Virus record (IMG/VR): IMGVR_UViG_3300022699_000291 | Location: 1-34,295 of that record | Strand: one strand, 5' to 3' | Length of the DNA stretch: 34,295 nt | Source: a virus | Shown here: piece after piece, positions 1 to 34,295 of the stretch | Layout of the letters: each line of letters opens with the position of its first letter | Numbering within the stretch: position 1 is the first letter of the stretch | Translations under genes and position numbers: made by a program | The notes under the pieces: generated by a model | Database searches by the model: none | What the model saw: the letters and a program-made list of their open reading frames with translations, nothing else | Told to the model about the DNA's origin: nothing

Positions 1-99
1 CTGCCTCTTGGAAGGATGCTGTTTCTTGTATAGCTTGTCCCGGTTGAGCCCCAACTTCTTGTGCACCTGGTAACGCTCCTTGACCAGGAGGAAGCCCGA
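1..99. repeat. Terminal direct repeat, left copy (circular junction)
   Basis: This 99-base stretch is identical to 34197-34295. Its odd length, typical of an assembly k-mer, and the uninterrupted reading frame across the joint indicate a circular assembly rather than a biological terminal repeat. It codes for part of the ejection-protein candidate split by the cut. Confidence 0.95.
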
Positions 100-676
100 C
101 TAATTGCTGTAAAAGAGATTGTTGCTGAGGAGGAAAGCGCTCAAGTGCTTGAGTTGGTTGGCCTCCAGGAGCAGCGCTCGCTTCTTCAATAAACGCTCTT
201 TCTTTTGAAACACCTTTTTTAGGAGCCGCTCCATCTTGAGGCCGTGTAATTTGATCAATTATGGAAGTTGCAAGTTGTGTTTGTCCTCCAGCCGTGAAGA
301 GTGCATATAATTCCGCGTTTCTGGTCGCAGTCGGTTCATCCATTCCAAATTTCATGAAAACATTTTTTATATGTCCTACATCCACTTCGGGTTTTCCCAC
401 TCCCCCTTTTCCCCGCTTAAGAAGAGAGGAATAAAGATCGGCATATTTCTGAGCTCTTTCAAAAGGCACTCCTTGTTCAGTGGCCTTTCCTATCCCCTGA
501 AGAATATCTAATGGACCGGCATCAGGCCCCATTTTTCCTAGAGTATCATCCAAAATGCTCCCGTATTTCTGTTCTTTCTTTTGCTCAAGGTATCCTCCTA
601 ATTGTTTACCTAAAGCAGAAGACAAGCCTGTGACGGCTTCCCCTAAAGGACTTCCATAAACTATTGGACTTGGCAT
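1..676 (-). CDS. Probable virion/DNA-ejection protein, N-terminal part (continues at 34196)
   Basis: The gene starts with ATG at 676, preceded by GAGGT six bases upstream. It runs off the window start and continues in frame at 34196 down to 33442, giving about 476 residues in all. This N-terminal part begins MPSPIVYGSPLGEAVTG. It has an Ala/Gly-rich start, a helical charged middle and a Pro/Gln-rich linker around residues 170-215. It lies directly downstream of the 171-residue Gln/Ala-rich protein and directly upstream of a 446-residue helical protein. In short-tailed phages this place is usually held by internal (ejection) proteins that leave the capsid with the DNA. No named domain was recognised, so the role is inferred from position and composition. 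Confidence 0.75.
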   Translation of the reverse strand, partial: MPSPIVYGSPLGEAVTGLSSALGKQLGGYLEQKKEQKYGSILDDTLGKMGPDAGPLDILQGIGKATEQGVPFERAQKYADLYSSLLKRGKGGVGKPEVDVGHIKNVFMKFGMDEPTATRNAELYALFTAGGQTQLATSIIDQITRPQDGAAPKKGVSKERAFIEEASAAPGGQPTQALERFPPQQQSLLQQLVGLPPGQGALPGAQEVGAQPGQAIQETASFQEA

Positions 677-692
677 TGTTTACCTCTTTTGC

Positions 693-1208
693 TCATTTTT
701 TCTGTCCCCCCGTAGCTGCACCTATTAATGCAGTAATGGCGTTCACTGTTCCTGGAACGATGCCTTGCTTCTGTTTGATCAATGGAGAAAACGTTTGTTG
801 GCTGAGAAGAGGCAAGAACTGACTGATGGCTTGTAATTGGCGATTTTGCCCAGCTTCTGCTAATTGACCATATTGAGAGCCTAACGAGGTCGAGAGCTCT
901 GATGCGCTCTTTGCTAGAGCTTGGTTGAGGGCTGAAGAAGACCCGGCGTTCGCATCTCCAAAACTTTGCTGGATCGATGGAACAATTTGTTGCTCAAAGG
1001 CCTGCTTAGCTGGATCTACATAGCTTTTCTGGAATATATCTTGCAGGTTCTCAGGCGTTTGAGGCTGAAGCATACTTCCAAAGGCTTGGCTTAAATTAGG
1101 TCCTAATCCCGTTAAAACAGAGCTATAGAGCTTCTCCTGCTCCGGGGTCAGCATGCTTACACTCCCCGTTTGTTGTGGGCCGCCCAGCCATGTCGTTGCG
1201 TTCCCCAT
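693..1208 (-). CDS. Small Gln/Ala/Ser-rich virion protein, likely ejection protein
   Basis: 171 residues, beginning MGNATTWLGGPQQTGSV. The start is supported by GGAGGAAG seven bases before the ATG, although this gives an 86-base overlap with the end of the upstream GNAT-like gene. The middle is rich in Gln, Ala, Ser and Leu and looks helical. The C-terminus has a short glycine/alanine hydrophobic stretch (ITALIGAATGG). It has no signal peptide and no catalytic motif. Size, composition and place between the tail genes and two large helical proteins resemble the small ejection proteins of P22-like phages (gp7 type), but no family signature was recognised. Confidence 0.7.
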   Translation of the reverse strand: MGNATTWLGGPQQTGSVSMLTPEQEKLYSSVLTGLGPNLSQAFGSMLQPQTPENLQDIFQKSYVDPAKQAFEQQIVPSIQQSFGDANAGSSSALNQALAKSASELSTSLGSQYGQLAEAGQNRQLQAISQFLPLLSQQTFSPLIKQKQGIVPGTVNAITALIGAATGGQKK

Positions 1209-1662
1209 CTTCTTCCTCCATGTATTCCATTAAGACACTTTTGGATCTTTTGAACCCATGTCTTTCACTATGTTTTGGATAATTGGTGATCCAGTAAACT
1301 TTCTTCAATTTTAGCTTTTTCATCAATTTCTTGACGAATTCTGAGAGCATTTTCACTGCTTTCCCTTTCCACCAATAATCATCATCGATGCTAAATGTAT
1401 TGATAATCATATCATTGGTTAAAGGGTTGATTACAAACCATAAAAATCCCTTCACGATATTCTCTTCGTCTGAGAGCACGTATAGATGGTTTAAAGGGTT
1501 AAGAGTCGGGCCATCTTTGCCCTGAATCAGACAGTGAAGCTCTTGATACTTATAAAAATCATCCACGGTGAATTCCCGTTGCTTAACTTGCTCAACGAGG
1601 TAGCGAGGGATATGCACCGGAGAAAATACTCTCATCCATTTCAGTTCGTTAGGATCTTTCAT
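1123..1662 (-). CDS. GNAT-like acetyltransferase-fold protein
   Basis: 179 residues. The central part reads INTFSIDDDYWWKGKAVKML followed by a long amphipathic helix and VYWITNYPKHSERHGFKRS. This is the usual order of a GNAT fold: beta4, the acyl-CoA pyrophosphate loop, helix alpha3, beta5, then an H..GF...... segment. The Q/R-x-x-G-x-G/A loop is degenerate (WKGKAV), so activity is uncertain. It overlaps the upstream fibre-like gene by 14 bases and the downstream gene by 86 bases, so it is co-translated with virion genes. The last 28 residues are encoded in the overlap and look low in structure. It may modify a virion or host protein, or be a structural derivative of the fold. Confidence 0.65.
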   Translation of the reverse strand: MKDPNELKWMRVFSPVHIPRYLVEQVKQREFTVDDFYKYQELHCLIQGKDGPTLNPLNHLYVLSDEENIVKGFLWFVINPLTNDMIINTFSIDDDYWWKGKAVKMLSEFVKKLMKKLKLKKVYWITNYPKHSERHGFKRSKSVLMEYMEEEDGERNDMAGRPTTNGECKHADPGAGEAL

Positions 1663-2224
1663 TCTGTTGCCCTATATATCGTATGTGTCCTATTAATCTT
1701 CCATTTCCTACTACTGCTTGATTGGCAGATGTGAATCCATCCCCTATGTTCCAAAATTCCCCGTTAAATGTGTTAGGCATCGCATTGATGACAATATCGG
1801 TCCCCCCAGTAAATGTAATTCCCGACGGCTGCACAACCCCGACAAAAGGCCAAGTTGAGCTAGTTGAGACCATGGCTACTTGATAAGGGAGCTTAAGAAT
1901 TAGGTTACCAGCTGCTGAGCCGGCGGAAGACCATGCGATATCGAACCAGATTTCCGTCATAATCCCCTGCCGAAAGGAATATCCCACTTGATGAGTGTAT
2001 GTGAAAGTGCCTGCTGTGGTGGATCCCTTTAGTTCTGGAATCCAGCTGCCTTGATCAACATCATAGTCGGCCTTAAGTGATCCATTGATTGCTCTAGCTA
2101 GAAGACTGTATGACCTTTGGAGTTCATCAACGAGGGAACGAATATAATCTGAAGTATCGGCAGGATTATTGGACTCAACTGCTGATAGATCTAAGGGATA
2201 AATGATGTTTGTCGGTAGGGTCAT
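1649..2224 (-). CDS. Tail-associated beta-rich protein
   Basis: 191 residues, starting MTLPTNIIYPLDLSAVESNN. The ATG overlaps the TGA of the gp10-like gene (ATGA), so translation is coupled. An N-terminal helix (about residues 25-50, DYIRSLVDELQRSYSLLARA) is followed by Gly/Thr/Ser-rich beta sequence with GSTTAGTFTYTHQVGYSFRQ. This is typical of phage tail-fibre or tail-tip C-terminal domains. No catalytic motif is seen. The short helix could be a trimerising or virion-attachment segment. The role as a tail tip or fibre component is inferred from composition and neighbours. Confidence 0.65.
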   Translation of the reverse strand: MTLPTNIIYPLDLSAVESNNPADTSDYIRSLVDELQRSYSLLARAINGSLKADYDVDQGSWIPELKGSTTAGTFTYTHQVGYSFRQGIMTEIWFDIAWSSAGSAAGNLILKLPYQVAMVSTSSTWPFVGVVQPSGITFTGGTDIVINAMPNTFNGEFWNIGDGFTSANQAVVGNGRLIGHIRYIGQQNERS

Positions 2225-4377
2225 ATGGTTCTGTCCCCTCTGGGCCTAAAATAAGGCTTAAATGCGTGTATTCGAAGGCTAGATTGGCCCGTCTCGTTCA
2301 TTGTAATCCTATGCTGGTACCCAAGGCCTCCTGCATATGCTCTTTTCCAAACTTTTGTTCTGTAAAACTTACGTAAATAGACTCCCCCTCCGGACGTATA
2401 TGTTCCAAAATCGGTAGCATCTATGCTGATATCAAAAGTGTTTGCATCGATGACAGTGACTAAGAACCCGATATCATTGATTTGACTCATCCCATTAACA
2501 CCATAGAGGAAGACCATATCATTTGTTGACCGACCATGCTGAAAGGAGGTAATTGTCACCCCTGCTGTAGCTGGTGATTTAGCGACCGCATTAGTGATAG
2601 GAGAGATGTAATTGAGATTTGGGAGGAAATCGATCTCTTGAGTGTGGTAGAAATCCTCATCATTGTCTTTATAAAATTGAATGTTTACCCTGGTTACTTG
2701 ATCAGTATCAACAAAGAAGTCGATGTATCCAAGCTGAGACTCTTTACCTTCTTCTTTGAAAGGAGCCCAATATGCTGAGTCGATTGTACATTCAATATCA
2801 CTGCCGTTGTCATCAGATCCGGTCTCTAGGACGTAGACTATGCCGTCGAAATCTCCTCCGACGAATAATTCAGTATTTCCGCTCATGAAAAAGGATAGCG
2901 CTGTAGTATTTCCGGCGTCTTTTGCTGCCCAATCAAGGTTATTGGCTACTGTAAAGTCCTCTGCGGCTAGATCTTGTGACACGTTTTGGGAATATCCCAA
3001 GACATTCATGTCGATTAGATACTTGCTCCATGAATTGGATTCTTCATCAAGAATGAGAGCTCCATTGGAGTCTGTGGAAACTACACTGGGATAAAGAGCC
3101 CATGTCCTTCTCTCGGAAAAGCTCCTTTTCACATAGACTTTCTCGAAAAAATCGTTATTGATCTCATCTGTGACGAAGTTTTGAATTCTTTCATCGATTC
3201 TCTTAGTGCTTACACCATCAGTTCCAGTAATTCCCCTATTGCCCATGGCAAAAATGTACCGATCGAATTCGGTTGAGGCCATTTTGGCGTCACAGGCCCT
3301 AAAGTCATTGATCTTATCCCACCTAAATGGTAGAGCCGGATCAGATGTAGGAGTAAGAGACCAAACAGAATTACTAAAGAGGACCACCAAAGAATTCTGA
3401 ATAAACCCGGCGGATATGATTTGTTCTCCTGTCGGCGCATCTACGAAACCTCCTTTGCCCGCGATGTTATCATCCCATGATGTAGAGCCATCAGGATTCT
3501 GTAACTGAGACCATCTGGCTCGTTGTGGATAGGTATTAGATCCTTCGAACGTATGAAGGAGTAGAAGTCTTCCTTTATAAGCATAGAGCAGCTTGCAGCC
3601 ATTAATGAAGGTGGCGGAATTGATTTGAGGCCTAAAGAGTGTGGTAGTAGTCGCTGAAGTTGTGTAATACCTTATCCCGTTTAGTCCCGATGGCGTGTCG
3701 TAGGATTTGCCATTTGTAAAATAGAGTCGATAAATCGTAGAAGAGCTCGTAGAAGCCGTAGAAGCCCAGTTATCAGAAACGACAAAATCAGTAACCGAAC
3801 TGTCGAAAATATCTGCATTATCAAGTGGCTGAAATCTTTGATTCGTTGAATCATAAATGGATGCCCTTTCTGTATCGAATGCTATGGTCTGTTTAACATT
3901 CTGAGGATCAACAAACTGTGATATTCCCATCACGCGTTCCCCAGGGATTATATAAACTACTCCTCCCGATGTCCAAGCCCCAAATCCTGTTGTGTCTACA
4001 TCATTTCCATCTGCATCTGTAAGCTCAAAAGTAGTGGCAGTGAGATTAGCTACAACATATTCATTCCCGTTGACTTCTGTCATTCCTGACACGTCCCAGA
4101 TGATGATAGAATCGCCATTGGTGAGATTGGTAGTGGATGTGACGGTAACCACTCCTGGATCAGCTTGACTAATGCCTGGGGCTACGATAACTAAGTTCGT
4201 CGAATGTCCATGGACTAATTTTCCAAGCTCATAAAATCCATTTCTCTTTTCTACGACTCCATGCTTGATATGGGCATTCTCTATATTTATAAATGCATCG
4301 GGAGGGATCATCCAAGGCTCGAGATCGGTATCTAATCCCGTTTGGAATGGAGCAATAAGAAATGGCTGATAGGACAT
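2221..4377 (-). CDS. gp10-like packaged-DNA stabilisation / tail hub protein with two FCCH-like domains
   Basis: 718 residues. The chosen ATG at 4377 follows GGAGGACGTTG and overlaps the preceding stop by one base (TGATG). The N-terminus (PWMIPPDAFINIENAHIKHG, then EKRNGFYELG) is the opening seen in the tail stabilisation proteins of short-tailed phages, such as P22 gp10 and its relatives. Two insertions have the pattern of the FCCH-like domain common in phage structural proteins. One is near residues 70-145 (GDSIIIWDVSGMTEVNG ... AWTSGGVVY). The other is near residues 600-680 (MVFLYGVNGMSQINDIG ... TYTSGGGVY). The rest is beta-rich. It should form the hub or nozzle closing the portal channel, next to the adaptor encoded upstream. 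Confidence 0.8.
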   Translation of the reverse strand: MSYQPFLIAPFQTGLDTDLEPWMIPPDAFINIENAHIKHGVVEKRNGFYELGKLVHGHSTNLVIVAPGISQADPGVVTVTSTTNLTNGDSIIIWDVSGMTEVNGNEYVVANLTATTFELTDADGNDVDTTGFGAWTSGGVVYIIPGERVMGISQFVDPQNVKQTIAFDTERASIYDSTNQRFQPLDNADIFDSSVTDFVVSDNWASTASTSSSTIYRLYFTNGKSYDTPSGLNGIRYYTTSATTTTLFRPQINSATFINGCKLLYAYKGRLLLLHTFEGSNTYPQRARWSQLQNPDGSTSWDDNIAGKGGFVDAPTGEQIISAGFIQNSLVVLFSNSVWSLTPTSDPALPFRWDKINDFRACDAKMASTEFDRYIFAMGNRGITGTDGVSTKRIDERIQNFVTDEINNDFFEKVYVKRSFSERRTWALYPSVVSTDSNGALILDEESNSWSKYLIDMNVLGYSQNVSQDLAAEDFTVANNLDWAAKDAGNTTALSFFMSGNTELFVGGDFDGIVYVLETGSDDNGSDIECTIDSAYWAPFKEEGKESQLGYIDFFVDTDQVTRVNIQFYKDNDEDFYHTQEIDFLPNLNYISPITNAVAKSPATAGVTITSFQHGRSTNDMVFLYGVNGMSQINDIGFLVTVIDANTFDISIDATDFGTYTSGGGVYLRKFYRTKVWKRAYAGGLGYQHRITMNETGQSSLRIHAFKPYFRPRGDRTI

Positions 4378-5066
4378 CAACGTCCTCCGATTATAATCGC
4401 CTGAAATTGTTGACTTCTAGCTCCACCAGAACCACTGGTAATAGCCAACGTTATGTCTGTTTTAACTCCCGCTACCGGTGCCGGTTTGGTTATGTAATTG
4501 ATTACGCGCTCGCTAGAGTTATCAGGAGCGAGGCATGTGAGCATTACCAGATAGTTAGAATTGAGCAAAACATCTGCATCCACTGAAATCTTATAAGTGT
4601 TTCCGACTTTAGCGTTTCCGGTCATATTAAGCCCAAAGCTAAGTGAGCCTGTATTGGTGAACTGGCCAAATGCAGTAATCATTTGGTTGATGCCGTACGA
4701 GGATTGGAATGTTGCCGGAGCAATCGGTGCATCAAAACGGAGATTAGAACACGAAACACCCTGTGATGTTCCTCCTAATCTTCCTCCTTGAGTAACTTGG
4801 ATGATGTTTGCTGGGTTTTGATCATCCATGATGTAGGCTTCTGACTCTTCGGTAGCCGCTCCTTTTGAGAACAGGAACATCATATCGTCTTCGCGGGTCG
4901 GATCGGTAGCTATTGGGCCTGCAACAGACTGTCTTCTGACCATATTGATGGTCCAAGGCTTGAGGGTTATGTCCCCTTCTTCGATCGCTGCCCAGTTATC
5001 GGTCAAGACCGTTGGATAATTTCTGATTTTTGTCAGGCTAGTAGGTAAATCTTTATCGTAAGCCAT
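4377..5066 (-). CDS. Virion structural protein, unknown
   Basis: 229 residues, starting MAYDKDLPTSLTKIRNYPTV after AAGGGG. There is a charged N-terminal half, then a beta-rich C-terminal half rich in Ser/Thr/Gly that ends SQQFQAIIIGGR. No signal peptide, transmembrane segment or catalytic motif is visible. It lies between the tail adaptor and gp10-like genes, and its stop overlaps the gp10-like start, so it is very likely a tail or neck component. The ASDV-like beta strands (KISVDADVLLNSNYLVMLTC) suggest a beta-sandwich or carbohydrate-binding-like fold. That is only an impression from the sequence pattern. Confidence 0.65.
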   Translation of the reverse strand: MAYDKDLPTSLTKIRNYPTVLTDNWAAIEEGDITLKPWTINMVRRQSVAGPIATDPTREDDMMFLFSKGAATEESEAYIMDDQNPANIIQVTQGGRLGGTSQGVSCSNLRFDAPIAPATFQSSYGINQMITAFGQFTNTGSLSFGLNMTGNAKVGNTYKISVDADVLLNSNYLVMLTCLAPDNSSERVINYITKPAPVAGVKTDITLAITSGSGGARSQQFQAIIIGGR

Positions 5067-5075
5067 TATTTCCCC

Positions 5076-5996
5076 TTAAAAATTAGCCATAGCTCTTGTG
5101 TTAAGTAAATTTTGGTTGGTACGCCTTAAAACATAGCCCAATTGCTCTTTATAAAGGGCTGTAGTCTCTCTATAAGCGTCCATTTCACCATAATCTGAGT
5201 TTATATCCCTCGCTGCCCCATAAGCAATACATGGGCCCCATTCATCTAGTAGTGGCCTATCAGTGGCGTTTACGAATTCTGTCGCTGTTGTTCCTGCTGT
5301 GGTGGTCACAAGTGAATTTGCATAGGCCTTCACCTTAAATCGGTAGGATCTATCAGGGATGGGAAAGAATTTGAAGACGTTATTGTACATCAAAACAGCT
5401 ACGGGTTCACCGGCTTGGAACTGAATGTATGAAAAATACACAGAGTCCCCACTGACAGGAGCGGTATTAAAAGTAGCCGTCACTGCTCCAGTGTCATAAT
5501 TAAGGGTAGCTACGCCGCCCTCTGAACCATCAATGGTTACATCTGAAGTTGTCCATTCTTTATTTGTATCTTGAAAGTATTCAACACTATCGGAGATGAC
5601 GGCGGAACCAGGTATTAAGGGAAACTGAATAGCTGAAGTAGAAAATGCTGTGGTAACACCATCGCCTGTCCCCACAGTCTGAGATGAGATATTTTCAGGG
5701 TTGTTTTCCATGAAAGTATCTGGATCTTGGTACCACAGCAAAAGCTTATTATTTAGATATCCCGCAGGCTCAAAATTCACGTATCCTGATGGGAAGGTAT
5801 AGGTCTGTTGGTTAGCGACGGTAATGAGATCGAAATAGGTATGGAAACGCTCTAGTTTAAGCTCAGCAGGAAAGGTATATTGGAAGTACTTATTGATATA
5901 CTCATCGAGTTGGGCATTTGAGAGCTCTTCAGGGTTATAACGCCCTGTTACTTGTCTTACTTTTGTTCTTATCTCTGAGAGACTCCAAATAGCCAT
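5076..5996 (-). CDS. Head-tail adaptor (gp4/gp6-like) with inserted beta domain
   Basis: 306 residues. The N-terminal segment, LSEIRTKVRQVTGRYNPEEL then LDEYINKYFQYTFP, and the C-terminal helix, with LDEWGPCIAYGAARDINSDY, match the helical adaptor that binds under the portal in short-tailed phages. Between about residues 105 and 190 sits a beta-rich insertion: GDGVTTAFSTSA ... VTIDGSEGGVATLNYDTGAV ... GDSVYFSYIQF. This pattern recurs in phage tail and baseplate proteins. The protein is longer than a minimal adaptor because of this insertion. It lies upstream of the gp10-like gene in the order expected for assembly of the short tail. Confidence 0.75.
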   Translation of the reverse strand: MAIWSLSEIRTKVRQVTGRYNPEELSNAQLDEYINKYFQYTFPAELKLERFHTYFDLITVANQQTYTFPSGYVNFEPAGYLNNKLLLWYQDPDTFMENNPENISSQTVGTGDGVTTAFSTSAIQFPLIPGSAVISDSVEYFQDTNKEWTTSDVTIDGSEGGVATLNYDTGAVTATFNTAPVSGDSVYFSYIQFQAGEPVAVLMYNNVFKFFPIPDRSYRFKVKAYANSLVTTTAGTTATEFVNATDRPLLDEWGPCIAYGAARDINSDYGEMDAYRETTALYKEQLGYVLRRTNQNLLNTRAMANF

Positions 5997-6003
5997 ATCT
6001 TAC

Positions 6004-6372
6004 CTATGAGTAAACTTCTCGCATTTGAAACCGGGATTTTCTGCCCGCCATCATTTTTTGCATTCTTCCCATTCCATCGGGTTTCCAGTTCCACATAGGA
6101 ATTGATTTTGATTCCACATGCCTAGCAATGAACCGAGGTATACGGTATTTCCCCCCATGGAAGAATGTAAAGGTATATTTGTTTTTCGAGTTTCCATAAC
6201 TAAATTTCTGAATCATGCCGGGCTCTTCTAGGTTGAAGAATTCATAATTCACTATTTCTCTGAGGAATTTCTCCTCTTTTTCTGAGATTTTTTTGTTAGG
6301 GTCATCCGGATCTATGATTGGAAGAGCCTGCATTCTTTTTAAATCAATTGGATCTTCTTGTGTTTGCTCCAT
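6004..6372 (-). CDS. Conserved-looking phage protein of unknown function
   Basis: 122 residues with a good AAGGAG site before ATG 6372. It has a charged N-terminus, a Phe/Tyr-rich middle (YTFTFFHGGKYRIPRFIARH) and a basic Met-rich end (GMGRMQKMMAGRKSRFQMRE). The pattern Y.F..G..Y.IP..IA.H.ES..IP.W resembles a small protein often found near the tail adaptor in short-tailed phages, but I cannot name a family. It lies between the decoration-like gene and the adaptor, just after a hairpin at 6389-6407 that could reduce or tune read-through into it. Confidence 0.6.
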   Translation of the reverse strand: MEQTQEDPIDLKRMQALPIIDPDDPNKKISEKEEKFLREIVNYEFFNLEEPGMIQKFSYGNSKNKYTFTFFHGGKYRIPRFIARHVESKSIPMWNWKPDGMGRMQKMMAGRKSRFQMREVYS

Positions 6373-6388
6373 ATTTGCTCCTTATAAA

Positions 6389-6407
6389 GGAGGGCTTAGC
6401 GCCCTCC
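6389..6407 (-). terminator. Hairpin after decoration-like gene, possible attenuator
   Basis: GGAGGGC at 6389-6395 pairs perfectly with GCCCTCC at 6401-6407 across a five-base loop. Read on the coding strand, it is followed by TTTAT. It stands between the stop of the decoration-like gene at 6413 and the next start at 6372. The T-run is short, so partial termination or mRNA protection of the abundant head transcripts is more likely than a full stop. Confidence 0.6.
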
Positions 6408-6412
6408 GTGTA

Positions 6413-7012
6413 TTAAACTACTGGTTCATCACCGCGAACGACTGCAGTCATGCTAGCTGACGAAGCACCTACTGCATTTGTTCCGAGTGTTAAACCACGA
6501 ATTCCAACGTTTTCAATTGGAATAGGTGTTCCATTAGTGTCACTCACTCTAGAAACAAACCCACCACTTACCCATGTTGAGTAAGCAGTAGTATTTTGAT
6601 CCAATGTGATTGCTGTTGAAGTGACTGATGCGACAGTAAATGTAGACTCTTGGTTTAAAGAGGTTCCAGATCCGTCGTCAGCTACTCCAGCTACACGAAT
6701 AGTATCACCTGCTGCAATTCCAACTTGTGTAATGTTAGAAGCAGTAATCACTCCAGGAGTATCGTTTGTGAATGCAGTGATTGCTGCACCATAAATCGCT
6801 CCTTGGTCTAAGGGTGTTACCCCATTTGTACCGGCAATTGTGCCTGCGTCAACATCTAATACAGATGCATCCGTAAAGCCTCTATTCCAGTACCATGAAC
6901 CGCCGTTAGTTAAATCGACGATTGTAATCTCTACTGGATCAAATCCACAATCCAAGTTGCGAGCAACTGCTGGGTTGGGGTTTGTCCATGAGAAGGTCTT
7001 AACCTGACTCAT
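6413..7012 (-). CDS. Probable capsid decoration/head protein with FCCH-like domain
   Basis: 199 residues starting MSQVKTFSWTNPNPAVARNL, with AAAGGAG upstream. Residues about 80-160 follow the FCCH-like pattern also seen twice in the gp10-like protein (IAAGDTIRVAGVADDGSG ... AYSTWVSGGFVSRV). The C-terminus (GIRGLTLGTNAVGASSASMT) is hydrophobic and Ala/Ser-rich. In related phages a beta-rich protein of this size just downstream of an N4-gp56-type coat gene often decorates the capsid. Here an HNH gene has been inserted between the two. The decoration role is inferred from position. Confidence 0.65.
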   Translation of the reverse strand: MSQVKTFSWTNPNPAVARNLDCGFDPVEITIVDLTNGGSWYWNRGFTDASVLDVDAGTIAGTNGVTPLDQGAIYGAAITAFTNDTPGVITASNITQVGIAAGDTIRVAGVADDGSGTSLNQESTFTVASVTSTAITLDQNTTAYSTWVSGGFVSRVSDTNGTPIPIENVGIRGLTLGTNAVGASSASMTAVVRGDEPVV

Positions 7013-7032
7013 ATACGAATTCTCCTTTGGAC

Positions 7033-7716
7033 TTAATCGATTTTTTCATTCATGTTTACTCTTCTTTTGTCTGCATGCACTTTCATGTGGCACTTATGGC
7101 ATAACCACTCCACTTCCAAAGGTTTCGAATAATCTTCGTGATGAGCATGAAGTTTTTCTTGAGCATCACATGAAGAGCAATAAAGGGGTTTTTCAATATC
7201 CCCTCTAAGAACAGCATTCCCAATGGCTGACCAAGCTCGCATTTTTTCTCTGTTTTTCTGTCTAAATACTTTAACAGCCTCAACTTTGCGTTTTTTACAT
7301 TCCTCTGAAAGATTCTTATAATATTCGCGCTGTTGAGCACAAAGATGCTCTTTATTTTGATCATAATATTTTTGGCTATACTTTCTTTTTTCTTCTTCTG
7401 ATAAATTCTTATACCTTTCTCGGCTTTTGGCATTAATTTCATCCCTATGAAGTTCGTAATATAATCGAGTAGAAGCACGTTTTTTCTCACGCTCTTCTTC
7501 TGACATATTTGCTTCACGCTCTTGCCAAAGATGTTTGTGAGTTTCGTAATGCTTTTTTCGAGTTTTCTTAACTGCATTGGGATTCTGTTTTCTCCAATTA
7601 AGCGTCATTTTATAGTGACAGGATTTACAAAAAGATTTAAGTCCCGATTTAAGGCGCTTATCCTTTCCAAATTCTTCACTTTTCTTATTTTCTCCACACT
7701 TTGTACATTTTTTCAT
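7033..7716 (-). CDS. Free-standing HNH endonuclease with N-terminal zinc ribbon
   Basis: 227 residues from ATG 7716, chosen because GGAGGTGGTT lies immediately upstream. An N-terminal zinc ribbon has Cys4, Cys7, Cys30 and Cys33 (CTKCGE ... FCKSCH). A long Lys/Glu-rich helical middle with repeated Y-Y-x-x-(N/H) blocks, of the YKNLSEE kind, leads to a C-terminal HNH nuclease. The nuclease has CSSC at 180-183, HAHHEDYSKPLEVEWLCHKC at 190-209 and a final His214. It should cut DNA using a metal held by the His residues, as homing-type HNH enzymes do. It sits alone between the coat and decoration genes and has no structural role. It is Lys-rich and lower in G+C than its neighbours, which fits a mobile, selfish gene. 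Confidence 0.85.
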   Translation of the reverse strand: MKKCTKCGENKKSEEFGKDKRLKSGLKSFCKSCHYKMTLNWRKQNPNAVKKTRKKHYETHKHLWQEREANMSEEEREKKRASTRLYYELHRDEINAKSRERYKNLSEEEKRKYSQKYYDQNKEHLCAQQREYYKNLSEECKKRKVEAVKVFRQKNREKMRAWSAIGNAVLRGDIEKPLYCSSCDAQEKLHAHHEDYSKPLEVEWLCHKCHMKVHADKRRVNMNEKID

Positions 7717-7766
7717 AACCACCTCCGGTTTCATGATAAATATCACAAAACAGGATTAATGTGTAG

Positions 7767-8711
7767 CTATGAGTGGGTGCTTTCAAGATTCAACATGAAC
7801 GAATCATTTAGAATTCTTGATACAAACGGGTGCTGCCAACCCACCGTTCCTCTTTGATGGAGAGGGTCAGCAGAACCAGCAGAACCAAGCGGTTCAATAT
7901 AGAACTCACCACTTTCCGATCCAAGATTGACAACGGCATAAGCTTCTTTACCAACGATAAAGTTGTTGTAAACCGGTGTGGCTGCGGAAGTTACGCTGCC
8001 AACAGAGGTATATAACCACCTAACGTTTTTTGTTGCCCCCCATTCAGAATCAAGTACTGTACGTTGTCCAGCGTAATTCGCGGTGGCCACAAATGAAGCA
8101 ACAGCTTCCAAATCATCAAGCAAAGCCGTGTCAATGTAACCCCAAAAAGCGGGTCTGACCGGTGATGTCGCAAAGGCATCCGTGCCCGTTACCACTTCCG
8201 ATATCATTTCTGCATCGTTATTAAGAAGTGTTTGGACTGCCGAGTCTATATCACTGCTACTTAGCTCTGTAGGCGTATTTCCATTTACACCATTTGAACA
8301 CTGGAGGACCGAACTGGTCGAAGCCAGAACGTCTCTTGTTACTTCATCCATCGTCTGCGCTAAGTTTTGCGCAAGAAGACGTGAAGATTCATTGAGAACC
8401 CGATCTTCAACCGTGAGCTCAACTTGGTTTGTGATGGTCACGAAATTACCGTAGAAGTCGACCCTAGCTTTAATATCTGTGGCCGACAGAGGTGCTCCCG
8501 GAGGAGTGATTCCGTCCTGTAATGGGACTGGAACAGTTGCTAGTCTTGCATAGCGGCGAAATACAATTGTATCCCCCATTTTTTCAGGCAGAACACGCTT
8601 TTGAGCGAATTTTGTATGAATCAACTGAGGGTAGGCCGTCATTAGCAAGAGGCGATCATAATAATCGCGTACTGCTGGTGGCAAAACTGCAACAGTAGTT
8701 ATATTAGACAT
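7767..8711 (-). CDS. Major capsid protein, N4-gp56 family
   Basis: 314 residues with an AGGAGAG site before ATG 8711. Residues 43-130 carry the family pattern: EKMGDTIVFRRYARLATVPV, then LQDGITPPGAPLSATDIKAR, then YGNFVTITNQVELTVEDRVL and an acidic/Gln-rich helix. The C-terminal part ends in the usual beta strands with SGEFYIEPLGSAG and GTVGWQHPFVSRI. It forms the icosahedral shell together with the scaffold encoded directly upstream. Length is near the family norm. This coat type paired with a P22-like portal is common in uncultured short-tailed phages. Confidence 0.88.
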   Translation of the reverse strand: MSNITTVAVLPPAVRDYYDRLLLMTAYPQLIHTKFAQKRVLPEKMGDTIVFRRYARLATVPVPLQDGITPPGAPLSATDIKARVDFYGNFVTITNQVELTVEDRVLNESSRLLAQNLAQTMDEVTRDVLASTSSVLQCSNGVNGNTPTELSSSDIDSAVQTLLNNDAEMISEVVTGTDAFATSPVRPAFWGYIDTALLDDLEAVASFVATANYAGQRTVLDSEWGATKNVRWLYTSVGSVTSAATPVYNNFIVGKEAYAVVNLGSESGEFYIEPLGSAGSADPLHQRGTVGWQHPFVSRILNDSFMLNLESTHS

Positions 8712-8720
8712 ATGTCTCTC

Positions 8721-9386
8721 CTAAAAATATCCCAAGTTTTTCTGGGCCATCTTCTTGAAGTCATCATCTGACATATGCTTATAATTTTTAGCCTCACTCA
8801 TGGGGGTTGTTTGACCCACACTCGAGAGTGATCCCGCTCTATTGGCATTTTGAACGATCCGTTCTGCCTCAGCGCTTTTTTTAGTCTTTTTATATTCTTT
8901 TTTATAAGAATCACTATTTTTTGCTAAATAATAAGCAAGTTCATAATCCTGACTGTGTTGAAGAGTGGAAGCCAAACTTGGATTTTGTTTAATAACTTCG
9001 GGTAAATACTGAGTAATGACTTGCTGATAATCGGGATACTTTTGGGTCATCTTCAGTTCTTGAATAGTCATATTGAACTGCTTCTCTTTCTCTCCAAGAG
9101 CCTTCTTGAGTTCTCGGACAGTGATCACATCATCTTCTGACATATCATCGAACTCATCCTTAGCTTTTTGTGGCTGTGACGAATTCGACTGAAGAAGAGC
9201 CAAATGGTTTCTCATCATCTGCACTTCATCCTGAAGCTTCTGTCTCTCATTCCTTTCAGCTTGCAAAGCATCTAGGGGAACATTTCTTTCCTCTTGATTG
9301 CCTTCAGCCATGGACTCATTTGATTCATCTGCTCCCGAAGCGGCGGCCTCCGCATATTGTTCGCCCGTTTCTTCTAGATCGCTCAT
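8721..9386 (-). CDS. Capsid scaffolding protein
   Basis: 221 residues, very acidic and almost entirely helical. The segment at about residues 35-75 (NVPLDALQAERNERQKLQDE ... NHLALLQSN) is the coiled coil typical of scaffolds in this phage group. The rest is rich in Glu, Lys and Gln, with a short basic stretch (KKEYKKTKKSAEAERI) and a C-terminal helix (MSDDDFKKMAQKNLGYF) that could dock on the coat protein. It lies ten bases upstream of the coat gene on the coding strand, the normal order. It should be needed for prohead assembly and absent from mature particles. Confidence 0.8.
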   Translation of the reverse strand: MSDLEETGEQYAEAAASGADESNESMAEGNQEERNVPLDALQAERNERQKLQDEVQMMRNHLALLQSNSSQPQKAKDEFDDMSEDDVITVRELKKALGEKEKQFNMTIQELKMTQKYPDYQQVITQYLPEVIKQNPSLASTLQHSQDYELAYYLAKNSDSYKKEYKKTKKSAEAERIVQNANRAGSLSSVGQTTPMSEAKNYKHMSDDDFKKMAQKNLGYF

Positions 9387-9422
9387 CTGCTCTCCTTTAT
9401 TTACGCCCTTAAGTAGGCGGCA

Positions 9423-9791
9423 CTATTGAGTTAAATATGCATTAGGGATGGTCGTTGTTTCTACGACAACTTCATCACACCTTTCGGCTCCTAATCCAAC
9501 TAAGGCGTTAACATCGAAAGGTCTTTGAGGCATATTCACCTCCCAATCGATGGTGCCTTTTTGATTGTCAACTTTGCCTAATACAGCTCCTACCTGAGAT
9601 GGAGGTTGAGTCGCATATGATTTAAAATGCTTCATGAGAGTAGGTTTACCATCGACTGATACTTTAGCTGGCTTGGCAAAAAGAACTAGCCAGTACGGCT
9701 CAGTGCGGTTTTTATTCGCATCGAGGATGTCCTGTAGTCTCTTGTTGTCAGCCTCTAATATGGCGTCTCTAGTTTCACCTGTCTCTTGCAT
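9423..9791 (-). CDS. Hypothetical protein in head operon
   Basis: 122 residues starting MQETGETRDAILEADNKRLQ after AAGGGAG. An N-terminal helix is followed by mixed alpha/beta sequence (EPYWLVLFAKPAKVSVDGKP, then GTIDWEVNMPQRPFDVNALV). No signal peptide or catalytic motif is visible. It lies between the portal and scaffold genes, so a minor head or assembly role is likely, but I recognise no family. Confidence 0.6.
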   Translation of the reverse strand: MQETGETRDAILEADNKRLQDILDANKNRTEPYWLVLFAKPAKVSVDGKPTLMKHFKSYATQPPSQVGAVLGKVDNQKGTIDWEVNMPQRPFDVNALVGLGAERCDEVVVETTTIPNAYLTQ

Positions 9792-9850
9792 CTTAACTCC
9801 CTTAGTTCAATGCATAAAAGCGTGTTGGCTGTTAATCCAATCTTAGTTTT

Positions 9851-10111
9851 TTAATAATCGTAGTCCCATGCTTGGGATGGATATCCCCTTTTTTCGAAAG
9901 GAATATTTTTAATTCGATTCATGTCAGCTCTTTGTGCTGCGAATGGATCGCATTTATATACTTTAGATGCATGGCCCATAGTGCCCATGTCATCTTTCAT
10001 GCCTCTAGACTCATCTCTTCTTGATTTGTAGGACTGTTTTTTAGAAGATTCTTTACCTCTTCTCATTCCTAGAGATTCATCCATTCGGTCTGAATAGCCT
10101 TGTTTAGCCAT
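9851..10111 (-). CDS. Small basic protein with SYKSRRDESRG-type repeats
   Basis: 86 residues starting MAKQGYSDRMDESLGMRRGK, with GGAGGTCAAAT before the ATG. Two related blocks, DRMDESLGMRRGKESSKKQS and YKSRRDESRGMKDDMGTMGH, form an imperfect internal repeat. It is rich in Arg, Lys, Ser and Met, carries few hydrophobic residues, and is probably disordered. It ends with an aromatic tail (YPSQAWDYDY). It sits between the portal and scaffold region, so it could be a minor head or DNA-binding protein. The function is unknown. Confidence 0.6.
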   Translation of the reverse strand: MAKQGYSDRMDESLGMRRGKESSKKQSYKSRRDESRGMKDDMGTMGHASKVYKCDPFAAQRADMNRIKNIPFEKRGYPSQAWDYDY

Positions 10112-10163
10112 ATTTGACCTCCATCGGTTTGTTTGTTGCCACTAACCTGTGTTAATGGTGGTT

Positions 10164-10181
10164 TTGATGCCCTTGCATCAA
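10164..10181 (-). other. Tight hairpin spanning the portal stop codon
   Basis: TTGATGC and GCATCAA form a seven-base perfect stem around a four-base loop. The stem includes the TGA stop of the portal gene. No T-run follows, so it is not a normal terminator. It may affect mRNA stability or coupling to the next gene. Confidence 0.35.
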
Positions 10182-12283
10182 GATATTGGGCCCATAGGAT
10201 TCGGTTGCTCTGGAGCCATTCCCTGCTCCATGGGATTGACCGGTCCTTGGGATTCCGTAATTTTCTGCTGCGTCTCAATATCACCAACTTCTTGGCCACG
10301 AGCAGCTACAACAAGATCATCGCTTTTAATCTCTTCTTCCGATTTTTTATTGTTCGTTTCCATCGCTCTAACAATGGATAAATATTTTAATAACCGTTCG
10401 TCATCAAGATTAGCTAGTTCCGCCATGGCTTTGGCTCTATCAAGGGCAGCAGAAGCTCTATCATCTACGGCTCTCGCCGCTCTTTCGTCAGAAAGTCCGA
10501 CGTTGGCAAAGGCTCTCGTAAATCTTTCTCGGGCTCCGGCCACTTTTTCGATAGCTGAAGCTTTTTGATGTTCCATTTGACCTTGAATGAGAGTATTTTG
10601 CAGCTCACTCTGCGCTTGAGCTTGCTGAGCTTGCGCTTGCTCATTTTGCGCAAGTTCTTCGATATACTCTGATTTGCCTTGAATTGGAGCGGCTTTTGCG
10701 AGCATTTCTCCCGTAACAGGAGCGCCCAATTGTTTGAGCTCAACGAGCTGACGGAAATATAGAAGCCTTTGGGTATCAGTGAGAACAGACTCTTGGACAC
10801 TAACATCGTACTTAGTAAATTCTGCGTTATAAAACTCTTCGGTAGGGTCTTCATTTATAATCCTCTTAACTTTATCTGGTCTCCAGGTTTGGAGGAGTTT
10901 CAGGACTTTTTTACTGATTTGTTTTTGAGAGTTTCGAAGCTGATCCATCACATCTTGTAGATTGATGATTGAGGCCCCTTGACGAAGCATCATCATGACC
11001 CCAGATTCCCCGGCATTTTCTGTTTGGCCAAAAGCTGCGTCATTAACCCCTGCTATATCGACTATATCTCGATCAAATAGTTCCTGAAGCTGGAACATAG
11101 ATGGAGGAATCTGTGCAGGAGGAATTTTCTCGAGCGCCCCAGGTGGCGCATCTTCACGTCTCCAAATCACTTTCCCTTGAGATGACTGAAATAGGCTTCT
11201 GGGATTAATGACGCTATTTTCGTTGGCTATCCAGCCAGAATTTATTTGAGAGTCTAAGATATCGATCATTTGAGAGCGTCTTCGATTGGCTTCTCTTTGA
11301 GGGTCTACCATACATCTGATGAGAGATTGAACTTTCAATGACCAATCTGAAGACTCGGGTTCAAAGATGCTCACAAAAGGAACAAAAGGGTACTCATCAA
11401 GGTCGTACGGATTGATTTCTGTCTTCAACAAGTGGTCATTTACGATGACATTGAGCTCGATGTACCTCCTGGGGCGCTTCACAACCTTAAGTTGTGGAAA
11501 TTTATCCATGAGCATCTTAATTGCTCCATTATCCTGGTCGAACTCCATGGATTCACCAGTTTCCATATCAACGAGCATAGGCACTTGGCGCCATTTCTGT
11601 TGATACATCTCACTGTAGGCCATTAACTCTTGGCCATTTGGTGTTCTTTGATAAGGAAGCCATGTAAATTTATCGTCTCTCTCCCAGCCTACTCTAAAAA
11701 GTGAGTAAACTTCTTTCTCTTGGCCAGGAATGAGGCTAGCTACGTGTTCGGGAGACAAGTATTTGCGTCTTAAGATGTATGCACAATCACTGAAATCTAA
11801 TTGTGTAAGGTAGGGGTCAGTAATAAAGCCATTGTATGGCTCCCTTCCGAACTTGATATCTCCATTAACGGGGTCATCTCTATAGTCCATCCAAAGAGAC
11901 ATAAGATTCCATCCAGTCTTAAGAGCTCCACCAAAACAATCTGAGATCGTTTGATATCCATTTCCGTAGTTCATTACATAAAGTAAGAGCTGACTGAGCT
12001 GATCAGATGTTTTTTGATCGGAATTTTCTACAGGAACGACTACAGATGAGAGTCTATTCTTTCTTTGATATCCGGTGACCATGTTGATGGTTCTTCGGAC
12101 ACGATTGAAGACAAAGGTGTTTCTTCCTTCTTGGAAAAGTTGGCGCTTTTCTTTCTCGGACCACTGATCCCCAAGATAAAACTTAAGATCCCTCTCTGCT
12201 TCAGGAAGGAAAGGGTTCCATGCTGTATAGGCTTCGTTGTAGTAGGTATCGAAGTCTTGGATGATTGTATGATCTTGCGCCAT
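10178..12283 (-). CDS. Portal protein, P22-like
   Basis: 701 residues, close to the P22 portal length. The N-terminus has FDTYYNEAYTAWNPFLPEAE, FYLGDQWSEKEK and FVFNRVRRTINMVTGYQRKN, a clear P22-type portal opening. A central region (QREANRRRSQMIDILDSQIN ... AGVNDAAFGQTENAGESGVM) is the conserved wing/stem part. The end is a long Gln/Ala coiled region (ELAQNEQAQAQQAQAQSELQ) that could form the barrel. It forms the dodecameric channel for DNA entry and exit, receives the terminase, and binds the adaptor encoded downstream. AAGGG precedes the ATG. This is one of the surest calls in the window. Confidence 0.9.
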   Translation of the reverse strand: MAQDHTIIQDFDTYYNEAYTAWNPFLPEAERDLKFYLGDQWSEKEKRQLFQEGRNTFVFNRVRRTINMVTGYQRKNRLSSVVVPVENSDQKTSDQLSQLLLYVMNYGNGYQTISDCFGGALKTGWNLMSLWMDYRDDPVNGDIKFGREPYNGFITDPYLTQLDFSDCAYILRRKYLSPEHVASLIPGQEKEVYSLFRVGWERDDKFTWLPYQRTPNGQELMAYSEMYQQKWRQVPMLVDMETGESMEFDQDNGAIKMLMDKFPQLKVVKRPRRYIELNVIVNDHLLKTEINPYDLDEYPFVPFVSIFEPESSDWSLKVQSLIRCMVDPQREANRRRSQMIDILDSQINSGWIANENSVINPRSLFQSSQGKVIWRREDAPPGALEKIPPAQIPPSMFQLQELFDRDIVDIAGVNDAAFGQTENAGESGVMMMLRQGASIINLQDVMDQLRNSQKQISKKVLKLLQTWRPDKVKRIINEDPTEEFYNAEFTKYDVSVQESVLTDTQRLLYFRQLVELKQLGAPVTGEMLAKAAPIQGKSEYIEELAQNEQAQAQQAQAQSELQNTLIQGQMEHQKASAIEKVAGARERFTRAFANVGLSDERAARAVDDRASAALDRAKAMAELANLDDERLLKYLSIVRAMETNNKKSEEEIKSDDLVVAARGQEVGDIETQQKITESQGPVNPMEQGMAPEQPNPMGPIS

Positions 12284-12356
12284 TGGACCCTTATTTTAGG
12301 TATAATTGCGAGGCTGTGAAAAGATTATGTGCCTTCTAAAAACAACCTCGCGAAGA

Positions 12357-12581
12357 TTAGCCTTTTTTTCTACCCTTAGCAGCCATTTGAGCCATTTTCT
12401 TAGCTCCAAATTTTGCAGCCCCTAACGCCGCAGCGAGTCCGCCTGGATTTTTTGCCCCTTTAGCCGATAGTTTCTTCTCCAAAGCATCAAAGCGCTTGCC
12501 TGTTCCTGGCTTTGATTTCGCTGAAGGCTCATTTTTCCCACCTTTAAGACTTCCAGCTTTCACTTTTTGACCCTTTTTCAT
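12357..12581 (-). CDS. Small Lys/Ala/Gly-rich basic protein
   Basis: 74 residues from ATG 12581, which GGAGAG supports. A longer version would need a TTG start overlapping that site. Sequence: MKKGQKVKAGSLKGGKNEPS, then a helix (KRFDALEKKLSAKGAKNPGG) and an Ala/Lys tail (LAAALGAAKFGAKKMAQMAA). It is very basic, without Cys, and probably partly disordered. It sits between terminase and portal. Such small basic proteins occur in many phage head operons and may bind DNA or be packaged with it. The function is not known. Confidence 0.65.
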   Translation of the reverse strand: MKKGQKVKAGSLKGGKNEPSAKSKPGTGKRFDALEKKLSAKGAKNPGGLAAALGAAKFGAKKMAQMAAKGRKKG

Positions 12582-12593
12582 CTTTCTCTCCAA

Positions 12594-12897
12594 TTAAAGA
12601 TAAACATACAAAATTTGTCTACATATGTCCTTATTTAACGGCATTTCCTCTTCCTTTTCTACCTAATTCTAGGAAATGGTGAGGTTGGTCGGTTTTGGTA
12701 AAATAAGGGCGTTTTTTGAAAAGAGGGGGCGTCCTCCGGGGAGATTTAAGGAAAAATAGGGGTAAAAAAAATAATGTAGGGGAACTCTATGAAAACTTTC
12801 ACAAAATATAGGGGTATTTTTGGTTGGGAAAATAGGAAAAAACCGAAAACGACATTCCCTAAACGAAAACGACATAATGGATGAGGCAATATGAAGC
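12594..12897. other. Noncoding purine-rich interval between terminase and portal operon parts
   Basis: About 300 bases with no convincing gene. Unlike its surroundings, the + strand here is purine-rich, while neighbouring minus-strand genes make the + strand pyrimidine-rich. It has a perfect 12-base direct repeat (CGAAAACGACAT at 12844-12855 and 12864-12875, spaced 20 bases) and two copies of ATAGGGGTA (12756-12764 and 12808-12816). Two tiny + strand frames of 27 and 31 codons (12676-12759, 12789-12884), both Arg/Lys-rich, are possible. It could be a packaging site, a regulatory region or a decayed insertion. Confidence 0.5.
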
Positions 12898-14247
12898 CTA
12901 CATATGCTTAATGGAATAGGTATTTTCCAACATATTAGCCTCTTCCTCTGTCATGCTAAGTCGGCGGTTTTTGCTTTGAGAAACCGCCATATAGCGTACT
13001 GCGTCGCAGCAATGTGAGGACCAGTCATGAGTTGGCTTGTCGCTGTAGACATTTAGCTTTTCGTTGTACTTCTTGTGATAGTTTTCGAGAGCCTTGAGTA
13101 GGAAAACACACTTATGTGAGTCGATCCATAGTCTGGGGAATAATCCCCGAACCATTTCGATCCCTTCCTGAATGGAAATATTGGGAACGATCTTAAAGTT
13201 AATTCCAAGGTTTTTAGCTATTTGCAGGCGGCTTTGAGCCCCAGTACCAAGCTCTCTTACTTGGATATCATGCGGAGCGAAATGACAGCCGTAGACGTAG
13301 TCGTGCTCCTCTGCTTGGTCTTGGAGCCATTTGGCATAGTGATTAAGCCCTTCTCCTTGATTACGGTACATATTAATGATATGTATTTCATTACCAACGT
13401 TTTGAGTTAGTATGATGACCGTTTCATCTGAGACGCCGAGATCCCAATATGTGTCTACGCAGGAGAAAGGCTCGTGAGGAACATTAGTAACTCGATGGTC
13501 TATTTCGGCTTGGTTGAGATATTTGGCGTAATAAGCACCTTCGGCACCTTTATCGAAGCTACAATTGTATTCTTGCTGAATGAGGTGCTCTGACATGCCC
13601 TCTTTTCGTTCAGCCTCCATATCCTCTTCTGAGAGAATGCCTGTATCTTGTATGCCGAGCTTTTGACAGAACCATTCCTGATTGTGCTCAGCCATGAGAA
13701 AGAGATCGTATGCATGATTCTTTCCTCTTGGAGTGAAATTAAATACCGCCCATCCGTCGTTTTCGCGCAGAATAGGCCTGATAAAATTCCAACATTTCGG
13801 ATCTTGCAACGAGAATTCGGAAAAGACACACCCAACAGGATTAATCCCAACGTTAATGATTTGATCAGAGCCGATGATTTGTATGACACTTCCATTGTGC
13901 AACTTTATTTTCATTTCGTTGCTATTGGGATTTCCTGAGATGAACTGCGAAGGGATATAATCGATGAAGCGCTTACCGGCTTTGTTTACACCATCCCATA
14001 AAATCCTTCTTCCTAGAGTGGAAGTTGGGAAGAAATATACATAGGTTCCAACTCGATGAAATAATGCTTGTCTCACCATCCAGTTAAAACAAACTACTTC
14101 CTTTCCCGCCCTTCTGTGCCAAACCAAGACTGCTCGTTTGCAGCCATTATCCATAGCCTTAAGAAACGGTAGCTGATACTCCCTCGGATTGAACTGAGGA
14201 ATCCTCACCCTCGTCTCGCTTCCATGGCTTACTTGGCTGGTCTCCAT
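12898..14247 (-). CDS. terL: Terminase large subunit
   Basis: 449 residues. The ATPase has Walker A WHRRAGKE at residues 43-50, Walker B GCVFSE at 139-144 with Glu144 as catalytic carboxylate, and a coupling motif FNFTPRGKNH near 169-178. The RNase-H-like nuclease has Asp269 (DTYWDLG) and a late Asp415 (HCCDAVRYM). It cuts concatemeric DNA and drives it through the portal. The start has AGAGGT nine bases upstream and lies 89 bases inside the end of the small-subunit gene. Walker B has Ser in place of the more usual Asp before the Glu. It carries the single-letter order expected of TerL and is clear. Confidence 0.93.
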   Translation of the reverse strand: METSQVSHGSETRVRIPQFNPREYQLPFLKAMDNGCKRAVLVWHRRAGKEVVCFNWMVRQALFHRVGTYVYFFPTSTLGRRILWDGVNKAGKRFIDYIPSQFISGNPNSNEMKIKLHNGSVIQIIGSDQIINVGINPVGCVFSEFSLQDPKCWNFIRPILRENDGWAVFNFTPRGKNHAYDLFLMAEHNQEWFCQKLGIQDTGILSEEDMEAERKEGMSEHLIQQEYNCSFDKGAEGAYYAKYLNQAEIDHRVTNVPHEPFSCVDTYWDLGVSDETVIILTQNVGNEIHIINMYRNQGEGLNHYAKWLQDQAEEHDYVYGCHFAPHDIQVRELGTGAQSRLQIAKNLGINFKIVPNISIQEGIEMVRGLFPRLWIDSHKCVFLLKALENYHKKYNEKLNVYSDKPTHDWSSHCCDAVRYMAVSQSKNRRLSMTEEEANMLENTYSIKHM

Positions 14248-14569
14248 ACTGAATTACCTCTTGAATTACCTGACCTCCATGATTGACACCATAATCTTCA
14301 GTTTGACCAAGATATTGCTTTCCAAGAAACATTGCCATTGAGGCGCTTTTATCAGCTAAGATCCATTGCTTTCGGCGTAGCGATGCTTTTCCGCTCTCTG
14401 CCCATTCCATCCTTAGCTTTTTAAAAGGAGTTTTGAAATGCTGCTCTGTTGCTTCTGACAAGAAATCCTCGCTCATCTCCATGACAGAACAGACTTCTTT
14501 AGTTGTGCATTGGATGTGACAGAGACGCTTAACAAGCTCCCAGTCTATCCTTTTTCCTTTCTTTTGCAT
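14159..14569 (-). CDS. terS: Terminase small subunit
   Basis: 136 residues. An N-terminal HTH-like part (WELVKRLCHIQCTTKEVCSV, then MEMSEDFLSEATEQHFKTPF) is followed by a helix (LRRKQWILADKSASMAMFLG) and KQYLGQTEDYG. The latter is a common signature of small terminase proteins, in which the M-A-x-F-L-G-K-x-x-L-G-Q motif leads into the C-terminal tail. It recognises the packaging site and regulates the large subunit. It overlaps TerL by 89 bases and the ParB-like gene by 25 bases, a tightly packed set. The C-terminal tail within the TerL overlap is rich in charged and polar residues. Confidence 0.85.
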   Translation of the reverse strand: MQKKGKRIDWELVKRLCHIQCTTKEVCSVMEMSEDFLSEATEQHFKTPFKKLRMEWAESGKASLRRKQWILADKSASMAMFLGKQYLGQTEDYGVNHGGQVIQEVIQYGDQPSKPWKRDEGEDSSVQSEGVSATVS

Positions 14570-15090
14570 GTAGCTCCCTGATAGTTATCTAAAATTCTAT
14601 GAATTTTTGGTTCAGCTTCATTCATGTCTTCTAAACTTTTGAATATAACAGCCATCGTGTATTTTTTCGGCTTTTTTTCTTCGTCTTCAGGTTCGGGCTC
14701 TGATGAGATATGCAAATCTTCTAGGGAGAATCCCCAATCAATGAGGTCTTCTGCCTCCCACGCATTAGCGAGCATATCCCAATCCCAATCCCCTATGTTC
14801 TTATTAAGGCGAATATTGAGTTCTTTGACCTCGATAGGTTCAAGCGTACGATCAGGAACGTACACTTCCACCTCTTTGTAACCGAGCTGTTTGAGATATT
14901 TTAGTCTTTGATGGCCACCAATCATGAGATTGTCTGTGTTGATAACAAGAGGCTGGCATTGGCCGAATTTTTGGAGGGAGCTTTTGAGGTGCTTCCCCTG
15001 CTCATGAGTGATTTGGCGAGGGTTTATGATATATTCACAGATGTCATCTAGCTTACGCTTTTCGAGCTTCCATTTGACTTTCTTGGCCAT
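14545..15090 (-). CDS. ParB/sulfiredoxin-fold protein
   Basis: 181 residues. The core reads YIINPRQITHEQGKHLKSSL, FGQCQPLVINTDNLMIGGHQ and RLKYLKQLGYKEVEVYVPDR. This is the ParB N-terminal (ParB/Srx) fold with the G-G-H-x-R nucleotide-binding loop near residues 60-65. The second part (IGDWDWDMLANAWEAEDLID ... GFSLEDL) is the tail often seen in phage ParB-like proteins. No HTH DNA-binding domain or partner ParA is present, so plasmid-type partition is unlikely. In phages this family often sits beside terminase genes and may be a nuclease, a CTP/ATP-binding regulator or a DNA modifier. The last residues are basic (CKRKEKG). Confidence 0.8.
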   Translation of the reverse strand: MAKKVKWKLEKRKLDDICEYIINPRQITHEQGKHLKSSLQKFGQCQPLVINTDNLMIGGHQRLKYLKQLGYKEVEVYVPDRTLEPIEVKELNIRLNKNIGDWDWDMLANAWEAEDLIDWGFSLEDLHISSEPEPEDEEKKPKKYTMAVIFKSLEDMNEAEPKIHRILDNYQGATCKRKEKG

Positions 15091-15099
15091 GAGGATTCC

Positions 15100-15381
15100 T
15101 TAGTGTAGGATGTTGAGATATTTAGGTTTTTTCCAATAAATTACAACATCGTAATCTTTAAGGCGGAATCCCTTCCATCCGGCGCTGGTATGCCATCCAT
15201 TTTTGATTCCCTCTTCAAGCCAAAGAGTAACCAGCTCGTATTCTTCAGGGAGGAATCTATCTACATCTACCCAACCATCAAGATCATAGTCGATTTCTGT
15301 ATATGAGAACTTGTGATATATTTTTCTTCCATTCTTCTCATATGGATAGACTTTTCCAACTTGCTTGATTTCATCATCCAT
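15100..15381 (-). CDS. DUF551-like small phage protein
   Basis: 93 residues with AAGG before ATG 15381. The sequence has DGWVDVDRFLPEEYELVTLW then GWHTSAGWKGFRLKDYDVVI and YWKKP. The WVxVxxRLP opening and the closing (D/V)V(I/T)xWxxxP pattern resemble the DUF551-like proteins widely found in phages. Its function is unknown. It lies in the run of small accessory genes between RusA and terminase. Confidence 0.6.
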   Translation of the reverse strand: MDDEIKQVGKVYPYEKNGRKIYHKFSYTEIDYDLDGWVDVDRFLPEEYELVTLWLEEGIKNGWHTSAGWKGFRLKDYDVVIYWKKPKYLNILH

Positions 15382-15450
15382 GGACTAACCTTGCAAATAA
15401 ATACTTCTAGGAGGCTTTGTGTATCACTTCACTCTAGAAACACAATTAAA

Positions 15451-15705
15451 TCACTCGTCTTCGGCAGGCTCTTCTTCGCTTATTTCTTCGTCTTCTTCTT
15501 TCTTAGGCTCATCACTTACCGGCTGAATGAGGATGTGTCTGATCTCATCGCGGTTGAACCATGCGCTGATGTTGGTCTTCTCGTTATGCAAGAACACATC
15601 TGTGCTTCCTTGGACCATTTCCATGACCTCATCTACTTGAGACTCAGGTATTAGGACATTTACTGATTTATCGTTGAGAAACGTGATAAAAACTTGATAT
15701 TGCAT
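15451..15705 (-). CDS. Small protein with acidic tail
   Basis: 84 residues. The N-terminal 60 residues (MQYQVFITFLNDKSVNVLIP, then WFNRDEIRHILIQPV) look like a compact alpha/beta domain. The last 24 residues are nearly all Glu/Asp/Pro/Lys. An acidic disordered tail can mimic DNA, so inhibition of a DNA-binding host protein is conceivable but not shown. AGAGG lies upstream, and it follows the 58-residue gene with only one base between. Confidence 0.6.
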   Translation of the reverse strand: MQYQVFITFLNDKSVNVLIPESQVDEVMEMVQGSTDVFLHNEKTNISAWFNRDEIRHILIQPVSDEPKKEEDEEISEEEPAEDE

Positions 15706-15706
15706 G

Positions 15707-15883
15707 TCAATAGCCTCTTAATTTTCTGTTTTGTTTTCGCATCTTTTGAAGAAGTTTTTGGTCTCTAGACATTCTTTTCTTGGGACAGGAGTAAGACCAG
15801 TTCCTTTTGGTGTTCAGGTTGTCCCTCATTTCAAGCTCTTTGTATCCGTCTGAACCAAAATGGCTTTGTTGCATATTACTCAT
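15707..15883 (-). CDS. Small basic protein (58 aa)
   Basis: 58 residues starting MSNMQQSHFGSDGYKELEMR, with AGGATGATC before ATG 15883. The start overlaps the end of the upstream gene by 8 bases. A longer frame extends upstream to 16063 but would overlap the neighbour almost completely, so the short form is preferred. The C-terminal half is strongly basic (SRDQKLLQKMRKQNRKLRGY) and could bind nucleic acid. No family was recognised. Confidence 0.6.
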   Translation of the reverse strand: MSNMQQSHFGSDGYKELEMRDNLNTKRNWSYSCPKKRMSRDQKLLQKMRKQNRKLRGY

Positions 15884-16169
15884 GATCATCCTTTCTGTTA
15901 TGGACGCTAAACCAATGAGAAATAGCCTCATTAGCCTGTTCCTTGAACGCCGTTTGTTTTTTTGGGTCGGAGAACGAGAAATAGGGAGTAAAGGCTCTTG
16001 ACCCATCATCATTCTCTGTTGGAAATGTAGGAAAGGATACCCATCTTCTGCCATCTTTCTCAAATACTGGGCATTTGTTGAAAACTAGATCCCAGTTATC
16101 GATTTTAAGCGTGGCAAATCCTATGAGGGAGCCTTTTTTATCTGCCTTAAACTCTAGACACTCAATCAT
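15876..16169 (-). CDS. Small SpoVG-like phage protein
   Basis: 97 residues from ATG 16169, chosen because GAGG lies six bases upstream. The sequence MIECLEFKADKKGSLIGFAT, then LVFNKCPVFEKDGRRWVSFP, then FFSDPKKQTAFKEQ-like strands fits the small beta-rich SpoVG-like domain seen in phage early operons (compare KGSLxGF and DGxRWVxFP). Such proteins are thought to bind nucleic acid. It overlaps both flanking small genes by eight bases, a sign of coupled translation. Confidence 0.6.
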   Translation of the reverse strand: MIECLEFKADKKGSLIGFATLKIDNWDLVFNKCPVFEKDGRRWVSFPTFPTENDDGSRAFTPYFSFSDPKKQTAFKEQANEAISHWFSVHNRKDDHE

Positions 16170-16485
16170 TGTTGTCCTCTTCAATTTCATCTCTATCATC
16201 AAGAAACTGTTTCCATAGCTCTGTGTCGCAGTCATCGCCGGTAAGGCCCATAACGAGGGCTTCCTTGACTTCTTTGATGATTAACTCTCGAGTAGTGGCG
16301 TCTAATTTTTTCCAGTTTTCGTCTAAATAATCAACCATGTACTTTACCGCATACGTCTTACGTCCAAGGCAATATCTAAAGGCCCAAAAAGCCACAAGAG
16401 AATCTAGCATTTGCTTCTTATACAGGCTTTTAATGTTTTTTTTGAATGATTCAAAGTTCTGAGTCATATTTCTTTTGGGTTTCAC
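16162..16485 (-). CDS. Small phage protein with FWAFRYCLGRKTYAV motif
   Basis: 107 residues if GTG 16485 is used: it follows AGGAG at good spacing and abuts the previous TGA. With ATG 16467 it would be 101. The motif LVAFWAFRYCLGRKTYAV, then DYLDENWKKLDATTRELI, then IKEVKEA occurs in small proteins of many phage replication regions. It has a helical core and an acidic C-terminus (FLDDRDEIEEDNND). The function is unknown. Its end overlaps the SpoVG-like gene by eight bases. Confidence 0.65.
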   Translation of the reverse strand: MKPKRNMTQNFESFKKNIKSLYKKQMLDSLVAFWAFRYCLGRKTYAVKYMVDYLDENWKKLDATTRELIIKEVKEALVMGLTGDDCDTELWKQFLDDRDEIEEDNND

Positions 16486-16851
16486 TCACATCAGCTCCTG
16501 GGTATATTTCTTCTTTGCTTCTGCTTCTCTTGCATCGAATTCATCATTTAACCTTTTAATTTCCATGTGTTGTTCACTTAAACTTGTCGAATTTTCAATG
16601 CAATACATATTAAGATTTTCAATCATTTCATAAAGAGATTTCTTTTTTCCTAAGAAGTTTTTAAGCTTTTGTGCCACAAGATCTGCCTCGATCAGTTTGA
16701 TTTCTAAAAATGTCAAAAGAAAGATTTGGGAGCTGTAGGAAAATTCAGTCTCCCAACACGTTTCTAAATCAGATATAAGTTTTAGGAGGGCATCTCCGGT
16801 ACTTACGGAATTCTCAACATAGCATTTTAAAATTAGATCCACAGGATTCAT
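16486..16851 (-). CDS. Hypothetical helical protein (121 aa)
   Basis: 121 residues, nearly all helical, with a hydrophobic middle (SSQIFLLTFLEIKLIEADLV) and a charged C-terminal coiled coil (MEIKRLNDEFDAREAEAKKK). No signal peptide or metal motif is visible. AGAGGAAG lies 11 bases upstream of the ATG. It starts one base after a possible 16-codon frame, so it may be coupled to it. No family was recognised. Confidence 0.6.
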   Translation of the reverse strand: MNPVDLILKCYVENSVSTGDALLKLISDLETCWETEFSYSSQIFLLTFLEIKLIEADLVAQKLKNFLGKKKSLYEMIENLNMYCIENSTSLSEQHMEIKRLNDEFDAREAEAKKKYTQELM

Positions 16852-16852
16852 T

Positions 16853-16903
16853 TTAAATTTGTCTTCCTCTTTCTCGGCCCTCTTTTTCTATTTCATCGCT
16901 CAT
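16853..16903 (-). CDS. Possible 16-codon coupled leader ORF
   Basis: MSDEIEKEGRERGRQI follows a perfect AGGAGG site. It starts within the TGA of the upstream gene (ATGA) and ends one base before the next start (TAAAATG). The arrangement suggests a translation relay between the two flanking genes, though the peptide itself may have no function. It is very short, so the call is tentative. Confidence 0.35.
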   Translation of the reverse strand: MSDEIEKEGRERGRQI

Positions 16904-17157
16904 TCTTCCTCCTGGTCATTTGGTTTGGCGTAGGCATCTTTCACGAGCTTTAGCTCTAAAAAGTCCTTCGGAAGCAGGTCTTTCATCAACTCGACCCAGC
17001 TATCATCATCAATCCCCTCGTAGTCCTTGTATGCTTCTTTTAAGTTTTTAAACTTGTCGGCAAGTTCGGCGCTCTGTTGGCATGGCGTCTTTACATGTAT
17101 ATATTTGGGGGGGGTGCAACGATAAGCGTATGGATCCGTAGCGGGCTCGTAAGTCAT
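16900..17157 (-). CDS. Hypothetical small protein (85 aa)
   Basis: 85 residues starting MTYEPATDPYAYRCTPPKYI, with AGGA before the ATG. The N-terminus is Pro/Tyr-rich, and the rest is a charged helical segment (ADKFKNLKEAYKDYEGIDDD) ending in an acidic tail. No family was recognised. It lies in the row of small genes between RusA and ParB-like. Confidence 0.55.
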   Translation of the reverse strand: MTYEPATDPYAYRCTPPKYIHVKTPCQQSAELADKFKNLKEAYKDYEGIDDDSWVELMKDLLPKDFLELKLVKDAYAKPNDQEEE

Positions 17158-17188
17158 TAGAATTTCCTGGGGTTCGGGTGTAAGTTTT

Positions 17189-17323
17189 TTATGTTTTTTT
17201 TTTAGATTTCCCTGCTTTATTAAGTGCTATCGCAACCGCTTGTTTTCGCGGTTTTCCAGCCTCAAGTTCTGTGCGTATGTTCTTAGAAATTGTCTTCTTG
17301 CTCGAGCCTTTTTTCAATGGCAT
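17189..17323 (-). CDS. Small DUF6496-like phage protein (44 aa)
   Basis: 44 residues: [20 protein letters not shown] followed by [20 protein letters not shown] and KKKT. The AGKPxKQAVAIAxxKA pattern is a small family found in very many phages (DUF6496-like). It is strongly basic and helical and of unknown function. AGGAGGAG lies four bases upstream of ATG 17323, which is one of the best ribosome-binding sites in the genome. It overlaps the end of the preceding Cys-rich gene by 41 bases. Confidence 0.75.
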
Positions 17324-17498
17324 TGATCTCCTCCTGTAGACGGGTTTTCAAATACATCTTATTTATAAACTTATCGTCTCTAAAAGAGCTATTAAATCCA
17401 CTTTGGCAGGCCAAGCAGATGCCGGTAGGATTGCAAATAACGCACTGTTTGCACGCATTGCAAGTCATCCATTCTACATCTTCAATCTCTATGTCCAT
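17283..17498 (-). CDS. Small Cys-rich putative zinc-binding protein
   Basis: 71 residues. Six cysteines lie close together ([20 protein letters not shown] then CQSGF), giving C-x2-C-x2-C-x2-C and C-x2-C spacing. This suggests a zinc knuckle or ribbon. A charged helix follows ([20 protein letters not shown]). No clear Shine-Dalgarno precedes ATG 17498, so the start is uncertain. It could be a small regulator or anti-host protein, but no family was recognised. Confidence 0.55.
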
Positions 17499-17524
17499 GT
17501 ATTACATGATATACGATAGGCTTT

Positions 17525-17950
17525 TTATTTTCCATCCTTTTCTTCCATTTCCCAAACGAGAATTTCAGTGGACGGAACCTCGGAATAAAACTTCGAGCAA
17601 GTCAGCTCGGCTATCTGAGCATCATCGAGGTAAATCTTGCTGTTCATTACGTCCAAATAAAACTTTACATAATTGTCTAGGTCGGGCTTTTTGTAGCATG
17701 GATCTCCAAAATTGCATTTAAGCTCCCTTTTATCGAAGTTCTTGGGTGGAGCAATACCGAACCACATCTTAACCCCCAACGGCCCTCTCAGGCGCCTGGA
17801 AACGCCCGAATTTTTGATTTGCTTGTTGAGATTGATCTTCGCTTTTCGAACATCCATCGTTTGGATGCTATAAACCTTCCCTCGCTTAGTGTCCATTCGG
17901 GGCCTGATTTTTGGTTTTGGAGCCCCTGGCATGAGAAGATGTATTTTCAT
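17525..17950 (-). CDS. rusA: RusA-like Holliday junction resolvase
   Basis: 141 residues. The N-terminal MPGAPKPKIRPRMD strand-loop and the motif KKPDLDNYVKFYLDVMNSKI followed by YLDDAQIAEL are the RusA signature. Asp90, Asp92 and Asp110 are the likely metal-binding residues (Asp70, Asp72 and Asp91 in E. coli RusA). It cuts four-way junctions to leave linear, packageable DNA. It is near the family's usual size of about 120. AAGGA lies upstream, and the first 65 bases overlap the end of the initiator gene. Along with RecT and YqaJ it completes a phage recombination set. Confidence 0.88.
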   Translation of the reverse strand: MKIHLLMPGAPKPKIRPRMDTKRGKVYSIQTMDVRKAKINLNKQIKNSGVSRRLRGPLGVKMWFGIAPPKNFDKRELKCNFGDPCYKKPDLDNYVKFYLDVMNSKIYLDDAQIAELTCSKFYSEVPSTEILVWEMEEKDGK

Positions 17951-19109
17951 TTTGAGTCCTTCGTTTGTTGTTTCTTATGAATTTATGTAACCCCTCAATG
18001 AAGCCCTTTTCGGAATATCCTATCCGCTGTTGTCTATCTAAGTGTTTAACATGCATAGCCGTAACGTCGTCTCGAATCTCGAGTCCCGGCTTTAACTCAA
18101 TATCAAAGACTTTTTTATCCAAGCAGTAGAGTCTATTTTGTTCTGCTAACCTCTTCGCTCTTAATGCATTACTTTGCTCCAATTCCACAACATCAATAGC
18201 CTCTCTTCGCTGGCGAAGCATACTATTCCAGTGTTTTATCACTGCCGTAGGATGGCAAAACCTGTTTCTCCAAAATGTTGCGTCACCATGGGGAGATTCA
18301 AAAACCCACTCGAGGCCCATTCTCAGATCCACGATCTCAATGTTTTCTTTCTTAAGCGCATCTTGGAGGATTCTTTCCCAATGCTCAAAATCATAGAAGT
18401 TCTGCTCGGGATTGAGTCGCTTATTCCAATATCCGAGATATTTTACAGCTTCTTGAACATTCCAAATTTCTTCCTGTGGGGGGACTTTAGGGGGGGACTT
18501 TATAGTTTTCAGACTTATGGACTGAGGACTAGACAGCCCCTCTTTTATAGTATTTATCTTCTTATTATTTAGGGGTAGGGCGACTTCGGGGTTTATCTCC
18601 TTGGCACTAAGTTCATTAGAATCCAAACCCCAAGGGGTCAAAGGAGCCCTTGGTAAAGATTCTTTTAGTTTAGATCTATCTTCCTGTTTTTCTGTAGCTT
18701 GCCACTTAGATTTTGTAGTTATCAACCAAGGGGTCAAAGGAGCCCTTGGTACTTTTTTATTTAAAACAGGAGCCCTTGGTAAAGATTCTTTTAGTTTGGC
18801 AGCCTCTTTAGGATTTTCGAAAAAGATAAGACTCACTCTTTCGAACCTTCCCGTCTTTGAATTTCGTCTTTTTTCTTTGACCAGATACCCTTTGGCCTCA
18901 AGCTTTCTAAAAGTCGAGTAAAGTTTTTTCTTCCCAATATGAAGGTGTTTCTTAAGAAACTCTATGGTGATTTCTTTGTCGGGATGTTCTGCGAAGACTA
19001 TTAAAAGCAACGATCGCTCTTCACAAGTAAAAGAAGGATTCTTGCTAATTGGTCTAGTGAGAATGGTAAAGGGCTCGTTCTTAGAATGTGTGCATTTATT
19101 TTGTCTCAT
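17886..19109 (-). CDS. Putative replication initiator, winged-helix N-terminus (lambda O-like layout)
   Basis: 407 residues from ATG 19109, which overlaps the preceding stop (ATGA). Residues about 1-100 look like a winged helix (EEITIEFLKKH-like recognition part, KLYSTFRKLEAKGYLVKEKR, then ERVSLIFFENPKEA). They match the two smaller proteins encoded upstream. The middle (about 110-180) is low in structure and contains repeated LKESLPRAP and PRAPLTPW blocks. The C-terminal half, with LEWVFESPHGDATFWRNRFC and IKHWNSMLRQRREA, is helical and looks like the helicase-loader/DnaD-type half of phage initiators. DNA repeats in the middle could be the origin itself. No polymerase or helicase is encoded nearby, so host factors would be recruited. 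Confidence 0.65.
   Translation of the reverse strand: MRQNKCTHSKNEPFTILTRPISKNPSFTCEERSLLLIVFAEHPDKEITIEFLKKHLHIGKKKLYSTFRKLEAKGYLVKEKRRNSKTGRFERVSLIFFENPKEAAKLKESLPRAPVLNKKVPRAPLTPWLITTKSKWQATEKQEDRSKLKESLPRAPLTPWGLDSNELSAKEINPEVALPLNNKKINTIKEGLSSPQSISLKTIKSPPKVPPQEEIWNVQEAVKYLGYWNKRLNPEQNFYDFEHWERILQDALKKENIEIVDLRMGLEWVFESPHGDATFWRNRFCHPTAVIKHWNSMLRQRREAIDVVELEQSNALRAKRLAEQNRLYCLDKKVFDIELKPGLEIRDDVTAMHVKHLDRQQRIGYSEKGFIEGLHKFIRNNKRRTQNENTSSHARGSKTKNQAPNGH
18630..18797. repeat. Iteron-like repeats in initiator gene, candidate replication origin
   Basis: An exact 26-base repeat occurs at 18630-18655 and 18726-18751. It contains an inverted repeat (CCAAGGG then CCCTTGG). A second exact repeat of 29 bases occurs at 18643-18671 and 18769-18797. 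The shared core AGGAGCCCTTGGTA therefore occurs three times (18642, 18738, 18768). Lambda and its relatives hold their origin as repeats inside the O gene. The match to that layout is the main argument. Confidence 0.55.
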
Positions 19110-19504
19110 GCCAACCACCCCCTCCTAGATATTTCAATATGTTTTTGGGCTTCTTCTTCCGTTTGGGGCTGAGGAATTATATCAACGCCTTGTGAAAGAA
19201 GTTGCCGAAGTTCTTCAGGATTCTCATAAAATTTTAAGGCATATCGGATGCATTGTTTGGAGACGGGGTGAATTAGCTTTTTCTTATAAAGATAAAAGTT
19301 TTTTTCCAGTGGTTTAAGCCACCTGTAGATAGTTTTCCTAGATTTTTCATAAATAAATTGTAGATCAGTAATGCTGACTTCGCGTACATGACGAAGCCGA
19401 AGCGCGTCTAAAAGCAAAACTTTTGAATTGTTTGGGAGGTTTTTATCGTCTAATGCTTGTGTATATGGACGTGATTTGCTATGTTCGGAACGTATTACAG
19501 GCAT
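19106..19504 (-). CDS. Winged-helix-like protein, paralogue 2
   Basis: 132 residues from ATG 19504 (GGAGGACCCC upstream), beginning MPVIRSEHSKSRPYTQ. It shares a line of features with the paralogue encoded just before it: MPVIR start, an SITDLQFIYEKSRKTIYRWL helix-turn-helix, YLYKKKLIHPVSKQCIRYAL, KFYENPEELRQLLSQG, DIIPQPQTEEEAQKHIEISR. Its stop overlaps the start of the initiator gene, which carries the same module. It may regulate transcription or load the initiator. It follows a strong hairpin terminator, so its expression may need antitermination. Confidence 0.65.
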   Translation of the reverse strand: MPVIRSEHSKSRPYTQALDDKNLPNNSKVLLLDALRLRHVREVSITDLQFIYEKSRKTIYRWLKPLEKNFYLYKKKLIHPVSKQCIRYALKFYENPEELRQLLSQGVDIIPQPQTEEEAQKHIEISRRGWLA

Positions 19505-19534
19505 GGGGTCCTCCATGTTTAATGTGATTTTCTG

Positions 19535-19563
19535 AAAAGAGTCGGTCCGCTACCGGCTCTTTT
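19535..19563 (-). terminator. Strong hairpin terminator between early paralogues (tR1-like)
   Basis: A 12-base stem (AAAAGAGTCGGT with ACCGGCTCTTTT, one G-U pair) closes a five-base loop, followed by T residues on either strand. It lies in the 65-base gap between the two winged-helix genes of the leftward early operon, in the position that tR1 holds between lambda cro and cII. This implies control by termination of transcription entering the replication genes. Confidence 0.75.
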
Positions 19564-19569
19564 GCTTTC

Positions 19570-20019
19570 TCACTTTGATCTCTTCTTACGTTTCTTCCAA
19601 GTACTTTCTTTTTGAGTCTTCTCACGTCTGGCAATTTCTATATGGGGCTTGGCCTCTAGCTTTGTCCTGGGCTGAGGACATATGTCTTTGCCTTTGTTCA
19701 AAAGAATTCGGAGCGTCTTAGGACTCTCATAGAAATAAAGCGCATGCCGGATTACCCTCTTCGTTTTTGGATGTATTATCTTCTTCCTAAACAAATATCC
19801 TGCTTTTTCGAATACATTGAGCATGGTCGTAATAGAGCGCAGAGAGAGGTTATAACGCCATCGAAGGTAGCCAATGGTAATCTCCTCCTCATGTGTGTCG
19901 ATGATGATGTTGATGAGCACAGAACGCATCCTATGGGGGATGTCTGGATCTAGGAGCAGTCCCGTGGAGATAAGGGTGAACTGGCTTGTGCAGCGCATAG
20001 TTCGTCTTATAACAGGCAT
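19570..20019 (-). CDS. Winged-helix-like protein, paralogue 1
   Basis: 149 residues starting MPVIRRTMRCTSQFTLI, with AGGAGGATTCT before the ATG. Helix-turn-helix and wing segments are seen as EEITIGYLRWRYNLSLRSIT, NVFEKAGYLFRKKIIHPKTK, RVIRHALYFYESPKTLRILL and KGKDICPQPRTKLEAKPHIE. These align closely with paralogue 2 and the N-terminus of the initiator. The C-terminal tail is very basic (TQKESTWKKRKKRSK). It follows the Cro-like gene and precedes the terminator, so it is the lambda cII-position gene by layout, though not by family. A regulator or accessory origin binder is likely. Confidence 0.65.
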   Translation of the reverse strand: MPVIRRTMRCTSQFTLISTGLLLDPDIPHRMRSVLINIIIDTHEEEITIGYLRWRYNLSLRSITTMLNVFEKAGYLFRKKIIHPKTKRVIRHALYFYESPKTLRILLNKGKDICPQPRTKLEAKPHIEIARREKTQKESTWKKRKKRSK

Positions 20020-20030
20020 AGAATCCTCCT

Positions 20031-20270
20031 CTATTGTGAGTCCCAGAACGTATCCAGGAAATGTGTCAGGTCTTTTTCATCTTTGTCCCCAAGCATATCC
20101 TCAAAGGTAACCTTCCCTTTGGTGATGTAGTGTATCTGGAAAGCCATAAGCAATTTCGGGCTTCCCCTCTTAAGTTTGATTCTCACGACCGTGTGGTTGT
20201 TTACTTCGAGGAGGCTAGCCATCTCCTCTACACTGATATTAAATTCTTTCATCCATCGATCTAAGTCCAT
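20031..20270 (-). CDS. Small HTH (Cro-like) repressor
   Basis: 79 residues from ATG 20270 (GGAG upstream), MDLDRWMKEFNISVEEMASL then LEVNNHTVVRIKLKRGSPKL. This is a helix-turn-helix of the Cro/CI type, with the pattern M-A-x-L-L-x-V-x-x-x-T-V recognised near residues 15-30. The C-terminal part ends in an acidic helix. It is the first gene of the leftward early transcript and faces the rightward promoter and operator at 20348-20400, so it probably controls the divergent region. No larger CI-like repressor was found. Confidence 0.7.
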   Translation of the reverse strand: MDLDRWMKEFNISVEEMASLLEVNNHTVVRIKLKRGSPKLLMAFQIHYITKGKVTFEDMLGDKDEKDLTHFLDTFWDSQ

Positions 20271-20347
20271 GATTTTCAACTCCTTTTTTCTTAAGCTCTT
20301 AATATTTGAAGGGTTAGCGATCTTTTTTGTTGAAATGATTTATTGCC

Positions 20348-20376
20348 TTGCGGTTATTTCTGCGCCATGCTAACAT
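20348..20376 (+). promoter_or_regulatory. Sigma70-like rightward early promoter candidate
   Basis: TTGCGG and TAACAT lie 17 bases apart in the divergent gap. Four of six bases match in each box. Initiation near 20383 would place the start at the edge of the operator palindrome and about 45 bases before the first rightward gene. Confidence 0.5.
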
Positions 20377-20386
20377 GTATATCAAT

Positions 20387-20400
20387 TACACGGAAGTGTA
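20387..20400. promoter_or_regulatory. Palindromic operator candidate
   Basis: TACAC-GGAA-GTGTA is a perfect inverted repeat just downstream of the rightward promoter -10 box, where a bound repressor would block transcription. The Cro-like protein encoded on the opposite strand is the natural partner. No second full copy was found nearby. Confidence 0.5.
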
Positions 20401-20428
20401 GAACCGGCGGAAGCCAAAGGAGACTAAT

Positions 20429-20857
20429 ATGGACTATGATGCTTGGAAAAGTGGATGGAACGAAGAAGAGTTCGGGAGTGTTGACTTTGCGAAGGCCAGC
20501 AACTTACCTGATCAAGAAGAAGTAGAACTATGCATTGAATCGGCTGCTCGCTCTTTAATCACAGAGCTCGACACAAAGAAAGCCGCGAAGTGGTTAAAGG
20601 CACTATGCGCTTTATATGACGTCGATCTTCCAGAAGCACGCTCTGATTCAATCAAGCGCGTTATATTTGAAGATGAGTTCAGGAATGTAGAATATTTGAA
20701 GCAATACACATTGCCGGACCAAGATGATGTGGAATGCTGTATTGAAGCAGCAGCACGCTATCTTCTAGTAGAATTAGACTCAAAGAAATCAGCTAATTTT
20801 ATCAAAACATTATGCGTTTTATATGATATCGAAGTACCAGGAGGAGACAATGAATAA
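20429..20857 (+). CDS. Internally duplicated 142-aa protein of unknown function
   Basis: 142 residues, with AAAGGAG before the ATG. Residues 15-68 and 84-137 are two copies of one helical unit with a 69-residue period: LPDQEEVELCIESAARSLIT...KWLKALCALYDVDLP and LPDQDDVECCIEAAARYLLV...NFIKTLCVLYDIEVP. It is acidic and Cys-containing. It is the first gene after the rightward promoter, so it is made early, and it is coupled to RecT by an eight-base overlap. It could be an anti-host, anti-restriction or recombination accessory protein. No family was recognised. Confidence 0.7.
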   Translation: MDYDAWKSGWNEEEFGSVDFAKASNLPDQEEVELCIESAARSLITELDTKKAAKWLKALCALYDVDLPEARSDSIKRVIFEDEFRNVEYLKQYTLPDQDDVECCIEAAARYLLVELDSKKSANFIKTLCVLYDIEVPGGDNE

Positions 20858-21551
20858 AGAAATCCAAGAAGCCAATATCGTACAAGAGATTGAGGCAACC
20901 AATCAGATCTGCAAAGCTTTAATGCAGACACCACATTACAAGAAGATGGGTCCTGAGGGGATCTATGCGATTGTATCTAAAGCGAAGTCTATTGGGGTTA
21001 GCCCAATGGAGGCCCTTAATGGCGGAATGTACTTTGTCCAAGGCAAAGTTGAGCTTACCTCCGCTATGATGAATGATCTTATTCGTAGACATCGCCATTC
21101 CATTACCAAAGACAAGAAGAGCGATGACAAGATTTGCATCTTGCATGGCAAGAGAGCCGACAACGGTGATACTTGGAGCGAGAGCTTTTCAATTGAGGAT
21201 GCTAAGACTGCTGGAATCTATCGTAACCAGTGGCTTAAGTATCCTAAGGACATGCTATTTGCTAGGGCTTTGAGCCGATTGGCGAGACAACTCTTTCCTG
21301 ATGTGATTAAAGGTTGTTATGTACAAGGTGAGATAGAAGATGTCCCCTGCTCTACATATGAAATGATCACAGAGGAAGAGGCTGAGACACTAGAAAAGCT
21401 ATTTATCCCTGACTCTACCGTTAAAGAGCATATAATGGGCTATATCTCTCAAAAGCCATGGAATGCTACATCTATTAAAGAAATGCCACGAGAAGTCTAT
21501 GAAAAGGCCTTGAGTGCAGCTAGAAAGGAGGCCGACAATGAAACGAATTGA
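20850..21551 (+). CDS. recT: RecT-family single-strand annealing protein
   Basis: 233 residues from ATG 20850 (AGGAGGAG five bases upstream). The central region (GIYAIVSKAKSIGVSPMEAL, then NGGMYFVQGKVELTSAMMND) and the later WLKYPKDMLFARALSRLARQ and FPDVIKGCYVQGE are the RecT/Bet-type core. It anneals complementary strands exposed by the exonuclease encoded next, giving phage recombination and repair of concatemers. The length is slightly shorter than RecT (269). It overlaps the exonuclease start by 14 bases, so the pair is coupled. Confidence 0.85.
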   Translation: MNKEIQEANIVQEIEATNQICKALMQTPHYKKMGPEGIYAIVSKAKSIGVSPMEALNGGMYFVQGKVELTSAMMNDLIRRHRHSITKDKKSDDKICILHGKRADNGDTWSESFSIEDAKTAGIYRNQWLKYPKDMLFARALSRLARQLFPDVIKGCYVQGEIEDVPCSTYEMITEEEAETLEKLFIPDSTVKEHIMGYISQKPWNATSIKEMPREVYEKALSAARKEADNETN

Positions 21552-22398
21552 TCTCAAACAGGGTACAGAAGAATGGCTCGATTTTAGAAAGAATAAGATT
21601 GGGGCCAGTGATGCCCCAGTCATTATGGGTGTAAGCCCTTTCCTCTCTCCTTTAGGCCTATGGGAAATAAAGAAAGAGATACGTCAGCCTTTGGAATCTA
21701 ACTTTCAGATGAAGAGAGGCCTTAAGATGGAGCCAGAAGCTAGAGCGGCTTACATGGCTATTAGCGGAAACTTAGTTGGTCCCGCGATGGTTATGCATGA
21801 TGAATATGACTGGATGATTGCAAGCCTTGACGGACTGTCTTTTGATGGTTCTGTGATGGTTGAGATCAAATGCCCTGGGGCTAAAGATCATCAACTAGCT
21901 GTGGATGGACATATTCCTAAGAAGTACTACGCTCAGCTTCAGCATCAGATGGCTGTTACTGGGTTGGATTCGGTGGATTATTTCTCTTATACTCCTACGG
22001 ATTATCAGCTTATCCGTGTGGACAGAGATGATGAATACATTGAAAAGCTTCTCGAAATGGAAAAAAGCTTTCATGACCTTCTTCAAGGAGACACTCCCCC
22101 ATCTATGTCTTCCAAGGATTATGTTCACCGAGAAGATGCTACGTTTGTTAGAGCTGCTGATGAATACCTTGAGGCTTTGAGTGAGTTAACGATAGCCAAA
22201 GAAAAAGAGAAGATAGCTCGTGAGAAGCTTATTGCATTGTCCGATGGTCATAGCTCTGTTATCCCTGATAAGCTCAAGCTTACAAGAAGCAATCGCAAAG
22301 GCTCTATACGCTATAAAGAGGTGGAAGAGCTGAAAGGCGTAGACCTAGAGAAGTATCGTGGTCCCTCTACTGAAGTTTGGACGATTACGAGTTCTTAA
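21538..22398 (+). CDS. YqaJ/lambda-exonuclease family nuclease
   Basis: 286 residues from ATG 21538 (AAGGAGG at good spacing). Motifs: KIGASDAPVIMGVSPFLSPL near 20-40, GLKMEPEARAAY with Glu66, ASLDGLSFDG with Asp98 and MVEIKCPG with Glu109 and Lys111. These are the PD-(D/E)XK catalytic residues of the YqaJ-type exonuclease. It resects double-stranded ends so that RecT can anneal. It ends inside the start of the convergent fibre operon, overlapping the fibre gene by 14 bases without an obvious terminator. Confidence 0.85.
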   Translation: MKRIDLKQGTEEWLDFRKNKIGASDAPVIMGVSPFLSPLGLWEIKKEIRQPLESNFQMKRGLKMEPEARAAYMAISGNLVGPAMVMHDEYDWMIASLDGLSFDGSVMVEIKCPGAKDHQLAVDGHIPKKYYAQLQHQMAVTGLDSVDYFSYTPTDYQLIRVDRDDEYIEKLLEMEKSFHDLLQGDTPPSMSSKDYVHREDATFVRAADEYLEALSELTIAKEKEKIAREKLIALSDGHSSVIPDKLKLTRSNRKGSIRYKEVEELKGVDLEKYRGPSTEVWTITSS

Positions 22399-23116
22399 CC
22401 CCGTAAAGTTTTATGGTTCCGGTAGCGATGTTGCCGGAACTCATATAGAACTGGATAGCATTTACCAATGCAGAGGAACCTCTGACTCTATATCCAGAAA
22501 AGATACGTTTTGGATTGTCATTTATTATCAGGGTCAAATCACTTAAAATTGAGGTTTGAATATTCGAAGAAGGATTGGTCTCTATAAAACAATAGGCTTT
22601 TCCCGAAAGACCATCGTTATTGTTAGACTGGGAGTAGGGGGAAATTAGACCAAATGCAGTGGAAGTTGATGAGCCTATATTTATGGTTCCCGAATTCAAA
22701 AATCCCCAATTATAAAAATAAGCCCCATGCCAAGTTGCGCCACTATTAAATCCTATACGAGATCTAAATTGAGTAGATGATGCAGAAGATGGTCGAATGT
22801 TAGAAAATGTAAAAATGAAATAAGCGTAGGTAGATGAATCTAACGTACTAAAATCCAGAGAAGCAGAACCACTTGCGGTTTGAGATTCAATAAAAATGAT
22901 CGCCCCGCTGCTTGTGACGGTAGAATAGTTTAAACCTGAAGCTTGAGTTGAATCCGATACTAAGGCTTGCCCATCTGTGCCGACTCCAATTCGTGTATAA
23001 TCCGTCGAATAGCCAAGAAGATCTCCTTTAGTGGTTAATTCAACTGCTGAAAAGTCCCCTGAATCATTGATAATAATACCAGAATCTTGAATGTTTTCGG
23101 CATTGCTAACTGTCAT
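22385..23116 (-). CDS. Tail-fibre/tip protein, tandem paralogue 3
   Basis: 243 residues. The N-terminus (MTVSNAENIQDSGIIINDSG, then LLGYSTDYTRIGVGTDGQAL) repeats the plan of the two genes before it: an NAEN-like start, an FSAV block, a TTKGDLLGY block, a GVGTDGQ block and a DSTQASGL block. The C-terminal part differs and is beta-rich, ending IKLYGVKNS. It starts by ATGA overlap. Variable C-termini on a conserved N-terminus suggest a receptor-binding role with exchangeable tips. Confidence 0.75.
   Translation of the reverse strand: MTVSNAENIQDSGIIINDSGDFSAVELTTKGDLLGYSTDYTRIGVGTDGQALVSDSTQASGLNYSTVTSSGAIIFIESQTASGSASLDFSTLDSSTYAYFIFTFSNIRPSSASSTQFRSRIGFNSGATWHGAYFYNWGFLNSGTINIGSSTSTAFGLISPYSQSNNNDGLSGKAYCFIETNPSSNIQTSILSDLTLIINDNPKRIFSGYRVRGSSALVNAIQFYMSSGNIATGTIKLYGVKNS
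22416..22440. other. Hairpin in the convergent early/fibre overlap
   Basis: GTTCCGG at 22416-22422 pairs with CCGGAAC at 22434-22440 around an eleven-base loop. It lies in the fibre gene, just past the exonuclease stop. No T-run follows, so it is at most a weak stop for the rightward transcript or an mRNA-protecting hairpin. Confidence 0.35.
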
Positions 23117-23847
23117 GATACTGTAAACCCGTGTAAGTAGAATTCCCCTTCATCAATATTTCCTGATGAAAATTGAAGTTTTATGGCATCGATAGTAGAT
23201 GAGGTTGAATTAAATACTGATCCAAAGTCAGCGTTCAATGCACCTCCAGCCCCTCTCATTAAAAACTGATGATCTATGCATTGATAAGACTGTGAACTGG
23301 GATCGGCACTAGGATGAATTTCTAAAAATCCACTTATCCCTTCCCCGGTGTCCTTTCCTATGAAATCTGCTAAAAGACCAAAAGTAGCAGCGTGAGAATA
23401 AGGAACGGATGTATAACCTGTAGAGTTACTGCGGTTGAAAATATATTGATAGCCTGAAGAAAGATAGGAACTTCCATTATCTACACTGACTAAAATATGT
23501 AAATCTGCTCCATCAATTTCTGGAACGGCGCCATATATCTGAATCCAATAAGTACCATATGCGGTGAAATCTAAATCTGTGAATTCTATAGAAGAAGAGC
23601 TGCTGGCCGATGCATTGGAAATAGTAATAAAGTCTCCGGCTCCAGCCAGAGAAGACCAAGCTAGTCCTTCTGCTGCACTTGAGTCAGCTACAAGCACACT
23701 ACCGTTGGACCCAACACCTAAAGTTGTATAATTGGAGTCATATCCAATCGCATCACCCTTTGTGGTAGCATCCACAGCAGAAAATGTACCGGCAGTGTTA
23801 TCGTAAATCTGCAAACCATCACTGGTTATATTTTCAGTATTACTCAT
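23113..23847 (-). CDS. Tail-fibre/tip protein, tandem paralogue 2
   Basis: 244 residues starting MSNTENITSDGLQIYDNTAG, coupled to the gene before it by ATGA. It shares the TTKGD(L/A)xG, GVGSxGxxLxADS and SxxLSS blocks with its neighbours. The central part (FTAYGTYWIQIYGAVPEIDG, then LHILVSVDNGSSYLSSGYQY) is beta-rich and aligns with paralogue 1 (IQFSINNGSSYLSSNYQF), including the NGSSYLSS motif. No catalytic motif is visible. Confidence 0.75.
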   Translation of the reverse strand: MSNTENITSDGLQIYDNTAGTFSAVDATTKGDAIGYDSNYTTLGVGSNGSVLVADSSAAEGLAWSSLAGAGDFITISNASASSSSSIEFTDLDFTAYGTYWIQIYGAVPEIDGADLHILVSVDNGSSYLSSGYQYIFNRSNSTGYTSVPYSHAATFGLLADFIGKDTGEGISGFLEIHPSADPSSQSYQCIDHQFLMRGAGGALNADFGSVFNSTSSTIDAIKLQFSSGNIDEGEFYLHGFTVS

Positions 23848-24575
23848 TCTTTCAATAGCCCATAAAGAAAATAATTCCCGCTAATTGTTCCTCCTGTCAT
23901 GGAAAACCTTATCCCATTGACGGCAGAGGTTGTTGGATGACTCCCTGACCCTCTAGAGATCAAAGTTCCTCCTGAAAATCTATAGAATGAAGTATAAATT
24001 AATCCCGTATTCATTCCTGTAGAAGGATTAGGAGAGGGATAAAGAAGAATTTCTCCCGAAACAATCACACTGTTAGACCCAGCAGCTACTCCATTAGTGA
24101 GTATAGATGAAGCTGAGCTAGATCCAGGATAGATTAAAAATGGTGCGGGAGTATTTCGAATCGTTACACGAGTAAATTGATAATTTGATGAAAGGTATGA
24201 ACTACCATTGTTTATGGAAAATTGGATCTGGTGGTTTACGGTGGTTCCCCCTCCACTTCCGTTAATATAACCAATCCTATAGCCTGCGTAACAATCGTCA
24301 TCTACAAAAGAAGTAAACTCTCCTGAAGCTGCTCCTGATAAAGAAATTGAATCAATAAATTCAGAGCATCCTTGATCTGCCCATCTCCATCCTAAAGACT
24401 GTGTAGAGTCGGCTGTGAGAAGTTGACCATCTGAACCGACCGGAAATCTCTCGTGGTTGGTGCCATCAAACCCTAGAAGATCTCCCTTAGTAGTAAGAGA
24501 AGTGCCAGTGAAATCACCACTACTAGCATCGAAATCTTGAAGACCATCAGCTGTCGCATTTATTGAGTTACCCAT
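23844..24575 (-). CDS. Tail-fibre/tip protein, tandem paralogue 1
   Basis: 243 residues from ATG 24575, which overlaps the preceding stop by one base (TAATG). It has the same plan as the next two genes: MGNSINATADGLQDFDASSG, TTKGDLLGFDG, VGSDGQLLTADS, then NGSSYLSSNYQF. Together the three genes form a tandem set of nearly equal length (243, 244, 243). This points to gene duplication and divergence of fibre tips. Confidence 0.75.
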   Translation of the reverse strand: MGNSINATADGLQDFDASSGDFTGTSLTTKGDLLGFDGTNHERFPVGSDGQLLTADSTQSLGWRWADQGCSEFIDSISLSGAASGEFTSFVDDDCYAGYRIGYINGSGGGTTVNHQIQFSINNGSSYLSSNYQFTRVTIRNTPAPFLIYPGSSSASSILTNGVAAGSNSVIVSGEILLYPSPNPSTGMNTGLIYTSFYRFSGGTLISRGSGSHPTTSAVNGIRFSMTGGTISGNYFLYGLLKE

Positions 24576-25885
24576 TAAGCTACCGTCCAAGAGCCTATAG
24601 AACTTATCACTCTAAATCTAGAAGAATCTATAGCCACTATCGTCACACAATCTCCTTGGTTAAGAGACTGAATATTTCCCCCCGCTGAGGAGTCGCTAGT
24701 ACCGAATCTAATAACATCTGCGCCCTGGGCAACCACTTTTACAGCGCCAGCTCCTTCCTGATATGCAGCAAATGTATCTCCTACCGATGGAGCGGCTGGA
24801 AGAGTAAGGGTAATTGTACCTGCATTGTTTCCAAAAATCCCTTCATCAGTGGAAAAGTTAGCTGATGTTCCCGTCTCTTCTCTCCAGGTTAATCCTCCAC
24901 CAGTAGCGCTTGCTGTAATGGTAATCGTATTCCCTGCTCCTGTAACGGTAGCTCCGCCAGCACCTGTAAGATCGATGTTTCCATTAGCATCAGGAGAAAT
25001 CGCCCCTCCCCCATCTGTGCCTGTTAAAGTAAGAACGGGAGCATCTGAAGTGCTTCCAATCAAGGAAACAACTCCATTGGTTGCATTAACTGTGAATTGA
25101 GCGGAGTTAAAGCAAGCGAGACCTATATCCGAAGTATCCGCTGCACCATTTGCTGCGGTGGTAGTCACTTGTGCTTCTACATTAAACGCATTGGCAGCTC
25201 TAGAGTGGGTCTCAATGGGAATAGAGTGGGCTGCTACAGTTGTAGCAAGAATATCAATGTCTCCATTAGCATCTGCGAGAACGGGATTAGTGCCTGGAGC
25301 TGTATTGTCATCAACGGTTATTTGCAGAATACATGGGTTTACCGTTCCCCCTTTAAGGGATATGAATCCCGTAGCTGAATCTATACTAAATTGTGCGGAG
25401 TTAAAGGAGGCTATGCCGGCATCGTTTATATCCTTGGCTGCATTCGTTGCCGTGGTACTCAGTTGAATTTGAAGATCTAGAGTGTGATTGCCCACATCGG
25501 CGACGGTTTCAAAAGGAATAGAGGAAGGATTTGACCCATTGGTAACCACTCCCCCATCTACCTGGATTTCATTGGTAATGGGATCAGGAGTGACATTGGT
25601 GCTCACTTGATCTAATAGGTCATCTAAACCACCAGAAACCCCGTCTGCAAAAAACCTTACCCACGTAGCGTCGCCATTGGATTCGAACTTAACCAACTTC
25701 CAGAACTCCCCTTCTGCGGCGGGGGAAGCGGTATCTTTATTTGTTCTCCATTCACACCAAAGGGGATATTTTTTATCATCGGTAGTTGGTCTTCGAGGAG
25801 CTTGAACGACGGGAACATTTGCCAGCCTTTCATCAGCATAGGCTAGGGAATTAACGTTTTGACCCGGTGTAGCAAATCTAGGCAT
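24575..25885 (-). CDS. Third tail-fibre protein, beta-rich
   Basis: 436 residues. The N-terminus (RLANVPVVQAPRRPTTDDKK, then EFWKLVKFESNGDATWVRFF) resembles a virion-attachment module also seen in the 819-residue fibre (APTSSDIRFPIGQLWV). The rest has repeated blocks such as DIGLACFNSAQFTV and DAGIASFNSAQFSI, separated by about 90 residues, and TGTDGGGAISPDANGNIDLT. The C-terminal region has WREETGTSANFSTDEGIF and ends in a beta-rich domain. It overlaps the small gene upstream by eight bases. Confidence 0.75.
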   Translation of the reverse strand: MPRFATPGQNVNSLAYADERLANVPVVQAPRRPTTDDKKYPLWCEWRTNKDTASPAAEGEFWKLVKFESNGDATWVRFFADGVSGGLDDLLDQVSTNVTPDPITNEIQVDGGVVTNGSNPSSIPFETVADVGNHTLDLQIQLSTTATNAAKDINDAGIASFNSAQFSIDSATGFISLKGGTVNPCILQITVDDNTAPGTNPVLADANGDIDILATTVAAHSIPIETHSRAANAFNVEAQVTTTAANGAADTSDIGLACFNSAQFTVNATNGVVSLIGSTSDAPVLTLTGTDGGGAISPDANGNIDLTGAGGATVTGAGNTITITASATGGGLTWREETGTSANFSTDEGIFGNNAGTITLTLPAAPSVGDTFAAYQEGAGAVKVVAQGADVIRFGTSDSSAGGNIQSLNQGDCVTIVAIDSSRFRVISSIGSWTVA

Positions 25886-26111
25886 CGAATATCTCCGGGG
25901 CTGCTTTTAATAAAGAATCTATTTCAACCTCCGACAACCCGAGTGCTTTTAATTTATTTTTGGCTGTCTTTCGGTGAAACTCTTGATCTTTGACTTTTTT
26001 GATCTCTCTTTCTGCTTGTTTTTCATTTTCGGCCCATTCTGCCCGCACTTTAGCTTCTTCTTCGGGGGAAAGATCTACTTTCGTTCCGTTTACCATCTTA
26101 TGGAGAGCCAT
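25878..26111 (-). CDS. Small helical fibre-operon protein (77 aa)
   Basis: 77 residues. It starts MALHKMVNGTKVDLSPEEEA and continues as a charged helix (AEWAENEKQAEREIKKVKDQ). The pattern VNGxxVxLSPEEEAxxRAEWxxNE is common in small proteins next to phage fibre genes, where it may help fibre assembly. AGAGG precedes the ATG. Confidence 0.65.
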   Translation of the reverse strand: MALHKMVNGTKVDLSPEEEAKVRAEWAENEKQAEREIKKVKDQEFHRKTAKNKLKALGLSEVEIDSLLKAAPEIFDA

Positions 26112-26394
26112 TTTCTGCCTCTCTTTGCGATCGTGAACGGTACTCCGGTTGAGAAAACACTAATTGAGCAAATGCCTCTGGGTCTGTAGGAATTGAAGGC
26201 ATTCGTTTGGATAGCTTTGGTTCCCATTCTTTCTTGAGCCTTTCAAAACATCTTTCGTATTTATGCATTAAAATACCCTGAAGGCGCCTTTTTAAATCGG
26301 AATCCAAGATTTCATCAGGGATATCATTAGCTATGACTTTTTTTTGCGTTTCACTAAGCTCAAAAAGCTCTTCGCCATCAACATTAACTTTCAT
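26098..26394 (-). CDS. Small conserved phage protein (98 aa)
   Basis: 98 residues starting MKVNVDGEELFELSETQKKV, with AAGGAG upstream. The run RLQGILMHKYERCFERLKKE followed by WEPKL, PTDPEAFAQLVFSQPEYRSR and SQREAE is a recurring pattern in many tailed phages, always near tail-fibre genes. Its role is unknown. A fibre chaperone or small structural part is likely. Confidence 0.65.
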   Translation of the reverse strand: MKVNVDGEELFELSETQKKVIANDIPDEILDSDLKRRLQGILMHKYERCFERLKKEWEPKLSKRMPSIPTDPEAFAQLVFSQPEYRSRSQREAENGSP

Positions 26395-26403
26395 TTTTTC
26401 TCC

Positions 26404-28251
26404 TTAACAAAGCATTTCTCCACCAAAATAAGTAGCATTTGACCCGCTATCTACAGTGGCTGTATTTCCACCCCCGCCAACTGTAATTGTAGCAAAAGCT
26501 GTATCCAATGCATCCATTTCCGTAATTACTGAACTTGTCAAAATTGTTTTCCCAACACCGGTATTTCTCACTGCATATGGATTATTTTGCCCTACAACAT
26601 ATGTTCTATTCGATGTAACAATATTATAAGAACTACTTGTCATTGATGAGCTTAAACTTGCTAACTGAACACTGGTATTAAAAACGTGTTTTCCAGCGAT
26701 GGGAGCTGTATAAACTCCTGCTGTCGTGAAATCCCCATTTTGATCAAATATTTCTGTTAATGCAGTTGTTCCACCAATAGTATACGTCGTTCCTCCCCCT
26801 GTCGCATTCGTGTCTGCTGAACCTAAGAGTCCTAAAAATGCTGGCTGAGATGCATTCGTCATTTCTCCATTATCAGTAACTATTACAGTTGAATCCTGAA
26901 GGGTATCTCCCCCTGTTCCATTCCAACGAGCCAATGCATTATCTGTAGACGAACCAGGCCCGCTAACATCGCCCGTGGCATCAGCGTCGATTGTTATTGA
27001 GCCTGCTCCATCAGTAACTGTTATTCCTGTTCCTCCAGTAATGGACGCCAAAACTGGATCAGCGCCTGTAGAGCCAATTGGGATTTGACCATTGGTAGCA
27101 GCACCGAGTGGCGTGATTGCCGAGGTTCCTGAACCAAGAAGAATCCCATGATCGGTAAGCGTGATTGCTCCTGTTCCCCCATTTGCCACCGACACGGGAG
27201 CGGCTATGTCTATATTAAGGGTATTAGCTCCCCCGCTTACGGTAATGGAAGATCCAGAAGATGTAAGCGAAGCAAAAATAGGATCAGCAGCTGTTGCCCC
27301 CACCATTATCTGTCCATCCGTTCCGACTGCAGAAACGGTAACAGCTGAGGTTCCAGATCCAATTAAAACGCCATGATCTGTTAATGAAGTAGCTCCTGTG
27401 CCTCCATTAGCAACGGAGACAGGGGCTGTAATATCTATGTTTAGAGTATTCGCCCCTCCTGAAACTGTAATCGTTGAACCTGAAGAGGTTAAGTCAGCAA
27501 ATGCTGGGTCAGCTGCCGATGCCCCTATTAAGATTTGACCATCGGTCCCGACAGTAATTGGTGTAATTGCGGATGTGCCTGAACCCACTAAGACTGAATG
27601 GTCGGTCAGCGAAGTCGCTCCTGTTCCACCTTTATCAACATCGAGCGTTCCGGCTAGATCATTGATATTAACCGCGCTAGCCTCAAAATCAATGGAAGGG
27701 TCTCCGGCAACTCCTGAACCATTTGCAACGGTAACGGCTGCGCTTCCTGCTTGGATTGTTCTTGTGGTCCAAGTACTTGTGCCCGTTCGAACAGCAATTC
27801 CGTTTGTAATCAATGCTTCGAGTGCGGCTAAGTCATCCGAAAGAGCAAACGTTATGGTACCCGCTCCTCCTGTGATGGTTATACCAGCAACTGGAGCTGT
27901 TAAAGAAGCTGCAACGGGTGCTACACCTGCCGTATCTCCTATTAACAATTCTCCATCTGTTAAAGGGCCAATTAGATTGACCGGGTTACTTCCGTCTCCG
28001 ACCAAAATGGTGCCAGCTGTAAGGCCCATTTGGCCTGTTCCCCCAAAATCAGTAGTGACAGGTGTGACTAATGAGATGGTCAGAACATTGCCAGCACCTG
28101 AAGTGGTAATTCCGTCTCCCCCAAGAACGTCAATTTCATGAGCTACGGGAGTGACTGTGCCTGAATCTGTATTGATAGTGGTTATTGCGCCGGCTGAAGC
28201 AGCATCTATGACGTCTAGATCGCCTGTAATGGCATTGTATCTATAAGGCAT
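26404..28251 (-). CDS. Large tail fibre with tandem 75-residue repeats
   Basis: 615 residues. After an N-terminal part (MPYRYNAITGDLDVIDAASA, then DSGTVTPVAHEIDVLGGDGI), three tandem 75-residue repeats occupy about 206-427, and a degenerate copy occupies about 68-138. The unit reads GGTGATSLTDHGVLIGSGTS, then VGTDGQIMVGATAADP, then SSGSSITVSGGANTLNIDI. This is the pattern of phage fibres that extend as repeated beta structures. The C-terminus has TPLTEIFDQNGDFTT-like sequence that could form a receptor-binding tip. AAGGA lies upstream. Confidence 0.8.
   Translation of the reverse strand: MPYRYNAITGDLDVIDAASAGAITTINTDSGTVTPVAHEIDVLGGDGITTSGAGNVLTISLVTPVTTDFGGTGQMGLTAGTILVGDGSNPVNLIGPLTDGELLIGDTAGVAPVAASLTAPVAGITITGGAGTITFALSDDLAALEALITNGIAVRTGTSTWTTRTIQAGSAAVTVANGSGVAGDPSIDFEASAVNINDLAGTLDVDKGGTGATSLTDHSVLVGSGTSAITPITVGTDGQILIGASAADPAFADLTSSGSTITVSGGANTLNIDITAPVSVANGGTGATSLTDHGVLIGSGTSAVTVSAVGTDGQIMVGATAADPIFASLTSSGSSITVSGGANTLNIDIAAPVSVANGGTGAITLTDHGILLGSGTSAITPLGAATNGQIPIGSTGADPVLASITGGTGITVTDGAGSITIDADATGDVSGPGSSTDNALARWNGTGGDTLQDSTVIVTDNGEMTNASQPAFLGLLGSADTNATGGGTTYTIGGTTALTEIFDQNGDFTTAGVYTAPIAGKHVFNTSVQLASLSSSMTSSSYNIVTSNRTYVVGQNNPYAVRNTGVGKTILTSSVITEMDALDTAFATITVGGGGNTATVDSGSNATYFGGEMLC
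26971..27636 (-). repeat. Tandem 225-base repeats in large fibre gene
   Basis: Three successive copies of a 225-base unit encode the 75-residue fibre repeats (residues 206-280, 281-355, 356-427). They are similar in DNA as well as protein, so they are recent enough to recombine and change the fibre length. The third is more diverged. Confidence 0.7.
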
Positions 28252-28265
28252 TAATAATCCTTATG

Positions 28266-28565
28266 TTAAGAATATGTATAAGTGGCCCGATCATCCCATT
28301 CGAATTCGAAATCAGAGGACGCGTTTCCTTCATCGTTCTGGGGCCACGTCACGCTTGTAACGCCTTGATTGGCATCGTATGCAATGAGTCTAATTTGCCA
28401 TTTTGCTTCTGAAGTGAGTGTTCCCACCTTTGCTCTGCCTAAATAAATGGGATTTCCATCGCCATCATTTTGAGCTTGCAATGCTACTTCAGAATCTTGA
28501 ACGATAAATTCTCTTCTGTCAGCTGCCCCGAATTTGAAAGGCCTGTTTTGAGCGGCTCTATACAT
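28266..28565 (-). CDS. Small conserved fibre-operon protein (99 aa)
   Basis: 99 residues starting MYRAAQNRPFKFGAADRREF with a GAAGG site upstream. It is beta-rich, with GNPIYLGRAKVGTLTSEAKW and QIRLIAYDANQGVTSVTWPQ. This type of short protein (GRAKxGTxTSEAKWQIRxIxYD) is often found beside phage fibre genes. It may be a small virion protein. The function is unknown. Confidence 0.65.
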   Translation of the reverse strand: MYRAAQNRPFKFGAADRREFIVQDSEVALQAQNDGDGNPIYLGRAKVGTLTSEAKWQIRLIAYDANQGVTSVTWPQNDEGNASSDFEFEWDDRATYTYS

Positions 28566-28566
28566 T

Positions 28567-28896
28567 CTAACCTTCTGTTAAGAGATTAACTACAATAGTA
28601 CCTGTTCCTGCTGCTGTCACCTGTTTTATTTCAAGCTGGGTGGCCTTCTTAAAGAGAATAACGCCATCTCGAGGTATATCCCATGCAGCCCGAGCTGCCA
28701 GGGAGAGAGACTCTCCACTGGCTACTCGAAGGTCATCGGTCGAACCATCTGTTGAAATATAAACATCTACATCTGAACCGTTGTAAATATTGCACGCATA
28801 ACATGGTCTTGTCAAAGCGGAGCCTAAGTTTTGATAAGCCCCTGTCAACGTTGCGCTATTGAATTCCTTCAGTTCAAAATAAGTAAATAAAGCCAT
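28567..28896 (-). CDS. Small conserved fibre-operon protein (109 aa)
   Basis: 109 residues starting MALFTYFELKEFNSATLTGA. The middle (RPCYACNIYNGSDVDVYIST, then LAARAAWDIPRDGVILFKKA) is beta-rich and matches a small phage protein type often encoded beside the one above. The patterns NxSDxDVxISxDG and SxLDxxxN are visible. It is probably a small virion component. The role is unknown. Confidence 0.65.
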   Translation of the reverse strand: MALFTYFELKEFNSATLTGAYQNLGSALTRPCYACNIYNGSDVDVYISTDGSTDDLRVASGESLSLAARAAWDIPRDGVILFKKATQLEIKQVTAAGTGTIVVNLLTEG

Positions 28897-28903
28897 TTCT
28901 CAC

Positions 28904-31363
28904 CTATGCCTGATAACCAACTTTTAAGCTTGTGATATCAACTTCCGTTGCACTAGCAGAATGTCCGATACGGATAAAAGGTACCACAACATCGGTATTA
29001 TCGAATTGGAAGGCTACTGAAGAAGAAGGTGCAGAGCCATCGATTGTATAAGTGACGTTACCAGTAGCATCTACTAATACTTTCAATGTGTGAGTGGACC
29101 CATCTCCGCCCCAGGCATCTGTGGTATCGGTAACAGTCTGTCCTCCACCGTTGAGCTCAGTAGCTGTAACAATGTTAGTCGTTGAAGACGCTGCGATCAT
29201 TCCAATCGTTGCGTAATCACTATAGCTAGAAAACGTCGCATTATTTGCTTCTGATTTCCTAAACCCGATCACATAAGGAGCTGCTCCATCCATGTCATTT
29301 ATATAAAGGCCTACTTCGAAGAAGAATGCTGCATCTGTTCCAATCGTGAACGCATGACGAGAGTTTGTTCTCGCTGCGCCAAAGTTGTATTCAGCTCCTT
29401 CCGTATTGACTAAGTCGAGTGATATCAAGAGGCCATTAGAATCCATTCTAGGAGCAATAATGGTTTGACCAGCGCCCACGATGAACTGCTCCATAATGAT
29501 GCCGTTTTGTAGGCTCATAAGGTTGACATCTCCGGTAGCTCCGGTAGGTGCCCCGCCGGTATCTACTGCGGTTGTCATTACAGGGCTAGACTGAATTGAA
29601 GGAATGTAATCCCCACTTTCGCTTGTGAATTCAGCGGTGACTTCCTTAACAGTGCCAGTCATGGTGATTTCACCAGTACCAGCTTGAAGGACCAGAGCTG
29701 CTGCTCCATTAGTGCTTCCCACAGTTACTGTTCTTTCACCATCGGTAGCAAAGCTAGCATTTTGATCTACGTCATCGTTGCCTATAAGGATTGTGCCGGC
29801 AGAGGAGTTAAGTTCGATATTGCCTGCTGCATCAGCGATGATTGCAAGACCTGTATCGATGTCTAGTCCACCAGAAGCTGCTTGGAGTGCAATTGCGGCT
29901 GCATCAGCTTCACCTGCTGTGATAGGGATACTACCAGCTGTTGATGTCAATGTAAGGTCAGCAGCGCCTGTAACTGTGAAGTTAGAAGCTGTTGCTCCAT
30001 CAATGCTGATTCCTGCGGCTGTATCAATTGCGATTGCGCCAGCAGCACTGTTCCCGATCGTTACAGATCCAGTAGACGTACCAGTATTAATTTTAGTATT
30101 CGCATTGATACTATCTGAGATATTTGTGACGCCATCAATATTGACAGTAGTTCCTGCATCCGCATTACCAACATTGACAGTTTTGGTTCCTGTGCCAGTA
30201 GAGATGTTAGTGGCAACCGTTCCGGCTGCTGCATTTCCTGTTTGAATCGCAACTGTGTGTGTTCCAGAAGTAATTGTTCCCGTAGCGACATTAGTTAAGA
30301 CTTGGCCAGTTGTGACGCCTCCTCCATTAATATTAACGGTTTTAACAGAATCTGCATTTGTTGTGGCACCATCAGGTCCAATATCTACTGTATCTGTGAC
30401 AGATGCTGTGACAACTGTTCCGCCACCTACAGTTATGGTTCTTGAAGCAGTAGGAGCAATATCACCAACATCAATAGTAGTACAATCAGCTTGGTTTCCA
30501 ATTAAGATCCCTCCTGTGCCTGCTTGCATTGTGATTCCACCGTCAGCTGCTGAAGCGTGAAGATCAATCGCATCGGCTGCTGCTGCTTCTGAAGAAGTAA
30601 TGGTGATTCCTGCGCCTGAAGTCCAGGTCATTTCTCCGCCGGAAGAGCTTCCAATATCTACTGTGTGAGCTGCTGCTGATGTTCCGATCGATATCGCTCT
30701 AGCCACGGTGCCTACCCCAAGATTTACTGCGTCTCCTGAGTTATCACTTCCCAGATTAAGCGCTGTTCCCGCTGTTTCTATAGTAGCACTGGCTGAGGCT
30801 GTTAAAAGGCCTGTAAAGGTAATTGAACCGAAGGTCCATCCCCCGTTGGAATCGATAGAAGCTACTTCTGCGTCATCTGAGTCTGTAAATGAGACTTTAT
30901 TGGCAGCGGCATTGTCACCCATTTTGATGATGATATCTTGTCCACTTGCTGCATTGATGTTTGTATCTGCTGCTGAAGTTGTGAAAATAGGCGAAGTTAC
31001 TGAGGTAGTGCAAGTAATAGCCTCGTCTAAGTCAATTGTGATCGTTGTTCCTGATCCAGCAGTGGTAATGCTATCCCCACCAGCAATCGTAATATTGCCT
31101 GTTCCAGAGGGCGAAATAGCGCCTCCGCTGTCAGCTGTCAAAGTATCTACATCAGACGAGCCAGGACTAGCTAGGGTCCAGGATGCTGATCCTGAAGATA
31201 GTTGAGCCAGGATATAAACCTGAGCTGTGTCTGTTCTTACCCAGAGCTGTCCAATTGGAAATCTAATATCTGAGCTTGTTGGTGCTCTCGTTGCTTTGAT
31301 TGGAACTGGAAAGATGTCATTAAATGCCTTATCCAGTCCTTGTGATTTACTTAAGTTAGCCAT
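28904..31363 (-). CDS. Very large tail fibre, beta-helical with lectin-like end
   Basis: 819 residues. The N-terminus (MANLSKSQGLDKAFNDIFPV, then PTSSDIRFPIGQLWVRTDTA) is the attachment module. It is followed by hundreds of residues of short repeats rich in Gly, Ala, Thr and Ile (NIELNSSAGTILIGNDD, GISIDGATASNFTVTGAADL), like beta-helical or stacked-strand fibres. The last 220 residues (SLDLVNTEGAEYNFGAARTN, then TDTTDAWGGDGSTHTLKVLV) resemble a concanavalin/lectin-like domain that could bind sugar. GGAGG precedes the ATG. It is the first gene of the fibre operon. Confidence 0.8.
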   Translation of the reverse strand: MANLSKSQGLDKAFNDIFPVPIKATRAPTSSDIRFPIGQLWVRTDTAQVYILAQLSSGSASWTLASPGSSDVDTLTADSGGAISPSGTGNITIAGGDSITTAGSGTTITIDLDEAITCTTSVTSPIFTTSAADTNINAASGQDIIIKMGDNAAANKVSFTDSDDAEVASIDSNGGWTFGSITFTGLLTASASATIETAGTALNLGSDNSGDAVNLGVGTVARAISIGTSAAAHTVDIGSSSGGEMTWTSGAGITITSSEAAAADAIDLHASAADGGITMQAGTGGILIGNQADCTTIDVGDIAPTASRTITVGGGTVVTASVTDTVDIGPDGATTNADSVKTVNINGGGVTTGQVLTNVATGTITSGTHTVAIQTGNAAAGTVATNISTGTGTKTVNVGNADAGTTVNIDGVTNISDSINANTKINTGTSTGSVTIGNSAAGAIAIDTAAGISIDGATASNFTVTGAADLTLTSTAGSIPITAGEADAAAIALQAASGGLDIDTGLAIIADAAGNIELNSSAGTILIGNDDVDQNASFATDGERTVTVGSTNGAAALVLQAGTGEITMTGTVKEVTAEFTSESGDYIPSIQSSPVMTTAVDTGGAPTGATGDVNLMSLQNGIIMEQFIVGAGQTIIAPRMDSNGLLISLDLVNTEGAEYNFGAARTNSRHAFTIGTDAAFFFEVGLYINDMDGAAPYVIGFRKSEANNATFSSYSDYATIGMIAASSTTNIVTATELNGGGQTVTDTTDAWGGDGSTHTLKVLVDATGNVTYTIDGSAPSSSVAFQFDNTDVVVPFIRIGHSASATEVDITSLKVGYQA

Positions 31364-31415
31364 CTCTCCTCCAAGGTTAAAGCTAAAGGCCAGTTTGAGA
31401 AGAAGGAGAATTTAG

Positions 31416-31444
31416 TTGAAGAAAATAAAGTCGGTGTATATAAT
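31416..31444 (+). promoter_or_regulatory. Strong sigma70 promoter for small cassette
   Basis: TTGAAG (31416-31421) and TATAAT (31439-31444) are exactly 17 bases apart: four of six and six of six matches to consensus. Transcription would begin about 31450-31452, at or next to the first gene's ATG. It points away from the fibre operon, into the + strand cassette. Confidence 0.8.
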
Positions 31445-31451
31445 GTAATAC

Positions 31452-31610
31452 ATGGACGAAGAGCAAGAAAAGACTACCAACATTCTTATCAGGCTGACTC
31501 GGAAAGAGAAATACCGCATCCGAAAGGAAGCTCTGGAGAGAAATGTTACGATTTCAACGCTTATGAAGCAGGCGTTTTTGCACTATGTTAATACTTTTAC
31601 CAGGGACTGA
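31452..31610 (+). CDS. Ribbon-helix-helix-like regulator, leaderless
   Basis: 52 residues: MDEEQEKTTNILIRLTRKEK, then YRIRKEALERNVTISTLMKQ and AFLHYVNTFTRD. The strand TTNILIRLT followed by two helices, with the EALERNVTISTLMKQA turn, is the Arc/MetJ-type ribbon-helix-helix layout. Such proteins bind DNA as dimers. No Shine-Dalgarno precedes the ATG and the promoter's predicted start falls on it, so translation is probably leaderless, as with lambda CI. It may repress its own promoter or regulate the fibre operon on the other strand. Confidence 0.7.
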   Translation: MDEEQEKTTNILIRLTRKEKYRIRKEALERNVTISTLMKQAFLHYVNTFTRD

Positions 31611-31613
31611 AGA

Positions 31614-31829
31614 ATGTGGATATATTTTGTTTTTCAACTTATTGCTGCGGTAGTCACATTATTTCTTGTTCATTATTTTTTTAAATTCCTAACTAAAAAA
31701 GACCTAGAGAGATTTGATAGAACCGTTAGGACGGAAATTTATGACATAATTGTTCAACTTAATCGGATGGAAACCAAAATGACCGAAGAGCTTGAAAGCA
31801 GAAACATCAAACCAGGGACTGATCGATGA
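31614..31829 (+). CDS. Small membrane protein 1 (71 aa)
   Basis: 71 residues. A hydrophobic N-terminal segment (WIYFVFQLIAAVVTLFLVHY, residues 2-21) makes one membrane span. A charged tail follows (KKDLERFDRTVRTEIYDIIV, then QLNRMETKMTEELESRN) that looks like a coiled coil. It starts three bases after the regulator stop and overlaps the next start by ATGA. Candidate roles are a holin or holin partner, or a membrane inhibitor of superinfection. No family was recognised. Confidence 0.65.
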   Translation: MWIYFVFQLIAAVVTLFLVHYFFKFLTKKDLERFDRTVRTEIYDIIVQLNRMETKMTEELESRNIKPGTDR

Positions 31830-31924
31830 TGCTTTGGTATTTAATGGGTGGTTGGGGAGTTGCCCTACTTATTCATTTATGGGAAACACGGGATCTTGAT
31901 TCCGCTGAATATTTCGAGGATTGA
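31826..31924 (+). CDS. Small membrane protein 2 (32 aa)
   Basis: 32 residues: MMLWYLMGGWGVALLIHLWE then TRDLDSAEYFED. A single hydrophobic stretch rich in Trp/Gly is followed by an acidic tail. It starts within the previous stop (ATGA), so it is coupled. The size is that of a tiny membrane effector. It is too small to assign, but its place between two other membrane peptides supports it. Confidence 0.5.
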   Translation: MMLWYLMGGWGVALLIHLWETRDLDSAEYFED

Positions 31925-31950
31925 TTGAATGTAATAAAAGGAACTGAAAA

Positions 31951-32121
31951 ATGATGATTGTATGTAATTTTTATTGGGTAATTTTTGGAGGGATCGCTTT
32001 GATTCTTCTTTCTTGCTGGCTTGATCGTCTTGAAGAAAAAGAGTGTGAAGAAATAGCTCGAGAATCTAATCGCAGATTTATGGAGCGCGAAGCAAAAAAA
32101 GAATCTAATCTTCCAAAGTAA
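31951..32121 (+). CDS. Small membrane protein 3 (56 aa), possible lipoprotein
   Basis: 56 residues. A hydrophobic stretch (FYWVIFGGIALILLSCWL) ends with LLSC, close to a lipobox at residues 19-22. A charged helix follows (DRLEEKECEEIARESNRRFM). AAGGA lies eight bases before the ATG. Its last 17 bases overlap the convergent ejection-protein gene. If lipidated it could act in spanin-like fashion. Otherwise it is a single-span membrane protein. Confidence 0.55.
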   Translation: MMIVCNFYWVIFGGIALILLSCWLDRLEEKECEEIARESNRRFMEREAKKESNLPK

Positions 32122-33445
32122 ATGTTGGTGTTATTTTCTCTTCTTCCCCTTCACTTTCCTTTTCTAAGGCTGTATTGAGCTGTTGAGCTGCTCTTAAGAA
32201 TGAACTTTTATTTTGGTCGGCAGCTGACTTTATGGCATTCATATAATATTTACGCAAAGCGGGGCTTCTAGCTACTTTTTGAGATAAATTTGCAATGTAA
32301 CTACCCCCCGCAGCTATGCCTAGAGTCGCTGCCTTTGCTCCTATTCCTCCAGGAATAAACCCCAATCCTCCGAATAGAGCTAATGAATAAGGTAAAGACT
32401 TAGGTGACAATAATTGTTTAGCGTATTTCGAAACATTGTCACCAATTTTAGTGGCAGCTGTAGCTTGTTTGGCCAACTTCCATTTATCAAAGAATTCTGG
32501 GTTTTCTTTTCCATATTCTCCAAGAGAATCTAAAACAGCATCTTTAAATTTAAATATCAAATTCTGCTTTCTCATGAGGTCTTTATTGTTATAAATAACT
32601 TCATTCGTGTCTGTTAGAAGAGCTTCTAGTTCACGGGGATCAATATTTTTCCCTTTTATTGCGCTTTTTGCTGCTTTAATTTTGTCAAAAACTAATTGTT
32701 TGCTCGCCGTCTTTGGGTCTCCTAATTTCAGCTCTTTTTCTATATTCCTTATTTTGCTAGCAAAACTTTTTGCTGGAATTTCTGCCCCTTCCGGGATTGA
32801 ACTGCGCATGTCTTCATATAAAGAACCTATAAATTTCCCGGGACCTTTATAGTTCTTAGAGATTAGATCCGTCATTACCAAGGTCCCGAGCTTGGCTGCT
32901 TGAGCTGTTTTTTCTCCTCCTCCAAAAGCTCGTGCTGCTTCCGCAGAGAGATTAGATAGAAGTGATTTTCCTAGAGCCGCGGGCAATGATATTTTTCCCG
33001 CTCCTCCAACTAGGAGATTTGCAACGTCAGTTACTACTTCATCTGCTTTTGCTTCGATTTCATTTTGGGGTTCGAAATATGAAGGAGATAATCTTTCTGT
33101 GATCTGTTTTTTTACTTGAGAGGATGTAGGTCCTTGAACTTTCGAAAGAAGAATTTCTGGTCCCAATTTCTCTATGGCTTGTCTCCATTTTGGAGTTTCC
33201 TCTCCGGTAAGGGCCTCTGGAAGTCCTCCAGATATATTTACCATAAACTCTTTTAGATCTCCTGGAAGACCTAACAAACTTTCTCCTACTCTGGCTAAAG
33301 ATCGGCCGACGTGTCTTTGTGCTTCTCCAGCAAATTGCTCCGCTCTTTCACCAAACGATGGTTTTTCATCTCTGGATAATATTTCATCAATAGAAATAAA
33401 TCCTTCTTCCTCATTTTCTTGAGGGACATTCATATTTGCTGTCAT
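32105..33445 (-). CDS. Probable DNA-ejection protein with glycine-rich hydrophobic segment
   Basis: 446 residues, mostly helical, Ala/Lys/Ser-rich. The middle has long charged helices (KIRNIEKELKLGDPKTASKQ). Near 350-390 it has a glycine-rich hydrophobic segment (LPYSLALFGGLGFIPGGIGA, then KAATLGIAAGGSYIANL) that could cross a membrane. The N-terminus is acidic (MTANMNVPQENEEEGFISID), and the acidic C-terminus ends TPTFTLED. It follows the 476-residue protein with ATGA coupling. Ejection proteins of short-tailed phages form a conduit across the host envelope, and the hydrophobic segment fits that. No family signature was recognised. Confidence 0.7.
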   Translation of the reverse strand: MTANMNVPQENEEEGFISIDEILSRDEKPSFGERAEQFAGEAQRHVGRSLARVGESLLGLPGDLKEFMVNISGGLPEALTGEETPKWRQAIEKLGPEILLSKVQGPTSSQVKKQITERLSPSYFEPQNEIEAKADEVVTDVANLLVGGAGKISLPAALGKSLLSNLSAEAARAFGGGEKTAQAAKLGTLVMTDLISKNYKGPGKFIGSLYEDMRSSIPEGAEIPAKSFASKIRNIEKELKLGDPKTASKQLVFDKIKAAKSAIKGKNIDPRELEALLTDTNEVIYNNKDLMRKQNLIFKFKDAVLDSLGEYGKENPEFFDKWKLAKQATAATKIGDNVSKYAKQLLSPKSLPYSLALFGGLGFIPGGIGAKAATLGIAAGGSYIANLSQKVARSPALRKYYMNAIKSAADQNKSSFLRAAQQLNTALEKESEGEEEKITPTFTLED

Positions 33446-34295
33446 GGCAATCTATACCCTTTTTGTAAAAATTGAGGGACTTCGGTTTTCTTTATTTTTC
33501 CCACTTTTCCTAAAGGAGAAATAATAGGCGTTTCATCCGCTGCTGAATCTTGTTCAGCTAGAAAAACATCTTGGGCAAGAATGGCATCATCGTATTTTTG
33601 GATTAGGACTTTTTGATCCTCTTTGATCATATTTTCTGCAATTTTGTCTGCTGTTGCTGAGTCTATATTTTGTGTCCCATAATGATCGAAAACTTTTCTT
33701 TTTGCCTCATTAAATAGTTTATTAATTTGTTCGCCGGCAAGACTTTGAGCCAAAAGCAAACGTCTTCCTTCAGGGGAGTTATTTAATCTGGGAAACCTTT
33801 GCTTAAAATCCCTAATCTCAAAGTTGGTTACATTCCCTCCGTAAGACTCCTTTGCATTCGCTGTGTATCTGTTCAATGTTTTAACGTAAAGCTGTGTTTC
33901 TGGACTTGCTTTTGCGGGAAGAATGATTTCCCCTGTTAAGGGATTTACATTTAAACTAAAGGCTTTAGGAAGTTTGTCCGAATCATTTAGTCTTTGTAAT
34001 GTTTGATACCCTCTTATATTTTCATCTATAACTTTTACTTTTTCAGTAAGCTTGTCATACCTAACATTATTCTCTTTAAGTAGGTCCGTTTTGAGGGCAA
34101 CTCGTTCCTTTGGAGTCCTTTCCCCGAATATATCTACCTCCGGAAACTCAAACGTAGCTTTTTCTGCTTCCGTAAGCCTGCCGTCAGGTCCCGTTACTGC
34201 CTCTTGGAAGGATGCTGTTTCTTGTATAGCTTGTCCCGGTTGAGCCCCAACTTCTTGTGCACCTGGTAACGCTCCTTGACCAGGAGGAAGCCCGA
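33442..34295 (-). CDS. Probable virion/DNA-ejection protein, C-terminal part (continues at window start)
   Basis: In frame with the coding at 1-676 once the repeated 99 bases are counted once. This part carries VTGPDGRLTEAEKATFEFPE, then FGERTPKERVALKTDLLKEN and RYTANAKESYGGNVTNFEIR. The C-terminus is NIDSATADKIAENMIKEDQK-like and ends LQKGYRLP. It is helical and charged, with no metal or catalytic motif. The whole protein is 476 residues. The stop overlaps the start of the next gene by ATGA. Confidence 0.75.
   Translation of the reverse strand, partial: GLPPGQGALPGAQEVGAQPGQAIQETASFQEAVTGPDGRLTEAEKATFEFPEVDIFGERTPKERVALKTDLLKENNVRYDKLTEKVKVIDENIRGYQTLQRLNDSDKLPKAFSLNVNPLTGEIILPAKASPETQLYVKTLNRYTANAKESYGGNVTNFEIRDFKQRFPRLNNSPEGRRLLLAQSLAGEQINKLFNEAKRKVFDHYGTQNIDSATADKIAENMIKEDQKVLIQKYDDAILAQDVFLAEQDSAADETPIISPLGKVGKIKKTEVPQFLQKGYRLP
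34197..34295. repeat. Terminal direct repeat, right copy (circular junction)
   Basis: Exact copy of bases 1-99, and part of the same protein-coding frame. It should be removed when the circle is closed, leaving 34,196 bp. Confidence 0.95.

Follow-up and report, generated by a model that had tools for sequence, protein, structure and literature searches.

Two adjacent stand-alone proteins, hereafter designated as A and B, and the first ~109 residues of the neighboring protein C were confirmed by sequence comparison to be homologous winged-helix domains encoded side by side in a virus DNA of 34,295 nt (IMG/VR record IMGVR_UViG_3300022699_000291, positions 1-34,295; this whole stretch is referred to as the window). 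The DNA-binding domains of initiators are usually regarded as parts of the initiator. In this uncultured phage, as well as in several related ones, they also exist as separate genes immediately preceding the initiator gene; one such case is apparently the leftover of an initiator swap, and the phage described here has a conserved pair. The initiator family is a known one, but two free-standing copies that have a conserved tail in common represent a variant not described before, with a possible regulatory role in replication. Turnover of initiators could be a source of new phage replication regulators, a testable route for which the intact initiator, the stub and the retained pair provide a natural series for study.

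Gene run and homology of the three domains

The ends of the window form a perfect 99-bp direct repeat (1-99 and 34197-34295), so that the assembly, of ~34.2 kb, is likely to be a complete genome. Its genes encode a portal, a major head protein, a terminase, and RecT-like and RecE-like recombination proteins. Amid the structural genes, and adjoining the major head gene, is a CDS (7033-7746) whose translation, as judged by eye, resembles an HNH endonuclease with zinc-finger-type cysteines. The capsid protein (7767-8711) has relatives in 137 IMG/VR contigs, with 77-90% identity among the 80 matches listed, and this phage group is apparently widespread; a terminase search of genomes revealed only two short MAG contigs labeled Actinomycetes, too few to name a host. 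A 28-nt inverted repeat pair (17487-17514 and 31436-31463, 89% complementary) occurs around CATGTATTACATG, as a similar promoter- or operator-like block at the start of the gene at 17283-17498 and in the 31.4 kb gap.

The genes for D, A, B, C and a RusA-like resolvase form a closely packed, leftward run on one strand, with ribosome binding sites (RBSs), and comprise the following features:

20031..20270, minus strand: D, Cro-like helix-turn-helix protein heading the operon
19570..20019, minus strand: A, stand-alone winged-helix protein of 149 aa (pI 10.6), the first paralogue downstream of D
19624..19716, minus strand: A tail, residues 102-132 (TLRILLNKGKDICPQPRTKLEAKPHIEIARR); the protein end beyond it is rich in lysine and arginine
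19535..19563, minus strand: hairpin in the A/B gap with 12-nt arms and a UUUU end, weakly resembling an intrinsic terminator
19106..19504, minus strand: B, stand-alone winged-helix protein of 132 aa
19121..19213, minus strand: B tail, residues 98-128 (ELRQLLSQGVDIIPQPQTEEEAQKHIEISRR)
17886..19109, minus strand: C, putative replication initiator of 407 aa
18783..19109, minus strand: N-terminal winged-helix domain of C
18768..18781, no strand assigned: iteron half-site (AGGAGCCCTTGGTA)
18726..18749, no strand assigned: iteron 2, identical to iteron 1
18630..18653, no strand assigned: iteron 1 (CCAAGGGGTCAAAGGAGCCCTTGG), a 24-bp semi-palindrome; putative origin within gene C
17525..17950, minus strand: RusA-like Holliday junction resolvase, downstream of C (PF05866, E 6.6e-22)

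The coordinates and frames of the three modules are as given in an earlier note on this DNA. The RBS of A (gaggagg) lies a short distance upstream of its ATG, and the stop codon of B overlaps the start codon of C (ATGA). The hairpin between A and B (-15.9 kcal/mol, z -3.8) is absent from the output of a consensus terminator scan; acting as a weak terminator, it would give more A than B and C.

The homology of the three modules, proposed in the earlier note, was borne out. A and B are 42% identical, and their local alignment (score 244) reached a Z of 39 against 1000 shuffles, with values of 15 for A and 10 for B when each was aligned with the N-terminal domain of C; none of the 1000 shuffles equalled the score of any of these pairs, and the neighboring Cro-like D remained at |Z| < 2 in the same test. 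C (1e-18), A (9e-18) and B (3e-16) were each regained by leave-one-out profiles, and a profile holding neither A nor B still found the two, at 6e-9 and 5e-6, respectively, so that the mutual profile scores, which had been named as a check, are significant among all three. In hhalign comparisons, the A/B profile matched an independent alignment of phage-initiator N-domains with a probability of 96% (E 3.8e-9) versus 0.2% for the Cro-like family of D, and no homology of D with A, B or C was found by the shuffles and hhalign. The family thus matched is that of phage initiator N-domains (phrog_1456/11718/4707), with significant profile matches for C and A (phrog_1456, E 5.5e-7 and 2.5e-5, respectively); B alone reached 0.055 and is linked through its identity with A. 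Matches to phrog_186 were at 0.0013 for C, 0.014 for A and 0.018 for B. Pfam RepA_N (PF06970) gave no match for any of the three up to E 1, and HTH_36 (PF13730) remained below its gathering cut-off of 25 bits, with 18.3 bits for C, 12.8 bits for B and none for A.

The motif layout described earlier as common to the three modules is present as stated, except that IHPxxK and PQP are limited to A and B: C carries RNSKTG where the others have IHPxxK, and its PRAP repeats, PRAP having been taken as the counterpart of PQP, are a translation of the iterons.

AlphaFold2 predicted a confident winged helix for A (mean pLDDT 80), whose elements (H29-42, H49-56, H60-73, E76-82, E89-96, H100-108) follow the same order, at nearly equal residue numbers, as those of the C model (H29-40, H49-56, H60-72, E76-82, E89-97, H100-109). 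The comparison of models thus revealed one fold layout for A and C, and not the different folds that would have spoken against the earlier proposal. Among the structures matched by the A model are 4pql/4pt7, the N-domains of RepA_N initiators (Z 8.2, 88 residues), and the top matches of the C N-domain include primosomal DnaB 5wtn (Z 8.1), RctB domain 1, 4pql/4pt7/5kbj (Z 6.5-6.7 for 4pql/4pt7) and DnaD 2v79; for both A and C, the scores of further winged helices are only slightly lower. Since unrelated winged helices also reach a Z near 8, the fold alone is no proof of kinship, and the claim is carried by the sequence profiles.

Protein C and its iterons

C is composed of the winged-helix N-domain (residues 1-109), a linker encoded by the iterons, and a helical C-terminal half that AlphaFold2 modeled, as everything outside the N-domain, with low confidence and for which no relative was detectable. 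The iterons (18630-18781) correspond to codons ~110-160, directly after the N-domain, and C therefore displays a RepA_N-like architecture, in which semi-palindromic iterons within the rep gene code for the linker between the N- and C-domains. Rep boxes were reported in the linker-coding part of the pSK41 rep gene (PMC5703833), and the iterons of RepA_N proteins are of semi-palindromic form (PMC7145576). In-gene repeats were also identified in the initiator genes of eight relatives (L002, L004, L007, L009, L030, L034, L035 and G057), and none were found in those of L014, L027, L033, L164, L166 and L170. Based on these repeats, the pSK41-type architecture and the semi-palindromic iterons, C is most likely an ordinary RepA_N/DnaD-like initiator with an in-gene origin, its N-terminal winged helix presumably binding the iterons inside its own gene. 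GC skew at third codon positions did not support an origin at 18.6 kb (p 0.26).

A C-terminal tail common to C and other initiators was considered and rejected, as C was not regained by leave-one-out searches, and only L014 and L004 were (6e-4). A short block (Y.e..F...L.n.LRK) ends initiators with differing N-domains (L014, L033, L004, L028 and L003), with the same leave-one-out support being limited to L014 and L004.

Origin and possible role of A and B

In a 14-row tree, A, B and C formed one clade (99/99) with A and B grouped within it (99/96). When ten members of this phage group and the two proteins of Gordonia phage VanLee (see below) were added to these rows, giving 26, the A+B clade was retained (98/98), while support for A+B+C fell to 55/97. 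The local gene expansion put forward in the earlier note is thus well supported as regards the duplication yielding A and B; that C belongs to the same expansion is what the best tree indicates, but weakly so once near relatives are included. A peptide-pattern search of viral and genome collections revealed no close relative of A, B or C, and tblastn searches with A had no match among phages.

A and B are most alike in their tails, where 19 of 31 residues are identical (61%) versus 16 of 59 (27%) in the helical core, a difference (Fisher p 0.003) to be read with segment boundaries picked after the alignment was seen and from a single sequence pair. Only 9 of the 19 identical tail residues use the same codon, which points to constraint at the protein level rather than recent conversion. 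C lacks this tail, and no other protein carrying it was found among the loci gathered. Because the tail is so much better conserved than the DNA-reading core, A and B are probably not plain stubs and both probably functional, the evidence being suggestive rather than conclusive. The likeness of the tails suggests a common partner or a dimer interface. The predicted recognition helices (A, LSLRSITTMLNVFEK; B, KSRKTIYRWLKPLEK; C, IGKKKLYSTFRKLEA) differ at most positions; A and B may therefore read different DNA sites, and simple competition of the three proteins for the same iterons appears less likely. No repeated site that could represent an A or B operator was found in the 20271-20428 gap.

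From the homology, the gene order, the iterons and the conservation of the tail, we infer DNA binding, a replication role for C and a regulatory one for A and B. The scenario that we favor, and to which we give an even chance of holding as a whole, combines a RepA_N/DnaD-like initiator (C) with two retained free N-domains of the same family, devoid of the replication half (A and B). The free N-domain would derive from that of an initiator, through its duplication or as a remnant left by the replacement of an initiator, and would then have been duplicated into A and B, both copies being retained as functional DNA-binding proteins. Divergence from each other and from C would have affected the reading heads, with the wing and the 31-residue tail staying similar. 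The likeliest role of A and B would be control of the replication operon and/or of the origin, the two reading different sites, with the tail that they have in common serving to contact one and the same partner or to dimerize.

The main rival to this regulatory role is that A and B serve as accessory proteins at the origin, co-oligomerizing with C and either helping or limiting initiation at the iterons, in keeping with the help or competition at the origin suggested in the earlier note. RepA_N N-domains bind iterons and oligomerize, as dimers and tetramers (PMC5703833, PMC7145576), and in plasmid pIGRK a short Rep form antagonizes full-length Rep, even though this form lacks its N-terminal part and therefore retains the opposite end of the protein (PMC6854812). 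That the genes for A, B and C are packed closely together in a single run is also in line with joint action, which the divergence of their recognition helices argues against, and we regard this alternative as possible but tentative. A bolder reading, in which A and B differ in DNA specificity, have a docking tail in common and cooperate with C in setting the time and frequency of origin firing, seems improbable to us; if true, it would represent a regulated initiator complex built from paralogous DNA-binding heads.

Relatives of this phage, gathered by capsid and terminase searches, bear on a further alternative, namely that A and B are non-functional N-domains remaining after recombination downstream of the domain replaced the initiator gene. 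In most of the 34 records with the region in view, D is separated by a gap from a single initiator, next to which lies RusA or a different gene of nuclease type, and extra initiator-type winged helices were found in 4-5 (G003, G014, G057, G068 and, more weakly, G051). In G057 (L171, G057:C1:30700-33700), a solo gene ends short of the wing; it has 73% DNA identity, across 124 nt, with the beginning of the G059 initiator region, and overlaps (ATGA) another initiator, one that resembles that of G046; since the two genes resemble different initiators, this looks like a stub remaining after initiator replacement. The 89-aa solo gene preceding a lambda-O-type initiator in G014 is of the same tenor. 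G068 (L174, G068:C1:2000-8300, 2267-4784) has three consecutive winged-helix genes encoding a lambda-O-like protein of 111 aa, a 232-aa protein, and a 381-aa initiator paralogous to the latter (Z 11.9). Together with the VanLee tandem described below, G014 and G068 provide precedents for the order of A, B and C. A 247-aa winged-helix protein of L004 was discarded as a paralogue of the L004 initiator (pairwise Z 0.8), though both match the same family. As an explanation of A and B, the stub hypothesis is unlikely, since both are full-length domains with RBSs and their tails, missing from C, are 61% identical with largely different codons.

Finally, the earlier suggestion that one copy gained a replication half, read here as the duplication of a stand-alone regulator with C as the acquiring copy, probably has the direction backwards. 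Two-part initiators make up most of the family, including its staphylococcal, lactobacillar, Bacteroides, Arthrobacter and Agrobacterium members and most of this phage group, and the simpler reading is that A and B lost, or never copied, the replication half. A gain by C is therefore very improbable despite the stand-alone members of ~105 aa found in the streptococcal phages phiNJ2 and IPP15; a single clade of all stand-alone members was rejected (p-AU 0.003 and 0.005), and these forms thus appear to have arisen several times.

Comparison with known systems

The RepA_N plasmid initiators (pSK41 and pTZ2162 RepA; 4pql, 4pt7, 4pta, 5kbj) and the PLE RepA resemble C in their winged-helix N-domain, semi-palindromic iterons and separate C-domain, with the pSK41 iterons being located inside the rep gene and coding for the linker, as in C; their N-domains are among the fold matches of the A and C models, at scores that other winged helices nearly reach. 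In contrast to these initiators, C has no PF06970 match and a C-terminal half with no detectable relative, and free-standing N-domain paralogues beside rep are not described in the RepA_N papers cited here.

Lambda O type initiators (PF04492) share with C the origin repeats within the initiator gene and the upstream Cro-like gene; C itself has no PF04492 match, while some relatives in the group do (L030).

The phage HTH_36-type initiators (Staphylococcus phiETA3 Rep, Lactobacillus Lj965, the LL-H "dnaA analog" and Bacteroides C1_85S2P; phrog_1456/4707/428) have an N-domain of the same family as A, B and C and, as here, adjoin replication or recombination genes, but, unlike A, B and C, were present only once per genome in the eight phage records examined. 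Gordonia phage VanLee, in which gp44 (101 aa) and gp45 (270 aa), both annotated as "RepA-like replication initiator", stand in tandem and are followed by a DnaB helicase, has one solo copy that ends shortly past the wing, but shares with the window the arrangement of a free N-domain of ~100 aa placed directly before a full initiator of the same family.
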